Below are positions 1 through 64,000 of a DNA stretch of 64,000 nt, piece after piece. Numbering within the stretch: the first letter of the stretch is position 1; each line of letters starts with the position of its first letter. The notes beneath the pieces are model-generated. The model saw nothing but the letters and a program-made list of their open reading frames with translations, had not been told where the DNA came from and did no database searches. The position numbers and the translations under genes are program-made. The stretch covers positions 1-64,000 of the forward strand of contig NZ_LDRK01000015.1 of NCBI RefSeq assembly GCF_001477055.1, given 5' to 3'. The stretch comes from Leucobacter chromiiresistens. Its GTDB lineage: Bacteria; Actinomycetota; Actinomycetes; Actinomycetales; Microbacteriaceae.

Positions 1-21
1 TTGGCGTCGAGCGCGCACTGC

Positions 22-62
22 GCGAGCGGCCCCGCCCGATCGGATCGGGCGGGGCCGCTCGC
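22..62 (-). terminator. Long perfect inverted repeat, probable terminator of hisN-DUF3054
   Basis: Two 20-base arms pair perfectly around a single central base. The element lies 15 bases beyond the stop codon of the DUF3054 gene. It has no clear T-tract on the minus strand, so it could also serve a plus-strand gene lying left of the window. A stem this long and perfect is unusual for a simple terminator. Confidence 0.75.
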
Positions 63-77
63 GCTTCCGCGGTCGCG

Positions 78-500
78 TCAGCGGGAGGTGCGAGCGCGGA
101 GCCGCAGCACCAGGGCCGCGATCGCCCGCCAGCCGACCAGGAAGACGCCGAGCGTCACCGCCGTGACCACGATGAACGACGGCGCCGTGCCGGCGCCGGT
201 CGCCGCGCGCAGCAGCATGCCGATGACCACCGCTCCCGCCCAGACGGGGAGTCCGGTGCGCACGATCGCCAGTGGCCGCCCTGCGGCGAGGACGGCGAGC
301 CACGCGATCCCCAGCCCCGCGAGGAACGGCCATGCCGTGCCCAGCAGGCCGAGCAGCGTCTCGGCGCGCGCGTGGCTGCTCCGCCCGATGCCGGCGAACA
401 GGAGCACGAACACGACGTCGACTGCGAGCGCGATCGCGACGGTGCGGCCCGAAACGGACGCGCCGCCGCCGCGGCGTCGGAGGCCGGACGCCGCGCTCAC
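78..500 (-). CDS. DUF3054 family membrane protein
   Basis: This is a 140-residue integral membrane protein of unknown function. Four hydrophobic stretches are visible: the segment after SGRTVAIALAV, the WPFLAGLGIAWLAVL region, the VWAGAVVIGMLLR region, and a C-terminal stretch around SFIVVTAVTLGVFLVGW. It ends in a short basic tail. The pattern and length fit the DUF3054 family, which is common in actinobacteria. The GTG start overlaps the stop of the upstream hisN-like gene in a GTGA arrangement, so the two are translationally coupled. No catalytic residues can be named. Confidence 0.8.
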   Translation of the reverse strand: MSAASGLRRRGGGASVSGRTVAIALAVDVVFVLLFAGIGRSSHARAETLLGLLGTAWPFLAGLGIAWLAVLAAGRPLAIVRTGLPVWAGAVVIGMLLRAATGAGTAPSFIVVTAVTLGVFLVGWRAIAALVLRLRARTSR

Positions 501-1306
501 CGGTCCGCCTCCGCGCGCGAGCGCTCGATCACGTCGAGCACCGCGTCGTGCACGTGCCCGTTCGTCGCGAGCGAGCTGCCGTTCCAGGCGCTCGCGGCAC
601 CGTCGATGTCGGTGAACCTGCCACCCGCCTCGCGCACGATCGGCACGAGCGCGGCGAGATCGTACGGCTTCACGTCGAACTCGGCGACGATGTCGACGAG
701 GCCCTCCGCCAGCAGCATGTACGACCACATGTCGCCGTAGGCGCGATCCCGCCACACCGCACGCGAGAGATCGATGAGCGGCTGCAGGTACCCCGCGAGA
801 TCCCACTGCTCGATGCTCTGGAAGCTCAGCGAGGCGTGCGCGAGGTCGGAGACCTGCGAGACGCGCAGCCGACGGGCATCCGCCCCTTCCTGCCGCCCCC
901 ACGCACCCGCGCCGGTCTCGGCCCACCACCGGGCGCCGAACGCCGGCGCCGAGACGACGCCGACCGTCGGGCTCCCATCGACTTCGAGCGCGATGAGCGT
1001 CGCCCAGTTCGGCACGCCGCGGAGGAAGTTGGACGTGCCGTCGATGGGATCGATGATCCATCGCCGCGCGCCCCGATCCGCCCGCCCCGACTCCTCGCCG
1101 AGGAACCCGTCGTGCGGGCGCTCGGCGGCGAGGCGCTCGCGCAGTGCGCGCTCGACCGCCGTGTCCGCATCGGTGACGAACGTGCGATCCGGCTTCGTGT
1201 CGATCGCGAGATCGGCGGCGCGGAAACGGGGCAGCGAGATCGCATCGGCCGCGTCCGCGAGTTCGAGGGCCAGCGCGAGATCGGGCGAGGGGAGCGCTCG
1301 GGTCAT
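497..1306 (-). CDS. hisN: Histidinol-phosphatase of the inositol monophosphatase family
   Basis: The predicted 269-residue enzyme belongs to the metal-dependent inositol monophosphatase fold. The metal-binding EES lies at residues 71-73 and the IDPIDGT signature at 85-91, followed by SNFLRGVPNWATLIAL, which is typical of actinobacterial HisN rather than of general inositol phosphatases. The C-terminal DLAALVPIVREAGGRF segment is also family-like. HisN would hydrolyse histidinol phosphate to histidinol, and the his genes at 56942-60224 make that role plausible. The ATG at 1306 is chosen because GGAAGG lies 7 bases upstream; a GTG two codons earlier (1312) is too close to that site. A SuhB-like inositol phosphatase is the alternative. 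Confidence 0.85.
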   Translation of the reverse strand: MTRALPSPDLALALELADAADAISLPRFRAADLAIDTKPDRTFVTDADTAVERALRERLAAERPHDGFLGEESGRADRGARRWIIDPIDGTSNFLRGVPNWATLIALEVDGSPTVGVVSAPAFGARWWAETGAGAWGRQEGADARRLRVSQVSDLAHASLSFQSIEQWDLAGYLQPLIDLSRAVWRDRAYGDMWSYMLLAEGLVDIVAEFDVKPYDLAALVPIVREAGGRFTDIDGAASAWNGSSLATNGHVHDAVLDVIERSRAEADR

Positions 1307-1345
1307 GGACACACCTTCCGTGAGCGGAAACCGGGCGGATACGCG

Positions 1346-1372
1346 AAAAGCCCGGTATCGAATACCGGGCTT
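1346..1372 (-). terminator. Rho-independent terminator of tRNA-Lys
   Basis: An 11-bp perfect stem (arms 1348-1358 and 1362-1372) encloses a 3-base loop and runs into a short T-run on the minus strand. It begins about 10 bases after the mature tRNA 3' end, so it almost certainly ends the tRNA transcript. Confidence 0.9.
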
Positions 1373-1381
1373 CTCGCACTG

Positions 1382-1454
<73 letters not shown>

Positions 1455-1497
1455 GTATCGCTGTTCCGAGGGCCTGCCTCGCTGAGCAACGGATGAA

Positions 1498-1527
1498 ACT
1501 CTAACACGTTCGCGGGGAAGCCCTCAA
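1498..1527 (-). promoter_or_regulatory. Promoter of tRNA-Lys
   Basis: On the minus strand, TTGAGG (1522-1527) and TAGAGT (1498-1503) are separated by 18 bases. This is a fair match to the housekeeping sigma consensus, placed about 45 bases before the mature tRNA. Confidence 0.6.
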
Positions 1528-1595
1528 ATCGGGGGTCGCATCCCGCGCGCGTCGCCCGGCATCAGTTCTCCGAGGCGCCCGAGCGACCCGTCCGC

Positions 1596-1805
1596 TCAGC
1601 GCAGCTTCCTGCGCGCCTGCTCCTGCTCGTCCTGCTCCTGCATCGAGACGGTGGCGATGGCGAGGGCGAGACCCGCGAGCCAGGCGCCCCAGACCAGATA
1701 CCGACGCCAGTCCTTGCGCATCGAACCCGTTCGCCGCGCGGTGCTCAGCGCTCCGAACGCAGCGCCGATCACTCCGGGATTGGTGACGTACTTGCCAATG
1801 GACAC
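1596..1805 (-). CDS. Small membrane protein of unknown function
   Basis: This 69-residue protein starts MSIGKYVTNPGVIGAAF. It has one clear hydrophobic helix (YLVWGAWLAGLALAIATV, about residues 36-53) and a charged tail rich in Gln, Glu, Arg and Lys. It begins with GTG, with GGGAGG 5 bases upstream. I do not recognise a family. The good ribosome binding site and a TANNNT element further upstream argue that it is a real gene. Confidence 0.6.
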   Translation of the reverse strand: MSIGKYVTNPGVIGAAFGALSTARRTGSMRKDWRRYLVWGAWLAGLALAIATVSMQEQDEQEQARRKLR

Positions 1806-1840
1806 GGTGCCTCCCAGCGGTCGATGATGATGACCGTTTC

Positions 1841-1885
1841 AGCCTAGCGGGAGGGTCTGCGGGAGGGAGGGGGTTGCGGTAGCCT
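1841..1885. promoter_or_regulatory. Divergent -10 elements for the two small membrane-protein genes
   Basis: TAGGCT on the minus strand (1841-1846) faces the 69-residue gene, and TAGCCT on the plus strand (1880-1885) faces the 79-residue gene. Both are followed by leaders with ribosome binding sites. The -35 regions are weak. Confidence 0.4.
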
Positions 1886-1944
1886 GGCACCGACAGGCTT
1901 CGCGCGGGCGAGGTTGCGGAACGAACGATGAAGGAGAAGCCGGT

Positions 1945-2184
1945 ATGGCGAAGCAGGAGACGGGCGCGCTGTTCGAGGAGAGCTCCCAGGGTGCGGTCAG
2001 CGCGGTGACGGCGATCGTGTTCCTGGTGTCGATCGTGCTGGTGCTGGGCGGATTCGTCGTCATGAGCTACGGCGTGAACCCGGAGCTGGGCCCCGCCGAG
2101 GTGTGGACCTTCGCCGGAGGCCTCGCCGCGACCACGCTGGGGTTCGCGCTGCCGTTCACGCTGCTGCCGCTCACCGGCAAGTAG
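1945..2184 (+). CDS. Small two-helix membrane protein of unknown function
   Basis: The 79-residue product begins MAKQETGALFEESSQGAV and has two hydrophobic helices, about residues 18-42 and 52-76, with a short loop (SYGVNPELGPAE) between them. An AAGGAGAAG ribosome binding site lies just upstream of the ATG. No known domain is recognisable. It stands alone before ilvD, which has its own promoter, so no functional link to branched-chain synthesis is implied. Confidence 0.7.
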   Translation: MAKQETGALFEESSQGAVSAVTAIVFLVSIVLVLGGFVVMSYGVNPELGPAEVWTFAGGLAATTLGFALPFTLLPLTGK

Positions 2185-2291
2185 CGCGCACCGCGCAGGC
2201 GGGGTCGGGGGAGTCGCTCCTCCGGCCCCGCTCGTGCGTCAGGCCTGCGGATCTGCGTCCGCCCACGCCGATCCGTGCATGCGTCAGCCCC

Positions 2292-2297
2292 TAGAAT
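2292..2297 (+). promoter_or_regulatory. -10 element of ilvD, leaderless layout
   Basis: TAGAAT ends 7 bases before the ilvD ATG and no ribosome binding site is present. Transcription should therefore start at or within a base or two of the ATG. Confidence 0.6.
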
Positions 2298-2304
2298 GGC
2301 GGTT

Positions 2305-3999
2305 ATGGCAGAGATCGACATGAAGCCGCGCAGCCGCGACGTCACCGATGGAATCGAGAAGGCCGCGGCCCGGGGCATGCTCCGCGCGGTCGGCATGGGC
2401 GACGCCGACTGGGACAAGCCCCAGATCGGCATCGCGAGCTCGTGGAACGAGATCACTCCCTGCAACCTGAGCCTCGACCGGCTCGCGCAGGGTGCGAAGG
2501 AGGGCGTGCACTCGGGCGGCGGCTACCCCCTGCAGTTCGGCACGATCTCCGTCTCCGACGGCATCTCGATGGGCCACGAGGGCATGCACTTCTCGCTCGT
2601 CTCCCGCGAGGTCATCGCCGACTCCGTGGAGACCGTGATGATGGCGGAGCGCCTCGACGGGTCCGTGCTGCTCGCCGGCTGCGACAAGTCGCTGCCCGGC
2701 ATGCTGATGGCCGCGGCCCGCCTCGACCTCGCATCCGTGTTCCTCTACGCGGGATCGATCGCCCCGGGCTGGGTCAAGCTCACCGACGGCACCGAGAAGG
2801 AGGTCACGATCATCGACGCCTTCGAGGCGGTCGGCGCGTGCAAGGCCGGAACGATGAGCGAGGAGGACCTGAAGCGCATCGAGTGCGCGATCGCCCCCGG
2901 CGAGGGTGCGTGCGGCGGCATGTACACCGCGAACACGATGGCCTCCATCGCCGAGGCGCTCGGCATGAGCCTGCCGGGTTCGGCGGCGCCGCCCAGCGCC
3001 GATCGCCGCCGCGACTACTTCGCGCACCGCTCCGGCGAGGCCGTGGTCAACATGCTCCGCCTCGGCATCACCGCGCGCGACATCCTGACGAAGCACGCGT
3101 TCGAGAACGCCATCACGCTGCTCATGGCGTACGGCGGGTCGACGAACGCGGTGCTCCACCTCCTCGCGATCGCTCGCGAGGCCGAGGTCGATCTCACCCT
3201 CGAGGACTTCGACCGCATCGGCTCGAAGGTGCCGCACCTCGCCGACATGAAGCCGTTCGGCAAGTTCGTGATGGCCGACATCGACCGCCACGGCGGTGTG
3301 CCGGTCGTGCTCAAGGCGCTGCTCGACGCGGGCCTGCTGCACGGCGACGCGCTCACCGTGACCGGAAAGACGATGGCGGAGAACCTCGCCGAGCTCGACC
3401 CGGATCCCATCGACGGGACGGTGATCCACCACCTCGACGACCCGATCCACGCCACCGGCGGCCTGTCGATCCTGCACGGATCGCTCGCCCCCGAGGGCGC
3501 CGTCGTGAAGACGGCCGGGTTCGACGCCGAGCTGTTCGAGGGCCCGGCCCGCGTGTTCGATCGGGAGCGGGCGGCGATGGACGCGCTCACCGAGGGGCGC
3601 ATCGGCAAGGGCGACATCGTCGTGATCCGGTACGAGGGGCCGAAGGGCGGCCCCGGCATGCGCGAGATGCTCGCCATCACCGCCGCCATCAAGGGCGCGG
3701 GACTCGGCAAAGATGTACTACTATTGACGGACGGACGATTCTCAGGCGGCACAACCGGCCTGTGCATCGGCCACATTGCACCGGAGGCGACGGACGGCGG
3801 TCCGATCGCACTGGTCCGCGACGGAGACCTGATTCGGGTCGATATCGCCGCACGAACGCTCGATCTGCTGGTAGACCCCTCTGAGCTCGAGGCCCGACGA
3901 GACAACTGGGCCCCGCTTCCCCCGCGGTACACGCGCGGCGTGCTGGCGAAGTACGCGAAGCTCGTCAAGTCGGCGTCCCACGGCGCCGTCACCGGCTGA
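2305..3999 (+). CDS. ilvD: Dihydroxy-acid dehydratase
   Basis: IlvD dehydrates 2,3-dihydroxy-isovalerate and -methylvalerate to the keto acids that precede valine and isoleucine. The 564-residue protein carries the iron-sulfur cysteines C53 (TPCNLS), C126 (GCDKSLPG) and C203 (ACGGMYTAN), as in [2Fe-2S] enzymes of the family. The conserved [15 protein letters not shown] stretch lies in the C-terminal third. The ATG at 2305 is preferred over an in-frame ATG at 2275 because TAGAAT sits 7 bases upstream and the family start [11 protein letters not shown] follows. Codons between about 3709 and 3900 are strikingly unlike the rest of the gene: 23 of 64 end in A or T, against 2 of the 80 codons just before. 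ilvB follows 81 bases downstream. Confidence 0.97.
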
Positions 4000-4080
4000 G
4001 CCGGAAGACGCGCGCACGGCACGCCGTCGGCCGAACACGGCCGCGTTCCGCGACATCACCTCCGATCACGAAAGCTGGAC

Positions 4081-5877
4081 ATGAACTCGGAATCGAGTGC
4101 ACTCCCATCACCACCCGCGGCTCGACGCGGCGAGCGGATGACCGGCGCCCAGGCCGTCGTCCGCAGCCTCGAGGCGCTCGGCGTCACCGACGTCTTCGGG
4201 CTGCCCGGCGGCGCGGTGCTGCCGCTCTACGACGCCCTGATGGACGCCCAGAAGCTCCGCCACGTGCTCGTGCGGCACGAGCAGGGCGGCGGTCACGCCG
4301 CGGAGGGCTTCGCCACGGCGAGCAACACCGTCGGCGTCTGCATCGCCACGTCGGGGCCGGGCGCGACGAACCTCGTCACCGCCATCGCCGACGCCTACAT
4401 GGACTCCGTGCCGCTGCTCGCGATCACCGGCCAGGTGTACTCGCACCTCATGGGCACGGATGCGTTCCAGGAGGCCGACATCGTCGGCATCACGATGCCC
4501 ATCACCAAGCACTCCTTCCTCGTGAAGCGGGCGGAGGACGTGCCCGAGGCGATCGCGGCCGCCTACTACCTGGCGTCGACCGGTCGCCCCGGCCCCGTGC
4601 TCGTCGACATCACGAAGGACGCCCAGGAGGCTGAGTTCGACTTCGTGTGGGGCGAGCGCTCCGATCTGGCGGGGTACCGCCCCATCACCAAGGCCAACAG
4701 CAAGCAGATCCAGGCCGCGGCCGATCTGATCGCCGACGCCAAGCGGCCCGTGTTCTACGTGGGCGGCGGCGTGGTGCGCGCCGGCGCCGCGGAGGAGCTG
4801 CTGCAGCTCGTCGAGCTCGTCGGCGCGCCCGTCGTCACCACCCTCACCGCGCGGGGCGTCTTCCCCGACTCGCACGCGCAGCATCTCGGCATGCCGGGCA
4901 TGCACGGCACCGTGCCCGCGGTGCTCGCCCTCCAGGAGGCGGATCTGCTGATCACCCTCGGCGCGCGCTTCGACGATCGGGTCACCGGCAAGGCGGCGCT
5001 GTTCGCCCCCCACGCGAAGGTGATCCACGCCGACATCGATCCCGCCGAGATCGGCAAGATCCGTGCCGCCGACGTGCCGATCGTGGGCGATGCCGCCGAG
5101 GTGATCGCCGACCTGATCGCCGCGATGTCGACTGCGCAGGTCAGCCGCGAGTGCGCGAACATCAGCCCGTGGTGGGAGCGGCTGCGCGGGCTGCAGCAGA
5201 AGTTCCCGCTCGGGCACCAGCCGACGAGCGACGGGCTCCTCTCCCCGCAGCAGGTCATCCAGCGCATCGGCGAGCTCACCGGGCCGGAGGGCGTGTACGC
5301 CGCCGGCGTCGGCCAGCACCAGATGTGGGCCGCGCAATTCATCACGTACGAGCGCCCCGGATCCTGGCTGAACTCGGGCGGGGCGGGCACGATGGGCTAC
5401 GCCGTGCCCGCGGCGATGGGCGCGAAGGTCGCCGAGCCCGACCGCGTCGTCTGGGCGATCGACGGCGACGGCTGCTTCCAGATGACCAATCAGGAGCTCG
5501 CGACCTGCGTCGTGAACAACATCCCCATCAAGGTCGCCGTCATCAACAACTCGTCGCTGGGCATGGTGCGCCAGTGGCAGACGCTGATCTACAACGGCCG
5601 GTACTCGAACACCGAGCTCAACACGGGGCACGGGTCGCAGCGCGTTCCCGACTTCGTGAAGCTCGGGGAGGCGTACGGGTGCCTCGCCATCCGCGTCGAG
5701 CGCGAGGACCAGGTCGACGAGGCGATTCAGCTCGCCCTCGCCACCAACGACCGCCCCGTGGTCATCGACTTCGTCGTGAGCGCGGACGCGATGGTCTGGC
5801 CGATGGTGCGGCAGGGCACCTCGAACAGCGACATCCAGTACGCACTCGAACACAGCCCCGAGTGGGAGGCAGAGTAA
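4081..5877 (+). CDS. ilvB: Acetolactate synthase large (catalytic) subunit
   Basis: This thiamine-diphosphate and FAD enzyme condenses pyruvate with pyruvate or 2-ketobutyrate, the first common step of branched-chain synthesis. The 598 residues show the N-terminal [16 protein letters not shown] and [12 protein letters not shown] (thiamine-activating Glu) motifs. A central FAD-type domain and the C-terminal thiamine-binding [19 protein letters not shown] follow. The N-terminal tail before [12 protein letters not shown] is a typical actinobacterial extension. The gene lies 2 bases upstream of ilvN, encoding the regulatory subunit, so the two are cotranscribed. Confidence 0.97.
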
Positions 5878-5879
5878 CC

Positions 5880-7473
<1,594 letters not shown>

Positions 7474-7487
7474 TCTGATCGCGAATC

Positions 7488-7523
7488 GAACGCCCGCCGG
7501 GGGAGTCCTCCCGGCGGGCGTTC
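7488..7523 (+). terminator. Terminator after ilvC
   Basis: GAACGCCCGCCGGG pairs with CCCGGCGGGCGTTC around a short loop and is followed by TTCTG. It closes the ilvD-ilvC cluster. The stem is nearly symmetrical and could also stop antisense reads from hrpB. Confidence 0.85.
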
Positions 7524-7609
7524 TGCTGTGCGGGGCGCGGCCGGGCGGGGCGATCGGGCGCGGGATCGCGCACCCCCTCCGGCGCTCGCCTCCGATGAAC
7601 CGCTCGGAG

Positions 7610-10243
7610 TCACGGGGTCGGGGCGCGCTTCGTGCGGGCGGTGGCGGGCGCCGACCAGGGATCCTCCGGCCACGGGTGCTTGGGGTACCGGCCCCGCATC
7701 TCCTTGCGCACCTGCTGGTACGGGCCGTTCCAGAACGACTCGAGGTCGTCGGTGACGGCGAGCGGCCTGCGCGCCGGCGAGAGCAGGTGGAAGAGCACGG
7801 GAACGCGCCCGTCGACGAGCGCCGGCGTGCGGGCGAGCCCGAACACCTCCTGCAGCTTCACGGCGACGATCGGCCGCTCCGTTCCGGTGCCGGGCTCCGG
7901 GTAGACGATGCGCGCACTGCCGCCCGACGGCACGGCCAGTCGCTCGGGGGCGAGCTGCTCGAATCGCGCCGCGTCGGGCCAGGGGAGCAGGCGCCGGAGC
8001 GCGGTGGCGAGATCGAGGGAGCGGAGCGCTGAGCCGCCCGAGAACCGCTCCACGTCGGGGCCCAGCCACTCCTCCAGGCCGTCGATGAGTGCGGCGTCGC
8101 CCACGTCGGGCCAGGGGGAGCCGAGCTCGGCGTGCAGCAGCGCGAGTCGTGCGCGCAGGCCCCGGGCCGCCTCGGACCAGGGCAGCGAGGCGAGCCCCTC
8201 ATCTCGGAGCATCAGCGCGATGGCGGGCGCGGTATCCGCAGCGCTCGCGGCGACCGGTGTCGAACTCAGCAGGATCGCGCCCAGCCGCCGCTCCTGCCGC
8301 ACCTGTACGCGGCCGTGGGCGATGCGCGCTGCACGTCTGTCGGTGCGCAGCGCCGCCCCGAACCGCAGCGCGTCGTCCTCGCGCAGCGCGGCGGCGAGAC
8401 GGACGACGGCGCCCGTGCCGTCAGCGGCGCGACCGTCGGCCCGCTGCACCTCGCGCACCGCGATCCAGCTCGACGCGAGCAGCGGGCTGCCCTCGGGGAG
8501 CGCCGCCCGCGTGCCGCTCGCGAGGAGGTAGGCGCGGGAGCCCGCGTCGACTCTGCGCGCGATCCACTCGGGGCGTGCGAGCGCCAGCACCGCGCCCGGC
8601 TCGACGGCGCCGGGCGCAACGCGCCGCCGCGCATCGCCGCCCGCATGCGCCGCCGCGATGCGGAGCAGCCGCCGCGCTTCACCGCGCCAGCGCCCCGCCC
8701 CGGGCGCGCGGCCTGCTCGCAGCTCGGCGAGCACGCGTGCGAGGTCCGAGCCCGGGTCGCGGAAGTCGCCCGACATCGCGGCGACGACCTCCGCGACACC
8801 GCGCGCATCGCCCAGCTCGGCGCAGCCCGCGAGCAGAGCGCGCGCCTCCCGCGCGCCGACCGGCAACGGGGCGATGCGCCTGCCGAGGGCGGTGATGCCG
8901 CCCGCTGCGTCCACGAGCGCGAGCGCCCGCAGCACTCCCTCGGCCTCGTGCATCGCCGGCTCCGGCGGGCGGGTCAGCAGGGCCAGCCCGTCGCCGCGCG
9001 GCGTGCCCCAGGCGGCGAGCAGCAGTGCCGCATCCGTGAGGTCGGCCGAGGCGATCTCGGGCGGGGCGTCGGCCGGCATGCGCGCGAAGTCGCCCTCCGA
9101 ATAGGCGCGGACCGCGCGGCCCGGGCCGAGCCGGGCCGCGCGGCCGGCGCGCTGCACGGCGCTCGCGCGGGAGGCGCTCACCGTGACGAGGCCTGTCATG
9201 CTGCGCGCCTGATCCCGGCGCACCTCGCGAGCAAGGCCCGCGTCGACGACGAGGCGCACGCCCGGAACCGTGAGCGAGCTCTCGGCGAGCGCGGTGCTCA
9301 CGACGATGCGGGGCGCATCACCCGGACCGGGGCCGCGCACCGCGCGATCCTGCTCGCGGGCATCCAACCGGCCGTGCAGTGCCAGCACCTCGACCCCGCC
9401 GCCGCGCGCATCGACCCGGGCGCGCAGCAGGCGCACCAGCTCATCGACCTCGCGCGCGCCCGGCACGAACACCAGCGCGTCGCACCGGTCGACGCGCTGC
9501 GCCTCCGCCGCGACGGCGGCGACATGCGCGAGGAACCCGCGGGTGACGCCGCGTTCATCGAGCCGCGGGTGCTCGCACGGGGCGTACTCGACCCGGAGCG
9601 GATGGAGCGTCGAGGGCACCTCGACGATCGGGGCGGGGGCGCCTGCAGCGCCGAGCAGATCGGCGACGCGCTCCGCGTTCAGCGTCGCCGACATCGCCAC
9701 AACGATGAGATCGTCGCGCAGCTCCCGCACCTCCGCGAGCATGCCGAGCAGCAGGTCGCCGTCGACGGAGCGCTCATGCACCTCGTCGAGGACCACGGCC
9801 CCCACGCCCGGCAGGTCGGGCTCCGCGAGCAGGCGTCGCAGCAGCACGCCGGGGGTGAGCACCTCGAGCCGGTGCCCGGGATCGAGCACGCGCTCGCCGC
9901 GCACGGTGAAACCCACGGCGGCCCCGACCGGGGAGCCGTCGAGGTGCGCGATGCGCGCTGCGGCCGCGCGCACGGCCACGCGCCGCGGCTGCGTGAGCAG
10001 CACGGTCGGTGCACCCGCGCCCCGAGTCGCATCCGCAGCCGGGGTCGCACCCGAGGGGGCGGGCCCGGAGGCGCGGGCGAGCAGGAGATTCGCGATGAGC
10101 GGCGGCACGAACGTCGTCTTCCCCGTGCCCGGCGGCGCGGTGACCACGGCCGCGCCGACACCCGCGGCGCGCTCGACCGCGCCGGCCGCGTCGGCGACTC
10201 CGAGGCCGGCGCCGATCGCGGCGAGATCGAAGCGGTGCGGCAT
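7610..10243 (-). CDS. hrpB: ATP-dependent helicase HrpB
   Basis: This is an 877-residue DExH-box helicase of the HrpA/HrpB group. Motif I is APPGTGKTT near residue 35. The Walker B box is DEVHE, motif III is AMSATLN, and the helicase C domain shows QRAGRAARLGPG. The winged-helix/HA2 region and a C-terminal HrpB-specific domain ending in YQQVRKEMRGRYPKHPWPED complete the family architecture. RNA substrates are not established for the family. TAGACT lies 6 bases before the ATG without a ribosome binding site, suggesting a leaderless mRNA. The gene is monocistronic and divergent from the next gene. Confidence 0.93.
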   Translation of the reverse strand: MPHRFDLAAIGAGLGVADAAGAVERAAGVGAAVVTAPPGTGKTTFVPPLIANLLLARASGPAPSGATPAADATRGAGAPTVLLTQPRRVAVRAAAARIAHLDGSPVGAAVGFTVRGERVLDPGHRLEVLTPGVLLRRLLAEPDLPGVGAVVLDEVHERSVDGDLLLGMLAEVRELRDDLIVVAMSATLNAERVADLLGAAGAPAPIVEVPSTLHPLRVEYAPCEHPRLDERGVTRGFLAHVAAVAAEAQRVDRCDALVFVPGAREVDELVRLLRARVDARGGGVEVLALHGRLDAREQDRAVRGPGPGDAPRIVVSTALAESSLTVPGVRLVVDAGLAREVRRDQARSMTGLVTVSASRASAVQRAGRAARLGPGRAVRAYSEGDFARMPADAPPEIASADLTDAALLLAAWGTPRGDGLALLTRPPEPAMHEAEGVLRALALVDAAGGITALGRRIAPLPVGAREARALLAGCAELGDARGVAEVVAAMSGDFRDPGSDLARVLAELRAGRAPGAGRWRGEARRLLRIAAAHAGGDARRRVAPGAVEPGAVLALARPEWIARRVDAGSRAYLLASGTRAALPEGSPLLASSWIAVREVQRADGRAADGTGAVVRLAAALREDDALRFGAALRTDRRAARIAHGRVQVRQERRLGAILLSSTPVAASAADTAPAIALMLRDEGLASLPWSEAARGLRARLALLHAELGSPWPDVGDAALIDGLEEWLGPDVERFSGGSALRSLDLATALRRLLPWPDAARFEQLAPERLAVPSGGSARIVYPEPGTGTERPIVAVKLQEVFGLARTPALVDGRVPVLFHLLSPARRPLAVTDDLESFWNGPYQQVRKEMRGRYPKHPWPEDPWSAPATARTKRAPTP

Positions 10244-10249
10244 CGCTCC

Positions 10250-10330
10250 AGTCTAGAAGCCGCGGCAGGCGGAGGGGCGCGCTCGGCGCCCGCCGCTTTC
10301 GGCGGTCTCCGAGTCGCGGACCGATACCCT
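10250..10330. promoter_or_regulatory. Divergent leaderless promoters for hrpB and the 189-residue gene
   Basis: TAGACT (minus strand, 10250-10255) lies 6 bases before the hrpB start. TACCCT (plus strand, 10325-10330) lies 7 bases before the ATG at 10338. The whole intergenic space of 94 bases therefore holds two promoters facing apart. Confidence 0.55.
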
Positions 10331-10337
10331 GGATCCC

Positions 10338-10907
10338 ATGAAGCAGAAGCCGGGCCGCGCGCCGCGGGAACCTCGGGAGAGCTCGCTCGCGAGCGGATGG
10401 ACCGTCGAAGGCGAGGCGGCGCCCGTCGCCGCTCCGGCCGACGCGCCCCTCGGCGCAGAGCCGGTGCGGCCGGGGCCGCACGCCGGGCACGATGCGACGA
10501 GCGCGGGATCGGCGCCGTCGCCCCGATCCGAGGCCGCCGGTGCGCCCGCGGATGCGCCCGCGAGCGAGGGACGCGATGCGGAGATCGACGAGCGCCCGCA
10601 GATGTCGAACGGCGCGCTCGTGGTGCTCGGCGTGTTCGGCGGGCTGTACCTGCTCTACACGTGGGGCTGGTTCATCGTCGCCCAGGCCTACTCCGGCAAC
10701 AACGCGGTCACCGCGGCGGGCAGCGGACTCATCGGCGGCGTGCTGCAGCAGGTCGTGTTCTGGGCGGCGCCGCTCGCGGCGCCGCTCTGGTTCTTCACGG
10801 CGCTCGCGCTGAGTCGCGGGGGCCGCACGAAGCGCCTCGCGATCCTGCTGCTCATCGGTGCGATCGCACTCGTGCCGCTGCCGATGCTGATCGCGAGAGG
10901 GGCCTGA
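10338..10907 (+). CDS. Membrane protein with disordered N-terminus, unknown function
   Basis: The 189-residue protein has a long Pro/Ala/Glu-rich, probably disordered cytoplasmic part (residues 1-90). Three hydrophobic helices follow: NGALVVLGVFGGLYLLYTWGWF, an Ile/Gly/Val segment ending AAPLAAPLWFF, and RLAILLLIGAIALVPLP. I recognise no catalytic domain. It lies 3 bases upstream of another small membrane protein gene, and the pair may form one complex. The start is fixed by TACCCT 7 bases upstream. Confidence 0.75.
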   Translation: MKQKPGRAPREPRESSLASGWTVEGEAAPVAAPADAPLGAEPVRPGPHAGHDATSAGSAPSPRSEAAGAPADAPASEGRDAEIDERPQMSNGALVVLGVFGGLYLLYTWGWFIVAQAYSGNNAVTAAGSGLIGGVLQQVVFWAAPLAAPLWFFTALALSRGGRTKRLAILLLIGAIALVPLPMLIARGA

Positions 10908-10910
10908 GCG

Positions 10911-11231
10911 GTGCTGAAACTCATTGCGTCGTGGACGGTCGGGCTGCTGCTCGGCCTGCTCTACCTCTACGCGGTCGTCGCCGGCATCGGCAACTTCGTC
11001 GGGATCGCCGGGCTGAGCGATGCGCTCGGCACCGGCCTGTCGGGCAGCGGGCGGATCTGGCTCATCGTCGGCATCGCGATGCCGCTCGTCGTGCTCGCTG
11101 CGGCGCTGCTGGTCGGGCGCGGCCGGCGGGCGGGCATCCGGATCCTGCTGCTCGCCGCCGGGGTCGCGCTGGTGGCGGCGTGGCAGATCGACCTCATGCA
11201 CGTGATTCCCGAGTCGTCATATTTCGCATAG
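10911..11231 (+). CDS. Small four-helix membrane protein of unknown function
   Basis: This 106-residue protein starts at GTG, 3 bases after the preceding stop. Hydrophobic segments occur at about residues 4-25, 25-40 (weaker, with GIGNFVGIAGLSDAL), 49-67 and 73-92. A loop with RGRRAG separates the last two. No domain is recognised. Its tight spacing indicates an operon and probably a shared function with the upstream membrane protein. Confidence 0.7.
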   Translation: MLKLIASWTVGLLLGLLYLYAVVAGIGNFVGIAGLSDALGTGLSGSGRIWLIVGIAMPLVVLAAALLVGRGRRAGIRILLLAAGVALVAAWQIDLMHVIPESSYFA

Positions 11232-11257
11232 CCGGGATCGGGTGATCTGGGCAGGGC

Positions 11258-11263
11258 TAGACT
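11258..11263 (+). promoter_or_regulatory. -10 element of serA
   Basis: TAGACT lies 57 bases before the serA ATG, giving a leader of about 50 bases. It is one of the few such hexamers here that is not placed for leaderless initiation. Confidence 0.45.
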
Positions 11264-11320
11264 GGTGACCTGCGTGCGCTGCGCGTATTGTCCTCGTTTT
11301 CAACCCGAAGGATCTGCTTG

Positions 11321-12913
11321 ATGTCTGCGCCGGTCGTGCTGATCGCCGAACAACTTTCGCCCGCAACCATCGCCGCTCTCGGCCCCGACTTCGAGGTGGT
11401 GCACGTCGACGGCACCGACCGCGACGCGCTGCGCTCGGCGCTCGGCACCGCGGATGCGGTGCTCGTCCGCTCCGCCACGCAGATCGACGCGGAGGCGCTC
11501 GGCTGGGCGCCGAAGCTCAAGGTCGTCGCCCGCGCCGGCGTCGGTCTCGACAACGTCGACATCAAGGCCGCGACGCAGGCCGGGGTCATGGTGGTCAATG
11601 CGCCGACCTCGAACATCATCAGCGCCGCCGAGCTGACGGTCGCGCACATCCTCGGGCTCGCCCGCCACCTGCCGCGCGCCCACCAGTCGCTGGCCGCGGG
11701 GGAGTGGAAGCGCTCCGCGTACACGGGCATCGAGCTCTTCGAGAAGACCGTGGGCATCATCGGGCTCGGGCGCATTGGCGCACTCATCGCGGAGCGCCTG
11801 CGCGGCTTCGGCGTCGAGCTCATCGCCTACGACCCCTACATCACCGCGGCTCGCGCCCAGCAGCTGGGCGTGCAGCTCGTCTCCCTCGACGAGCTCGTGG
11901 CCCGCGCAGACTTCCTGACGATCCACATGCCGCGCACGCCCGAGACGCTCGGCATGATCGGCGCGGAGCAGCTGCGCGCGATGAAGCCGACCGCGTACGT
12001 GGTGAACGTGGCCCGCGGCGGACTGATCGACGAGGATGCGCTGGCGGAGGCCCTCGCCGCGGGCGAGATCGCCGGTGCCGCGCTCGACGTCTTCGTGCAG
12101 GAGCCGCCGGCGGACACGCGCCTCACGGGGCTGCCGAACGTCAACGTCACCCCGCACCTCGGCGCTTCCACGGACGAGGCTCAGGAGAAGGCGGGCGTCT
12201 CGGTCGCGAAGTCCGTGCGCCTCGCGCTCGCCGGGGACCTCGTGCCCGACGCGGTGAACGTGGCCGGCGGCGCGATCGACGAGTACGTGCGCCCCGGTCT
12301 GCCGCTCACGGAGAAGCTCGGGCAGGTCTTCGCGGGGCTCGCCGACGGCGCGATCGCCTCGGTCGACATCGAGGTGCACGGCGAGCTCGCCGACCACGAC
12401 GTGCAGGCGCTGCGCCTCGCCGGGCTCAAGGGACTGTTCTCGAAGGTCGTCAGCGAGCCGGTGTCGTACGTCAACGCGCCCCTCCTCGCGGAGCAGCGCA
12501 ACATCGATGTGCGGTTCTCCGTCGATGCGCAGTCGGAGAGCTACCGCAACGTCATCACGATTCGCGGCGCGCTCACCGACGGCACCCCCATCTCCGTCTC
12601 GGGCACGCTCACGGGCCCGAAGCAGGTGGAGAAGATCGTCGAGATCAACGGGTACGAGGTCGAGCTGCCGATTCCCGAGCACCTGATCGTCTTCAGCTAC
12701 GTGGATCGCCCGGGCATCGTCGCGACGTACGGCGGCGTGCTCGGCGAGGCGGGCGTGAACATCGCGGGTCTGCAGATCGCGCGCGATGAGAAGCGCGGCA
12801 CCGCCCTGTCGGTGCTCTCCGTGGACGCGCCCGTCGAGGATGCGCTCATCGGAGCGCTCCGCGGCGCGATCGGCGCGGAGAGCATGCACACGATCGATAT
12901 CGACACGCTCTAG
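11321..12913 (+). CDS. serA: D-3-phosphoglycerate dehydrogenase
   Basis: SerA oxidises 3-phosphoglycerate with NAD+ as the first step of serine synthesis. The 530-residue protein is the long actinobacterial form. It has a split substrate domain, a Rossmann domain with GIIGLGRIG (glycines at 148-153), an intervening allosteric substrate-binding domain, and a C-terminal ACT domain (HLIVFSYVDRPGIVATYGG) expected to bind serine. The ATG at 11321 matches the family start MSAPVVLIAEQL; an in-frame ATG 11 codons earlier gives an unlikely extension. The gene is monocistronic with a terminator just downstream. Confidence 0.96.
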   Translation: MSAPVVLIAEQLSPATIAALGPDFEVVHVDGTDRDALRSALGTADAVLVRSATQIDAEALGWAPKLKVVARAGVGLDNVDIKAATQAGVMVVNAPTSNIISAAELTVAHILGLARHLPRAHQSLAAGEWKRSAYTGIELFEKTVGIIGLGRIGALIAERLRGFGVELIAYDPYITAARAQQLGVQLVSLDELVARADFLTIHMPRTPETLGMIGAEQLRAMKPTAYVVNVARGGLIDEDALAEALAAGEIAGAALDVFVQEPPADTRLTGLPNVNVTPHLGASTDEAQEKAGVSVAKSVRLALAGDLVPDAVNVAGGAIDEYVRPGLPLTEKLGQVFAGLADGAIASVDIEVHGELADHDVQALRLAGLKGLFSKVVSEPVSYVNAPLLAEQRNIDVRFSVDAQSESYRNVITIRGALTDGTPISVSGTLTGPKQVEKIVEINGYEVELPIPEHLIVFSYVDRPGIVATYGGVLGEAGVNIAGLQIARDEKRGTALSVLSVDAPVEDALIGALRGAIGAESMHTIDIDTL

Positions 12914-12925
12914 ACGTCGGACCTC

Positions 12926-12960
12926 GAAGCCCCTTCCGCGATCCCCGCGGGAGGGGCTTC
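12926..12960 (+). terminator. Terminator after serA
   Basis: GAAGCCCCTTCCGCG pairs with CGCGGGAGGGGCTTC around a short loop, 12 bases after the serA stop codon. The stem is long and GC-rich. Confidence 0.85.
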
Positions 12961-13027
12961 GTGCTGCGCGCTGCGCGCGAGCTGCGCGATGCGCCGCGCG
13001 CCGCGCCGCGCATCGCGCATTCTCGCG

Positions 13028-13092
13028 CAGGAGATCCGGCCTCGTGCAGGCACGATCGGCGGATCGCCACCTGCACGGGGCCGGATCTCCTG
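13028..13092. repeat. 65-bp near-perfect palindrome between serA and the FadR-type gene
   Basis: Arms of 23 bases (13028-13050 and 13070-13092) match with a single mismatch around a 19-base loop. The loop itself contains CGATC and GATCG, which can extend the hairpin. serA already has its own terminator 68 bases earlier and the next gene on the minus strand ends 31 bases further on. It may be a terminator for the minus-strand gene, a bidirectional barrier, or a REP/MITE-like element. Confidence 0.8.
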
Positions 13093-13122
13093 CTTGATGG
13101 GCGTGCGCGGGATCCCCCGCCG

Positions 13123-13788
13123 CTACCTTCCGGCGCGAATGGCCGAGGCGACGGCCTCGATATGCTGCAGCGCGGCGCGCTCGGCCCCTGCGCGGTCGCA
13201 GGCCTCGATGGCGGCGAAGATCGCCGCGTGCTCGACGTCGGAGTCGAGTTGCCTGGCCTGGGTGATGTTCAGGAACTCCGACTGGAGGTCGAGCGAGCGC
13301 CGCATGGACGCGGTGATGCTCAGCAGCACGGAGTTGTGGCTCGCCTCCGCGATGAGGGTGTGGAAGTCGCGGTCGAGGCGCACCCAGTCGTGCAGCACGG
13401 TGGTGTCGAGCATGCGGCTCAGCAGCCGGCGCATCGCGTCGAGCTCCGCCGCCGTGCGGCGCTGAGCGGCGTGCCCCGCGGTCGGCACCTCGACGTGGAT
13501 GCGCGCCTCCATGAGGTGGTCGGGGTCGAACCCGCCGAACTCGGAGACGCCCGAGGGCGTCTTCGAGACGACGTAGGTGCCGCTGCCGCTGCGGGTCTCG
13601 GTCAAGCCGAGCGTCGCGCAGGCGTGCAGGGCCTCGCGCACGACGGAGCGGCTGACGCCGAACTGCTTGGCGAGGGTCAGCTCGCCGGGGAGGCGGTCGC
13701 CGGGGGAGATCGCATCGTCGTCGATGAGATCCCGGATCGCACGGAACGCGGCCTCGGTCGCGCTGATGCGCGTGACGGGGGTGTGCAT
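13123..13788 (-). CDS. FadR/GntR-family transcriptional regulator (FCD domain)
   Basis: The 221-residue regulator has an N-terminal winged helix-turn-helix (AFRAIRDLIDDDAISPGDRLP followed after a few residues by FGVSRSVVREALHACATLGL). The all-helical FCD ligand domain contains the DRDFHTLIAEASHN metal/ligand motif. It is transcribed away from an asparagine permease and asparaginase, so it probably represses them and responds to asparagine, aspartate or a metabolite. The start at 13788 is chosen for the GAAAGG site upstream and the HTH near the N-terminus; an ATG at 13854 would add 22 residues. The divergent space contains a GT-N3-AC palindrome of GntR type. Confidence 0.9.
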   Translation of the reverse strand: MHTPVTRISATEAAFRAIRDLIDDDAISPGDRLPGELTLAKQFGVSRSVVREALHACATLGLTETRSGSGTYVVSKTPSGVSEFGGFDPDHLMEARIHVEVPTAGHAAQRRTAAELDAMRRLLSRMLDTTVLHDWVRLDRDFHTLIAEASHNSVLLSITASMRRSLDLQSEFLNITQARQLDSDVEHAAIFAAIEACDRAGAERAALQHIEAVASAIRAGR

Positions 13789-13866
13789 GGACGGGCCTTT
13801 CGGGAGCGCGTCGCGGACTCGCTGGTCGAGGGTCGGCGGCGGCGCAGAGCTCATCAGGACAGGATA

Positions 13867-13912
13867 TTGAACTTCTCCCGATTTCGGGTAACCTGTCTGA
13901 CAGCCGGACAGG
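13867..13912 (+). promoter_or_regulatory. ansP promoter with overlapping candidate FadR-type operator
   Basis: TTGAAC (13867-13872) and TAACCT (13889-13894) are 16 bases apart. CTGTCTGACAG (13893-13903) has the GT-N3-AC core of GntR-type operators and overlaps the -10 end and start point. A wider repeat, CCTGTC-N9-GACAGG (13892-13912), covers it. Repression by the divergent regulator is inferred. Confidence 0.55.
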
Positions 13913-13954
13913 TGAGCACGGGCGCACCGGCGGCGAAGCGAAGAGGGTTCGAAC

Positions 13955-15526
13955 ATGAACGATGAAGTTCTGCCGCGCGGCGGGAGCGCCGCCGACGCAC
14001 CGAGCGGTGCCGCGCCGCTCGCCACCGCCGTCGACGCCGGAGACTCCGGGTACCAGCGCGGCCTGAAGCGGCGCCACCTCACCATGATCGCCATCGGCGG
14101 TTCGATCGGCACCGGCCTGTTCCTCGGAGCGAGCGGCCGCATGGAGATCGCAGGCCCGTCGCTCGCCTTCGTCTACATCATCTGCGGCATCTTCGCCTTC
14201 CTCGTCGTGCGCGCGCTCGGCGAGCTCGTCATGTACCGCCCGTCCTCCGGAGCGTTCGTCTCGTACGCGCGGGAGTTCCTGGGGGAGAAGGGCGCGTACG
14301 CGGTCGGCTGGCTCTACTTCCTGAACTGGTCGACCACGGTGATCGCCGACATCACGGCCGTGGCCCTCTACATGCACTTCTGGGCGGTCTTCGTGCCGAT
14401 CCCGCAATGGCTGCTCGCGCTCACCGCGCTCGCGATCGTATTCGCGATGAACGTGGCGTCGGTCAAGCTCTTCGGCGAGATGGAGTACTGGTTCGCCATC
14501 ATCAAGGTGGGCGCCATCGTCGCGTTCGGCGTGATCGGCATCTTCCTCGTCGTCACGCAGACGCCGGTCGACGGCCGCACGCCCGGCTTCCAGCTCATCA
14601 CGGAGAACGGCGGATTCTTCCCGAACGGCGTCGGCGCGATGTTCGTGATCGCCCTCGGAGTGGTCTTCGCGTTCGGCGGCACCGAGATGGTGGGCGTCGC
14701 CGCCGGCGAGTCGGAGAACCCCCGCGCCGCCATCCCGCGCGCCGTGAACTCCATCATGTGGCGCATCGTGCTCTTCTACGCGGGGTCGGTCATCCTGTTC
14801 ACCCTGCTGCTGCCGTGGAACGCCTACTCCGGCTCGGAGAGCCCCTTCGTCACCGTCATGAACTCCATCGGCATCCCCTACGCCGGCGACATCATGAACG
14901 TCGTGGTGCTGACCGCGGCGATGTCGAGCCTGAACGCGGGCCTGTACGCGACCGGACGCACCCTGCGCTCCATGGCCGTCGCGGGCACAGCGCCCGCCTT
15001 CGCGAAGCGCTTGAACGCCTCGGGCGCGCCCTACGGCGGCATCATGATCACGGCAGCCATCGGCGTGCTCGGCGTCGGGCTGAACTTCGTCGTGCCGGCC
15101 CGCGCCTTCGACATCGTGCTGAACCTCGCCGGCATCGGCATCGTCGGCACCTGGGCGTCGATCATGGTCTGCCACGCGCTGTACGTGCGCCGCACGCGCC
15201 GCACGGGCGAGGCCCGCCCCGCCTACCGGCTCCCGTTCGCCCCCGTCACGAACGCGGTCACGCTCGTCTTCCTGATCGGCATCGTCGTGCTCATGGCACT
15301 GGATGCGGCGGTGGGGCGGATCACGCTCGTCGTCTTCGCCGGAGTCGTGATCCTCATGGTGATCGGGTGGTTCGCGGTGCGCCGACGGATCAACGCGTCG
15401 GCATTCACCGCAGCGTTCGCGATCCCCGACGAGGCGCTGGTCGAACGGGACGAGCCGGGTGCGGGCCAGCCGCACGACGGTGAGACGGGCGACGGGCGGC
15501 CGGCCGGTCGCCGGCCGCGATCATGA
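13955..15526 (+). CDS. ansP: L-asparagine permease, APC superfamily
   Basis: This 523-residue amino acid/proton symporter has twelve predicted membrane helices. It opens with the family signature KRRHLTMIAIGGSIGTGLFLGASG and PSLAFVYIICGIFAF. The GTEMVGVAAGESENPRAAIPRA loop is also typical of the AAT subfamily that includes AnsP. Substrate choice rests on the asparaginase gene, whose ATG overlaps its stop codon (ATGA). The C-terminal tail is charged and low-complexity. A GABA or D-serine permease of the same subfamily is possible. Confidence 0.85.
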   Translation: MNDEVLPRGGSAADAPSGAAPLATAVDAGDSGYQRGLKRRHLTMIAIGGSIGTGLFLGASGRMEIAGPSLAFVYIICGIFAFLVVRALGELVMYRPSSGAFVSYAREFLGEKGAYAVGWLYFLNWSTTVIADITAVALYMHFWAVFVPIPQWLLALTALAIVFAMNVASVKLFGEMEYWFAIIKVGAIVAFGVIGIFLVVTQTPVDGRTPGFQLITENGGFFPNGVGAMFVIALGVVFAFGGTEMVGVAAGESENPRAAIPRAVNSIMWRIVLFYAGSVILFTLLLPWNAYSGSESPFVTVMNSIGIPYAGDIMNVVVLTAAMSSLNAGLYATGRTLRSMAVAGTAPAFAKRLNASGAPYGGIMITAAIGVLGVGLNFVVPARAFDIVLNLAGIGIVGTWASIMVCHALYVRRTRRTGEARPAYRLPFAPVTNAVTLVFLIGIVVLMALDAAVGRITLVVFAGVVILMVIGWFAVRRRINASAFTAAFAIPDEALVERDEPGAGQPHDGETGDGRPAGRRPRS

Positions 15527-16569
15527 GGGATCGCGGGCCGGCGACGCGCCTGCTGCTCGTCTACTGCGGCGGAACGTTCGGCATGCGCGAGACCGGCGTC
15601 GGTCTCGCCGCGCAGACGGACCTCGGGGACGTGCTCTCCGCGCTCGTGGACGCGTCGTCGAGACGCCATGGGCGGCCGGTCGACTGGCGGCTCGCGGTGC
15701 CGCGCAGCGTGATCGACAGCGCCGCGGCGGGCCACGGAACGGCGCTCGAGATCGCGGACCTCATCCGCGAGCGCGTCGCCGAGGGCATCTCCGACGGCCC
15801 CGTGCAGGCCGTCATCGTGGTGCACGGCACCGACACGCTCGCGCACAGCGCGGCCCAGACGGCGTTCGCGCTCGCCGACCTCGCGATCCCGATCGTCTTC
15901 ACCGGTGCGCAGCGCCCGATCGGCACCCCGGCCAGCGACGCGGAGCGCAACTTCGACGACGCGTTCCGCGAGGCGATGTCGGGCGGGGAGCCCGGGGTGC
16001 GCCTCGTCTTCGGCGGGGCCGCGTTGCCGGCCTGCCGCGCAGTCAAGCGCTCGAGCGAGGCGTTCGACGCCTTCGTCGCGCGGCGGCCGGCCGCGCGCCC
16101 CGTCGACGGGGTGGGCGCGGAGCTGGCGGCGGCCCTCGCCGCGTGCGCGCACGCCGCGGCGCCGCGCGTCGGCATGCTGACGATGGTGCCGGGCCTGCCC
16201 GCCGAGCTGCTCCAGGCCGCCCTCGACGCATTCCCCGATGGGCTGGTGCTCGAGTGCTACGGCTCTGGAACCGGCCCCCTCGTCGGATCGGTGCACCTCG
16301 CGGCGCTGCGCCGGGCCCGCGATGCCGGCACCCCGGTGCTGGCGATCACCCGCTGCGAGGACGGCGCGGTCGACCTGCCGCGCTACGCGGTGGGCGCCGC
16401 CATGGCGGCCGTCGGCGTGATCGGCGGCCACGATCTCACCGCCGAGGCGGCGATCGCGAAACTGCGCGCGCTCCGACGGGCGGGGCTCTCGGGCGCCGAG
16501 CTGCGCAGCGCGCTCGATCGGAATCTGGTGGGGGAGCAGCAGCGCCGCGTGCCCGCGGCGGCGGGATGA
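15523..16569 (+). CDS. ansA: L-asparaginase
   Basis: The enzyme hydrolyses asparagine to aspartate and ammonia. Both catalytic signatures are present: the first threonine in LLVYCGGTFGM (T18) and the second triad VHGTDTLAHSA (T103, D104). The N-terminus has no signal peptide, which favours the cytoplasmic type I enzyme. The length of 348 residues is normal. Its start overlaps the permease stop by four bases, so uptake and breakdown of asparagine are coupled in one operon under the divergent FadR-type regulator. Confidence 0.9.
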   Translation: MRDRGPATRLLLVYCGGTFGMRETGVGLAAQTDLGDVLSALVDASSRRHGRPVDWRLAVPRSVIDSAAAGHGTALEIADLIRERVAEGISDGPVQAVIVVHGTDTLAHSAAQTAFALADLAIPIVFTGAQRPIGTPASDAERNFDDAFREAMSGGEPGVRLVFGGAALPACRAVKRSSEAFDAFVARRPAARPVDGVGAELAAALAACAHAAAPRVGMLTMVPGLPAELLQAALDAFPDGLVLECYGSGTGPLVGSVHLAALRRARDAGTPVLAITRCEDGAVDLPRYAVGAAMAAVGVIGGHDLTAEAAIAKLRALRRAGLSGAELRSALDRNLVGEQQRRVPAAAG

Positions 16570-16595
16570 TCCTGGGCATCCCAGGGGTGCGGTGC

Positions 16596-16624
16596 TACGC
16601 TGGGGGGAGCGGGCGATCGCCCGC
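16596..16624 (+). promoter_or_regulatory. pnp promoter element and 5' leader palindrome
   Basis: TACGCT (16596-16601) is a -10 candidate, and the 16-base palindrome GCGGGCGATCGCCCGC (16609-16624) begins near the expected start point. The rest of the nearly 200-base leader to the pnp start shows no ORF that I can support. A structured leader would fit autoregulation, which is known for pnp in other bacteria. Confidence 0.4.
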
Positions 16625-16804
16625 GTCAAACGAAGAACCGAGCACGCCGATCGGCGGGCTGGTCTTCGGTGGTGGATCCCTCTGATCCGCGGGAGCGGTG
16701 CGCAGGGTGGTCGTCTACTGAACATCAGCATCCGCGGTCGAACGCAGCGCATGCCGGCGCGATCCGGACTGTCCATCGCGTGCTCTCGTGAGTAAGGAGA
16801 ACCC

Positions 16805-19063
16805 GTGGAGGGTCCTGAAATCAAGTTCGCCGAGGCCGTGCTCGACAATGGCACGTTCGGCAAGCGCACCATCCGATTCGAGACCGGTCGTCTCGCGCAG
16901 CAGGCGCAGGGCGCCGTCGCCGCGTACCTCGACGAGGAGACGATGCTCCTCTCGGCGACCAGCGCATCGAAGCAGCCGAAGGATCACTTCGACTTCTTCC
17001 CCCTGACCATCGACGTCGAGGAGCGCTCGTACGCCGCGGGCAAGATCCCCGGCTCGTTCTTCCGCCGCGAGGGCCGCCCGTCGACCGAGGCGATCCTCGT
17101 CTGCCGTCTGATCGACCGCCCCCTCCGCCCCTCCTTCGTGAGCGGCCTGCGGAACGAGGTCCAGGTCGTCATCACCGTCCTCTCGATCGCGCCCGGCGAG
17201 TTCTACGACGCCCTCGCGATCAACGCCGCCTCGGCGTCGACGCAGATCTCGGGCCTCCCGTTCTCCGGCCCGATCGCCGGCGTGCGCCTCGCGCTCATCG
17301 GCGACCAGTGGGTCGCCTTCCCGAATGCGGAGCAGCTGCAGGACGCGGTCTTCGACCTCGTCGTCGCCGGCCGCGTCGTCACCGACGCGCAGGGCAACGA
17401 GGACGTCGCGATCATGATGGTCGAGGCCGAGGCGACCGAGCACAGCTGGGAGCTGATCCGCGGCGGTGCGAAGAAGCCGAACGAGGCCGTCGTCGCCGAG
17501 GGGCTCGACGCCGCGAAGCCCTTCATCGCCCAGCTCTGCAAGGCGCAGTCGGAACTCGCCGCGCAGTCGGCGAAGGAGATCGCCGACTACCCCGTCTTCC
17601 TGCCCTACACCGACGAGGTCCTCGCGGCCGTCGACGCGCTCGCGCGCACCGAGCTCGCGCCGATCTACCAGATCGCCGACAAGCAGGAGCGCCAGAACGC
17701 CGATGACGCGCTGAAGGCGCGCGTGAAGGAGGGCATCGCCGCGCAGGTCGAGGCCGGCACCCTGCCCGAGTCCGCCATCGCGCAGGTCTCCGCCGCGTAC
17801 AAGACCGTGACGAAGGACATCGTGCGCACGCGCGTGCTCACCGAGGGCGTCCGCATGGACGGGCGCGGCACGAGCGACATCCGCGCGCTCGACGCCGAGG
17901 TCCAGGTCATCCCCCGCGTGCACGGCTCCGCGATCTTCCAGCGCGGCGAGACCCAGATCCTGGGCGTCACCACGCTGAACATGCTCAAGATGGAGCAGCA
18001 GATCGACTCGCTCTCCCCGGTGACGAGCAAGCGGTACCTGCACCACTACAACTTCCCGCCGTACTCGACCGGAGAGACCGGCCGCGTCGGCTCCCCGAAG
18101 CGCCGCGAGATCGGGCACGGCTTCCTGGCCGAGCGCGCCCTCGTTCCGGTGCTGCCGAGCCGCGAGGAGTTCCCCTACGCCATCCGCCAGGTGTCGGAGG
18201 CGCTCGGATCGAACGGCTCCACGTCGATGGGCTCGGTCTGCGCATCGACCCTGTCGCTGCTGAACGCGGGCGTGCCGCTGCGCGCACCCGTCGCGGGCAT
18301 CGCCATGGGCCTCGTCTCCGACGAGGTCGACGGGGAGACGCGGTACGCGGCGCTCACCGACATCCTGGGTGCTGAGGACGCGCTCGGCGACATGGACTTC
18401 AAGGTCGCCGGCACCGCCGACTTCATCACCGCGATCCAGCTCGACACGAAGCTCGACGGGCTCCCCGCCTCCGTGCTGAAGGGCGCGCTGACGCAGGCGC
18501 ACGAGGCCCGCCTCACGATCCTGGGCGTGCTGAACCAGGCCATCGACGTGCCCGACGAGATGGCCCCGACGGCGCCTCGCGTTCTCACGGTGACCATCCC
18601 GGTCGACAAGATCGGTGAGCTGATCGGCCCCAAGGGCAAGACGATCAACGGCATCCAGGATCAGACCGGCGCCGACATCTCGATCGACGACGACGGCACC
18701 GTCTACATCGGCGCGACCGACGGGCCGGCCGCTGAGGCCGCGCGTGCGCAGGTCAACGCGATCGCCAACCCGCAGAACCCCGAGGTCGGCGAGCAGTACC
18801 TCGGCACCGTCGTGAAGAACGCCGCGTTCGGCGCCTTCATCTCGCTGCTCCCGGGCAAGGACGGCCTGCTGCACATCTCCGAGGTGCGCAAGCTCGCCGG
18901 CGGCAAGCGGATCGAGAGCGTGGACGACGTGCTCTCCGTCGGTCAGAAGATCCTCGTGAAGATCACGAAGACCGACGACCGCGGCAAGCTCTCGCTCGAG
19001 CCCGTGATCGAGGAGCAGGCCGCTGAGGCGGCCGACGCTCCGGCGGCACCCGCAGCGGAGTAA
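16805..19063 (+). CDS. pnp: Polyribonucleotide nucleotidyltransferase (PNPase)
   Basis: PNPase degrades RNA phosphorolytically from the 3' end as a trimer. The 752 residues contain two RNase PH domains, the first with [20 protein letters not shown] and the second with [19 protein letters not shown], separated by a helical domain. A KH domain ([19 protein letters not shown]) and an S1 domain ([20 protein letters not shown]) follow. An AAGGAG site precedes the GTG start. The acidic, alanine-rich tail is common in actinobacterial forms. A terminator lies downstream. In related genomes the M16 peptidase usually follows directly, but here a DUF559 gene intervenes. Confidence 0.97.
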
Positions 19064-19090
19064 TCCGCGCAGCGCGGTGCGCCGCACCCG

Positions 19091-19123
19091 ACGCCCGCCG
19101 TCCCGCACCGGGGCGGCGGGCGT
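19091..19123 (+). terminator. Terminator after pnp
   Basis: ACGCCCGCCG and CGGCGGGCGT form a 10-bp perfect stem with an internal CCC/GGG extension, 27 bases after the pnp stop. Confidence 0.75.
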
Positions 19124-19124
19124 T

Positions 19125-19166
19125 GTGCGTTGGGCGTCGTGCGTTGGGCGTCGTGCGTTGGGCGGC
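19125..19166. repeat. Three tandem copies of a 14-bp repeat
   Basis: GTGCGTTGGGCGTC occurs at 19125-19138 and 19139-19152 exactly, and at 19153-19166 with one change near the end. It lies between the pnp terminator and the palindromic element that flanks the DUF559 gene. Confidence 0.9.
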
Positions 19167-19183
19167 GCGCACGCTCGTGGCGT

Positions 19184-19237
19184 GCGACAGGATGTGCGAG
19201 CATCAGCGCCCCGGGAGCGGACTTCCTGTCGCATCTC
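19184..19237 (+). repeat. Palindromic element, copy A, left of the DUF559 gene
   Basis: GCGACAGGA at the left and TCCTGTCGC at the right (ending at 19232) are inverted arms, followed by ATCTC. A related 54-base element, 39 of 54 bases identical and in the same orientation, lies on the other side of the DUF559 gene at 20333-20386. Together they look like direct copies of one small repeat family. Confidence 0.75.
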
Positions 19238-19314
19238 GGGAGCGCGCACGCGCCACGACGCCGGTCCGCTCGGGGTCCGGGCGGATGCGGGAAAAAGTGC
19301 AGCGGTTCACCGGT

Positions 19315-20241
19315 TCAGCGGGCGTTCCTCGCGGCGGTCGCCTGCGCGATGCGCGCGGTGAGGATCCGGATCAGCTCGGCCGGGTGACGCAGATCGTGCG
19401 CGGTCACCCGGATCACCGTCCACCCCGCGTCCTCCATCGCGCGTACTCGTGTCACGTCGACGCGGGCCTGCCGCAGCGCATCACCGCCCACGAAGTGGTG
19501 CGCGCCTTCGTACTCGATCGCGATCCGCAGATCAGGGGAGCCGAGGTCGGCGCGAAGCGTGCGCCCCCGCACCGGCACCGGGCACTGGATCACGGGCTCG
19601 GGGAGGCCGCCGTCGAGCAGTGCAAGGCGCAGTCTGCTCTCAGCGTGAGATTCCGCGCCGCACCGCACGAGCGGAAGCACCTCCGCTCTGAGCAGGCTCC
19701 CGTGGGTGCCCCGGAAGCGCCTGACGGCCGCAGCCAGCGCGGCGGGCGTCGCGGCGGGCGGGTCGTATCGCCCCGGACCGGACACGATCCAGTCGCCCGC
19801 GGCGAGGAGCTCCTCGCGCGTGGCGACCTGCGCGAGGAGGCACCAGGCGTCGACGACGCTCGGAAGCCACGGCGGTCGATCGGGAACGCGCTCGAGCGTT
19901 CCGGGCCGGAGCTGGTGGCCGGCGGTCTCCGGTCGCCGGAGCGGCCGCGACGGGCGGACCGCGCCCATCTCCAGCCTGCGATCATCGCGATCGCTCACGG
20001 GCATCCCGTGGAGCGCCGCCGCGGTGCGCCGGCTCCAGAACTGGCCGCGACGCATCCGCAACGCGAGGGCGACGACGCGGGGGTCGACGGCACCGGGCGC
20101 ACCGCGCCGCATGACCACTCCGTGGACGGGGCGCTCGACATCGGGCGAGTAGAGGCGCCAGCGAGGCGTTCCGGCTGAGAGGAGATCGCCGACGCGCGTG
20201 GGCGAGGCGTCGAGCAGGGGGAGCGGGGAGAGCGGACGCAT
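19315..20241 (-). CDS. DUF559 endonuclease-fold protein with AbiEi-like N-terminus
   Basis: The 308-residue protein ends in a DUF559 domain, related to the very-short-patch-repair endonuclease fold. Its PDLRIAIEYEGAHHF and MEDAGWTVIRVTAHDL segments hold the conserved acidic and aromatic positions. The N-terminal part (RVGDLLSAGTPRWRLYSPDV) resembles the winged-helix antitoxin-like domain seen in AbiEi-type proteins; this is a weaker call. Function is unknown and such genes are abundant in actinobacteria. It sits opposite to pnp and the M16 peptidase gene, which are usually adjacent, and is flanked by palindromic repeats, suggesting an inserted cassette. No partner toxin gene is present. Confidence 0.85.
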   Translation of the reverse strand: MRPLSPLPLLDASPTRVGDLLSAGTPRWRLYSPDVERPVHGVVMRRGAPGAVDPRVVALALRMRRGQFWSRRTAAALHGMPVSDRDDRRLEMGAVRPSRPLRRPETAGHQLRPGTLERVPDRPPWLPSVVDAWCLLAQVATREELLAAGDWIVSGPGRYDPPAATPAALAAAVRRFRGTHGSLLRAEVLPLVRCGAESHAESRLRLALLDGGLPEPVIQCPVPVRGRTLRADLGSPDLRIAIEYEGAHHFVGGDALRQARVDVTRVRAMEDAGWTVIRVTAHDLRHPAELIRILTARIAQATAARNAR

Positions 20242-20332
20242 CGCACCAGCATGGCGGTGCGGGCGTATTCCTGCAGACGCTATCCACAGGGGAGCGCTGG
20301 CGCATCGTCGTGGGCCCCGCCGCCTGAATCTC

Positions 20333-20386
20333 GCGACGGAAGGTACGCGCATCACGGCGCGATGCTCGGAGTTCTTGTCGCATCTC
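20333..20386 (+). repeat. Palindromic element, copy B, right of the DUF559 gene
   Basis: This copy shares CATCA-N13-GGA, TTC and TGTCGCATCTC at identical spacing with copy A at 19184-19237. The inverted arms are less perfect here (GCGAC/GTCGC). It lies about 90 bases upstream of the DUF559 start codon and about 90 bases before the M16 peptidase gene. Confidence 0.75.
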
Positions 20387-20463
20387 CGTCTGGGCGAACA
20401 GGCGGCGAACAGGTGGCGGGCCGCGCGGCCCGCCCACCCCGCGAGCTCCGAGGCGCGAGGCTC

Positions 20464-20469
20464 TAGGCT
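20464..20469 (+). promoter_or_regulatory. -10 element of the M16 peptidase gene, leaderless layout
   Basis: TAGGCT ends 6 bases before the ATG at 20476, with no ribosome binding site between. Confidence 0.6.
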
Positions 20470-20475
20470 GAGGGC

Positions 20476-21882
20476 ATGCGCGAACCGATAGCCCTGCCCC
20501 TCGACCAGGCCGAACTGACCGCTGATCTGGGCGGCGGGCTCGTGAGGCGCACCGTGCACCCCAGCGGCCTGCGCGTGCTCACCGAGCGCATGCCGGGGGC
20601 GCGGAGCGCATCGATCGGGTTCTGGATCGGCGTGGGCTCGCGCGATGAGCAGGCGGAGCGCCCCGACGCCCCCGGCAGCCTCGGGTCCACCCACTTCCTC
20701 GAGCACCTGCTGTTCAAGGGCACCCCGACGCGCGACGCGTTCTCGATCGCGACCGAGTTCGACCGCATCGGCGCCGAGCACAACGCCCTCACCGCGAAGG
20801 AGTACACCTGCTACCACGCGAAGGTGCGCGATGCCGACCTCGAGGTCGCGGTCGCGATGCTGAGCGACATGGTCGCCAACTCGGTGCTCGACGCCGATGA
20901 GTTCGAGACGGAGCGCGGCGTCATCCTCGAGGAGCTGGCGATGGCCGCCGACGATCTCGCCGACGTCGCGAATGAGCGCTTCTTCGAGGCCGTGCTCGGA
21001 GATCACCCGCTCGGGCGGCCGATCGGCGGCTGGCCGGAGACGATCACGGAGGCCCGCAGGGCCGATGTCGACCGCCACTACCGCGATCGCTACGACCCGT
21101 CGACGCTGGTGGTGACCGCGGCGGGGGCGGTGGATCACGATCGGCTCGTGGCCCAGGTGCTCGCCGCGCTGAACGCCTCGCCGGAGGAGCGCTGGCACAC
21201 CGACGGCAGCGCCGCCCCCGTGCGGCGGGAGCAGGTGCTCGACGCGGCGCCGGGGGGCGCGCAGGCGCCCGGGGCGGACTCGCTCGACTCGGCGCTCCAT
21301 CGGGAGCCGCGCGTGCAGATCACCGAGCGCCCCTCCGAGCAGGTCAACCTGCTGATCGGCACGCACGGCTTCAGCGCCGGCGATCCGCGCCGCTTCGCGT
21401 ACGGGATCATGAACTCGGTGCTCGGCGGCGGCATGTCGAGCCGACTGTTCCAGGAGATCCGCGAGAAGCGGGGCCTCGCGTACACGGCGTACTCCTTCGG
21501 AGCGAGCTACTCCGACTCCGGTGTCTTCGCGATGTACGCCGGCACCGCCCCCGAGAAGGCGGCGGACGTCGTCGAGCTCAGCCGGGTGGAGCTGCGCAGA
21601 CTCGCGGACACGGAGATCTCGGGCGAGGAGCTCGAACGGGCGCTGGGTCAGATCGCGGGGTCCACGGCGCTCGCACTCGAGGACTCGGACACCCGGATGG
21701 GCCGCCTCGCCCGGGCGGAGCTCGGCAGCGGCGAGCTCTTCGACCTCGACGCCTCGCTCGAGCGCTTCGCCGCGGTGACGCCGGAGCACATCCACGAGGT
21801 GGCGGCGACGCTCGCCGCTCGCCCGCTCACGGTGGTCGCGGTGGGGGAGGCCTCGCGATCCTCGCTCGAATCGAGCGACTGA
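20476..21882 (+). CDS. M16-family zinc peptidase
   Basis: The 468-residue protein is a processing-peptidase/insulinase-type metallopeptidase. The inverted zinc motif HFLEH is at residues 73-77 (H73, E76, H77), and the third ligand is expected in the downstream ERGVILEELAMAADD helix. A C-terminal M16C-like domain (GIMNSVLGGGMSSRLFQEIREKRGLAY) completes the clam-shell fold. The substrate is unknown; the family degrades or trims small peptides. The gene lies just before dapB, an arrangement common in actinobacteria, but each has its own -10 element. Confidence 0.93.
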   Translation: MREPIALPLDQAELTADLGGGLVRRTVHPSGLRVLTERMPGARSASIGFWIGVGSRDEQAERPDAPGSLGSTHFLEHLLFKGTPTRDAFSIATEFDRIGAEHNALTAKEYTCYHAKVRDADLEVAVAMLSDMVANSVLDADEFETERGVILEELAMAADDLADVANERFFEAVLGDHPLGRPIGGWPETITEARRADVDRHYRDRYDPSTLVVTAAGAVDHDRLVAQVLAALNASPEERWHTDGSAAPVRREQVLDAAPGGAQAPGADSLDSALHREPRVQITERPSEQVNLLIGTHGFSAGDPRRFAYGIMNSVLGGGMSSRLFQEIREKRGLAYTAYSFGASYSDSGVFAMYAGTAPEKAADVVELSRVELRRLADTEISGEELERALGQIAGSTALALEDSDTRMGRLARAELGSGELFDLDASLERFAAVTPEHIHEVAATLAARPLTVVAVGEASRSSLESSD

Positions 21883-21893
21883 CCGCCGAACGG

Positions 21894-21899
21894 TACCCT
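21894..21899 (+). promoter_or_regulatory. -10 element of dapB, leaderless layout
   Basis: TACCCT ends 6 bases before the dapB ATG, and no ribosome binding site is visible. Confidence 0.6.
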
Positions 21900-21905
21900 G
21901 GACCC

Positions 21906-22661
21906 ATGACGAATCGTGTAGCGGTCTCGGGGTCGACCGGCCGACTGGGAGCCCTCGTGTGCGAGGTCGTGGAGCAGCATCCCGACTTCGAGCTGGTCGC
22001 GCGGCTGCGCAGCACGTCGGGGCCTGAGGAGGGCGCCGACGCCGACATCGTGATCGACGTGAGTCGCCCCGACGCCTCCCCGGGGATCGTGGATCGCGCG
22101 CTCGCCCGCGGGCAGCAGGTGGTCGTGGGCACGAGCGGGTGGTCGGCCGCGCTGCTCGCCGAGCTCGCGGCCAAGCTGGAGCGCACGCCGGAGCGCGGCG
22201 TGATCGTCGTGCCGAACTTCTCGCTGGGCTCGGTGCTCGGCACCGCGCTCGCGCGCATCGCCGCGCCGTACTTCGACGCCGTCGAGGTGGTCGAGGCGCA
22301 CCACCCCGGCAAGGTCGATTCGCCGAGCGGCACTGCGGTGCGCACCGCCGAGCTCATGGCGGAGGCCCGCGGCGGCCGCCCGGTGGAGGCGCCGTTCGCC
22401 GACCAGCCGGCCCGCGGCGAGCTCGTCGCGGGAATCCCCGTGCACAGCCTGCGGCTGGCGGGGGTCGTCGCGAAGCAGGAGGTGCGCTTCGGCGGTCCGG
22501 GCGAGGTGCTCACGCTCACGCACGACACCCACTCCAACGAGGCGTACCGCGCCGGGGTGCGGGCCGCGCTCGAAGCGGCGCCCGGCGCGCGCGGCCTCAC
22601 GGTGGGGCTCGACGCGCTGCTGGGCCTGCACGGCGCGGCGCTCGACGGCGGTGCGCGATGA
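21906..22661 (+). CDS. dapB: 4-hydroxy-tetrahydrodipicolinate reductase
   Basis: DapB reduces the product of DapA in the lysine/diaminopimelate route. The 251-residue enzyme has an N-terminal nucleotide-binding VAVSGSTGRLG and the catalytic VEAHHPGKVDSPSGTA block (H132, H133, K136). The C-terminal HDTHSNEAYRAGVRAAL segment is conserved. The dapA and dapF genes are elsewhere in this window (26227 and 46015). The stop overlaps the start of a small membrane protein gene (ATGA). Confidence 0.96.
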   Translation: MTNRVAVSGSTGRLGALVCEVVEQHPDFELVARLRSTSGPEEGADADIVIDVSRPDASPGIVDRALARGQQVVVGTSGWSAALLAELAAKLERTPERGVIVVPNFSLGSVLGTALARIAAPYFDAVEVVEAHHPGKVDSPSGTAVRTAELMAEARGGRPVEAPFADQPARGELVAGIPVHSLRLAGVVAKQEVRFGGPGEVLTLTHDTHSNEAYRAGVRAALEAAPGARGLTVGLDALLGLHGAALDGGAR

Positions 22662-23119
22662 GCGCTCGTACGCGCGCCATCGTCGGCGTCGCGATCATGA
22701 GCGCCGTACTGGTGCTGTACTTCGTCTTCGTCGGCATCCGGGCGGTCGCACTGCTCGGCTCGGGGGACGCCATCGCGATCCTGATGGGCCTTGCCATGCT
22801 GGTGCTCCCCCTCATCGGGGCGTGGGCGCTCACGCGGGAGATCGTGTTCGGCAGCCAGGCCACCCGGTTGGCGGATCGGCTGGAGGCCGAGGGCGCGCTG
22901 CCCGAGGAGCCGGTGTCGGCGCGCCCTTCCGGGCGCCCGGACCGCGCCGACGCGGATGCCGCGTTCCCGAAGTACCGCGGCGAGGTCGAGGCGCAGCCCG
23001 AGTCGTGGCGCGCGTGGATGCGCCTCGGCATTGTCTACGACGCGTGCGGCGATCGGAAGCGGGCGCGCAGCGCGATCCGTCAGGCGATCGCCTGCGAACG
23101 GCAGGATCTTCGGTTGTAG
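22658..23119 (+). CDS. Membrane protein with TPR-like tail, unknown function
   Basis: The 153-residue protein has two N-terminal membrane helices (IVGVAIMSAVLVLYFVFVGI and AIAILMGLAMLVLPLIGAW). The cytoplasmic tail ends in ESWRAWMRLGIVYDACGDRKRARSAIRQAI, resembling a single tetratricopeptide repeat. Homologues of this layout often follow dapB in related bacteria. It is translationally coupled to dapB by an ATGA overlap. Its role is not known. Confidence 0.8.
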   Translation: MSARTRAIVGVAIMSAVLVLYFVFVGIRAVALLGSGDAIAILMGLAMLVLPLIGAWALTREIVFGSQATRLADRLEAEGALPEEPVSARPSGRPDRADADAAFPKYRGEVEAQPESWRAWMRLGIVYDACGDRKRARSAIRQAIACERQDLRL

Positions 23120-23124
23120 CCCGG

Positions 23125-23158
23125 GCGATTCGTGAATCGCGCGCCGCGTGCATAGAAT
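23125..23158 (+). promoter_or_regulatory. Hairpin and -10 element before the APC permease gene
   Basis: GCGATTC and GAATCGC (23125-23140) form a small inverted repeat five bases after the previous stop. TAGAAT (23153-23158) is a good -10 candidate for the permease gene. The leader from there to the ATG is about 65 bases. Confidence 0.45.
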
Positions 23159-23226
23159 CGATGCCCGGGCCGCCACGTCCGGAGCTCTCTGGAACTGCGA
23201 TCGACGACCCAGTCTGGAAAGGTGAC

Positions 23227-24825
23227 ATGGCGAAGTACGACCTCAACGCGCCCGAGCCCGCGACGCGGACGCTCGATTCCGTCAGCGGCATCAGCAAGAA
23301 GGGATTGCCGTCCGGCACAGTCGGAGTGCTCGGCGCCCTGGTGATCGGTCTCTCGGTCTGCGCGCCGGCGTACACGCTCACGGCGGCGGTGGGCCCGGCG
23401 GCGAGTGAGGTCGGCTATCAGACCCCGGCGATCTTCCTCATGGGCTTCATCCCGATGCTGCTCGTCGCCCTCGGCTACCGCGCGCTGAACTCCGCGATGC
23501 CCGACTCGGGAACCTCCTTCACCTGGGCGACCCGCGCGTTCGGGCCGTGGATCGGGTGGATGGCGGGCTGGGGCCTCATCGCGGCGACCGTGCTCGTGCT
23601 GTCGAACCTCGCGGGCATCGCCGTCGAGTTCCTGTTCCAGTCGATCAGCATCATGGCGAACGATCCGTCGATCGCCGACATCGCGGACAACAAGTTCATC
23701 AACATCGCCGTGTGCCTCGGATTCATGGCGCTCGCCACGATCATCTCGTACCGCGGCATGACGTCGACGAAGGTGTTCCAGTACATCACCGTCGTCTTCC
23801 AGATGGGCGTCATGGTGTGGTTCATCGTCGCCATGTTCGTCGGCGCGGGCGACCCCGCCAATGCGGAGGGCGCCATGCCGGAGCTGTCGTGGTTCAACCC
23901 CTTCGAGGTGAGCAGCTTCAGCGCCTTCGCCGCGGGCATCGCGGTCTCGATCTTCGTCTACTGGGGCTGGGACACCGTCCTCACGATGGGCGAGGAGACG
24001 AAGCCGTCGAAGGGCCGGCTCTCCACGGAGAGCAAGGCCGCCATGATCCTCGTCGCCATCCTCGTCGTGCTCTACGTCGGCACGGCGACCGCGACGGTCG
24101 CCTTCGCGGGCATCGGCGACGGACCGACCGGCCTCGGCAACTCCGCCATCGTCGAGAACGTGTTCGCGGCGCTCGCGCACCCGGTGATGGGACCCGCAGC
24201 GATCCTGCTCTCGCTCGCCATCCTCGTCAGCGCCATGGCCTCGATCAACTCGACCGCCATCTCGCCGGCCCGCACCCTGCTGGCGATGGCGCACTACCGC
24301 GCCCTGCCGGCGGCGATCAAGCGCGTGCACCCGAAGTTCAAGTCGCCGCACGTCGCCCTCATGCTCTCCTCGATCGTGGCGTCGGTCTTCTACGCCGTGA
24401 TGCGCTTCGTCAGCGAGGACGTGCTGTGGGACACCATCACCGCGCTCGGCATGATGGTGTGCTTCTACTACGGCATCACCGCTCTCGCGAGCCCCTGGTA
24501 CTTCCGCAGGACGGCGGTGCGGGAGGGCATCGGATCGATCGTCTCGAAGATCGTGCTGCCGGGACTCGGCGGCGTGCTGCTGCTGATCGTGTTCGTGAAG
24601 ACCACGATCGACTCGATGAGCCCCGATGCGGGATCGGGCAGCAACATCGCGGGCGTCGGCCTCGTCGGCCTCATCGGCGTCGCCGTGCTCGGCATCGGCG
24701 TGGTGCTGATGCTCGCGCAGGCGAAGGCCTCGCCCGAGTTCTTCTCGGGGCGGGTGCTGGCGCGCGTCGACGCCTCGGAGGACACCTCGGCGATGCCGGT
24801 GTTCGACGACGGCCTCGGCTCGTAG
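23227..24825 (+). CDS. APC-superfamily amino acid/polyamine permease
   Basis: This 532-residue transporter has about twelve to fourteen hydrophobic helices. Typical APC landmarks are [19 protein letters not shown] in helix 1 and a [21 protein letters not shown] stretch in helix 3. The substrate cannot be read from sequence. AAAGG precedes the ATG at 23227; an in-frame ATG at 23161 would add 22 residues outside the family start and lies downstream of the -10 element, so it is possible but less likely. It appears monocistronic. Confidence 0.87.
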
Positions 24826-24868
24826 TCCGCGCGGCCGTGCACCTCGGCGCGCCCGGAGCGGGCCGCGG

Positions 24869-24874
24869 TAGACT
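24869..24874 (+). promoter_or_regulatory. -10 element of thyA, leaderless layout
   Basis: TAGACT ends 7 bases before the thyA GTG, with no ribosome binding site. Confidence 0.6.
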
Positions 24875-24881
24875 CGGATCC

Positions 24882-25691
24882 GTGAGTGCGAACGCGATCC
24901 CGACCCCGTACGAAGACCTGCTGCGAGAGGTGTACGAGCACGGCACCGCGAAATCGGACCGCACGGGCACGGGCACGCGGAGCCTCTTCGGGCGGCAGAT
25001 CCGGTTCGATCTGGCCGAGTCGTTCCCGCTCATCACGACGAAGCGGGTGCACTTCAAGTCGGTCGCCGTCGAGCTGCTCTGGTTCCTGCGCGGCGAGGGC
25101 AACACCGCCTTCCTGAAGGAGCACGACGTCACCATCTGGGACGAGTGGGCCGATGCGCAGGGCGATCTGGGGCCCGTGTACGGGGTGCAGTGGCGCTCGT
25201 GGCCGACGCCGTCGGGCGGGCACATCGATCAGATCGCCCGTGTGATCGAGCAGCTGCGGGAGAACCCCGACTCGCGTCGCATCATCGTGTCCGCCTGGAA
25301 CGTCGCGGACCTCGATGAGATGGCGCTCGCCCCCTGCCACGCCTTCTTCCAGTTCTACGTCGCCGACGGCAGGCTCTCGTGCCAGCTGTACCAGCGGTCG
25401 GCCGACATGTTCCTGGGCGTGCCGTTCAACATCGCCTCGTACGCCCTCCTCACCCTGATGGTGGCCCAGCAGACGGGGCTCGAGCCGGGGGAGTTCATCT
25501 GGACCGGCGGCGACTGCCACATCTACGACAACCACGTCGAGCAGGTCGAGCGCCAGCTCGCCCGCGAGCCCTTCCCGTACCCGGGCATCGAGATCCGCAA
25601 GGCCGACTCGATCTTCGCCTACGAGCTCGAAGACTTCTCGCTCGTCGACTACCAGCACCATCCCGGTATCAAGGCCCCGGTGGCGGTGTGA
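24882..25691 (+). CDS. thyA: Thymidylate synthase
   Basis: ThyA methylates dUMP to dTMP using methylene-tetrahydrofolate, releasing dihydrofolate. The 269-residue enzyme keeps the catalytic cysteine C152 in [12 protein letters not shown]. The folate/dUMP elements [23 protein letters not shown] and [11 protein letters not shown] are also present. The GTG start is set by TAGACT 7 bases upstream. folA begins 1 base after the stop, so dihydrofolate made here can be recycled by the product of the next gene. Confidence 0.97.
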
Positions 25692-25692
25692 T

Positions 25693-26217
25693 GTGATCCT
25701 CGGAATGATCTGGGCCGAGGCCCGCGGGGGAGCCATCGGCCGCGGCGGCGACATGCCGTGGCGCCTGCCCGAGGACGCCGCGTTCTTCAAGCAGCAGACC
25801 CTCGGCGCGCCGGTGGTCATGGGCCGGAGCACGTGGGAGTCGCTGCCGGAGCGCTTCAGGCCGCTGCCGGGGCGCGAGAACATCGTGATCACTCGGAACT
25901 CCGCGTTCGACGCGCCCGGGGCGACAGTGGAGTCGAGCCTCGAATCGGCGCTCGGCGCGCTCGACCGGCGCACCGGGGCGGAGGATCGCGTCTGGATCAT
26001 GGGCGGCGGACGGCTCTACCGGGCTGCGATGCCGTACGCCGACGAACTCGTCGTGACCCGCATCGAACTCGAGGTGCCGGACGCCGACACCTTCGCACCC
26101 GAGATCGGGCCGGAGTGGACGCTCGTCGATCCCGGGACCCGTGAAACCTCACGGACCGGGCTGGTGTACCGCTTCGAGCGGTGGCGCACGGAGGCTCCGA
26201 GGGAGAACGTCCGGTAG
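25693..26217 (+). CDS. folA: Dihydrofolate reductase
   Basis: FolA reduces dihydrofolate to tetrahydrofolate with NADPH. The 174-residue protein has the N-terminal GMIWAEARGGAIGRGGDMPWRLPED active-site region with its acidic residue, the VVMGRSTWESLP NADPH site, and the C-terminal VWIMGGGRLYRAAMPYADEL segment. It begins with GTG one base after thyA and is cotranscribed with it. Its TAG stop is also the first three bases of the dapA -10 hexamer. Confidence 0.95.
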   Translation: MILGMIWAEARGGAIGRGGDMPWRLPEDAAFFKQQTLGAPVVMGRSTWESLPERFRPLPGRENIVITRNSAFDAPGATVESSLESALGALDRRTGAEDRVWIMGGGRLYRAAMPYADELVVTRIELEVPDADTFAPEIGPEWTLVDPGTRETSRTGLVYRFERWRTEAPRENVR

Positions 26218-26220
26218 CCT
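26215..26220 (+). promoter_or_regulatory. -10 element of dapA embedded in the folA stop codon
   Basis: TAGCCT starts with the TAG stop of folA and ends 6 bases before the dapA GTG. Confidence 0.6.
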
Positions 26221-26226
26221 AGTCTC

Positions 26227-27207
26227 GTGGCACACCCAGAGAATCCTTTCGGTCAGGTCCTCGTCGCACTCATCACGCCGTTCCACGCCGATGGTGAAGT
26301 CGATTGGGCTGCGACCGAGAAGCACATCGACGACTGCATCTCGAGCGGCGCGGATGGCATCGTGGTCACCGGGACGACCGGTGAGACGAGCACGCTGACC
26401 GACCCCGAGAAGCTGAAGCTCGTCGAGGTCGCGAAGTCGGTCTCGGGCGGCCGCGCCAAGATCATCACCGGCGGAGGGTCGAACGAGACCGCCCACGCGA
26501 TCGAGCTCTACCGCGCCAGCGAGCGCGCGGGAGCCGACGGCGTGATGATCGTCACCCCGTACTACAACAAGCCGACCCAGGCGGGTCTGCTCACGCACTT
26601 CCGCATGGTGGCGGACGCGACCGACCTGCCCGTCATCCTGTACGACATCCCCGGCCGCACGGGAGTGCCGATCACGTACGAGACGCTGCTGCGCCTCGCC
26701 AAGCACCCGAACATCCTCGCCGTGAAAGACGCCAAGGGCGACTTCAGCGAGGTCAGCCGGGTGCTGAACCAGACCGATCTCATGTACTTCTCGGGCGACG
26801 ACGCGAACGTGCTGCCGCACCTGTCGATCGGCGCGAGCGGACTCATCGGGGTGACGGCGAACATCGCAGCCGCGCCGTACCGGGCGATCATCGACGCCGT
26901 CAATGCGGGGGATCTCCACACGGCCCGCGACGTGCACCAGCAGCTCGAGCCGCTCGTGCGCGCCGTCATGACGCATGTTCCCGGCACCGTCGCCGCCAAG
27001 TACATCCTCCACGGTCTCGGCCGGATCGGAAGCCCGCGCGTGCGGCTGCCGCTCGTCGGGCCGGAGGAGTGGGAGGCCGCCCTCATCGAGGACGAGCTCG
27101 CCCTCATCACCGATGCCCCCGGCATCGATCTCTCGAACTTCAGGCCGGACCGCAACGCGGCTGCCGGCGGTGCCCTGCCCCGGATCGCAGGCACCACCCG
27201 CCAATAA
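26227..27207 (+). CDS. dapA: 4-hydroxy-tetrahydrodipicolinate synthase
   Basis: DapA condenses pyruvate with aspartate semialdehyde at the branch point to lysine and diaminopimelate. The 326-residue TIM barrel shows TGTTGETSTL, the proton-relay tyrosine in ILYDIPGRTG (Y139), and the Schiff-base lysine K167 in LAVKDAKGD. The C-terminal tail (after DLSNFRPDRN) is a short extension. The GTG start is placed by the leaderless -10 element. rnj follows after 11 bases. Confidence 0.96.
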   Translation: MAHPENPFGQVLVALITPFHADGEVDWAATEKHIDDCISSGADGIVVTGTTGETSTLTDPEKLKLVEVAKSVSGGRAKIITGGGSNETAHAIELYRASERAGADGVMIVTPYYNKPTQAGLLTHFRMVADATDLPVILYDIPGRTGVPITYETLLRLAKHPNILAVKDAKGDFSEVSRVLNQTDLMYFSGDDANVLPHLSIGASGLIGVTANIAAAPYRAIIDAVNAGDLHTARDVHQQLEPLVRAVMTHVPGTVAAKYILHGLGRIGSPRVRLPLVGPEEWEAALIEDELALITDAPGIDLSNFRPDRNAAAGGALPRIAGTTRQ

Positions 27208-27218
27208 CAGGAGGCTCA

Positions 27219-28895
27219 GTGCCCAACCCCGTAATCACCCCGCCCGCGCTCGAAGCGGGCACCCTTCGCATCACGCCGCTCGGCGGCCTCGGCGAGGTGG
27301 GCCGCAACATGACGGTCTACGAGATCGACGGCAAGCTGCTCGTCGTCGACTGCGGCGTGCTCTTCCCCGAGGAGCACCAGCCCGGCGTCGACGTGATCCT
27401 GCCCGACATTTCGAAGATCGAGCACCGCCTCGGCGACATCGTCGCCGTGGTGCTCACGCACGGCCACGAGGACCACATCGGCGCGGTGCCGTATCTGCTG
27501 AAGCGGCGCGAGAACATCCCGCTCATCGGCTCGAAGCTGACCCTTGCATTCGTCGAGGCGAAGCTCAAGGAGCACCGCATCCGCCCCGAGACGCGCGTCG
27601 TCGCCGAGGGCGACCGCATCACGACCGGGCCGTTCGACCTCGAGTTCATCGCGGTGAACCACTCGATCCCCGATGCGCTCGCCGTGGCCATCCGCACCGA
27701 CGCCGGGCTGGTCATCGGCACCGGCGACTTCAAGATGGATCAGCTGCCGCTCGACGGCCGCATCACCGATCTGCGCGCCTTCGCCCGTCTCGGCGAGGAG
27801 GGCGTCGACCTCTTCATGACCGACTCGACCAACGCCGAGGTGCCCGGCTTCACTGCCCTCGAGAAGGACATCGGGCCCGTGCTCGAGCGCGTCATCGAGA
27901 AGGCGCCCGGCAAGGTGGTGGTCGCGAGCTTCTCGAGCCACGTGCACCGCGTGCAGCAGGTGCTCGACGCCGCGCAGAAGAACGGGCGCCGCGTCGTGCT
28001 GCTCGGCCGTTCCATGGTGCGCAACATGAAGATCGCCTCAGATCTCGGGTACCTGACCGTTCCCGAGGGCGTGCTCGTCGATCTGAAGAAGAGCGGCGAC
28101 ATCCCCGACGACCGCATCGTGTACATGTCGACCGGTTCGCAGGGCGAGCCGATGGCGGTGCTCGCGCGCATGGTGAACCAGGAGCACCAGGTCGAGATCG
28201 GCGCGAACGACACCGTGATCCTCGCGTCGAGCCTCATCCCCGGCAACGAGAACTCGGTGTACCGCATCATCAACGGCCTCATGAAGCTCGGCGCGAACGT
28301 CGTGCACAAGGGCAACGCCAAGGTGCACGTCTCGGGTCACGCCTCCGCGGGCGAGCTCATGTACTGCTACAACATCGTCCGCCCGAAGAACGTGATGCCG
28401 ATCCACGGCGAGTACCGTCACCTCATCGCGAACGCGGGCGTCGCCATCCAGACCGGTGTGCCGCAGAACCGCACGATCATCGCCGAGAACGGCACGGTCG
28501 TCGATCTCGCCGACGGCGTCGCCCGCAAGGTCGGCCAGCTGGAGATCGACTTCATCTACGTCGACGGCAAGAGCGTCGGCCGCGTCACCGACGAGGATCT
28601 GCGCGACCGCCGCACGCTCGCCGAGGAGGGATTCATCTCGGTCATCACCGTCGTCGAGACGAGCCTCGGGCAGATCATCTCGGGCCCCGAGGTGCACGCC
28701 AAGGGCGTCGCGGAGGACGACCGGGTCTTCGACAAGATCAAGCCGCAGATCGCCGACGCCCTCGAGCAGGCGATGAAGGACGGCGTGACCGACCCCCATG
28801 CGCTGCAGCAGATCACTCGGCGCACCGTGGGCCGCTGGGTGGGCACGAAGCTGCGCCGCAAGTCGATGATCGTCCCTGTCGTGGTCGTGGTGTAG
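27219..28895 (+). CDS. rnj: Ribonuclease J
   Basis: RNase J has 5'-3' exonuclease and endonuclease activity on mRNA and rRNA precursors. The 558-residue metallo-beta-lactamase/beta-CASP protein carries the zinc motif LTHGHEDHIGA and the DSTNAEVPG and SSHVHRVQQ beta-CASP motifs. A C-terminal oligomerisation region ends in TRRTVGRWVGTKLRRKSMIVPVV. The GTG at 27219 has GGAGG 6 bases upstream. The gene follows dapA closely, the usual actinobacterial order. Confidence 0.95.
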   Translation: MPNPVITPPALEAGTLRITPLGGLGEVGRNMTVYEIDGKLLVVDCGVLFPEEHQPGVDVILPDISKIEHRLGDIVAVVLTHGHEDHIGAVPYLLKRRENIPLIGSKLTLAFVEAKLKEHRIRPETRVVAEGDRITTGPFDLEFIAVNHSIPDALAVAIRTDAGLVIGTGDFKMDQLPLDGRITDLRAFARLGEEGVDLFMTDSTNAEVPGFTALEKDIGPVLERVIEKAPGKVVVASFSSHVHRVQQVLDAAQKNGRRVVLLGRSMVRNMKIASDLGYLTVPEGVLVDLKKSGDIPDDRIVYMSTGSQGEPMAVLARMVNQEHQVEIGANDTVILASSLIPGNENSVYRIINGLMKLGANVVHKGNAKVHVSGHASAGELMYCYNIVRPKNVMPIHGEYRHLIANAGVAIQTGVPQNRTIIAENGTVVDLADGVARKVGQLEIDFIYVDGKSVGRVTDEDLRDRRTLAEEGFISVITVVETSLGQIISGPEVHAKGVAEDDRVFDKIKPQIADALEQAMKDGVTDPHALQQITRRTVGRWVGTKLRRKSMIVPVVVVV

Positions 28896-28898
28896 CTC

Positions 28899-29972
28899 GT
28901 GACGACCGGTTCGGCTTCGGCCGTCGCCCGGTTCGCCTCCGATGCGGAGCGCGCGGAGTGGAATGCGCGCGTCGCCGCGAACCCGGGCGGCGGAGAGGTG
29001 TGGGCGGGCGAGGAGTACCTCGATGTCAAGCGCGCCGAGAACGGGTACCGCGACCTCCGTGTGATCGTGGAGCGCGGTGCGCGCCCGCCCATCGCCGTCG
29101 GCGTGCTCGCGAAGCGCGTGCCGCTGCTCGGCTGGTGGTGGCACCTGCCCGCCGGGCCCGCGGGCGCGGATGTCGCCGAGGTGCGGGAGACGGCTGCGGC
29201 GGTCGCCGCGCTCGCCCGGGCCTCCGGCGCGTTCCTGCTCAAGATCGAGCCCCGGATCGGCCGCGAGGCGATCCCCGCTCTCCACGACGCCGGCTATCGC
29301 GACGCCGTCCGCATCATCCCGAACCCCTCGACCGTGCTCGTGGACGTCTCCGGCACCGAGGACGAGGTGTTCTCGCGGATCGGCAAGAAGGCGCGCAACG
29401 CGATCAACCGGGCGAGGCGCGACGGCATCTCGGTGTCGCGCGTCGAGCCCACCGCCGAGCACAGCGCCCAGCTCTTCCGGCTGCTGCAGGAGACCGCGGA
29501 GGGCCGCTTCGTGCTGCGCTCGGAGCGGTACTACCGCGAGTTCTGGCAGCGCTTCTCGCGAGCCGGCGCCGGGCAGATGTTCCTCGCGCACCGCGACGGG
29601 GCACTCGTCGCCGGAGCGTACGCGATGGCGCTCGGCGCGAAGACGACGTACAAGGACGGGGCCTCCGTGCGGGCGAAGACGGCCTACGGGGCCTCGCACG
29701 CGCTGCAGTGGGAGGTCATGCGCTGGGCGAACGAGCGCGGCGCCGTCGTGCACGATCTCTGCGGTGCGCCGCCCTCGGATCGCGCCGAAGATCGCGAGCA
29801 CCCGCTGTTCGGCGTGGGGCAGTTCAAGCGCTCGTTCTCGCCGCAGATCATCGACTACGCAGGCGCATTCGACCTGCCGCTGCGCCCGCTCGCCTCCCGC
29901 ATTTGGGAGGTGGCGGGCGATCGGATCGCGCGACGCGTCTCGCTCGCCGTTCGGAAGGACCCCTACTACTGA
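28899..29972 (+). CDS. FemABX-type peptidyltransferase, first copy
   Basis: The 357-residue protein belongs to the FemA/FemX/MurM fold of two GNAT-like domains. These enzymes add amino acids from aminoacyl-tRNA to the peptide side chain of lipid II. Recognisable parts are the SRIGKKARNAINRARRDGISV helix-strand segment, the QMFLAHRDGALVAGAYAMALG segment, and the C-terminal HDLCGAPPS followed by LFGVGQFKRSFSP. It begins 3 bases after rnj and its stop overlaps the start of a MurJ-like gene. A role in the interpeptide bridge is inferred. Confidence 0.88.
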   Translation: MTTGSASAVARFASDAERAEWNARVAANPGGGEVWAGEEYLDVKRAENGYRDLRVIVERGARPPIAVGVLAKRVPLLGWWWHLPAGPAGADVAEVRETAAAVAALARASGAFLLKIEPRIGREAIPALHDAGYRDAVRIIPNPSTVLVDVSGTEDEVFSRIGKKARNAINRARRDGISVSRVEPTAEHSAQLFRLLQETAEGRFVLRSERYYREFWQRFSRAGAGQMFLAHRDGALVAGAYAMALGAKTTYKDGASVRAKTAYGASHALQWEVMRWANERGAVVHDLCGAPPSDRAEDREHPLFGVGQFKRSFSPQIIDYAGAFDLPLRPLASRIWEVAGDRIARRVSLAVRKDPYY

Positions 29973-31591
29973 TGGCCGCCGGACTCATCCGCGCGAGCGC
30001 CGTCATGGCGTCGGGCACGATCGTCTCGCGCGTGCTCGGCCTCGGGAAGGCCATGCTGCTCGCCTACGCCATCGGCTCGGTCGGGGCGCGCTCGGCCGAC
30101 GCGTTCGCGAACGGCAATCTGCTGCCGAACACCGTCTACATGATCCTCATCGGCGGCGTGCTGAACGCCGTGCTGGTGCCGCAGATCGTCAAGGCCGCCC
30201 AGAACAGCGACGGGGGAGCGGGGTACATCAACAAGATCCTCACTCTCGTCACGACCGCGCTCGTGGTGATCACGGGCCTCGCGATGGCGGCGGCGCCGTG
30301 GATCGTGCGGATCACCGTCGAGGGGTGGGGCGAGGATCAGCTGGCGCTCGCCACGGCGTTCGCGTACTGGTGCATGCCCCAGGTCGTCTTCTACGGCATC
30401 TACACCGTCATGGGCGAGGTGCTGAACGCGCGGAGCCGGTTCGGGCCCTTCACGTGGGCCCCCGTGCTCAACAACCTGATCGCGATCGGCGGCATTCTCG
30501 TCTTCATCGCGATGTTCGGCGCCGACCCGGAGGGGCGGCTCGCGGTGACGGGCTGGACGCCCGAGATGATCGCGGTGCTGGGCGGCAGCGCGACGCTCGG
30601 CATCGTGGCGCAGGCGCTGATCCTCTTCGTGTCGTGGCGCAGTGCGGGCATCCGCTTCCGACCCGACTTCGCCTGGCGCGGCGTGGGGCTCGGCCATACC
30701 GCGCGCCTCGCGACATGGACGCTCGCAATGGTCGTGGTGATGCAGGTCGGCGGCATCGTGACGAACCGCATCGTCGCGATCGGCTCGGGGGAGGGGCCCT
30801 CGACGAGCGCGATGCAGAACGTCTGGCTCATCTTCATGATGCCGCACTCCGTGATCGCGGTATCGCTCGCGACCGCGTATTTCACCCGACTGGCGGAGTG
30901 GGGGCAGTCCGGCCGCATGGCCGAGTTCCGGAGCGACCTCTCGGCGTCGCTGCGGCAGATCGCCCTCGTCATGGTCTACGCCGCCGTGATCCTCGTGACC
31001 GCAGCGCCCTTCGTCGGCCGCATCATCAACTTCGGGGCGCTGCCCGAGCAGGTCGACATGTTCGCCGAAGCCCTCGTCGCCTACGCGGCGAGTCTCGCGG
31101 CCTACAGCTTCCTGTTCGTGGTGCAGCGCGCCTTCTACGCGCTCTCCGACACGCGCACGCCGTTCGTGTTCACCACGATCCAGATGGTGCTCGTCATCGC
31201 ACTCTCGCTGCTGCTCCCCGTGCTCGTCGCGCCCCGCCACATCGGCGTCTCGTTCGCGCTGATCTGGTCGTTCGCGACCATCGTCGAAGCCCTGCTCGCG
31301 ACCTGGCTGCTCCGGCGCAAGATCGGCTCGATCGACGGGCGGCGGGTGGCGCAGAGCCTGACAAAGTACCTCCTCGCCGCCATTCCAGCCCTCGCCGTCG
31401 GCCTGCTCGCGACGCACCTCGGGCGCCTCCTGGCGCCGGAGTTCGGCGTCTGGCAGGCGCTCCCGTTCGCGGCCGTCGAGGCCGTCATCGTGGGCGTCGT
31501 CTATCTGCTCGTGCTCCGCCTGCTCCGATCCTCAGAGGTGTCGGACATCGTCGGCACGATCTCCCGAACACTTGGAAGGACCCGTTCGTGA
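29972..31591 (+). CDS. murJ: MurJ/MviN-like lipid II flippase
   Basis: The 539-residue protein has about fourteen membrane helices. It opens with the family hallmark ASAVMASGTIVSRVLGLGK and NLLPNTVYMILIGGVLNAVLVP, and contains later MurJ-like segments such as FMMPHSVIAVSLATAYFTRLA. MurJ exports lipid-linked peptidoglycan precursor. It lies between two FemX-like genes with TGATG and GTGA overlaps, so the three are translated together. The main cell-wall murJ of actinobacteria normally sits near the chromosome origin, so this may be a second, dedicated copy. The family call is firm; the pairing is inference. Confidence 0.88.
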   Translation: MAAGLIRASAVMASGTIVSRVLGLGKAMLLAYAIGSVGARSADAFANGNLLPNTVYMILIGGVLNAVLVPQIVKAAQNSDGGAGYINKILTLVTTALVVITGLAMAAAPWIVRITVEGWGEDQLALATAFAYWCMPQVVFYGIYTVMGEVLNARSRFGPFTWAPVLNNLIAIGGILVFIAMFGADPEGRLAVTGWTPEMIAVLGGSATLGIVAQALILFVSWRSAGIRFRPDFAWRGVGLGHTARLATWTLAMVVVMQVGGIVTNRIVAIGSGEGPSTSAMQNVWLIFMMPHSVIAVSLATAYFTRLAEWGQSGRMAEFRSDLSASLRQIALVMVYAAVILVTAAPFVGRIINFGALPEQVDMFAEALVAYAASLAAYSFLFVVQRAFYALSDTRTPFVFTTIQMVLVIALSLLLPVLVAPRHIGVSFALIWSFATIVEALLATWLLRRKIGSIDGRRVAQSLTKYLLAAIPALAVGLLATHLGRLLAPEFGVWQALPFAAVEAVIVGVVYLLVLRLLRSSEVSDIVGTISRTLGRTRS

Positions 31592-32622
31592 CCTCCCTCA
31601 CCGTGACCCCCTGCACCGACCGCGCCGAGTGGGATGCCATCATCGAGCGGCTCGGCGGCCACCCGCTGCAGCTGTGGGGCTGGGGCGACGTGAAGTCGGC
31701 CCACCGGTGGTCGGCCGAGCGCGTGCTCGTGCGCTCGGGCGCCGAGGTCGACGCACCCGTCGTCGGGGCCTGCCAGCTCCTCACGCGTGCGCTGCCCGGG
31801 CCGGTCGGCGACTTCGTGTACGCGCCCCGCGGCCCCGTGCTCGCGCGCGATGCCCAGGCCCCGGAACGGCCGGCGGCCGTGCCCGCGCCGTCCGCCGTCG
31901 CCGATGCGGTCGCCGACTACGTGCACGGCTCGCGGCGTGCGGTGGCGGTCTCGGTGGAGCCCGACGAGGACGCCGGCTCGTTCGCCCTGACGCCCCGGTG
32001 GCGCCGCGCGGAGACGCCCGTGCTGCCGGCGCGCACGCTGATCCTGGATCTGCGGCGGTCGGAGGACGAGCTGCTCGCGGACATGTCGAAGAAGCACCGG
32101 CAGTACATCCGGAAGTCGGGCCGCGAGGACGCCCTGCAGATCCGTCCGGTCGAGACGCTCGAGCAGCTCGACGCGTGCCTCGACGTCTACCGCGAGACGA
32201 GCGAGCGCGCCGACTTCGGGCTGCACGAGGACTCCTACTACCACGACGTGTTCACCATGCTCGGAGACGACGCCCCGGTGTGGGCGGCGTACGCCGAGGG
32301 CCGCCCGGTGGCGTTCCTCTTCATGGCGAAGTCGCGCCGCACCGCGTTCGAGCTGTACGGCGGCATGGACGAGACGGGGCAGCGCCTGCGCGCCAACTAC
32401 GCGCTCAAGTGGCACGTCATCAGGCACATGAAGTCGATCGGGGTCGAGCGCTACGACTTCGGCGGCCTCATCAACGACGGCGTGACCACCTTCAAGACGG
32501 GTTTCGCCTCGCACGAGAATCTGCTCGCGGGCAGCTGGGATCGCCCCGGCCCGGGGTACGCGCTGTGGACGAAGGGCCTGCCGCTCGCGAAGCGCGCAGT
32601 CCGCGCGCTGCGCCGGCGGTAG
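31588..32622 (+). CDS. FemABX-type peptidyltransferase, second copy
   Basis: This 344-residue protein is a second lipid II aminoacyltransferase-like enzyme. It shows the opening ERLGGHPLQLWGWGDVKSAH, the SKKHRQYIRKSGRE helix, the AFLFMAKSRRTAFELYGGMDE segment and the end motif RYDFGGLINDGVTTFKTGF, close to the YDFGGI pattern of FemX proteins. The GTG start overlaps the murJ stop (GTGA), with GGAAGGA upstream. Sequence differs clearly from the first copy, so the two may add different residues or act in sequence. Confidence 0.9.
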   Translation: MTSLTVTPCTDRAEWDAIIERLGGHPLQLWGWGDVKSAHRWSAERVLVRSGAEVDAPVVGACQLLTRALPGPVGDFVYAPRGPVLARDAQAPERPAAVPAPSAVADAVADYVHGSRRAVAVSVEPDEDAGSFALTPRWRRAETPVLPARTLILDLRRSEDELLADMSKKHRQYIRKSGREDALQIRPVETLEQLDACLDVYRETSERADFGLHEDSYYHDVFTMLGDDAPVWAAYAEGRPVAFLFMAKSRRTAFELYGGMDETGQRLRANYALKWHVIRHMKSIGVERYDFGGLINDGVTTFKTGFASHENLLAGSWDRPGPGYALWTKGLPLAKRAVRALRRR

Positions 32623-32700
32623 GGGGCCTCCGGCCCGGCTCGTCGCCCGGCGATTCTCGCGGGTGCGGAGCGTCAACTCGCCATTGTCGGCGGTCGAACG

Positions 32701-32706
32701 TACCCT
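32701..32706 (+). promoter_or_regulatory. -10 element of ftsK, leaderless layout
   Basis: TACCCT ends 6 bases before the ftsK ATG, with no ribosome binding site. Confidence 0.55.
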
Positions 32707-32712
32707 CGTACC

Positions 32713-35646
32713 ATGGCCAGTAAAGCTTCGTCGCGCCAGCACACGGGAAAGGCCGCGACTCGGGGTTCCCGATCAGCGGAGACCCGAGCGACCGCGAAAA
32801 CGAAGGTGCTCGCCGAACCCGAGGCGACGGACGGCGTGGTGGTGCGCGCCTGGAACGGGCTGGCGCACGCCGTGGGGGCCGCGGCCCGCGCCTTCCGCGT
32901 CGAGCCGCTCGCGCCAGAGGATCGCCGCGACGGGGTGCCGCTGCTCCTCGTGCTGCTCGCGATCGCCGGAGCGGTGATCGAGTGGTTCTTCATCGGGCAG
33001 ACGTTCGCCGTGACCCTCGATGCCTGGTCGTTCGGCGGGCTCTTCGGGCGGGTCGCCTTCGGCCTGCCGATCATCATGGCGGGCTTCGCGCTCTGGCTCT
33101 TCAACCACCCGTCGAGCGTGCACGACAACCGGCGCATCGCGACGGGGCTCACGCTCGCCGTGCTCTCGGCTGCGGGACTCTGCCACCTGTACGGCGGCAT
33201 GCCGAACCCCTGGGAGCACCCCGAGCAGCTGAGCGCCGCAGGCGGAGTCTTCGGCTGGCTGGTCGGCGGGGCGCTCAAGTACCTCACGATGTGGGTCGCG
33301 GTGCCGCTGCTCTCGATCCTGATCCTCATGTCGCTGCTCATCGTGTTGAAGACGCCTCCCTCGCGCATCGCCCGGCGGGTGCGCGAGGCGTACGCGTTCC
33401 TCTTCGGCGTGAGCGCCGAGGGCGAGCAGCACCCCGACCCCGCACCCGCGCCGAAGCGCAGTCGCAAGCAGGAGCGGGCCGAGCAGCAGGCGCTCTTCGA
33501 TCTCGAGCAGCAGGAGGGCGACGGCGACGCGATGCCCTGGTGGCGCCGCAATGCCTCCGGTCGCGAGGAGGATCCGGAGTACGCGGCCGATCGCTCCGGT
33601 CTCGATGCCGCACTCGGCGGCGCGACGCCCGAGGCGGAGAGCAACGGCGCATTCGAGTCCGCGCTCGCCCCCGAGCCGGCGACCGGTGCGTTCCCCTCCG
33701 ACCTCTTCGACGAACTGGAGCAGGCCGAGGCCGCCGTGCAGGCGACGGCGACCGGGCCGGCATCGGGGCTCGGCGACGACTCCTGGGACGACTTCGCGGC
33801 CTCCGCTCCCGAGCCGCGCACCGAGGAGACGGCCGCACCCGCTGCCGCTTCGGAGCCCTTCGTCGTCGCGCCGCCGCACAGCCCCGCAGACCAGGCCGCG
33901 TACCGTCTGCCCGACCAGAACGCGCTCTCGGCCGGCGACGCCCCGAAGACCCACACCGAGGCGAACGATCTCATCACTGCCGCGATCGCGCGCGTCTTCG
34001 AGGAGTTCAAGGTCGACGCCCGGGTGTCCGGCTTCTCCCGCGGCCCGACCGTGACGCAGTACGAAGTCGAGCTCGGCCCGGGCGTGAAGGTGGAGAAGGT
34101 CACCGCGCTCTCGAAGAACCTCTCCTACGCCGTCGCCTCGAACGAGGTGCGCATCCTCTCCCCGATTCCCGGGCGGAGCGCCATCGGCATCGAGATCCCG
34201 AACCAGGACCGCGAGAACGTCGCGCTGGGCGACGTTCTGCGATCGAGCAAGGCTCAGCGCAGCGCGCACCCCATGACGATCGGCGTGGGCAAGGACGTCA
34301 AGGGCGGCTTCGTCGTCGCGAATCTCGCCAAGATGCCCCACCTGCTCGTCGCAGGAGCCACCGGCTCGGGCAAGTCGAGCTTCATCAACTCCATGATCAC
34401 CAGCATCCTCATGCGGGCGACGCCCTCCGAGGTGCGCATGGTGCTCGTCGATCCGAAGCGCGTCGAGCTCACCGTGTACCAGGGCGTCCCGCACCTCATC
34501 ACGCCCATCATCACGAACCCCAAGAAGGCGGCCGAAGCGCTGCAGTGGGTCGTGAAGGAGATGGACATGCGCTACGACGACCTCGCGAGCTTCGGCTTCC
34601 GCCACATCGACGACTTCAACGAGGCCGTGCGGTCTGGCGGCATCGTGCTCCCCGAGGGCAGCCAGCGCGTGCTGAAGCCCTACCCCTATCTCCTCGTCGT
34701 GGTCGACGAGCTGGCCGACCTCATGCTCATCGCCCCCCGCGACGTCGAGGATTCGATCCAGCGCATCACCCAGCTGGCTCGCGCCGCAGGCATCCACCTG
34801 GTGCTCGCGACGCAGCGCCCGTCGGTGAACGTCGTGACCGGCGTGATCAAGTCGAACGTGCCGAGCCGCTACGCGTTCGCCGTCGCGTCCGGCACGGACT
34901 CGCGGGTCATCCTCGACGAGGTGGGCGCGGAGCGGCTCATCGGCCAGGGCGACGGCCTGCTCCTGCTGAACGGTGAATCATCGCCGGTGCGCGTGCAGGG
35001 CGCGTGGGTCGGCGAATCCGAGATCGCCCAAGTGGTCGCCCACGTGAAGGCTCAGGCGCAGCCCGAGTACCGCGCGGACGTGGCCCAGGCGGTCGAGAAG
35101 AAGGAGATCGATGAGGACATCGGCGACGATCTCGAGGTGCTGATCGCAGCCATCGAGCTCGTCGTCTCCTCGCAGTTCGGCTCGACCTCGATGCTGCAGC
35201 GCAAACTGCGCGTCGGATTCGCGAAGGCCGGGCGGTTGATGGATCTGATGGAGTCGCGCGACATCGTCGGCCCGTCGGAGGGCTCGAAGGCCCGAGATGT
35301 GCTCGTCAGCCCGGAGCAGCTGCCCGAGGTGCTCGCGCGCATCGCCGGCGGTCCCGCTTCCGCCGCGCCCGCGTTCGAGGCCCCGCGCGCGCAGCCGTCA
35401 GGAGCAGGCGCACCGGGTGCCGCCCCATCCGCGGCGAGCGGAGCGGCGGGGCTCGCCGCTGGAGGCGCCGCCTCCGCTCCGGGTGCCGGCGGTGACGCGG
35501 AGACGGACGTCATCGATCCGCTCGACGCATCGCTCGGAGCCGCGGACCCCCGGTACGACGACCCGATCGCCCAGCATCAGGCAGGCCTCGAAGAAGTCGA
35601 GAGCGACGGCGACGAGGATGCTTGGCAGCTCACCGGGCGAGACTGA
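32713..35646 (+). CDS. ftsK: DNA translocase FtsK/SpoIIIE
   Basis: FtsK anchors at the septum and pumps chromosomal DNA during division. The 977 residues comprise an N-terminal region with about four membrane helices (roughly 75-220) and an acidic Pro/Ala-rich linker to about 415. The RecA-like motor has Walker A GATGSGKS at 548-555 and the [10 protein letters not shown] Walker B. A C-terminal winged-helix gamma domain ([18 protein letters not shown]) should read polar DNA motifs. A further low-complexity tail ends in [11 protein letters not shown]. The gene follows the FemX-MurJ-FemX cluster under its own promoter. Confidence 0.96.
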
Positions 35647-35687
35647 CCCGACACCCCTTCGGACCGAAGTCGGACCGAAACCCGAGT

Positions 35688-35706
35688 GGCGCGGAACCTC
35701 CGCGCC
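35688..35706 (+). terminator. Hairpin after ftsK
   Basis: GGCGCGGA and TCCGCGCC form an 8-bp perfect stem with a 3-base loop, about 40 bases after the ftsK stop. The 9-base sequence CGGACCGAA occurs twice just upstream. No T-tract follows, so it may only attenuate. Confidence 0.4.
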
Positions 35707-35726
35707 GACGAACAGAGGAGACGACG

Positions 35727-36767
35727 GTGACGCATCCCGACGCGCAGGCGGCCCCCGGCCCGCACGAGTCGCAGGAGCACGACCCCCGCGGGCGCGGCGC
35801 CTGGGTCTGGGGAGTGACGGCGGCGCTCGCAGTGGTGGTGCTCGGCGCCGCGGGCACGGTGATCGCCGTCGACGCGCAGTCGAACAATCGCGGAGAGGTG
35901 CGCGATGTCGCGACGCAGTACCTCGACGCGGTCGCGGGCGGGCGCCTCGCCGAGGCGGAGCGCCTCTTCGACGGAGCGCCATCGGCCGCCTCGGGCGGCG
36001 CGCCGAGCGCCGACGTGTTCGCGGAGGCGGAGCACATCGCGCACCCCGAGCTCGAGCGCTTCCGCGTCGACTTCGACGGCGGGCGGGCCACCGGTGAGGT
36101 CGTCTACGAACTCGACGGCTACCCCTACACCGATCACCTCGAACTGCGCCGCGGCGCGGACGACACGTGGAGCGTCACCTCGGGACTCCGGTACGACGTG
36201 ATGCTCGACACAGCCGGAGGCGGAGCGCTCGGGCTGCACGGAGCCGACGAGCCGTTCCCCGCGGAGGCCGACTACGTGACCCTGTACGCGGGCCAGTACG
36301 CGCTCGAATCGCACAACCCCTACTTCGCGACGCTCGACGGGGCCCGGTTCCCCGTCACCTCCGCGGGCGACGCGCTCTTCGCCTCCGAATGGGTCGTACC
36401 CGGGCCCGACTACGCCGAGGAGGTGCAGCGGAAGGTCGCCGAGGCGTACCGAGCGTGCGCGACGTCGACGGACGTCTGGGAGCTGCAGTCGTGCGGCATC
36501 GACGCGATGGAGCCGAGCGCGAAGTTCGACCCCGTCGCCTCCGTGACGGTATCCGTCGAGATGGTGACGCCGCCGCTGGTGAGCAGCGTCGACGAGGCCT
36601 CCACCTGGATGCAGATCGAGGAGCGCGGCGAATTCACGGCGACATACACCGGCCGTGGCGCCGACGGCCGGCCCGTCACCGAGACGCTCGAGGTGGGCGC
36701 CTCCGACGCGGACGTCGAGGTGACGCCGACGACGGACGGGCTCGACGTCGAGATCTACGCCTACTAG
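35727..36767 (+). CDS. Membrane-anchored exported protein of unknown function
   Basis: The 346-residue product has a short cytoplasmic N-terminus, one membrane helix (AWVWGVTAALAVVVLGAAGTVIAV, about residues 25-48) and a large extracytoplasmic domain. The external part is acidic and contains two cysteines near CATSTDVWELQSCGI, which could form a disulfide. There is no lipobox, so it is a type II anchored protein rather than a lipoprotein. AGAGGAG precedes the GTG start. I recognise no family. A structural or sensory role at the cell surface is possible but unproven. Confidence 0.8.
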   Translation: MTHPDAQAAPGPHESQEHDPRGRGAWVWGVTAALAVVVLGAAGTVIAVDAQSNNRGEVRDVATQYLDAVAGGRLAEAERLFDGAPSAASGGAPSADVFAEAEHIAHPELERFRVDFDGGRATGEVVYELDGYPYTDHLELRRGADDTWSVTSGLRYDVMLDTAGGGALGLHGADEPFPAEADYVTLYAGQYALESHNPYFATLDGARFPVTSAGDALFASEWVVPGPDYAEEVQRKVAEAYRACATSTDVWELQSCGIDAMEPSAKFDPVASVTVSVEMVTPPLVSSVDEASTWMQIEERGEFTATYTGRGADGRPVTETLEVGASDADVEVTPTTDGLDVEIYAY

Positions 36768-36789
36768 GAGCGGGCGGCGGCGCCTCAAG

Positions 36790-36795
36790 TAGGCT
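36790..36795 (+). promoter_or_regulatory. -10 element of pgsA, leaderless layout
   Basis: TAGGCT ends 6 bases before the pgsA ATG, with no ribosome binding site. Confidence 0.55.
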
Positions 36796-36801
36796 GCTGA
36801 C

Positions 36802-37401
36802 ATGACCGGCAACGCCCCCGCGCCCGCGGCGCCCAGCAACTGGAACGCCCCCAACATCATCACGGGGGCGCGCATCCTCGCCACGCCCTTCTTCCTGTGG
36901 ATGCTGCTCGCGGACGGCGGCGCCGACGGCCCCTGGCGCTGGGCGGCCGCCGCGTTCTTCGTGCTCGCGATCGCGACGGACGCCTGGGACGGGCACATCG
37001 CACGGTCCCGCGGGCTCATCACGGATCTCGGCAAGCTGCTCGACCCGATCGCCGACAAGTTCCTGACCGGTGCCGCGCTGGTCGGCCTCTCCATCCTGGC
37101 CGAGCTGCCCTGGTGGGTGACCGTGCTCATCCTCGTGCGCGAGGTCGGCATCACCGTGCACCGGCTGCTCGTCGCCCACGACGTCGTGCTCGCCGCCGCC
37201 TGGGCCGGCAAGGTGAAGACCGTCGCCCAGTCCGTCGCGATCACGCTCGCACTGCTGCCGCTCGCCGGCGTCGTGGGATCGGCCGCGCCCGTCGTCGAGT
37301 GGATCAACATCATCACGATGACCATCGCATTCATCCTCACCATGACGAGCGGACTCGACTACGTCGTCGGGTACGCGCGCGCGAGGCGGGCGGCACGATG
37401 A
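36802..37401 (+). CDS. pgsA: CDP-diacylglycerol-glycerol-3-phosphate 3-phosphatidyltransferase
   Basis: PgsA makes phosphatidylglycerol phosphate for acidic membrane lipids. The 199-residue membrane protein has the CDP-alcohol phosphotransferase signature, with acidic residues in the order D-x2-DG-x2-AR-x8-G-x3-D-x3-D across DAWDGHIARSRG and DLGKLLDPIADK. Several membrane helices surround it. Its last bases overlap the cinA start (ATGA). The ftsK-pgsA-cinA order supports PgsA rather than another phosphatidyltransferase. Confidence 0.93.
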   Translation: MTGNAPAPAAPSNWNAPNIITGARILATPFFLWMLLADGGADGPWRWAAAAFFVLAIATDAWDGHIARSRGLITDLGKLLDPIADKFLTGAALVGLSILAELPWWVTVLILVREVGITVHRLLVAHDVVLAAAWAGKVKTVAQSVAITLALLPLAGVVGSAAPVVEWINIITMTIAFILTMTSGLDYVVGYARARRAAR

Positions 37402-37940
37402 CCGCGGCCGACCGGGCGGAGCTCGCCCGGCGCGTCATCGAGGAGGCGGGCGCACGCGGGCTCACCCTCGCGGTCGCCGAGTCGCTCACCGGCGGTCTGC
37501 TCGCCGATGCCTTCGTCTCGATCCCCGGAGCCTCGCGCGTGCTCGTCGGCGGCGTCGTCGCCTACGACACCGCGCTCAAGCACACCCTCCTCGGCGTCGA
37601 CCACGAACTCCTGCGTCGGCGCGGCCCCGTCGACGGCGAGGTCGCGCGACAGATGGCCGCAGGGGTGCGTCGAGCGTGCGCCGTGCCGCGCAGGGGCTCC
37701 ACCGCGGCTCCCACGGCCATCGGCGTCGCCACGACGGGCGTCGCCGGGCCCGATCCCGATCCGCAGACCGGTCAACCCGCCGGAACGGTCTGGGTCGCGG
37801 TGAGCGCGGGCGCCGTCGAGCGGCAGCGGCTGCTCGACCTCGACGGCGACCGCGCGACCATTCGCGCAGCAGCCGTCACCGCGGCGATCGAGCTGCTGGT
37901 CGAGTGCCTCGAGCCCGGATCGGCCTCATCCACTCCGTGA
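37398..37940 (+). CDS. cinA: CinA-family nicotinamide-nucleotide amidohydrolase domain protein
   Basis: The 180-residue protein corresponds only to the C-terminal CinA domain, which in related proteins deamidates NMN. Signatures are LAVAESLTGGLLADAFVSIPGAS, GGVVAYDTALKHTLLGV and ATTGVAGPDPDPQTGQPAGTVWVAV. The N-terminal MoaB-like domain of long CinA proteins is absent, as is normal in actinobacteria. It is translationally coupled to pgsA. In many genomes an XRE regulator gene follows; here an ABC transporter operon intervenes. Confidence 0.93.
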   Translation: MTAADRAELARRVIEEAGARGLTLAVAESLTGGLLADAFVSIPGASRVLVGGVVAYDTALKHTLLGVDHELLRRRGPVDGEVARQMAAGVRRACAVPRRGSTAAPTAIGVATTGVAGPDPDPQTGQPAGTVWVAVSAGAVERQRLLDLDGDRATIRAAAVTAAIELLVECLEPGSASSTP

Positions 37941-37946
37941 CCTCGG

Positions 37947-37952
37947 TACGCT
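37947..37952 (+). promoter_or_regulatory. -10 element of the amino acid ABC transporter operon
   Basis: TACGCT lies 58 bases before the GTG at 38011. The expected leader carries the GAAGGGG ribosome binding site. Confidence 0.4.
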
Positions 37953-38010
37953 GGGGGCGAATCGATCATCGCAGATCGCGGCGATCCAACTCCGCGAAGG
38001 GGAATTGAGA

Positions 38011-39471
38011 GTGCAGAAGAACAGACGTTGGACTCGCGTGCGCGCCGGTCTCGCGGCAGGATTCGCAGCGACGCTGCTGCTGGGAACCGGAGCGGCGACC
38101 GCGGTCATGCCGGCTCAGGCGGAGGGGGAGACGTACGTCATCGCGACGGACACGACCTTCGCGCCGTTCGAGTTCCGCGATCCGTCGACCGGAGACCTCG
38201 TCGGCATCGACATGGACCTGATGAACACGATCGCGGAGCGGGAGGGGTTCAGCGTCGACATCCGCTCGCTGGGGTTCCAGGCCGCGCTCTCCGCCGTGCA
38301 GTCGGGGCAGGCCGACGGGGTCATCGCCGGCATGTCCATCACGGACGAGCGCAAGGAGATCTTCGACTTCTCCGAACCGTACTTCGAATCGGGCGTGCAG
38401 ATGGCGGTCGCCGCGAACGACGACTCGATCGAGGGCTATGCCGACCTCGCCGGCGAGACCGTGGTCGCGAAGTCGGGTTCCGAGGGGCTCGCCGAGGCCG
38501 AGAAGCTCGCTGAGGAGTACGGCTTCACCGTGAAGGCGCTCGACCAGTCGGCGACCATGTACGAGTCGGTGAAGAACCAGTCGGCGGTCGCAGTGTTCGA
38601 CGACTACCCGGTGCTGGCCTACGGCATCGACCAGGGCAACGGACTCAAGGTCGTCACCGAGAAGATCCCGGGCGGCGAGTACGGGTTCGCCGTGGCGAAG
38701 GGCGAGAACTCCGAGCTGCTCGCGGCGTTCAACGACGGCCTCGCGAAACTGCAGGCCGACGGCACCTACGACGAGATCCTCGACACGTACCTCGGCGACT
38801 CCGAGGCTGCGCAGGGCGGCGGCAACATCTTCGAACTCGTGGTCCAGAGCTGGCCCGCGCTCTCGAAGGGGCTCTGGAACACGGTGTCGATCACCGTGGT
38901 CTCGTTCGTCATCGCGCTGGCGCTCGGGCTCGTGTTCGGGTTCATGAAGATCTCGTCCTCGCGCATCGTGCGCGGGATCGCCACCGTGTACGTCTCGATC
39001 TTCCGCGGCACCCCGATCCTCGTCTGGGCGTTCCTCTTCTACTTCGGTCTGCCGCAGCTCACCGGGGCGCCCGGCAACGTGTTCCTCGCCGGTGTCGCGA
39101 CGCTCGCGCTCAATGCGGGCGCCTACCTCACCGAGATCGTGCGGGGCGGGCTGCAGGCCGTGGATCCGGGGCAGATGGAGGCCGCTCGATCGCTGGGACT
39201 CGGATGGGGCCGTTCCATGCAGCGCGTCGTGGTGCCGCAGGCCGCCAAGATCTCGATGCCCTCCATCATCAATCAGCTCGTGATCACGCTGAAGGACTCG
39301 TCGCTGCTGCTGACCATCGGCTTCGCGGAGCTCCTCTACCAGGCCCAGCAGATCTACGCGGCGAACTTCCGCACGACCGAGATGCTCATCATCGTCGGCG
39401 TGATGTACTTCATCGTCATCACGCTGCTGACCTGGCTGGCGAACATCGTGGATAAGAAGGTGAACAAGTGA
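38011..39471 (+). CDS. Fused substrate-binding protein and permease of a polar amino acid ABC transporter
   Basis: The 486-residue protein joins two usually separate parts. An N-terminal signal sequence (to about AVMPAQA) leads into a family 3 solute-binding domain ([16 protein letters not shown], roughly residues 40-265). A HisM-type permease domain follows, with about five helices and the [21 protein letters not shown] loop that contacts the ATPase. The binding domain is thus permanently tethered outside the membrane. Glutamine or another polar amino acid is the likely substrate. GTG at 38011 fits the GAAGGGG site; an in-frame TTG at 38005 is the alternative. The ATPase gene overlaps its stop. 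Confidence 0.93.
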
Positions 39472-40226
39472 CCGAGAACACGGCAACGCACACGGGCACT
39501 CCGGCGATCGAGGTCGCGGGGCTGCGCAAGTCGTTCGGCAGCAACGAGGTGCTGACCGGCATCGACCTCGTCGTGGCGGAGGGAGAGGTCGTCTCCGTGA
39601 TCGGGCCCTCCGGGTCGGGCAAGTCGACCCTGCTCCGGTGCCTCAACCGCCTCGAGGAGCCGAGCGGCGGCTCGGTGGTGGTCAGCGGTATGGAGCTCAC
39701 GTCGCAGCAGGCGGACATCAACGTGGTGCGGCAGAACATCGGCATGGTGTTCCAGCACTTCAACCTGTTCCCGAACATGACGGTGCTCGAGAACATCATG
39801 CTCGCCCCGGTCGACCTGAGGAAGAAGTCGAGGAGCGAGGCCCGGGCTGCGGGGCTGTCGCTGCTCGAGCGCGTCGGACTCTCGGAGAAGGCGGACGCCC
39901 GACCGGCGTCGCTCTCGGGCGGGCAGAAGCAGCGCGTCGCGATCGCCCGCGCGCTCGCGATGGAGCCGAAGATCATGCTGTTCGACGAGGCCACCTCGGC
40001 GCTCGACCCCGAGATGGTGGGGGAGGTGCTGCAGGTGATCCGCGATCTCGCGGCGTCGGGCATGACCATGGTGCTGGTCACTCACGAGATGGGCTTCGCC
40101 CGCGAGGTGTGCGACCGTGTCGTGTTCATGGACGGCGGCACCGTCGTGGAGCAGGGCGCGCCCGAGCAGGTGTTCGGCGACCCGCAGCAGACGCGCACGC
40201 AGGAGTTCCTCTCGAAGGTGCTGTGA
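39468..40226 (+). CDS. glnQ: ATP-binding protein of the polar amino acid ABC transporter
   Basis: This 252-residue GlnQ-type ATPase has Walker [10 protein letters not shown] (46-54), the LSGGQ signature (149-153), Walker [13 protein letters not shown] (about 169-180) and the [21 protein letters not shown] switch region. Its GTG start overlaps the stop of the fused binding protein-permease gene (GTGA), so the two genes provide a complete importer. Confidence 0.94.
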
Positions 40227-40257
40227 GCGCTTCTGACCGACCGTTCCTGACACTTCG

Positions 40258-40288
40258 CTGAACCTGAGTCGAACGGACTCAACTTCAG
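40258..40288 (+). terminator. Nested hairpin after the ABC transporter operon
   Basis: CTGAA/TTCAG enclose GAGTC/GACTC around GAACG. It lies 32 bases after the ATPase gene stop and probably ends or attenuates the operon. No long T-tract follows. Confidence 0.45.
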
Positions 40289-40364
40289 TGAGATTTCAGG
40301 AATACAGCGGTTAAGCTCGGAGTTGTTCACAGTACGGCGATCCGAAACGGTCGGCGTTCCCGCA

Positions 40365-40393
40365 GCGACAGCCCGTCGCGGAGCGGGTATGGT
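40365..40393 (+). promoter_or_regulatory. Promoter of the XRE regulator gene
   Basis: GCGACA (40365-40370) and TATGGT (40388-40393) are separated by 17 bases, with an AAGGAGGG ribosome binding site 40 bases further on. The intergenic region from 40227 holds no coding sequence I can support. Confidence 0.45.
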
Positions 40394-40433
40394 GGAGGCA
40401 CGACTCGGGTTGTGCACGTGAAGGAGGGTTCAC

Positions 40434-40754
40434 ATGGTGCTCATGCGTCAAGAGATCGGCGATGTGCTGCGTGACTTCCGGCTGCAGAAGGGTCGTACGC
40501 TGCGGCAGGTCGCCGGTGAGGCGAGCGTTGCGCTCGGATATCTGAGCGAGGTTGAGCGCGGGCAGAAGGAGGCGTCGAGCGAGATCCTCGCCGCAGTCGC
40601 CGACGCGCTCGACACCCCGCTCTCCGTGATCATGGGAGAGGTGAGCGAGCGGCTCTCCGTGGTCGAGGGTCTGTCGCTCCCGATGGCGCACCGCGTTCCC
40701 GACACGGTGCCGGCGGAGCTGGTCTCGGGGTTCACCCCCGAGCTGGTGTCGTAA
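40434..40754 (+). CDS. XRE/ClgR-like transcriptional regulator
   Basis: The 106-residue protein has an N-terminal lambda-repressor-type helix-turn-helix (DVLRDFRLQKGRTLRQVAGEA then LGYLSEVERGQKEASSEILAA) and a short C-terminal tail. Size, sequence and position between cinA and recA match ClgR, the actinobacterial activator of clp protease and stress genes. A strong AAGGAGGG precedes the ATG; an internal ATG three codons later is possible. The target genes are not visible here. Confidence 0.87.
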   Translation: MVLMRQEIGDVLRDFRLQKGRTLRQVAGEASVALGYLSEVERGQKEASSEILAAVADALDTPLSVIMGEVSERLSVVEGLSLPMAHRVPDTVPAELVSGFTPELVS

Positions 40755-40787
40755 GCATCTCGAGAGGTGCGCCGTGCACACGGCGCC

Positions 40788-40820
40788 GAAGCGCCCGGCC
40801 GTCTCCGGCTCGGGCGCTTC
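40788..40820 (+). terminator. Terminator after the XRE regulator
   Basis: GAAGCGCCCG and CGGGCGCTTC pair perfectly, with an inner GCC/GGC extension. It separates the regulator from the DUF3046-recA unit. Confidence 0.75.
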
Positions 40821-40858
40821 GACGTGTTCGGGCAGGGGATCGAGAACGGGTGTGAGAG

Positions 40859-41080
40859 ATGCGATTGAGTGAGTTCCGGCGCGCGTGCCTTTCGGAGTTC
40901 GGCGAGGACTACGCGCCCGTGCTGCTGCGCGACCACTGGCTCGCCGTGCTCGGGGGAACCGCGAACGAGGCGATCGAGCGCGGGGTCGCGCCTCGCCAGG
41001 TGTGGGAGGCCCTCTGCGATGACCTCGCCGTGCCGGTGGCGCGGCGTCACGGCCGGGGGCTGCCGGATCCGCGCGAATAG
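40859..41080 (+). CDS. DUF3046 family protein
   Basis: This 73-residue protein starts MRLSEFRRACLSEFGEDYA and continues with VAPRQVWEALCDDLAVP, the pattern of the DUF3046 family. These small proteins are found almost only in actinobacteria, directly upstream of recA, and their function is unknown. GTGTGAGAG precedes the ATG and gives only a weak ribosome binding site. recA follows after 265 bases with its own SOS promoter. Confidence 0.88.
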   Translation: MRLSEFRRACLSEFGEDYAPVLLRDHWLAVLGGTANEAIERGVAPRQVWEALCDDLAVPVARRHGRGLPDPRE

Positions 41081-41132
41081 CGCCGCCGCCGGAGGCGCGC
41101 TGATCACCGCTGCAGACACGCCGATGGATTCT

Positions 41133-41148
41133 TCGAAACTGTGTTCGA
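41133..41148 (+). promoter_or_regulatory. LexA (SOS) box of recA
   Basis: TCGAAACTGTGTTCGA matches the actinobacterial consensus TCGAAC-N4-GTTCGA with one change. It overlaps TTCGAA (41132-41137), a -35-like element 17 bases before TTATCT (41155-41160), so LexA binding would block the promoter. A long leader of about 180 bases follows to the recA start and holds no supported gene. Confidence 0.88.
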
Positions 41149-41345
41149 ATGGTGTTATCTTCGTTCACAGGTGGTGAGTCGCCCTTCGCGCCCACAGTTC
41201 TCCGCTTCCGGTCATGAATGTCGGTGGCTGATCCTAGGGTGAGAAGCGCACGACCACCGATGCCTTGTCTGTCCCATCCGGGGCCGAGACAGTATGCAGG
41301 CAGCACACCCAGCGGCACGCCGCGCACGTGATGAGGAGCAAGACC

Positions 41346-42458
<1,113 letters not shown>

Positions 42459-42459
42459 G

Positions 42460-43377
42460 ATGGCGGTGCGGTTTCTCCCTCCGCCCGATGAAGAATCGCG
42501 GTCGGAGGACCGGGGCGACCTCGCCGAGGTCATCGAGCTGCGCTCTCTGCTGAACCGGCAGGACCCGCGCGGAGCAGTCCGCGTCGGCAATCGTGCCGTT
42601 GAGGTCGATGAGGCCGATCAGGTCGCTGCGGCAGAACAGCCTGGCGAGGCAGATCAGGCTGCTCAGGCTGCTGAGGCTGCTGAGGCTGCTGAGGCTGCTG
42701 AGGCTGCTGAGGCGGATGAGGCCGATCGGGCTGTCGATCGCTCCGAGGGGGAGCCCGGCGGCTCCGCGGCGCGTCAGGCGACGCGCGAGGAGCTCGCCAG
42801 GCTCATCGACTCGGGCGTTGCGTCGATGATCGAGATCGACGACCCCGAAGCGGACGACGCCGACGAGGCTCCGGAGCGCACCGCCCATGAAGACGGCGTG
42901 CGCATTCTGGGGCGCCGCGCCCGATCGAGCGGCGAGCTCCGGGAGGAGCTCGCCCGCCTCGACCACGGAGCCGACGAGATCGAGACGGTGATCGACGAGT
43001 TCACGCGCGGCCTCTACCTCGACGATCTCGGACTCGCCCGAGCGCTCACCGAGAAGCTGCGCCACACGAAGCGGGCGAGCCGATCGCAGATACGCGTCAA
43101 GCTGCAGGCGCGCAAGCTTCCGGGCGACGTCATCGATACCGCGATCGGCGAGCTCGACTCCGATGAGGAGTTCGAGCTGCTGCGTCAGACCGCGCGCGAT
43201 CGCGCGGCGAAACTCGGTGGGCTCGAGCGCCAGGTGGCCGAACGGCGGTTGCTCGGCTTCCTGGCGCGGCGCGGCTGGTCCGGCGAGCCCGCAATGCGGG
43301 CGGCGCGCGACGCGCTCGACGGGTCGGTACGCGGCGCGCGTGGCGGCCGCGGCGGTTCGGGCGTCCGCTTCGAGTGA
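42460..43377 (+). CDS. recX: Recombination regulator RecX with repeat-rich N-terminal extension
   Basis: RecX caps and limits RecA filaments. Only the C-terminal half (from about residue 145, RARSSGELREELARL) is the conserved RecX domain of helical repeats, with YLDDLGLARALTEKLRHTKRASRSQIRVKL as the core block. The first 140 residues are an acidic, alanine/glutamate-rich extension. It includes five perfect Ala-Ala-Glu units encoded by a 9-bp tandem repeat (42667-42711). The 305-residue length is about twice that of typical RecX. Cotranscription with recA places it under SOS control. Confidence 0.93.
   Translation: MAVRFLPPPDEESRSEDRGDLAEVIELRSLLNRQDPRGAVRVGNRAVEVDEADQVAAAEQPGEADQAAQAAEAAEAAEAAEAAEADEADRAVDRSEGEPGGSAARQATREELARLIDSGVASMIEIDDPEADDADEAPERTAHEDGVRILGRRARSSGELREELARLDHGADEIETVIDEFTRGLYLDDLGLARALTEKLRHTKRASRSQIRVKLQARKLPGDVIDTAIGELDSDEEFELLRQTARDRAAKLGGLERQVAERRLLGFLARRGWSGEPAMRAARDALDGSVRGARGGRGGSGVRFE
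42667..42711. repeat. 9-bp tandem repeat inside recX
   Basis: Five perfect copies of GCTGCTGAG run in frame, encoding Ala-Ala-Glu. Degenerate copies flank the tract at 42658-42666 and 42712-42720. Slippage would change the protein length by three residues without a frameshift. Confidence 0.95.
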
Positions 43378-43401
43378 CGATGCCCGCCGACCGTGGTCGC
43401 T

Positions 43402-43458
43402 TGGCTCGCTCGCGGTCGCCTGGCTCGCTCGCGGTCGGTGGGCTCTCCCGCGGTCGCC
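43402..43458. repeat. 19-bp tandem repeat immediately before the miaB promoter
   Basis: TGGCTCGCTCGCGGTCGCC (43402-43420) is followed by a copy with two changes at its end (43421-43439) and a more diverged third copy (43440-43458). The array starts just after recX and stops two bases before the miaB -10 element, so it covers the expected -35 region. Confidence 0.85.
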
Positions 43459-43460
43459 GG

Positions 43461-43466
43461 TAGACT
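43461..43466 (+). promoter_or_regulatory. -10 element of miaB, leaderless layout
   Basis: TAGACT ends 7 bases before the miaB ATG, with no ribosome binding site. Confidence 0.6.
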
Positions 43467-43473
43467 GGGGCCC

Positions 43474-45039
43474 ATGAGTCTCACCGCTGTCGAACCCACT
43501 GAGATCCAGTTGTCGCCCGCGGCGATGCGTCGCGACGGCACCCCCCGCAGCTACTCCGTGCGCACGCTCGGATGCCAGATGAACGTCCACGACTCCGAGC
43601 GGCTCTCGGGGTCGCTGGAAGCCGCCGGCTACGTGCCGGCGGACTCGGCGGAGGCGGCCGACGTCATCGTGATCAACACCTGCGCCGTGCGCGAGAACGC
43701 GGCCAACAAGCTGTACGGCAACCTCGGCCACCTCGCAGGCGTGAAGCGCGAGCGCGAAGGCATGCAGATCGCCGTCGGCGGGTGCCTCGCGCAGAAGGAT
43801 CAGGGGGCCATCGTCGAGAAGGCGCCCTGGGTCGACGTCGTCTTCGGCACCCACAACATGGGGTCGCTGCCCGCCCTGCTCGAACGCGCCCGGCACAACG
43901 CCGAGGCGCAGGTCGAGATCCTCGAATCGCTCGAGGTCTTCCCCTCCACGCTGCCGACCAAGCGCGACTCCGCCTCCAGTGGGTGGGTGTCGATCTCCGT
44001 CGGCTGCAACAACACGTGCACGTTCTGCATCGTCCCGGCGCTCCGCGGCAAGGAGAAGGACCGCCGACCCGGCGACATCCTCGCCGAAGTGCAGGCGCTC
44101 GTCGACGACGGCGCGATCGAGGTGACGCTCCTCGGCCAGAACGTCAACACCTACGGCGTCGAATTCGGCGACCGGCAGGCGTTCGGCAAGCTCCTGCGCG
44201 CCATGGGAGGCATCGACGGGCTCGAGCGGGTGCGGTTCACGAGCCCCCATCCGGCCGCCTTCACCGAGGACGTCATCGCCGCGATGGCCGAGACGCCGAA
44301 CGTGATGCCGGTGCTCCACATGCCGTTGCAGTCGGGCTCCGACACCGTGCTGAAGGCCATGCGCCGCTCGTACCGGTCGAAGAAGTTCCTCGGCATCCTC
44401 GACGCCGTGCGCGAGCGCATCCCGCATGCCGCGATCACCACCGACATCATCGTCGGCTTCCCCGGCGAGACCGAGGAGGATTTCGCGGACACGCTCCGCG
44501 TGGTCGAGGCGTCGCGGTTCGCGAGCGCCTTCACGTTCCAGTACTCGATCCGGCCCGGCACCCCCGCAGCCGACATGGACGGGCAGCTGCCGAAAGCGGT
44601 CGTGCAGGAGCGCTACGAGCTCCTGCAGGCACTGCAGGAGCGCATCTCCCTCGAGGAGAATCAGGCGCAGATCGGTCGCACCATCGAGGTGCTCGTCTCC
44701 GCGGGCGAGGGCAAGAAGGATGCGAGCACCCGCCGCCTCTCGGGGCGCGGCGAGGACAACCGGCTCGTGCACTTCGCGGTGCCCGAGCACGGCGACGAGC
44801 CCCGCCCGGGCGATGTCGTCACGGTCGCCGTCACATCGGCCGCCCCGCACTTCCTCATCGCCGACTCCGCGATCGACTCGTCCGAGCGCGCGCGCCGTTT
44901 CGCCGTGCGACGCACCCGAGCGGGCGACGCCTGGGATCGCCGCCAGGCCGAGAGCTGCGGCATCCCGGCGCCCGCCGAGTCCGGAGCACCCGCGCCGCGC
45001 GTCGTGAACCTCGGGCTGCCGACGCTGCGCACCCGATGA
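43474..45039 (+). CDS. miaB: tRNA-2-methylthio-N6-dimethylallyladenosine synthase
   Basis: MiaB adds a methylthio group to i6A37 in tRNAs reading UNN codons. The 521-residue protein has the N-terminal cluster-binding domain ([16 protein letters not shown], with later [10 protein letters not shown] and GGCLAQ cysteines). The radical-SAM motif is [12 protein letters not shown], and a C-terminal TRAM domain ([18 protein letters not shown] onward) follows. The C-terminus beyond the TRAM domain is extended by about 70 residues. The start is set by TAGACT 7 bases upstream. miaA, acting one step earlier, overlaps its stop. Confidence 0.96.
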
Positions 45040-46004
45040 CGGCGGACGCCGGGCAGCAGGCCGGCGACCCGCTCCCGATGACGCCGGACGACGAGCACCG
45101 CACCCGACCGCGCCTCTGGGCGGTGGTGGGCGCGACCGGAACGGGCAAATCCGCGCTCTCCCTCGATCTCGCCGAGCGACTGATCGCCGCCGGCCGGCGC
45201 GCCGAGATCGTGAACGCCGACGCGATGCAGGTGTACCGCGGCATGGACATCGGCACGGCGAAACTGCCGGAGGCGGAACGGAGGGGGATCCCGCACCACC
45301 TCTTCGACGTGCTCGACCCCGTCGACGAGGCCACCGTGGCCTGGTATCAGGCAGAGGCCCGTGCCGCCATCGGCGAGATCCACGCGCGCGGGGCCGACGC
45401 GATCCTCGTGGGGGGATCGGGTCTCTACGTCTCGAGCGTGCTCTTCGACTTCCAGTTCCCTCCCCGCGATGACGCGCTCCGCGCGGAGCTCGAGGCCGCG
45501 CTCGAGCGGGACGGGGTGGGGGCGCTGCTCGAGCGGTTGCGCGCACACGACCCGTCCACCGCCGATGCCGTCGACGCGCGGAACCCGCGCCGCGTCGTCC
45601 GGGCGCTCGAAGTTGCCCTGCTCGGGGGCGACGCGCAGGTGACGCTGCCGGCGGAGCCGCGGCTCTGGCACGGGCCGCAGTCGGGTGGAACGCGCCTCCT
45701 CGGCGTGCGCGCCGAACGTGCGGAGCTCGTCGAACGGCTCGATCGGCGCGTCGAGCAGATGTGGCGTGCGGGCATCGTCGACGAGGTGCGTTCGCTGGTG
45801 CCGCGGGGCATCGCGTCGGGGCCCACGGCCTCCCGCGCCATCGGGTACGCGCAGGCGCTCGCGCAGCTCGACCACCGTCTCACCGAGGCCGAGGCGATCG
45901 CTGAGACCCAGGTGCTCACGCGTCGATACGCCCGCCGGCAGGTGAGCTGGTTCAAGCGCTATGCCGGGGTGGAGTGGCTGCGCGCCGGCGAAGCGCCCGC
46001 GTAA
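45036..46004 (+). CDS. miaA: tRNA dimethylallyltransferase
   Basis: MiaA transfers a dimethylallyl group to A37 of tRNA, providing the substrate for MiaB. The 322-residue enzyme has a P-loop [16 protein letters not shown], the [22 protein letters not shown] segment, and [12 protein letters not shown] near its C-terminus. The N-terminal 25 residues before LWAVVGATG are an actinobacterial extension. It is translationally coupled to miaB by an ATGA overlap. Its TAA stop forms part of the dapF -10 hexamer. Confidence 0.96.
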
Positions 46005-46007
46005 ACT
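46002..46007 (+). promoter_or_regulatory. -10 element of dapF embedded in the miaA stop codon
   Basis: TAAACT begins with the TAA stop of miaA and ends 7 bases before the dapF ATG. No ribosome binding site is visible. Confidence 0.6.
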
Positions 46008-46014
46008 GGGGGCC

Positions 46015-46896
46015 ATGACGACCCTCGCGTTCACCAAGGGCCATGGCACGGGCAACGATTTCGTGCTGTTCACCGACCCCGATGGCGAGCGCGAGCTGAC
46101 CCCCGAGCAGGTCCGCTTCCTCTGCGACCGCCGGTTCGGCGTCGGAGCCGACGGTGTGATCCGCGCGGTGCGCTCCCGCTCCATTCCGGAGGGGGCGGCG
46201 TGCCTCGTCGAGGAGCCCGACGCCGAGTGGTTCATGGACTACTGGAACGCGGACGGCACGCCGGCCGAGATGTGCGGCAACGGCGTGCGCGTGTACGCGC
46301 ACTATCTGATCACTCGCGGCCTCGTCGCCCCTGAGCGGCGCGACACGCTGCCGATCGCGACGCGGGCCGGGGTGAAGGACGTGCTCGCCGGCGTCTCCGG
46401 GTACACCGTCGATCTCGGGCGCTGGCGTCTCGCCGAGGATCGCCTCGTCGCCGCGCAGGGCCTCGATGTGGCTCGACCGGGGCTCGGCATCGATCTCGGC
46501 AACCCGCACGTCGTCGCCGCGCTCGCCGACCCGGCGGAGCTCGACGGCCTCGATCTGCACCGCGAGCCCGCGCTCGAGCCCGTGGCCGAGCAGGGCGCGA
46601 ACGTCGAGTTCGTCGTGCCGGAGGACCCGCTGGTCAAGGACGGGGTGGCGCGCATCCGCATGCGCGTGCACGAGCGGGGAGTCGGCGAGACCCTGTCATG
46701 CGGCACGGGCACGGCGGCGGCCGCGCTCGCGTTCCGGCACTGGGGCGGCGCGGGCATGCCGAACCACTGGCGCGTCGATGTACCCGGGGGCCGGCTCGCC
46801 GTGCGCATGTTCCCCACGGAGGAGGGCGAGCACGTGTCGCTGAACGGCCCCGCGGAGCTGGTGTACTCGGGCGAGATCGAGCTCCCCGACGCCTGA
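46015..46896 (+). CDS. dapF: Diaminopimelate epimerase
   Basis: DapF converts LL- to meso-diaminopimelate for lysine synthesis and cell wall. The 293-residue enzyme shows the start [13 protein letters not shown] and the two catalytic cysteines, C87 in [10 protein letters not shown] and C229 in [11 protein letters not shown], which act as acid and base. The position after miaB-miaA is the usual actinobacterial order. Its stop lies 24 bases from the stop of the convergent methyltransferase gene, without an obvious terminator. Confidence 0.96.
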
Positions 46897-46920
46897 GGGC
46901 GACCGGGCCGGGCGCAGCGC

Positions 46921-47544
46921 CTACCGCTCCGCGCGGCTCGCTCGGATGATGTGGAAGCCCTTGTCGCGAGACGGGCGGTCGACGACGAGATCGGCGAACT
47001 CCGCCGCGATCCAGCGCTGCAGCGAGTCGGCGCCCAGGTGCTTCGCGACCACGAGGTGCGCGACGCCCCCCGCCTGCAGCCGGGGGAGCCACTGGCGCAG
47101 GATCGCGTGCAGCGCGTCCTTGCCCACGCGGATCGGCGGATTCGAGCGGATCTCGCCGAACTCGAGCCCGTCGGGCACCTCGTCGGGCGACGCGACCCGT
47201 ACGTGCGCGAGGCCGAGCCGCTCCGCGTTCATCCGCGTCAACTCGCGCGACCGCTCGTTGACATCGATCGCCCAGATCTCGCGCTCGGGCTGCGCGAGCG
47301 CCGCGTCGAGCGCGATCGCGCCCCAGCCGCAGCCCACGTCGAGCAGCGGAGCGCCTCCAGCGGGTCCGAGATCGTCGGCTTCCGGGAGCGCGCGCAACAG
47401 GATCGCGGTGCCGCGATCGAGCTGATCGGGGCTGAACACGCCGCCTGCCGTCACCACGGTGCGCGGAGCGCCGGCGAGCTCCACCTCGACCTCGCGGGGC
47501 CGGAGCTCGCCGCCGGGGGATTCGGAGAAGTAGTGCTGGGTCAC
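46921..47544 (-). CDS. RsmC-like class I SAM-dependent methyltransferase
   Basis: The 207-residue protein has a methyltransferase small domain: motif I LLDVGCGWGAIALDAAL, the acidic WAIDVNERS, and SNPPIRVGK matching the NPP(F/I) catalytic motif of N2-guanine methyltransferases. RsmC and RlmG enzymes of this group modify rRNA guanines, but this single-domain form cannot be assigned to a site. GTG at 47544 is preferred because GATACT lies 6 bases upstream and the domain starts right after it. It converges on dapF. Confidence 0.88.
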   Translation of the reverse strand: MTQHYFSESPGGELRPREVEVELAGAPRTVVTAGGVFSPDQLDRGTAILLRALPEADDLGPAGGAPLLDVGCGWGAIALDAALAQPEREIWAIDVNERSRELTRMNAERLGLAHVRVASPDEVPDGLEFGEIRSNPPIRVGKDALHAILRQWLPRLQAGGVAHLVVAKHLGADSLQRWIAAEFADLVVDRPSRDKGFHIIRASRAER

Positions 47545-47624
47545 CGCACCAGTATCCCAGGCCGCCGCCCGCCCGGCGGGCTGCGCCCACGGCGAACGGC
47601 CGACGCGCCCGGGCGCGCGCCGCG

Positions 47625-47630
47625 TAGACT
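47625..47630 (+). promoter_or_regulatory. -10 element of hflX
   Basis: TAGACT lies 9 bases before the hflX ATG, giving at most a leader of 2-3 bases. Confidence 0.5.
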
Positions 47631-47639
47631 TGCCTCCAG

Positions 47640-49253
47640 ATGAAGAAGCAGAACGCAGACGATGCAGTGATCGCCATCGAGGACGCCGTCGGGGAAGACG
47701 CACTCGATCGCGCAGCCACGACCCCGGGCACGACCTCCCCGGCGAACTCCGACCCCGCTCCTGCGGACCCCCTCGACCGGGTGCTCGCCCGTGCCGCGGG
47801 CGCCGGCTCGGCGACCGTGATCCGCGATCTGACGAGCGGCGCGCAGGCGCTCGGCGACGCAGACCACGACCGGCTCGAGGGCGATCTCGACGCGATCCGC
47901 ATGGAGCGCGAGGATCGCGCCTCGCTGAAGCGCGTCGTCGGGCTCTCGACCGAGCTCGAAGACGTGACCGAGGTGGAGTACCGGCAGCTGCGACTCGAGA
48001 ACGTCGTGCTCATCGGCGTCTACTCGCAGCGGAGCGCCGAGGACGCGGAGAACTCGTTGCGCGAGCTCTCCGCGCTCGCGGAGACCGCGGGCGCGCGCGT
48101 GCTCGACGGCCTCCTGCAGCGGCGTGCGCACCCCGACCCGGCGACGTACCTGGGCAAGGGAAAGGCGCAGGAGCTCGCCGAGCTCGTGGCCGCGGTGGGG
48201 GCCGACACGGTGATCGCCGATACCGAGCTCGCGCCGAGCCAGCGCCGCGCGCTGGAGGACGTGGTGAAGGTGAAGGTGATCGACCGCACGGCCGTGATCC
48301 TCGACATCTTCAGCCAGCACGCGAAGAGCCGCGAGGGCAAGGCGCAGGTGGAGCTCGCGCAGCTGCAGTACCTGCTGCCGCGCCTCCGCGGCTGGGGCGA
48401 GTCCATGTCGCGTCAGGCGGGCGGCCAGGTCGGCTCGGGCGGCGCGGGGATGGGATCGCGCGGCCCCGGTGAGACGAAGATGGAGCTCGACCGCCGGAAG
48501 ATCCACATCCGCATGTCGAAGCTGCGCAAGCAGATCGCCGGCTTCGCTCCGGCGCGCGAGGCGAAGCGCGCGAACCGCAAGCGCGGGGAGGTGCCCTCGG
48601 TTGCGATCGCCGGGTACACGAACGCCGGCAAGTCGAGTCTGCTGAACCGCCTCACGGGCACGCAGGAGCTGGTGCAGAACCAGCTGTTCGCAACGCTCGA
48701 CACGGCGATCCGGCACGGCGAGACCGAGGACGGGCGCCGCTTCACGTACGCCGACACGGTCGGCTTCGTGCGCAACCTGCCGCATCAGCTGGTCGAGGCG
48801 TTCCGCTCGACGTTCGAGGAGGTGGGCGACGCGTCGGTGATCCTGCACGTCGTCGACGGCTCCCACCCGGATCCGGAGGCGCAGCTGCGCACGGTGCGCG
48901 ACGTGATCGCCGAGGTCGAGGCGCAGGACATCACGGAGCTGGTGGCGTTCAACAAGGCTGATCTGCTCGACGATTCGCAGCGGCTGGTGCTGCACGGCCT
49001 CGTACCCGATGCCGTGTTCGTCTCGGCGCGCACGGGGGAGGGCATCGAGGAGCTGAAGCGCCGGATCGACGCCGCGCTGCCGGTGCCGGATCGCGAGATC
49101 ACGGTCGTGGTGCCGTACGACCGCGGCGAGCTCGTCGCAGAGCTCCACGAGCGCAACCGTGTATTGGAGACGGAGTACGTGGAGACGGGTACGCGAGTGC
49201 GGGCGTACGTCACGGCGGAGACGGCGTCGAAGCTGGAGCAATACCTGTCATAA
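47640..49253 (+). CDS. hflX: Ribosome-associated GTPase HflX
   Basis: HflX splits and rescues stalled 70S ribosomes. The 537-residue protein has a long acidic N-terminal extension and then the HflX domain (ERRAEDAENSLRELSALAETAG-like region, followed by TYLGKGKAQEL). The glycine-rich GGQVGSGGAGMGSRGPGETK linker and G-domain motifs GYTNAGKSS (G1), DTVGF (G3) and FNKADL (G4) follow. The miaB-miaA-dapF-hflX order is conserved in actinobacteria. The near-leaderless TAGACT sets the start at 47640. Confidence 0.95.
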   Translation: MKKQNADDAVIAIEDAVGEDALDRAATTPGTTSPANSDPAPADPLDRVLARAAGAGSATVIRDLTSGAQALGDADHDRLEGDLDAIRMEREDRASLKRVVGLSTELEDVTEVEYRQLRLENVVLIGVYSQRSAEDAENSLRELSALAETAGARVLDGLLQRRAHPDPATYLGKGKAQELAELVAAVGADTVIADTELAPSQRRALEDVVKVKVIDRTAVILDIFSQHAKSREGKAQVELAQLQYLLPRLRGWGESMSRQAGGQVGSGGAGMGSRGPGETKMELDRRKIHIRMSKLRKQIAGFAPAREAKRANRKRGEVPSVAIAGYTNAGKSSLLNRLTGTQELVQNQLFATLDTAIRHGETEDGRRFTYADTVGFVRNLPHQLVEAFRSTFEEVGDASVILHVVDGSHPDPEAQLRTVRDVIAEVEAQDITELVAFNKADLLDDSQRLVLHGLVPDAVFVSARTGEGIEELKRRIDAALPVPDREITVVVPYDRGELVAELHERNRVLETEYVETGTRVRAYVTAETASKLEQYLS

Positions 49254-49383
49254 GCAGTGCGAGGGTGTCCGGGTAACAGGGAGCAACATCGCACCGCGCA
49301 TGCGCCTCCGCTGGATACCTTGGGGGAGTTCCACGGGGAGCAGCGCCTGCTGCGATCCTTGAGTTCCCACGAAAAGGACGGCC

Positions 49384-51705
49384 ATGACCGCAACGACGCA
49401 TCTGCCCACCGCGACGATTCTCGGATACCCGCGACTCGGGCGCCGCCGCGAGCTGAAGCGGGCGATCGAATCCTACTGGAAGGGGCAGAGCGACGAGGCG
49501 GCTCTGCAGCAGACCGCGCGCGAACTGCGCGCGAGCACCCGCGCGCACCTCGTCGAGCTCGGCCTCCCGGCGGCGGGCGGCGCGGTGCCCGAGAGCTTCA
49601 GCTTCTACGACCAGGTGCTCGACGCGACGCTGGCGCTCGGCGCCGTTCCGCAGCGCTTCGCCGACATCGCCGGCAGCGATCTCGTCACCTACTTCGCGCT
49701 CGCTCGCGGCGACCGCGACCACCAGCCGCTCGAGATGACCAAGTGGTTCGACACGAACTACCACTACAGCGTGCCCGAGATCGACGAGCGCACCCCGTTC
49801 GCGGCGAATCCCGCTCAGCTCGTCGCCCAGCTCGCCGAGGCCGCCGAGCAGGGCATCGCATCGCGCCCCGTGATCGTCGGACCGGTCACCTACCTGCTGC
49901 TCGCCAAGGCCTCCGACGAAGCCGCTGCCGGTTTCCAGCCGATCGACCGCCTCGACGAGGTCGTCGCCGTGTACGGAGAGCTGCTCTCCGCGCTCGCGGG
50001 TGCGGGCGCGCAGTGGGTGCAGCTCGACGAGCCCGCGCTCGTCTCCGACTCCCTGCCGGTTCCCCGTGAGCAGACGCTGGAACTCGTCGCCCGGGCCTAC
50101 ACGGCGCTCGGCGCGACCGCCGATCGCCCCCGCATCCTGCTGACCGCGCCCTACGGCGACGCCTCGTCGGCGCTCGCGCGGCTCGGCGCGCTGCCGGTCG
50201 AAGCGGTGCAGGCCGACCTCGTGCGCGGCTCGCTCCCCGAGGCCGAGCTCGCCTCTGGCGAGCTCGCCGCGGCCTTCGCCGACACGCAGCTCCTCGCGGG
50301 AGTCGTCGACGGGCGCAACATCTGGAAGACGGATCTGCGCGCGGCGTTCGGCGCGCTCGAGCGCCTGCAGCGCGCCGGCATCGCGACGGCCGCCACCACC
50401 TCCAACAGCCTGCAGCACGTTCCCCACGACGTGCGCGACGAGACCCGGCTCGACGCCGAGCTCGCCTCCTGGCTCGCCTTCGCCGACCAGAAGGTCGAAC
50501 AGGTCGTGATCCTCGCCCGGGGGCTCGCCGAGGGAGCCGCCGCGATCGAGAGCGAGCTCGCCGCGGTCGACGCGATCCTCGCAGCGCGCGCGCAGACCGC
50601 GGGCGTGCGGGTGGACGACGTGCGCACCCGAGTCGACGCCGTCGCGGGGGCGGATCGCGAGCGGGCCGACGAGGAGGAGCGCCGCGCCGCGCAGCAGGCG
50701 CTCGACATCCCCGAGCTCGCCACGACCACGATCGGCTCGTTCCCGCAGACCGCCGAGATCCGTCGCGCGCGCGCCGCGTTCGGTCGCGGCGAGCTCGGGC
50801 AGGAGGAGTACGACGAGTTCCTGCGCGCCGAGATCGCCCGCGTGATCCGCCTGCAGGAGGAGATCGGCCTGGACGTGCTCGTGCACGGCGAGGCCGAGCG
50901 CAACGACATGGTGCAGTACTTCGCGGAGCTGCTCGACGGGTTCGCGGTCACGGAGCACGGCTGGGTGCAGTCGTACGGCACGCGGGCGACGCGCCCGTCG
51001 ATCCTGTGGGGCGACGTCTCCCGCCCGGCGCCCATGACGGTCGCCTGGTCGGCGTACGCCCAGTCGCTCACCGACCGGCCGGTGAAGGGGATGCTCACGG
51101 GCCCCGTCACGATCCTCGCCTGGTCCTTCGTGCGCGACGACCAGCCGCTCGCCGACACGGCGTCGCAGGTCGCCCTCGCCCTGCGCGACGAGATCGACGA
51201 CCTCGTTGATGCGGGCATCCGGATCGTGCAGGTGGACGAGCCGGCGCTCCGCGAGCTGCTGCCCCTCGACGCCGACCGGCAGGCGGCGTACCTCGACTGG
51301 TCGGTGGGCGCATTCCGCCTCGCGACGAGCGGCGCGGCCCCCGGCGTGCAGATCCACACGCACCTCTGCTACTCGGAGTTCGGCGAGATCATCGACGCCG
51401 TCGACGGGCTGGACGCCGACGTCACGAGCATCGAGGCGGCCCGCAGCCGGATGGACGTCGTCGAACCGCTGGGAGCGCACGGGTACTCGCGCGGCATCGG
51501 CCCGGGCGTCTACGACATCCACTCGCCTCGTGTGCCGAGCGTCGAGGAGCAGCAGGAGCTGATCCGGATCGCGGCGGCGCGCATCCCCGGCGAGCAGCTC
51601 TGGGTGAACCCCGACTGCGGCCTCAAGACGCGCGGATACGAGGAGACCGTGGCGAGCCTGACGAACCTGGTGCACGCAGCTCGTGCGGTGCGCGCGGGCG
51701 CGTGA
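49384..51705 (+). CDS. metE: Cobalamin-independent methionine synthase
   Basis: MetE transfers a methyl group from methyl-tetrahydrofolate-triglutamate to homocysteine. The 773-residue length is full. The N-terminal barrel starts TILGYPRLGRRRELKRAIESYW. The C-terminal barrel keeps the zinc ligands HLC (H660, C662) and a late cysteine in NPDCGLKTR. AAAAGGA precedes the ATG. The 130-base upstream region carries no B12 or SAM riboswitch that I can recognise. The stop overlaps the start of the second MetE-like gene, and metF follows, so methyl donor and acceptor enzymes are made together. Confidence 0.97.
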   Translation: MTATTHLPTATILGYPRLGRRRELKRAIESYWKGQSDEAALQQTARELRASTRAHLVELGLPAAGGAVPESFSFYDQVLDATLALGAVPQRFADIAGSDLVTYFALARGDRDHQPLEMTKWFDTNYHYSVPEIDERTPFAANPAQLVAQLAEAAEQGIASRPVIVGPVTYLLLAKASDEAAAGFQPIDRLDEVVAVYGELLSALAGAGAQWVQLDEPALVSDSLPVPREQTLELVARAYTALGATADRPRILLTAPYGDASSALARLGALPVEAVQADLVRGSLPEAELASGELAAAFADTQLLAGVVDGRNIWKTDLRAAFGALERLQRAGIATAATTSNSLQHVPHDVRDETRLDAELASWLAFADQKVEQVVILARGLAEGAAAIESELAAVDAILAARAQTAGVRVDDVRTRVDAVAGADRERADEEERRAAQQALDIPELATTTIGSFPQTAEIRRARAAFGRGELGQEEYDEFLRAEIARVIRLQEEIGLDVLVHGEAERNDMVQYFAELLDGFAVTEHGWVQSYGTRATRPSILWGDVSRPAPMTVAWSAYAQSLTDRPVKGMLTGPVTILAWSFVRDDQPLADTASQVALALRDEIDDLVDAGIRIVQVDEPALRELLPLDADRQAAYLDWSVGAFRLATSGAAPGVQIHTHLCYSEFGEIIDAVDGLDADVTSIEAARSRMDVVEPLGAHGYSRGIGPGVYDIHSPRVPSVEEQQELIRIAAARIPGEQLWVNPDCGLKTRGYEETVASLTNLVHAARAVRAGA

Positions 51706-52910
51706 GCGCGCCCGACGGTCGTGGGGCGGGGGCCGCGGGCGCGACCCCTCCCGCCGGGGGCGGCGGAGCGTGGCGCGACGACGAGCTGCCGACCGAGGCG
51801 GTGGGCAGTCTGCCGCGGCCCGCGAGCCTGCAGCGCGCGGTGCTCGACGCGGAGACCGGCCTGGTCGACGCGGAGACGCTGCGCGACGCGCAGGATCGCG
51901 CCGTGCGCGACACCCTCGCGAGATTCGCGGAGACCGGTTCGCCCCTCGTGAGCGACGGGGAGCAGCGGAGGCAGAGCTTCTCCAGCTACCCGCTCGGCAC
52001 CTCCTTCGCGGGTGACGTGCGCGAGGGCCCGGTGTTCGCGGTGTTCGCCGACGGGCACCATCGCGTGATCCCGAGCCTCGCGCGGGGCCCCTTCCGGTTC
52101 CGCTCGTGGGCGGCGGACGACGTCGCGGCCGCACGGCCGCTCACCCGTCTGCCGCTGAAGCAGGCGGTCGTCTCGCCATCGATGCTGTCGCTCATGGTGC
52201 CCGCGGAGGGACTGGGCGACTACTCCCGCGATGCGTTCCTCGACGACGTCGTAGCCGGGTGCGGCGAGGATATCCGGCGCAGCTTCGCCGCCGGCGCCTC
52301 CCGCGTCAGCATCGATTTCACGGAGGGGCGGCTCGCGCTGCGCCGCGATCTGCGCGCTCCCTGGGCGGGCCCGGAGGCGCTGAGCGGATTCATCGATCTC
52401 ATCAACCGCGTGCTCGCGGAGCTCGCCCCCGAGCACCGCTCCGCAGTGGGCGTCCATACGTGCCCCGGCAACGACCACGACTCGGCGCACAGCGCCGATG
52501 TCGACTACGCCGCGCTGATCCCCGAGCTCTTCCAGATCGAGGCGGGGTACTTCCTGGTGCAGGCCGCGAGCGAGAAGGAGCCGGATCGCGTGGCTCGACT
52601 CGTGGGGCGTCAGCTGCGGCAGCGCGCGCGCACATCGGCGGCGCCGCCGCGCGTGCTGCTCGGCGTCACCGATCCGACCAGCCCGAAGCTCGAGACCGCG
52701 GCGGAGGTGCGGGATCAGCTGGTGCGCGCGGCACGGTTCATCCCGGTCGAGCTGCTCGGCTCGACGGACGACTGCGGGTTCTCCCCGTACCTCATCGACG
52801 AGAAGCCGAAGCACGGATCGCCCGACTTCGCGCGCGATGTGGCGTTCGCGAAGATCGCCGCACGCGTGCGCGGCACGCGTCTCGCGCAGCAGGAGCTGAG
52901 CGGCGCATGA
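51702..52910 (+). CDS. MetE C-terminal-domain-like methyltransferase
   Basis: This 402-residue protein corresponds to the C-terminal catalytic barrel of MetE alone, as in the COG0620 methionine synthase II group. The presumed zinc ligands are kept: H252 and C254 (GVHTCPGNDHD), E280 (QIEAGYF) and C358 (STDDCGFSPY). The N-terminal barrel for polyglutamyl folate is absent, so the methyl donor may differ. The first 24 residues are glycine/alanine-rich. It overlaps metE (GTGA) and metF (ATGA). A true second methionine synthase, or a methyltransferase for another thiol, are both open. Confidence 0.85.
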   Translation: MSAPDGRGAGAAGATPPAGGGGAWRDDELPTEAVGSLPRPASLQRAVLDAETGLVDAETLRDAQDRAVRDTLARFAETGSPLVSDGEQRRQSFSSYPLGTSFAGDVREGPVFAVFADGHHRVIPSLARGPFRFRSWAADDVAAARPLTRLPLKQAVVSPSMLSLMVPAEGLGDYSRDAFLDDVVAGCGEDIRRSFAAGASRVSIDFTEGRLALRRDLRAPWAGPEALSGFIDLINRVLAELAPEHRSAVGVHTCPGNDHDSAHSADVDYAALIPELFQIEAGYFLVQAASEKEPDRVARLVGRQLRQRARTSAAPPRVLLGVTDPTSPKLETAAEVRDQLVRAARFIPVELLGSTDDCGFSPYLIDEKPKHGSPDFARDVAFAKIAARVRGTRLAQQELSGA

Positions 52911-53809
52911 ACTCGTTCCTGCTCCCCGCCCGCGCGGCGACGCGCGCCCGCTTCTCGTTCGAGGTGTTTCCGGCGCGCTCGGGCGCGGCCGCACTCGCTC
53001 TCGGCCACGCCGTGCAGCATCTCTCCGCCGCCGATCCCGACTTCATCTCGGTCACCTACGGTGCGAACGGATCGAACCGCGACGCCTCGCTCGATCTGGT
53101 CGCGTACCTCCGCGACCACACCGATGCGCTTCCGCTCGCGCACCTCACCACCGTGGGGGAGACGCACGAGGCCGTGCGCGCCGCGATCCACGCCATCATG
53201 GACGCGGGCGTGCACGACTTCCTCGCACTGCGCGGCGACCCGCCGCGGGGGCTCGACGAGGGCGATGCACGCGTCGCGGGCTCGATGAGCTCATGGGAGC
53301 TCGTGCGCCTCATCTCCGAGGCGCGGGCCGAGCGCCCGCCGCTGACCAGCGTGGGCCGCACCGCCGTCGCCGCCTACCCGAACGGCCATCCGCTCTCCCG
53401 CTCCCGCTCGGAGGACGTCGACTGGCTCGTCGCGAAGCAGGAGGCGGGCGCGAATCTGGCGATCACGCAGCTCTTCTTCCGGGCCGAGGAGTACCTGTCG
53501 TTCGTCGAGGAGGCGCGCGCGGCGGGGCTCACGATCCCGGTGCTGCCGGGCCTCATGCCGGTCTCCACCAGCGCCCAGCTGCGGAAGGTCGCCTCGCTCG
53601 CCGGCCGGCCCGCGCCCGCGGAGCTCACCCGCGCACTGGACGCGGAGGGCGGCTACGCGCCCGAGCTGGGCGTCGAGCACACGGTCTCGCTGGCCAGGGA
53701 GCTGCTCGACGGGGGTGCCCCATCGGTGCACCTGTACACCTTCAACCGGCACGAGCAGGTGCTCGCAGTGCTGCGGGAGCTCGGCCTGCTCACCCCGGAT
53801 CCGGTGTAG
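52907..53809 (+). CDS. metF: 5,10-methylenetetrahydrofolate reductase
   Basis: MetF reduces methylene-tetrahydrofolate to methyl-tetrahydrofolate using FAD, supplying MetE. The 300-residue barrel shows FSFEVFPARSG, the SVTYGANGSNRD substrate segment, the FLALRGDPPRG flavin motif and VLPGLMPVST. The C-terminal SVHLYTFNRHEQVL is also conserved. It is coupled to the previous gene by ATGA. Its stop codon is only 3 bases from the lipA stop on the other strand. Confidence 0.95.
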   Translation: MNSFLLPARAATRARFSFEVFPARSGAAALALGHAVQHLSAADPDFISVTYGANGSNRDASLDLVAYLRDHTDALPLAHLTTVGETHEAVRAAIHAIMDAGVHDFLALRGDPPRGLDEGDARVAGSMSSWELVRLISEARAERPPLTSVGRTAVAAYPNGHPLSRSRSEDVDWLVAKQEAGANLAITQLFFRAEEYLSFVEEARAAGLTIPVLPGLMPVSTSAQLRKVASLAGRPAPAELTRALDAEGGYAPELGVEHTVSLARELLDGGAPSVHLYTFNRHEQVLAVLRELGLLTPDPV

Positions 53810-53812
53810 CGC

Positions 53813-54778
53813 TCACCGACCCGCGCGGCCGCCCGCGCCGGTCGCCTGCGCCCACAGGCGGCCGGCGCGGTAGGAGGAGCGCACGAGCGGGCCGGCGAGC
53901 ACGCCCGAGAACCCGAGCTCCTCGGCCTCCAGCTGCATCTCCGCGAACTCGTCGGGGTGCACCCAACGGTCGATCGGGTGGTGCAGCGCGGAGGGACGCA
54001 GGTACTGGGTGAGGGTGAGGATACGGCACCCGGCGTCGCGCAGCTGCACCATCGTCTCGGAGATCTCGGCACGGGTCTCGCCCATGCCGAGGATGAGGTT
54101 CGACTTCGTGATCATGCCGGCGTCGCGGGCGCGCTCGATGATGCCGAGCGAGCGCTCGTAGCGGAAGCCCGGGCGGATGCGCCGGAAGATGCGCGGCACC
54201 GTCTCGAGGTTGTGGGCGAATACCTCCGGCGCCGCCGCGAACACCTCGGCGAGGCCCTCGGGGCGGCCGCCGAGGTCGTCCACGAGCACCTCGACCCCGG
54301 CGCCCGGGTTCAGCTCGTGGATCTGGCGAATGGTCTCCGCGTAGAGCCACGCCCCGGTGTCGGGGAGGTCGTCGCGGGTGACCCCGGTGATGGTCGCGTA
54401 CCTCAGCCCCATCGTGCGCACCGACTCCGCGACGCGGCGCGGCTCGTCGCGGTCGAGCGGGAGCGGCTTGCCCGTCGAGATCATGCAGAAGTCGCAGCGA
54501 CGCGTGCAGATCGAGCCGCCGATGAGGAAGGTCGCCTCCCGGTCCTCCCAGCACTCGAACACGTTCGGGCACCCCGCCTCCTGGCACACGGTGTGCAGCC
54601 CCTCGCGCTCGACGAGGTCGCGCACCTCGCGGTATTCGGGGCCGAGCCTCGCGCGCGTCTTGATCCATGCGGGCTTCCGCTCGATCGGCGTCTCGGCGTT
54701 GCGCGCCTCGATGCGGAGGAGCGGTCGACCCTCGGGTGCGGGTCGCGCGCCCGTCGACGGGAGTCGTCGGGCGCTCAC
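53813..54778 (-). CDS. lipA: Lipoyl synthase
   Basis: LipA inserts two sulfurs into the octanoyl chain on lipoyl domains of 2-oxoacid dehydrogenases. The 321-residue radical-SAM enzyme has the auxiliary cluster motif C-x4-C-x5-C (C65, C70, C76 in [14 protein letters not shown]) and the SAM cluster motif C-x3-C-x2-C (C91, C95, C98 in [10 protein letters not shown]). The last serine-containing motif is [11 protein letters not shown]. The GTG start overlaps the lipB stop (GTGA). It converges on metF. Confidence 0.97.
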
Positions 54779-55452
54779 GCGACGAGCTCCGCGATCGCGG
54801 CGGCGAGGCGGACCTCGAGGAGCGGGGCGAACTCCGCCGGCGTGATGCGGCGCCCCGCCATCGCGGTCAGCGTCGTCACCCCGGCGTCGCGGATCCCGCA
54901 CGGCACGATCGCGGCGAACGGGGCCAGGTCGTTGCAGCAGTTCACGGCCATGCCGTGCGTGATGATGCCGGCGCGAGCGTGAAGGCCGATCTGGGCGACC
55001 TTCGCCGGCCCCTCCTCGCGCTGCACCCACACCCCGGAACGCCCCTCGACTCGAGTGCCCGTCAGCCCGAGGTCGGACATGGCGGCGATGATCGCGGTCT
55101 CGAGCGCCCGCACGAGATCGACGACGCCGGCCCCACGGCGGAGTCGGATCACGGGATAGCAGACGAGCTGCCCCGGACCGTGCCAGGTGACCCGCCCGCC
55201 GCGGTCCACGGGAACGACGGGGCTCCCATCCGCAGGGTACTCCGCGGGGTCGGAGCGCCGACCGGCCGTGAAGACCGGTTCGTGCTCGAGCATGATGACG
55301 GTTCCGCGGTCTGCTCCGCGTTCGAGTCTCGCAACGGCGCTCGCCTGCAGTGCGAGCCCGCGCGCATAGGGCACCAGATCGGGGGAGAGCCCCGGGACGA
55401 CGGTCGCTGTGGGAAGAAGCTCGGGCGGTGCTGCCGAGGTGATCGCGCTCAT
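54775..55452 (-). CDS. lipB: Octanoyl-ACP:protein octanoyltransferase
   Basis: LipB moves octanoate from acyl carrier protein to lipoyl domains, the step before LipA. The 225-residue enzyme keeps [17 protein letters not shown], the catalytic lysine K151 in KVAQIGLHA and the catalytic cysteine C185 in IVPCGI. TAAGGT lies 6 bases before the ATG on the minus strand, indicating leaderless initiation. It is cotranscribed with lipA. Confidence 0.96.
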
Positions 55453-55458
55453 GCGACC

Positions 55459-55464
55459 ACCTTA
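55459..55464 (-). promoter_or_regulatory. -10 element of lipB, leaderless layout
   Basis: TAAGGT on the minus strand ends 6 bases before the lipB ATG. Confidence 0.55.
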
Positions 55465-55543
55465 GATGGACTCGGTTCAACAAATCAAACGGCGACCGAG
55501 GAACTGCCCGTCGGTCCGCGTCGACGAGCGGCGGTGCGCGTGC

Positions 55544-56209
55544 TCAGACGGACCGGAACACCGCGACCACGCGGCCGAGCACCTCGGCGTGGTCTCCGAG
55601 GATCGGCTCGAATGCGCTGTTGCGCGGCAGGAGCCAGGTGTGGCCATCGCGCCGTCGGAACACCTTGACGGTGGCCTCGCCGTCGAGCATGGCTGCCACG
55701 ATGTCGCCGTTCTCCGCCTCGCGCTGCTGGCGGATCACCACGAAATCGCCGTCGCAGATCGCGGCGTCGATCATCGAGTCGCCGACCACGCGCAGCATGA
55801 ACAGCTGACCGTCGCCGACGAGGGTGCGGGGGAGCGGCACGATCTCCTCCACCTGCTGATCGGCGGTGATCGGCACGCCCGCGGCGATCTGACCGACGAG
55901 CGGCACGTAGGCGGCCTCCTCGGGGCGCTCGGCCGGTGCTTCGGCGATCGCGGCCGACGTGGAGGCGAGTTCGACCAGGATCTCGAGCGCGCGGGGGCGA
56001 TTCGGGTCGCGCCGGATGTAGCCGCCCAACTCGAGGCGGCTGAGCTGGTGGGTGACGCTCGACAGCGAGGAGAGGCCGACCGCGTCGCCGATCTCGCGCA
56101 TGCTCGGCGGGTACCCGCGGCTCTCGACGGAGCGCGCGATGCACTCGAGGATGGCCTGCTGCTTCTCGCTCAGCGGCTTGGCGGATCGGGGCGCGGCTGC
56201 GTCGCTCAT
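55544..56209 (-). CDS. lexA: SOS repressor LexA
   Basis: LexA represses DNA-damage genes and cleaves itself when RecA is active. The 221-residue protein has an N-terminal winged helix ([20 protein letters not shown] and [19 protein letters not shown]) and a C-terminal S24 protease domain with the Ser-Lys dyad S145 (GDSM) and K182 (TVKVF). The scissile Ala-Gly is A110-G111 in QIAAGVP. AAAGGA precedes the ATG. Candidate promoter elements TTGCCC (56323-56328) and TAAGGT (56299-56304) on the minus strand overlap a LexA box, indicating autoregulation. Confidence 0.97.
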
Positions 56210-56324
56210 CGCTGTCCTTTCTAGCCCTGAGGGCGATGCGGAGGGGGCGCGATCCATGAATGTCGGTGGGTGCTGATTCAGTGATCCCGTTGATCGAAAC
56301 CTTAGCCGTGTCGTTCGAACACGG

Positions 56325-56340
56325 GCAAACATACGTTCGA
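56325..56340. promoter_or_regulatory. LexA box 1, over the lexA promoter
   Basis: GCAAACATACGTTCGA has a perfect right half and 4 of 6 matches in the left half of TCGAAC-N4-GTTCGA. It overlaps the lexA -35 candidate. Confidence 0.6.
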
Positions 56341-56356
56341 GTGTCGCCGAAAATAA

Positions 56357-56372
56357 CGGAACATCCGTTCGA
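56357..56372. promoter_or_regulatory. LexA box 2, central
   Basis: CGGAACATCCGTTCGA has a perfect right half and 4 of 6 left-half matches. It lies between the two divergent promoters. Confidence 0.55.
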
Positions 56373-56380
56373 AGAACCGG

Positions 56381-56412
56381 TTGCAGTTTCGAGTCATCGA
56401 ATATATATTCGA
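56381..56412 (+). promoter_or_regulatory. LysM-gene promoter covered by LexA box 3
   Basis: TTGCAG (56381-56386) and TATATT (56404-56409) are 17 bases apart. The 16-base perfect palindrome TCGAATATATATTCGA (56397-56412) has the LexA-box 6-4-6 form with one symmetrical change and covers the -10. Repression by LexA should be direct. Confidence 0.8.
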
Positions 56413-56471
56413 AACAGATGTTCGGTGCGGGCGATGCCCGCAGCGGCCTCGCACGAGAAAGGGATGTCATC

Positions 56472-56876
56472 ATGAGCGCAGCAGCGATTCAGGGCCAGGA
56501 TTCACGGGAGACGAACGACGCCTCGGGCGCACTCCGCCTGACGCGCCGCGGGCGCATCGTGCTCGGCGCCCTCGCGACGGTCCTCGTCGCGGGCGTGCTC
56601 GCCCTCATCGCGTCGCTCGCCGCTCCTGAGGCGATGGCGTCCGGGGAAGGACCGAACGGAGAGCAGTTCGAGTACGTCGTGGTGCAGCCCGGCAGTTCGC
56701 TCTGGTCGCTCGCGAGTGATCTCGACCCCTCCGCCGACCCGCGCGACCTCATCACCGAGATCGTTCAGTTGAATCAGCTCGATGACTCGTCGGTGCAGGC
56801 GGGCGAGGCGATCGCCGTTCCCCTGCGCTACTCCGACAACCCCCTCGTGGTGTCGGGAGACGAACTCGGCGCGTGA
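56472..56876 (+). CDS. LysM-domain membrane protein, likely SOS-induced division regulator
   Basis: The 134-residue protein has one membrane helix ([23 protein letters not shown], about residues 29-52) and an external LysM domain ([20 protein letters not shown] followed by [18 protein letters not shown]). LysM binds peptidoglycan. Position divergent from lexA, with a LexA box over its promoter, matches the SOS-induced cell-division inhibitors of other actinobacteria (ChiZ/Rv2719c in mycobacteria, DivS in corynebacteria). GAAAGGGA precedes the ATG at 56472; an ATG at 56418 lies too close to the expected transcript start. Confidence 0.88.
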
Positions 56877-56929
56877 GCTCGGAGTGCGAGCGCACGCTCG
56901 GCCGCCCCGCTCGGAGTGCGAGGCGGTCG

Positions 56930-56935
56930 TAGACT
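56930..56935 (+). promoter_or_regulatory. -10 element of hisC, leaderless layout
   Basis: TAGACT ends 6 bases before the hisC GTG, without a ribosome binding site. Confidence 0.6.
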
Positions 56936-56941
56936 TGTCGG

Positions 56942-58030
56942 GTGACCAGTTTGAGCGATCTCCCTCTCCGTGACAATCTCGTGGGGCAGCAGCCCTACGG
57001 CGCACCGCAGGACGCGGTTCGAGTGAGCTTGAACGTGAACGAGAACACGCATCCGATTCCCGAGCACGTCGCCATCGACATCGTGCAGTCGCTCGCTCGC
57101 GCGGTCACCGGCGTGAACCGCTATCCCGATCGCGAGTTCTCGGAGCTCCGCGACGCGCTCGCCGGTTATCTCGGCCACGACCTCGGCGCGGACCAGGTGT
57201 GGGCGGCCAACGGATCGAACGAGGTGCTGCAGCAGGTGCTGCAGGCGTTCGCCGGCCCCGGGCGCTCGCTGCTGAGCTTCACCCCGACCTACTCGATGTA
57301 CCCCCTGCTCGCTGCCGGTACCGACACCGCCTGGATCGGGGTGGAGCGCCCCGACGATTACGCGCTGACCCCGGAGGGCGTCGTCGCCGCGCTGCGCGAG
57401 CACCGCCCCGACGTCGCGATCCTGTGCGGACCGAACAACCCCACCGGGACGACGCTCGACCGTGAGGTGATCCTCGCCGCGTACGATGCCTTCGAGGGCA
57501 TGCTCGTGATCGACGAGGCCTATCAGGAGTTCGATACCGAGCGCGAGAGCGCGGTCGCGCTGCTCCCCGGGCGGCACCGGCTCATCGTGTCGCGCACGAT
57601 GAGCAAGGCGTTCGCCTTCGCGGGAGTGCGACTCGGGTACCTCGCGGCCGACCCCGCCGTGATCGATGCGCTGCGCCTCGTGCGTCTGCCCTACCACCTC
57701 TCCGCGCTCACCCAGGCGGCGGCCACCGCAGCCATCCGGCACGCGGACGCGATGCTCGCGACCGTCGCCGACATCAGCGCGCAGCGGGATCGGCTCGCCG
57801 GCGCCCTGACCGAGCTCGGCTACACCGTGCACCCCTCTGGAGCCAACTTCCTGCTCGTCGGCGGCTTCGCCGATCCGGAGGCCACGTTCGCGGAGCTGCG
57901 CGCGCAGGGGATCCTCATCCGCAACCTCAGCATCCCCGGGCACCTGCGCATCACCGCGGGCACCGAGGCCGAGACCGGCGCCGTGATCGACGCGATCGCG
58001 GCGCTCGGGCCGGGAGGTGCGCGGGGTTGA
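56942..58030 (+). CDS. hisC: Histidinol-phosphate aminotransferase
   Basis: HisC converts imidazole-acetol phosphate to histidinol phosphate using pyridoxal phosphate. The 362-residue class II aminotransferase has [13 protein letters not shown] near the start and the CGPNNPTGT and VIDEAYQEF cofactor motifs. The Schiff-base lysine is K222 in [16 protein letters not shown]. It heads the hisC-hisB-hisH-priA cluster. hisB has its own -10 element. Confidence 0.95.
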
Positions 58031-58060
58031 CGCAGCGCCCGTCGCGAGACGCGACGCCGA

Positions 58061-58066
58061 TAGACT
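58061..58066 (+). promoter_or_regulatory. -10 element of hisB, leaderless layout
   Basis: TAGACT ends 7 bases before the hisB ATG. It allows hisB-hisH to be expressed independently of hisC. Confidence 0.55.
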
Positions 58067-58073
58067 GGTGACC

Positions 58074-58682
58074 ATGACTGCCGCACCCCGCACCGCATCG
58101 CTCGAGCGCTCCACCAGCGAGTCGCAGATCAGCGTGCGCGTCGACCTCGATGGAACCGGAACGTCGCAGATCGAGACGGGCGTTCCGTTCTTCGATCACA
58201 TGCTCACCGCGTTCGCGCGCCACTCGCTCACGGATCTCACCGTCAACGCGGTCGGCGACGTGCACATCGACGTCCACCACACGGTCGAGGACACGGGGAT
58301 CCTGCTCGGTCAGGCGATCCTGGAGGCGCTGGGCGACAAGGCGGGCATCTCCCGCTACGGTGACGCGCTGGTGCCGCTCGACGAATCCCTCGCGCAGGCC
58401 GTCGTCGACATCTCGGGGCGGCCGTACCTCGTGCACTCCGGGGAGCCCGCCGGCTTCGAACTGCACCTCATCGGCGGCCACTTCACGGGCTCCATGGTGC
58501 GGCACTTCTTCGAGGCGCTGACACTGAACGCGCGACTCACCGTGCACCTGAAGCTGCTCGAGGGGCGGGATCCGCACCACATCGCCGAGGCCGAGTTCAA
58601 AGCCTTCGCCCGCGCCTTCCGCGAGGCCAAGGCGCTCGACCCCCTCGTGCACGGCGTGCCGTCCACCAAGGGCGCGCTGTGA
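58074..58682 (+). CDS. hisB: Imidazoleglycerol-phosphate dehydratase
   Basis: HisB removes water from imidazole glycerol phosphate using two manganese ions. The 202-residue enzyme is the monofunctional form. It carries the metal-binding [21 protein letters not shown] and [14 protein letters not shown] motifs typical of the family. The missing phosphatase activity is supplied by the hisN-like gene at 497-1306. The ATG is set by TAGACT 7 bases upstream. hisH overlaps its stop (GTGA). Confidence 0.96.
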
Positions 58683-59371
58683 GCGATCAGCAGGCGGGGG
58701 GCGGCACCCCAGCGAGCTCCGATGCAGCCGCGGATGGAGCCCGTCGCAAGCGGGTCGTCGTGCTCGACTACGGCTCGGGCAACGTGCACTCCGCCGTGAA
58801 GGCGCTCGCCCACGCGGGAGCCGACGTCGAACTGACGGGAGACCCCTCCGCGGTGATGGCGGCCGACGGTCTCCTGGTGCCCGGCGTCGGGGCCTTCGAC
58901 GCGGTGATGCAGCAGCTGCGCGCCGTGCGGGGCGACGAGCTCATCGACCGCCGGCTCGCCGGGGGCCGTCCCGTGCTCGGCATCTGCGTCGGCGAGCAGG
59001 TCATGTTCTCCCGCGGCATCGAGCGCGGCGTCGAGACCGAGGGGCTCGGCCAGTGGCCGGGCACCGTGCGCGAGATCGACGCCCCCGTGCTGCCGCACAT
59101 GGGCTGGAACACCGTGCAGGTGCCCGAGGGGTCCCGGCTCTTCGCCGGCCTCGAGAACGAACGCTTCTACTTCGTGCACAGCAACGCGGCGACGGAGTGG
59201 TCCATCGAGGGGCGCACCGAGGCGACCCGCCCGCTCGTGACCTGGGCGGAGCACGGCGAGCGCTTCATCGCCGCGGTGGAGAACGGACCGCTGAGCGCGA
59301 CCCAGTTCCACCCCGAGAAGTCGGGCGATGCCGGCATCCGGCTGCTGCGCAACTGGATCGACACCCTGTAA
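58679..59371 (+). CDS. hisH: Imidazole glycerol phosphate synthase glutaminase subunit
   Basis: HisH splits glutamine and passes ammonia to HisF. The 230-residue class I amidotransferase has the nucleophile C103 in LGICVGEQ and the H211-x-E213 pair in QFHPEKSG. A 20-residue low-complexity stretch precedes the domain. It is coupled to hisB by GTGA. hisF, its partner, is not in the window. Confidence 0.95.
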
Positions 59372-59377
59372 GCCCTG

Positions 59378-59428
59378 TCGCGAGCGCCCGTCGGAGGCAC
59401 CCCGCACCCGACCAGGCGGCGCTCGCGA
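59378..59428 (+). other. Inverted repeat between hisH and priA
   Basis: TCGCGAGCGCC (59378-59388) pairs with GGCGCTCGCGA (59418-59428) around a 29-base loop. It lies in the 106-base gap inside the his cluster and could act as an attenuator, processing site or partial terminator. Confidence 0.55.
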
Positions 59429-59477
59429 GCCCGCGTCTCGAAGACCCGACCCGCACCCCGAGAAGGAGATACCACTC

Positions 59478-60224
59478 ATGAGCGAACTCGCCGAACGTCC
59501 GCGGCTGCAGCTGCTTCCGGCGATCGACATGGTCGACGGCAAGGCGGTGCGGCTCACCCAGGGTGAGGCCGGCACCGAGACGAACTACGGCAGTCCCGTC
59601 GACGCCGCGCTCGACTGGATCGATCAGGGCGCGGAGTGGATCCACCTCGTCGACCTGGACGCCGCCTTCGGCCGGGGCAGCAACGTCTCCGTCGCCCGCA
59701 AGATCATCAAGCGCGCCGGTGACGTGAAGATCGAGTTCTCCGGCGGCATCCGCGACGACGCCTCGCTCGAGGCGGCGCTCGAGATGGGCGCGACGCGCGT
59801 CAACCTCGGCACGGCAGCGCTCGAGAACCCCGAGTGGACGGAGGCCGTCATCGCGCGCTTCGGCGACCGGGTCGCGGTGGGGCTGGACGTGCGCGGCGAG
59901 ACCCTCGCCGCTCGTGGCTGGACCCAGGAGGGCGGCAATCTCTGGGACGTGCTCGATCGGCTCGAAGCGGCCGGCTGCTCCCGCTACGTCGTCACCGACG
60001 TCACGAAGGACGGGACGCTGCGGGGGCCCAACATCGATCTGCTCGCGCAGGTGTGCTCGCGCACCAACCGCCCGGTCGTCGCATCGGGAGGCGTCTCGAG
60101 CCTCGACGACATCGCAGCGCTGCGCGACCTCGTCGACGACGGGCTGGAGGGCGCGATCATCGGCAAGGCGCTCTACGACGGGGCGTTCTCGCTGCCCGCC
60201 GCGCTCGACGTCGCGGGCCGGTAG
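59478..60224 (+). CDS. priA: Phosphoribosyl isomerase A (HisA/PriA)
   Basis: The 248-residue TIM barrel performs the HisA isomerisation in histidine synthesis. In actinobacteria the same enzyme, PriA, also serves as TrpF in tryptophan synthesis. The opening [19 protein letters not shown] holds the first catalytic aspartate (D17), and [15 protein letters not shown] the second. GAAGGAGAT precedes the ATG at 59478. Dual function is inferred from lineage; absence of a separate trpF cannot be tested here. Confidence 0.93.
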
Positions 60225-60241
60225 GCGGAGACGCCGCGCGC

Positions 60242-61135
60242 ATGGCGATCAAGAAGCTGCCGTCGACGGGCGACGCGCCGCGCAGCACGGGGGTACCCGA
60301 GAGCCTGAGCGCCGGCGGGCCGTCCGACTCCGCGGGGTTCCCGTGGGCCGGACGCACGTTCGATCACCACGACACGGCGTTCGCGGACGACGACGGCCGC
60401 GCTTCGGAGCACGTCACGGCGCTCATCCGCGCGGTGCGCGACGCCGCCGATGCGGCGCAGACGGCCGGTGAGGCCGCCGAGTACTGGTCCGCCGTGAGCC
60501 GCGTCGCGCAGGCGCAGTCGGAGGCGATCGCCGGATTCGCGGCCGAGCGCTTTCTGGTGCCGATGCTCGCGGAGGCGGGGGAGCTCGGGCAGACGCCCGA
60601 CGGGCGCACGGTCGAGAAGTCGCAGGAGCTGTCGATCGTGTCCGTCGCGGCGCCCGATGGGCGGCGCGTGCTGCCCGTATTCTCCTCCGTGGAGACCTTG
60701 CGGCGCTGGAACCCCGAGGCGCGGCCGATTCCCGTGCCCGGCTCCCAGGCGGCTCTGGCCGCGGCGCAGGATGGCACGGAGCTCATCATCATCGACCCCG
60801 GCACGCCGGAGCGCGAGTTCGGCGTGCGTCGCACGGCGCTCGAGGCGCTGGCGCTGGGCGAGCGGGTGCTGCCCGCGTGGGCGGACGCTGCGGTGCAGGA
60901 GGAGTTCCGTGTGCTGGGAGCGGCGGATCCGCGGATCGCGGCGCTCTGGATCGCTCCGGGCGAGCTCGAGAACCGCCTGCTGCAGCCGGAGGTGACGGTG
61001 CTGCTCCGCATGTCGGAGTCGGTCGGCGACGCGCATCGGGAGGTGCTTCAGGCGCTCCAGGCCCGCATCGCCGCATCGGAGATCGTGGCGCGGAGAGTCG
61101 ACTCCTTGACGCTGCGACCCGTCGCGGCCGCGTGA
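60242..61135 (+). CDS. SseB N-terminal-domain protein
   Basis: The 297-residue protein contains an SseB-like domain in its C-terminal part (RFLVPMLAEAGELG, then VFSSVETLRRWNPEARPIPVP and ALGERVLPAW). An alanine-rich N-terminal region carries FPWAGRTFDHHDTAFADDDG. Function in actinobacteria is unknown; it regularly follows the priA gene. The start lies 17 bases after priA, so it is probably the last gene of that transcript. It converges on azlD without a clear terminator. Confidence 0.85.
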   Translation: MAIKKLPSTGDAPRSTGVPESLSAGGPSDSAGFPWAGRTFDHHDTAFADDDGRASEHVTALIRAVRDAADAAQTAGEAAEYWSAVSRVAQAQSEAIAGFAAERFLVPMLAEAGELGQTPDGRTVEKSQELSIVSVAAPDGRRVLPVFSSVETLRRWNPEARPIPVPGSQAALAAAQDGTELIIIDPGTPEREFGVRRTALEALALGERVLPAWADAAVQEEFRVLGAADPRIAALWIAPGELENRLLQPEVTVLLRMSESVGDAHREVLQALQARIAASEIVARRVDSLTLRPVAAA

Positions 61136-61159
61136 TCGGACGTCGCCCGGGCGGCCGGT

Positions 61160-61486
61160 TCAGACGAGGTTGATCAGCAGGATGTAGCAGGCGGTGCCCG
61201 CCGCCACGCTGATGACGGCGCGCCGACGGCACACCAGGTGCACGACGATCGTCACAGCCGTGGCGGCGAGCACCGCCCACCAGTGGTCGGCGCGTGCGAC
61301 GAGCTCGTCGCGGAGGATGACGATGGCGAGGATGCAGAGGATCCCCGCCGGCATCCATCGCCCGAGCGCGGCGACGAACTTCGAGCGCCGCAGCGGCTTC
61401 AGGATCGCGAACGGCAGTGCGCGCAGGGCGATCGTGACGACGGAGCCGATCGCGACGGCGGCGAGGAGATAGCCGAGCTCAGGCAC
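61160..61486 (-). CDS. azlD: AzlD-family branched-chain amino acid exporter subunit
   Basis: The 108-residue protein has four hydrophobic helices, including LGYLLAAVAIGSVVTIALRA and the RWMPAGILCILAIVIL segment typical of AzlD. AzlC-AzlD pairs export branched-chain amino acids or analogues. It begins at GTG and overlaps the azlC stop by 8 bases, so the two are coexpressed. Its presence could balance the ilv pathway, but no shared regulation is visible. Confidence 0.9.
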   Translation of the reverse strand: MPELGYLLAAVAIGSVVTIALRALPFAILKPLRRSKFVAALGRWMPAGILCILAIVILRDELVARADHWWAVLAATAVTIVVHLVCRRRAVISVAAGTACYILLINLV

Positions 61487-62285
61487 GATCGGTCTCCTCG
61501 CGGGTCGGATCGGCCGGGTCGCCGAGCTCCGAGGTCCCGGGCTCCGCGGCGCGCTCCGGCGCCGGGCGGAGACGGGAGACGGCGTAGCGGCCGGTCAGCA
61601 GAGCGGTGAAGACGAGCAGCGCGACGAGGAGCGCGTTGCCGGGAGCCGCGACGATGGCGACCGCCGCAGCGAGGGCGGCGAGCAGCGCCGACGGCACCTC
61701 ACGGCGGCTCCGCACCGCGTCGAGCGTCATGACGACGAAGAGCGCGACGAGCGCGAACTCGAAGCCCTCGATCGGCTTGGGCAGCGCGGACGCGAGCGCG
61801 ACGCCGATGAGCCCGCCGACCACCCAGTAGGCCTGCATCGCGAACTGCCCCGAGACCATGCGGGCGGAGGAGAGCCGGTCGCGGTCCATGAGCACGTACG
61901 TCGCGTAGGCCTCGTCGATCATCGCGTACACCGAGTAGGCGCGGGGGATGCCGGGTGAGACCCGCGAGATCGGGAACGAGAACGCGTAGAACACGTGCCG
62001 GAAGTTGACGGCGAACACGGTGACGGCGATGGTCACGAGCGGCGTCGACGCCGCGATCATGCTGACGAGGAGCAGCTCGACCGATCCCGCGAAGATGCCG
62101 ATCGACAGGGCGGGCGCGAGCCACCAGGGGAGCCCCGCCTGCACGACGAGCACGCCGAGGGCGACGCCCAGCGGGAGGATGCCGATGCCGACGCCGAGCG
62201 AATCGCCGAGGCCGGCGGTCACCTCCGCGAGCCGCACCGAGCGGGGCGCGCGCTCGGCGGGGCCTGCGGCGGAGGGGCGGGGCAC
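61479..62285 (-). CDS. azlC: AzlC-family branched-chain amino acid exporter subunit
   Basis: The 268-residue membrane protein has about seven helices. AzlC features are LGIGILPLGVALGVLVVQAGLP-like early segments, FAGSVELLLVSMIAAS, and VNFRHVFYAFSFP. It forms a transporter with AzlD. The GTG start at 62285 lies 9 bases after the DUF1844 stop and lacks an obvious ribosome binding site, so an internal start is possible. The C-terminus is a charged tail (ERAAEPGTSELGDPADP). Confidence 0.9.
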   Translation of the reverse strand: MPRPSAAGPAERAPRSVRLAEVTAGLGDSLGVGIGILPLGVALGVLVVQAGLPWWLAPALSIGIFAGSVELLLVSMIAASTPLVTIAVTVFAVNFRHVFYAFSFPISRVSPGIPRAYSVYAMIDEAYATYVLMDRDRLSSARMVSGQFAMQAYWVVGGLIGVALASALPKPIEGFEFALVALFVVMTLDAVRSRREVPSALLAALAAAVAIVAAPGNALLVALLVFTALLTGRYAVSRLRPAPERAAEPGTSELGDPADPTREETDRA

Positions 62286-62294
62286 GGCGCGCCG

Positions 62295-62684
62295 CTAGTT
62301 GACGGGGCCGGTGTACTTCTCGCCCGGGCCCTGGCCGATGGGATCGGGGATCACCGACGCCTCGCGGAACGCGAGCTGCACCGAGCGCAGTCCGTCCCGC
62401 AGGCTGCGGGCGTGCATGTCGCTCACCTCGGGGGCGCCGGCGGTGATGAGGCCGGCGAGCGCGTTGATGAGTTTGCGCGCCTCGTCCAGGTCGATCTGCG
62501 ACTCGGGATCGTCGGCGAGCCCGACCTTCACCGCTGCGGCGCTGAGCAGGTGCACCGCGGCGGTGGTGATCACCTCGACCGCGGCGACATCCGCGATGTC
62601 GCGCGTGGCCTGCGAGACGTTCGCCTGCTCCGACTCCGCGGCGTCGGTGGGGGTGGATGCCGGTTCGGCGGTGTGCTCGGTCAT
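62295..62684 (-). CDS. DUF1844 family protein
   Basis: The 129-residue protein has an acidic N-terminus and a helical core (DIADVAAVEVITTAAVHLLSA, then LDEARKLINALAGLI) of the DUF1844 family. It ends with REASVIPDPIGQGPGEKYTG. Homologues are usually next to infC in actinobacteria, which supports the call; function is unknown. AGGAT precedes the ATG. It is divergent from infC and may form an operon with azlCD. Confidence 0.88.
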   Translation of the reverse strand: MTEHTAEPASTPTDAAESEQANVSQATRDIADVAAVEVITTAAVHLLSAAAVKVGLADDPESQIDLDEARKLINALAGLITAGAPEVSDMHARSLRDGLRSVQLAFREASVIPDPIGQGPGEKYTGPVN

Positions 62685-62715
62685 GAGATCCTGTCTGCTC
62701 CTGCGGTAAGTGTGC

Positions 62716-62923
62716 TACGATGTTGTCGGTTCTCGGCGTTCTGCCGAGATCACGGAAGTGGAGATTCTCCCACCCGGCACCGATTCCAGGTTACCGGGTA
62801 GTTGACACCCCGCCGATCACTCGGCAGCTGCACAAGGGTGTGGGACGGCGCGTGCGCGGTCCTGATCTCGATGTCCGTGGCTCCCGCGAGGAGCGCCCAC
62901 CATTGAGATCAGAGGAGCCGGCG
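62716..62923 (+). promoter_or_regulatory. infC promoter element and long structured leader
   Basis: TACGAT (62716-62721) is a -10 candidate. The leader of about 195 bases starts with a perfect hairpin, CTCGGC/GCCGAG (62732-62748). An AGAGGAG ribosome binding site (62911-62917) stands before the ATC start. Such leaders often serve feedback by IF3 or L20, but I cannot identify a known motif. Confidence 0.5.
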
Positions 62924-63529
62924 ATCAGCGATCCCCGTACGAATGACAGAATCCGCGTCCCCGAGGTGCGACTGGTAGGACCCAGTGGCGAGCAGGTCGG
63001 TGTCGTGCCGATCGAGACTGCGCTCCGCATGGCTGTGGACGCCGATCTCGATCTCGTCGAGGTTGCCCCGAACTCGAAGCCTCCCGTCGCGAAGATCATG
63101 GACTTCGGGAAGTTCAAGTACGAGGCAGCTCAGAAGCAGAAGGAAGCCCGCCGCAACCAGGCGAACACCGTGCTCAAAGAGGTGCGCTTCCGACTCAAGA
63201 TCGACACGCACGACTACGAGACCAAGATGAAGCGCGCCGTCGGCTTCCTGTCGCAGGGCGACAAGGTGAAGGCGATGATCCTGTTCCGCGGCCGCGAGCA
63301 GTCGCGACCCGAGATGGGCGTGCGCCTGCTGCAGCAGTTCTCCGAGGACATCGCTGAGTACGGAGTCGTCGAGTCGAACCCGCGCATCGACGGCCGCAAC
63401 ATGGTGATGGTCGTCGCCCCGCTCAAGAACAAGTCCGAGGCGAAGGCCGAGCAGAACGCTCGTCGCGCCGAGGAGAAGGCCACTCGTCGGGCCGACAAGT
63501 CCAGCAGTACGGAGTCGGACGGCGAATGA
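62924..63529 (+). CDS. infC: Translation initiation factor IF-3
   Basis: IF-3 checks start-codon pairing on the 30S subunit. The 201-residue protein has the N-domain ([20 protein letters not shown]), the [16 protein letters not shown] linker and a C-domain with [25 protein letters not shown] lysine/alanine-rich tail follows. The best start is the rare codon ATC at 62924, with AGAGGAG 6 bases upstream and the family N-terminus right after it. A TTG at 62903, preceded by GAGGAG, is the alternative. A non-standard start would allow IF-3 to limit its own synthesis, as known for infC elsewhere. rpmI and rplT follow. Confidence 0.94.
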
Positions 63530-63605
63530 ACTGCGGTGCGCTGCCGTGCGCAGCGCCACCCCGCAATCCGCGGCCGAGAGGCTCGCACACAACAAGGAGA
63601 AATCG

Positions 63606-63800
63606 ATGCCCAAGCAGAAGACCCACTCGGGGGCCAAGAAGCGCTTCAAGCTCACCGGTTCCGGCAAGCTGATGAAGCAGCAGGCCGGCATGCGCCACAA
63701 CCTCGAGGTCAAGGCCTCGAAGCGCAAGCGCCGTCTGAACGCCGAGCAGGTGCTCGCCAAGGGCGACGCCAAGCAGGCCATGAAGCTCCTCGGTCACTGA
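63606..63800 (+). CDS. rpmI: Ribosomal protein bL35
   Basis: This 64-residue, very basic protein is 50S subunit protein L35. It shows MPKQKTHSGAKKRFKLTGSG and the central KASKRKRRLN segment. ACAAGGAGAAA precedes the ATG. It lies between infC and rplT in the universal infC-rpmI-rplT order. Confidence 0.97.
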   Translation: MPKQKTHSGAKKRFKLTGSGKLMKQQAGMRHNLEVKASKRKRRLNAEQVLAKGDAKQAMKLLGH

Positions 63801-63851
63801 CCGGCGCGAGCGCATAGCTTTCATCTGAGAACTTTCTAAGGAAGAACCGAA

Positions 63852-64000
63852 ATGGCAAGAGTGAAAAGGGCCGTCAACGCCCACAAGAAGCGTCGCGTTA
63901 TCCTCGAGCGCGCCGAGGGCTACCGCGGTCAGCGTTCGCGCCTGTACCGCAAGGCCAAAGAGCAGGTCATCCACTCGCTCGTCTACTCGTACAACGATCG
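63852..64000 (+). CDS. rplT: Ribosomal protein bL20, truncated by the window end
   Basis: Only the first 49 codons are present. They read [20 protein letters not shown] and continue with [20 protein letters not shown], the standard L20 N-terminus, which binds 23S rRNA early in assembly. CTAAGGAAG precedes the ATG. L20 represses this operon in some bacteria. Confidence 0.96.

Follow-up and report, generated by a model that had tools for sequence, protein, structure and literature searches.

A predicted AbiEi–Vsr-like nuclease gene bracketed by locus-specific palindromes: a putative mobile unit of Leucobacter and other Actinomycetota

Results

A predicted nuclease gene between two palindromic elements

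The window analysed here is a stretch of 64,000 nucleotides (nt) from Leucobacter chromiiresistens and forms the main part of a contig of 65,535 bases (C57) in a 2.79 Mb assembly of 194 contigs. Within this window, pnp and an M16 peptidase gene are separated by an intact open reading frame (ORF) of 308 codons, the single gene between two palindromic elements (Table 1). The motif TGTGGATAG, also inside this cassette, is called DnaA-box-like by comparison with the DnaA-box consensus.

Table 1 Features of the pnp–M16 interval and of the protein encoded in it
Feature	Position in the window	Strand	Remarks
pnp	16805..19063	+	Left neighbour, outside the element
Inserted segment relative to the G040 empty site	approx. 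19146..20391	.	Edges ± tens of bases
Palindromic element A	19179..19237	.	23-bp arm, 13-bp spacer, 23-bp arm
AbiEi-like/Vsr-like nuclease gene (DUF559/MTES_1575 type)	19315..20241	-	308 aa, stop included
C-terminal nuclease domain	19333..19656	-	Residues 196–303; putative catalytic residues retained
N-terminal AbiEi-type part, predicted DNA-binding	19657..20241	-	Approximately residues 1–195
TGTGGATAG DnaA-box-like motif	20280..20288	-	Upstream of the nuclease gene, within the cassette
Palindromic element B	20328..20386	.	Same orientation as element A
M16 peptidase gene	20476..21882	+	Right neighbour, outside the element

The first-pass annotation of this DNA described the elements as two 54-bp copies (19184–19237 and 20333–20386) in the same orientation, identical at 39 of 54 positions and each containing CATCA-N13-GGA at equal spacing. 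These observations are reproduced and the 54-bp core stands, but alignment with relatives makes the full element slightly longer, at 59 bp. Read as a 23-13-23 palindrome, element A pairs at 16 of 23 positions and element B, a poor palindrome, at only 11 of 23. When all ungapped 54-mer pairs were compared in 63 regions of 1421 bp each, the focal pair ranked first with 39 identities (next 37, median 34); it is modestly unusual within the window, and not overwhelming alone. By the local-alignment measure that we used for relatives, the pair scores 16.5, a value that 14 of 400 random window pairs match or exceed. The motif TGTCGCATCTC (at most one mismatch) is found in the window at both copies only, about the same as its chance expectation of 2.3, and the absence of CATCA-N13-GGA from shuffled sequences is a circular result because the pattern was derived from these same two copies.

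The case therefore rests on relatives, as the window alone gives thin evidence. Judged by sequence comparison, the pair is real: it is conserved in the relative G016, related solo copies exist, and the same layout recurs in other Actinomycetota. A paralogue in the window genome (C166) has another palindrome pair, of the GGGGTCAC type, although this comes from an early hairpin scan in which the gene limits were wrong at some loci.

Bracketing across Actinomycetota

Our survey covers 80 loci (L155–L234), the best of 573 confirmed matches, taken from named genomes and containing the motif [ILV]A[ILV]EY[ED]Gx[HYG]H; conservation of the motif is built in because the loci were selected with it, and the query alignment was partly drawn from loci already known to have palindromes. 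The genera represented among these 80 include Leucobacter, Microbacterium, Curtobacterium, Leifsonia, Agrococcus, Agromyces, Pseudoclavibacter, Arthrobacter, Oerskovia, Promicromonospora, Jiangella and Brevibacterium. Counts of flanks omit four loci with flanks shorter than 250 bp, and the protein alignment (75 loci and the window) omits four loci with odd ORF lengths and also L175. Loci that occupy one site (groups of up to 10, with shared neighbour genes) are not independent.

In this sample, the 400-bp flanks to the left and right of the gene resemble each other with a score of at least 18 at 52 of 76 loci, and no such similarity is found at this cut-off at the other 24. The same score is reached at 0 of 69 control positions 2 kb away, at 1/71, 0/73, 4/77 and 1/76 positions in geometry-matched shifts of 1.8 or 2.6 kb, and by 1.5% of 1140 mismatched left–right pairs, same-site relatives included. 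When same-site loci are merged into 36 site groups, at least one bracketed locus is present in 25 of them. Strong palindromes crowd around the gene, with 31 and 27 within 250 bp on its two sides (78 of the 80 loci have sequence there) and only 0–3 per 250-bp bin beyond 750 bp; a strong palindrome is present on each side within 700 bp at 24 of the 80 loci. The flanking palindromes are approximately 60–70 bp long and locus-specific, in that their sequence varies between gene subtypes and agrees within a locus. TGTGGA/TCCACA occurs within 250 bp upstream at 56 of 75 loci, compared with approximately 4 expected. In part of the Curtobacterium loci, a terminator-like repeat upstream forms a stronger hairpin than the cognate palindrome. 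By these sequence comparisons, the window locus is one case of a general bracketing rule.

Many cassettes have the same neighbours across species, as in vertical inheritance with rare moves. Outside same-site pairs, palindrome similarity correlates with protein identity at rho 0.14 for the N-terminal part and 0.00 for the C-terminal part. The association of whole-flank similarity with protein identity was equalled in 0 of 1000 permutations, but this result is confounded because same-site loci share neighbour genes. Co-evolution of protein and palindrome is thus no more than suggested by the sequences; beyond same-site pairs it is not shown, and the comparison of palindromes alone is weak.

Predicted structure of the nuclease

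The structure predicted from 76 aligned sequences (pLDDT 94.9, pTM 0.90) consists of two parts. The N-terminal part aligns with AbiEi (6y8q) with a VIA-align Z score of 10.3 over residues 3–193 (rmsd 5.7, 176 aligned) and with Rv2827c (1zel) at Z 7.5; in Foldseek, AbiEi 6y8q (E = 7e-4) is the sole match at E ≤ 0.001. The proposal of an AbiEi-like N terminus made from the sequence alone is supported by this predicted fold. The C-terminal domain is closest to the homing endonuclease I-Bth0305I (3r3p, Z 12.0), followed by a putative Neisseria endonuclease (Z 10.8) and Vsr (1cw0, Z 10.1). Foldseek returns I-Bth0305I and Vsr with E values of only 0.1–0.15, yet with probabilities of 0.97–0.99, and three mitoribosome entries align over the same nuclease part with Z 9.2–10.0.

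The label of a Vsr-like DUF559 protein is supported by the predicted fold, which we consider more telling, but not by the family profiles: the window protein scores 17.6 bits against Pfam MTES_1575 (PF18741; curated cut-off 38.2) and 14.6 bits against DUF559 (PF04480; curated cut-off 20.6). Among 20 aligned relatives, 16 match MTES_1575 and 7 match DUF559 at E ≤ 0.01, a few weakly match the PADLOC AbiEi and PDC-S37 models, and one weakly matches an NCBIfam anti-phage model. Residues E201, E243 and H249 are retained in all 76 sequences, and D232 and D262 in 75; the conservation of E243 and H249 is partly built in because both lie within the search motif. E201, D232, E243 and H249 presumably have catalytic roles. 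The model thus predicts an AbiEi-type DNA-binding part joined to a Vsr/I-Bth0305I-type nuclease, with DNA binding and cutting inferred. Between loci of the survey (the best 80 of 573), the N-terminal half outpaces the nuclease half in divergence in 105 of 108 same-site pairs and in 92% of 2850 pairs overall. The MTES_1575 Vsr-like domain has been named in HEPN fusion proteins (PMC3710099); as far as the accessible portion of that paper goes, it does not mention palindromes or cassettes for this DUF559/MTES_1575 type of nuclease.

Palindrome architecture as a putative binding site

The arms were analysed in 24 copies of a subtype other than that of the window, comprising 20 solo copies from G013 (chosen from about 30) and four copies from cassettes. 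Conservation is strong in the 28-bp arms, where positions that vary tend to do so on both sides, and the spacer is hypervariable in sequence; its length is 13 nt in all 24 copies and in 30 of 31 G013 copies among the matches listed. Of all cells, 95.1% are paired, with 20 two-sided changes, and slid controls reach 32–44%. Three of five measures (paired cells, two-sided changes and covariation score) were equalled in none of 500 shuffles, and the two coarser arm measures in 42 and 80 of the 500. Relatedness among the copies can inflate the counts of paired changes, and such changes in sequence would be expected of a dimer site and of a hairpin alike. As for an RNA reading, the six window-type copies show no covariation beyond shuffles and the folding energies of both window copies are unremarkable.

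Operators of AbiEi-family antitoxins consist of 23-bp inverted repeats with a gap of 3 bp for AbiEi and of 13 bp within each Rv2827c pair, and the antitoxins autoregulate by binding them, according to the part of the source that was available (PMC7319586). By analogy, the geometry of our palindromes, with two arms of 23–28 bp and a 13-bp spacer, matches the Rv2827c operator, without binding data.

Dispersed palindromes and the cognate gene

Palindromes of the GGGGTCAC type are dispersed in large numbers in two Leucobacter genomes, with 31 + 32 arm matches in G013 and 38 + 38 in G001, or about 32 and 38 palindromes. Any arm match is found in only 12 of 54 Leucobacter genomes, and for this one subtype the matches depend on the gene. 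An arm match is present in every one of the nine genomes that encode the cognate protein (E ≤ 1e-75) and in 3 of the 45 that do not, which have 1–3 (Fisher 4e-8); three or more arm matches occur in 8 of the 9 and in 1 of the 45. With the protein cut-off at 1e-60, the association is weaker (9/12 versus 3/42 genomes, Fisher 7.5e-6). G068 has the cognate gene and a single arm match, and G012 has three palindrome matches without the gene; single arm matches are near chance, because a reversed control pattern gave one in each of three genomes. Proteins that are 47–55% identical, two of them partial matches, are found in G011, G058 and G002 without any GGGGTCAC-type palindrome. In other genera, the Promicromonospora palindrome occurs in three genomes, with 40 + 41, 16 + 18 and 9 + 7 matches, and is missing from nine others, and the Oerskovia palindrome gives 3 + 4 matches, 4 of the 7 at its own cassette, and none in eleven others.

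Window-type copies were sought with a covariance model made from six copies, its structure set by hand. It matches 16 times in G016 and 10 times in the window genome, both strands counted, and at E ≤ 0.05 it finds matches in 11 of 54 genomes of the genus, the weakest of which look spurious. In G002, which encodes the closest relative of the protein (55% identical), an element follows the stop codon; the other side is lost at a contig end. The first-pass annotation asked whether the element clusters around such nuclease genes and counted wide occurrence without them as a refutation. Solo copies away from nuclease genes do exist, but REP-like repeats do the same.

Simple ORF-based calls place the 20 G013 solo copies in gaps between convergent genes in 9 cases and between tandem genes in 11; divergent gene pairs flank none of them. 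A preference for the 3′ ends of genes is also a trait of REP repeats. It would fit terminators as well, a reading that we set aside as the sequence conservation and gene specificity exceed those of a terminator.

Empty sites and exchanged blocks

In 36 of 49 loci from 48 genomes, an M16 match lies beside pnp on the same strand, as the first-pass annotation had supposed of this gene pair, and some of the misses may be cut off because the fetched flanks were short. A relative of the nuclease gene adjoins pnp (tblastn E ≤ 1e-3) at only 2 of the 49 loci, in the window genome (G000) and in G016. In G016, both elements are kept around a nuclease gene damaged by internal deletions, and the 54-bp core of element B is identical to that of the window. 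The close relative G040 (pnp end 96% identical, M16 protein 92% identical) has 163 bp between the pnp and M16 coding matches, with neither element nor gene, and represents an empty site. An empty site ending at one copy of the element had been proposed as a check; the empty site is there, but both copies are absent from it. No target-site duplication is visible when the G040 junction is compared with the window.

A second site of this kind is provided by the cassette shared by G013 and G001, which is absent, with intact neighbours, from G012, G015, G019, G045 and G060; at this site, G012 has 14 bp where G013 has 1325 bp. Solo palindromes have their own empty sites. Two of three G013 copies examined are absent from G012 (153 versus 26 bp and 104 versus 2 bp), although G001 does have one of these; at the third (s1), the comparison was not clean. 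At solo site s2, other DNA of similar length replaces the element in G060. Three window-type solo copies occupy the same places in G000 and G016, and this persistence of orthologous copies implies that movement is slow. At a separate site, G016 carries two window-type elements around an unrelated ORF of 148 codons, which encodes a small putative membrane protein, and G040 has a single element there, the only one-copy state that we saw.

Blocks also appear to have been exchanged whole. In Curtobacterium, the flanks of L161 and of L169/L189 are mostly 87–100% identical per 100-bp window, and the palindrome–gene–palindrome segment between them is mostly 40–78% identical, with proteins that are 56% identical. 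An inverted block between the same neighbours is seen in 23 of 110 pairs with both flanks matched, contributed by a handful of loci among the best 80 of 573. The palindromes lie near the ends of the inserted segments, which extend tens of bases past them, and the junctions read revealed neither a target-site duplication nor an exact boundary.

Discussion

Reading of the locus as a mobile unit

We consider it probable, with moderate confidence, that the gene and its palindromes form a small mobile unit, in which the nuclease binds and probably cuts its own palindromes and thereby spreads both. The sequences show the bracketing and its locus specificity, the dispersed copies and, for one subtype, their dependence on the gene, as well as the empty sites, the swapped blocks and the predicted fold; binding, cutting and movement are inferences. 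The earlier suggestion of a mobile cassette, or of a nuclease associated with REP-like repeats, gains support from the empty sites, the dispersed solo palindromes and the bracketing in other genera. In the mechanism that we infer, the AbiEi-type N-terminal part would bind the palindrome with one protomer per arm of approximately 23 bp across the near-fixed 13-bp spacer, and the C-terminal Vsr/EDxHD-type nuclease would nick or cut at or near it. Repair of the break from another copy, the inferred route of spread, may homogenize the arms and copy the palindrome alone, giving solo REP-like repeats; if both flanking palindromes were engaged, the whole palindrome–gene–palindrome block could be copied. 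Spread by such repair would mean that a palindrome family multiplies only where its cognate nuclease is or recently was present, and that cassettes arise, become inverted, are exchanged as blocks and degenerate.

The main rival is a regulatory explanation, which is unlikely in our judgement but cannot be neglected. The palindromes would be AbiEi-type operators, perhaps insulators or terminators, through which a nuclease acting on its own, such as one of phage defence or DNA repair, autoregulates, and the solo copies would be its regulon, neither cut nor spread. AbiEi-family antitoxins do autoregulate on inverted repeats of the same geometry, as far as the available part of PMC7319586 describes them. 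In the best 80 of 573 loci, palindromes are equally frequent on the upstream and downstream sides of the genes, the solo copies examined in G013 sit in terminator-like positions, and the weak PADLOC AbiEi, PDC-S37 and NCBIfam anti-phage matches among the 20 relatives would suit such an enzyme. However, an operator needs no repeat downstream of its gene and no travel into empty sites; nor does it need 30–40 dispersed copies, and the 20 examined avoid divergent promoters. The retained putative active site also speaks against this explanation, although its retention is partly built into the search. No biochemical evidence bears on the choice.

It is improbable that a different transposase mobilizes the palindromes as MITE-like elements and that the nuclease gene is cargo caught between two of them. 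The window-type elements around the unrelated membrane-protein ORF in G016, with the single palindrome at that site in G040, are what such passengers would produce, and solo elements are common. Passengers would not be expected, however, to leave one gene family bracketed at most sampled loci, in many genera, by palindromes of unrelated sequence, and no target duplications were seen at the junctions read. Least probable of all is that ordinary vertically inherited or recombining genes reside at a few sites without mobility, with gene conversion maintaining the likeness of their palindromes. The grouping of up to 10 loci at one site (among the best 80 of 573) and same-site inverted blocks, an expected product of recombination between flanking repeats, agree with this, but close relatives have empty sites at two sites and the dispersed copies have empty sites of their own.

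Beyond the mobile unit itself, we tentatively entertain, at somewhat short of even confidence, that fusions of AbiEi with a Vsr/EDxHD nuclease are a selfish class that homes to its own operator, with palindromes that multiply and a gene that rides between two of them. If this is true, the binding half and the palindrome would change together, and the class would retarget itself rapidly across Actinomycetota.

Relation to known systems

The nearest parallel is the REPtron, the partnership of a RAYT (TnpA-REP) nuclease with REP repeats. Both have a small nuclease gene bordered by cognate palindromes, an arrangement that we met at 52 of 76 loci among the best 80 of 573, and in both the number of dispersed palindromes tracks the gene (PMC8266576, to the extent that this source was available), which here is the contrast of 9/9 with 3/45 genomes. 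According to the same portion of the source (PMC8266576), RAYTs belong to the HuH tyrosine nucleases, are related to IS200/IS605 and have REPs that carry GTAG. The HuH/Y1 fold was not met here; instead, the halves of the modelled window protein match AbiEi and Vsr/I-Bth0305I. No GTAG lies within 10–12 nt outside the palindrome foot in any of the 20 G013 solo copies or in either window copy, and only 1 of 27 listed window-type model matches has one in its 12-nt flanks. Our palindromes are also longer, with arms of 23–28 bp and a 13-bp spacer. Finally, the part of the REPtron paper available reports no evidence of tnpA-REP mobility (PMC8266576), whereas the cassettes described here are polymorphic with empty sites.

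Homing endonucleases of the EDxHD (I-Bth0305I) type share the nuclease fold, to which the I-Bth0305I catalytic domain is the closest match, as well as the retained residues E201, D232, E243 and H249 and the existence of occupied and empty alleles; cutting is inferred. They differ in that no intron or intein was seen here, the DNA-binding part is AbiEi-like, and the palindromes presumed to be recognized flank the gene within the mobile block and are also dispersed without it. The likeness to AbiE type IV toxin–antitoxin systems lies in the N-terminal AbiEi fold and in 23-bp repeats with a 13-bp gap, as in Rv2827c (PMC7319586, within its available part). In contrast to AbiE, no gene for an AbiEii nucleotidyltransferase toxin lies between the window palindromes, the neighbours being pnp and the M16 gene; a nuclease domain follows the AbiEi part, and the repeats flank both sides and occur genome-wide. 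In the open-access literature (PMC, with subscription papers and most preprints outside it), we recognized nothing that describes this arrangement of nuclease and palindromes.

On the reading preferred here, the element behaves as REPtrons and homing genes do, with an enzyme unrelated to RAYTs, and there is a fair chance that it forms its own class. We know of no second enzyme family for REP repeats. Those repeats have been tied to HuH RAYT nucleases, as stated in the available portion of PMC8266576, and if Actinomycetota have an unrelated nuclease paired with palindromes of its own, partnerships of repeats and nucleases would have arisen more than once. The many natural pairs of protein and DNA site would help in working out how AbiEi-type proteins read DNA, and the polymorphic cassettes make the spread of REP-like repeats testable in a new system. 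The finding would also assign a function to a common family of genes, usually labelled 'DUF559' or 'AbiEi domain'.

Palindromes with other cargo, in arrays and alone

A pair of window-type palindromes (23-bp arms, 13-bp spacer) in the relative G016, at locus L136, encloses cargo with a 148-codon open reading frame for a putative membrane protein. Compared with the single palindrome at the matching site in the relative G040 (locus L141), this looks like a pair-to-solo conversion in which the cargo is not a nuclease. Five nuclease-gene loci (L175, L188, L191, L193 and L209) carry several palindromes or related repeats in tandem on one or both flanks, arrays that resemble REP clusters.

The solo palindrome at 13027-13093, close in size to the cassette palindromes, pairs at 19 of 23 positions, the top score in the whole window in the 23-13-23 scan; its 15-base core had no match in 384 fetched loci. 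The stretch after pnp holds both a hairpin and GCGTTGGGCGTCGT-like repeats at 14-bp spacing, and is probably the terminator of that gene, enlarged by a small tandem expansion.

Features in the window and at related loci
Feature	Location	Details
DnaA-box-like motif	window 20280-20288	upstream of nuclease gene
Two window-type palindromes with cargo between	L136:2408-3288 (G016)	
Single palindrome	L141:2094-2162 (G040)	site matching L136
Solo palindrome	window 13027-13093	arms GCAGGAGATCCGGCCTCGTGCAGG / CCTGCACGGGGCCGGATCTCCTGC; 23-13-23 scan
Palindrome-like stretch, weak	L045 (G000:C130) 1925-2110	TCGAGAGCGC..GCGCTCTCGA
GC-rich hairpin, strong	window 19065-19154	directly 3′ of pnp; z -3.9

A motif upstream of the nuclease genes

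Upstream of the nuclease genes, in the window and at loci L155-L234, lies the DnaA-box-like motif TGTGGA / TCCACA, frequently as TGTGGATAA. Among the best 80 of 573 actinobacterial motif-scan matches, it occurs within 250 bp upstream in 56 of 75 loci (approximately 4 expected), and the sense-strand motif within 200 bp upstream in 29 of 78 loci versus 2 of 72 controls. CTGTGGA also lies upstream of the third and distant paralogue in the window genome, at L045, which has the weak palindrome-like stretch as well. The motif may link expression to replication, or may instead be a promoter element.
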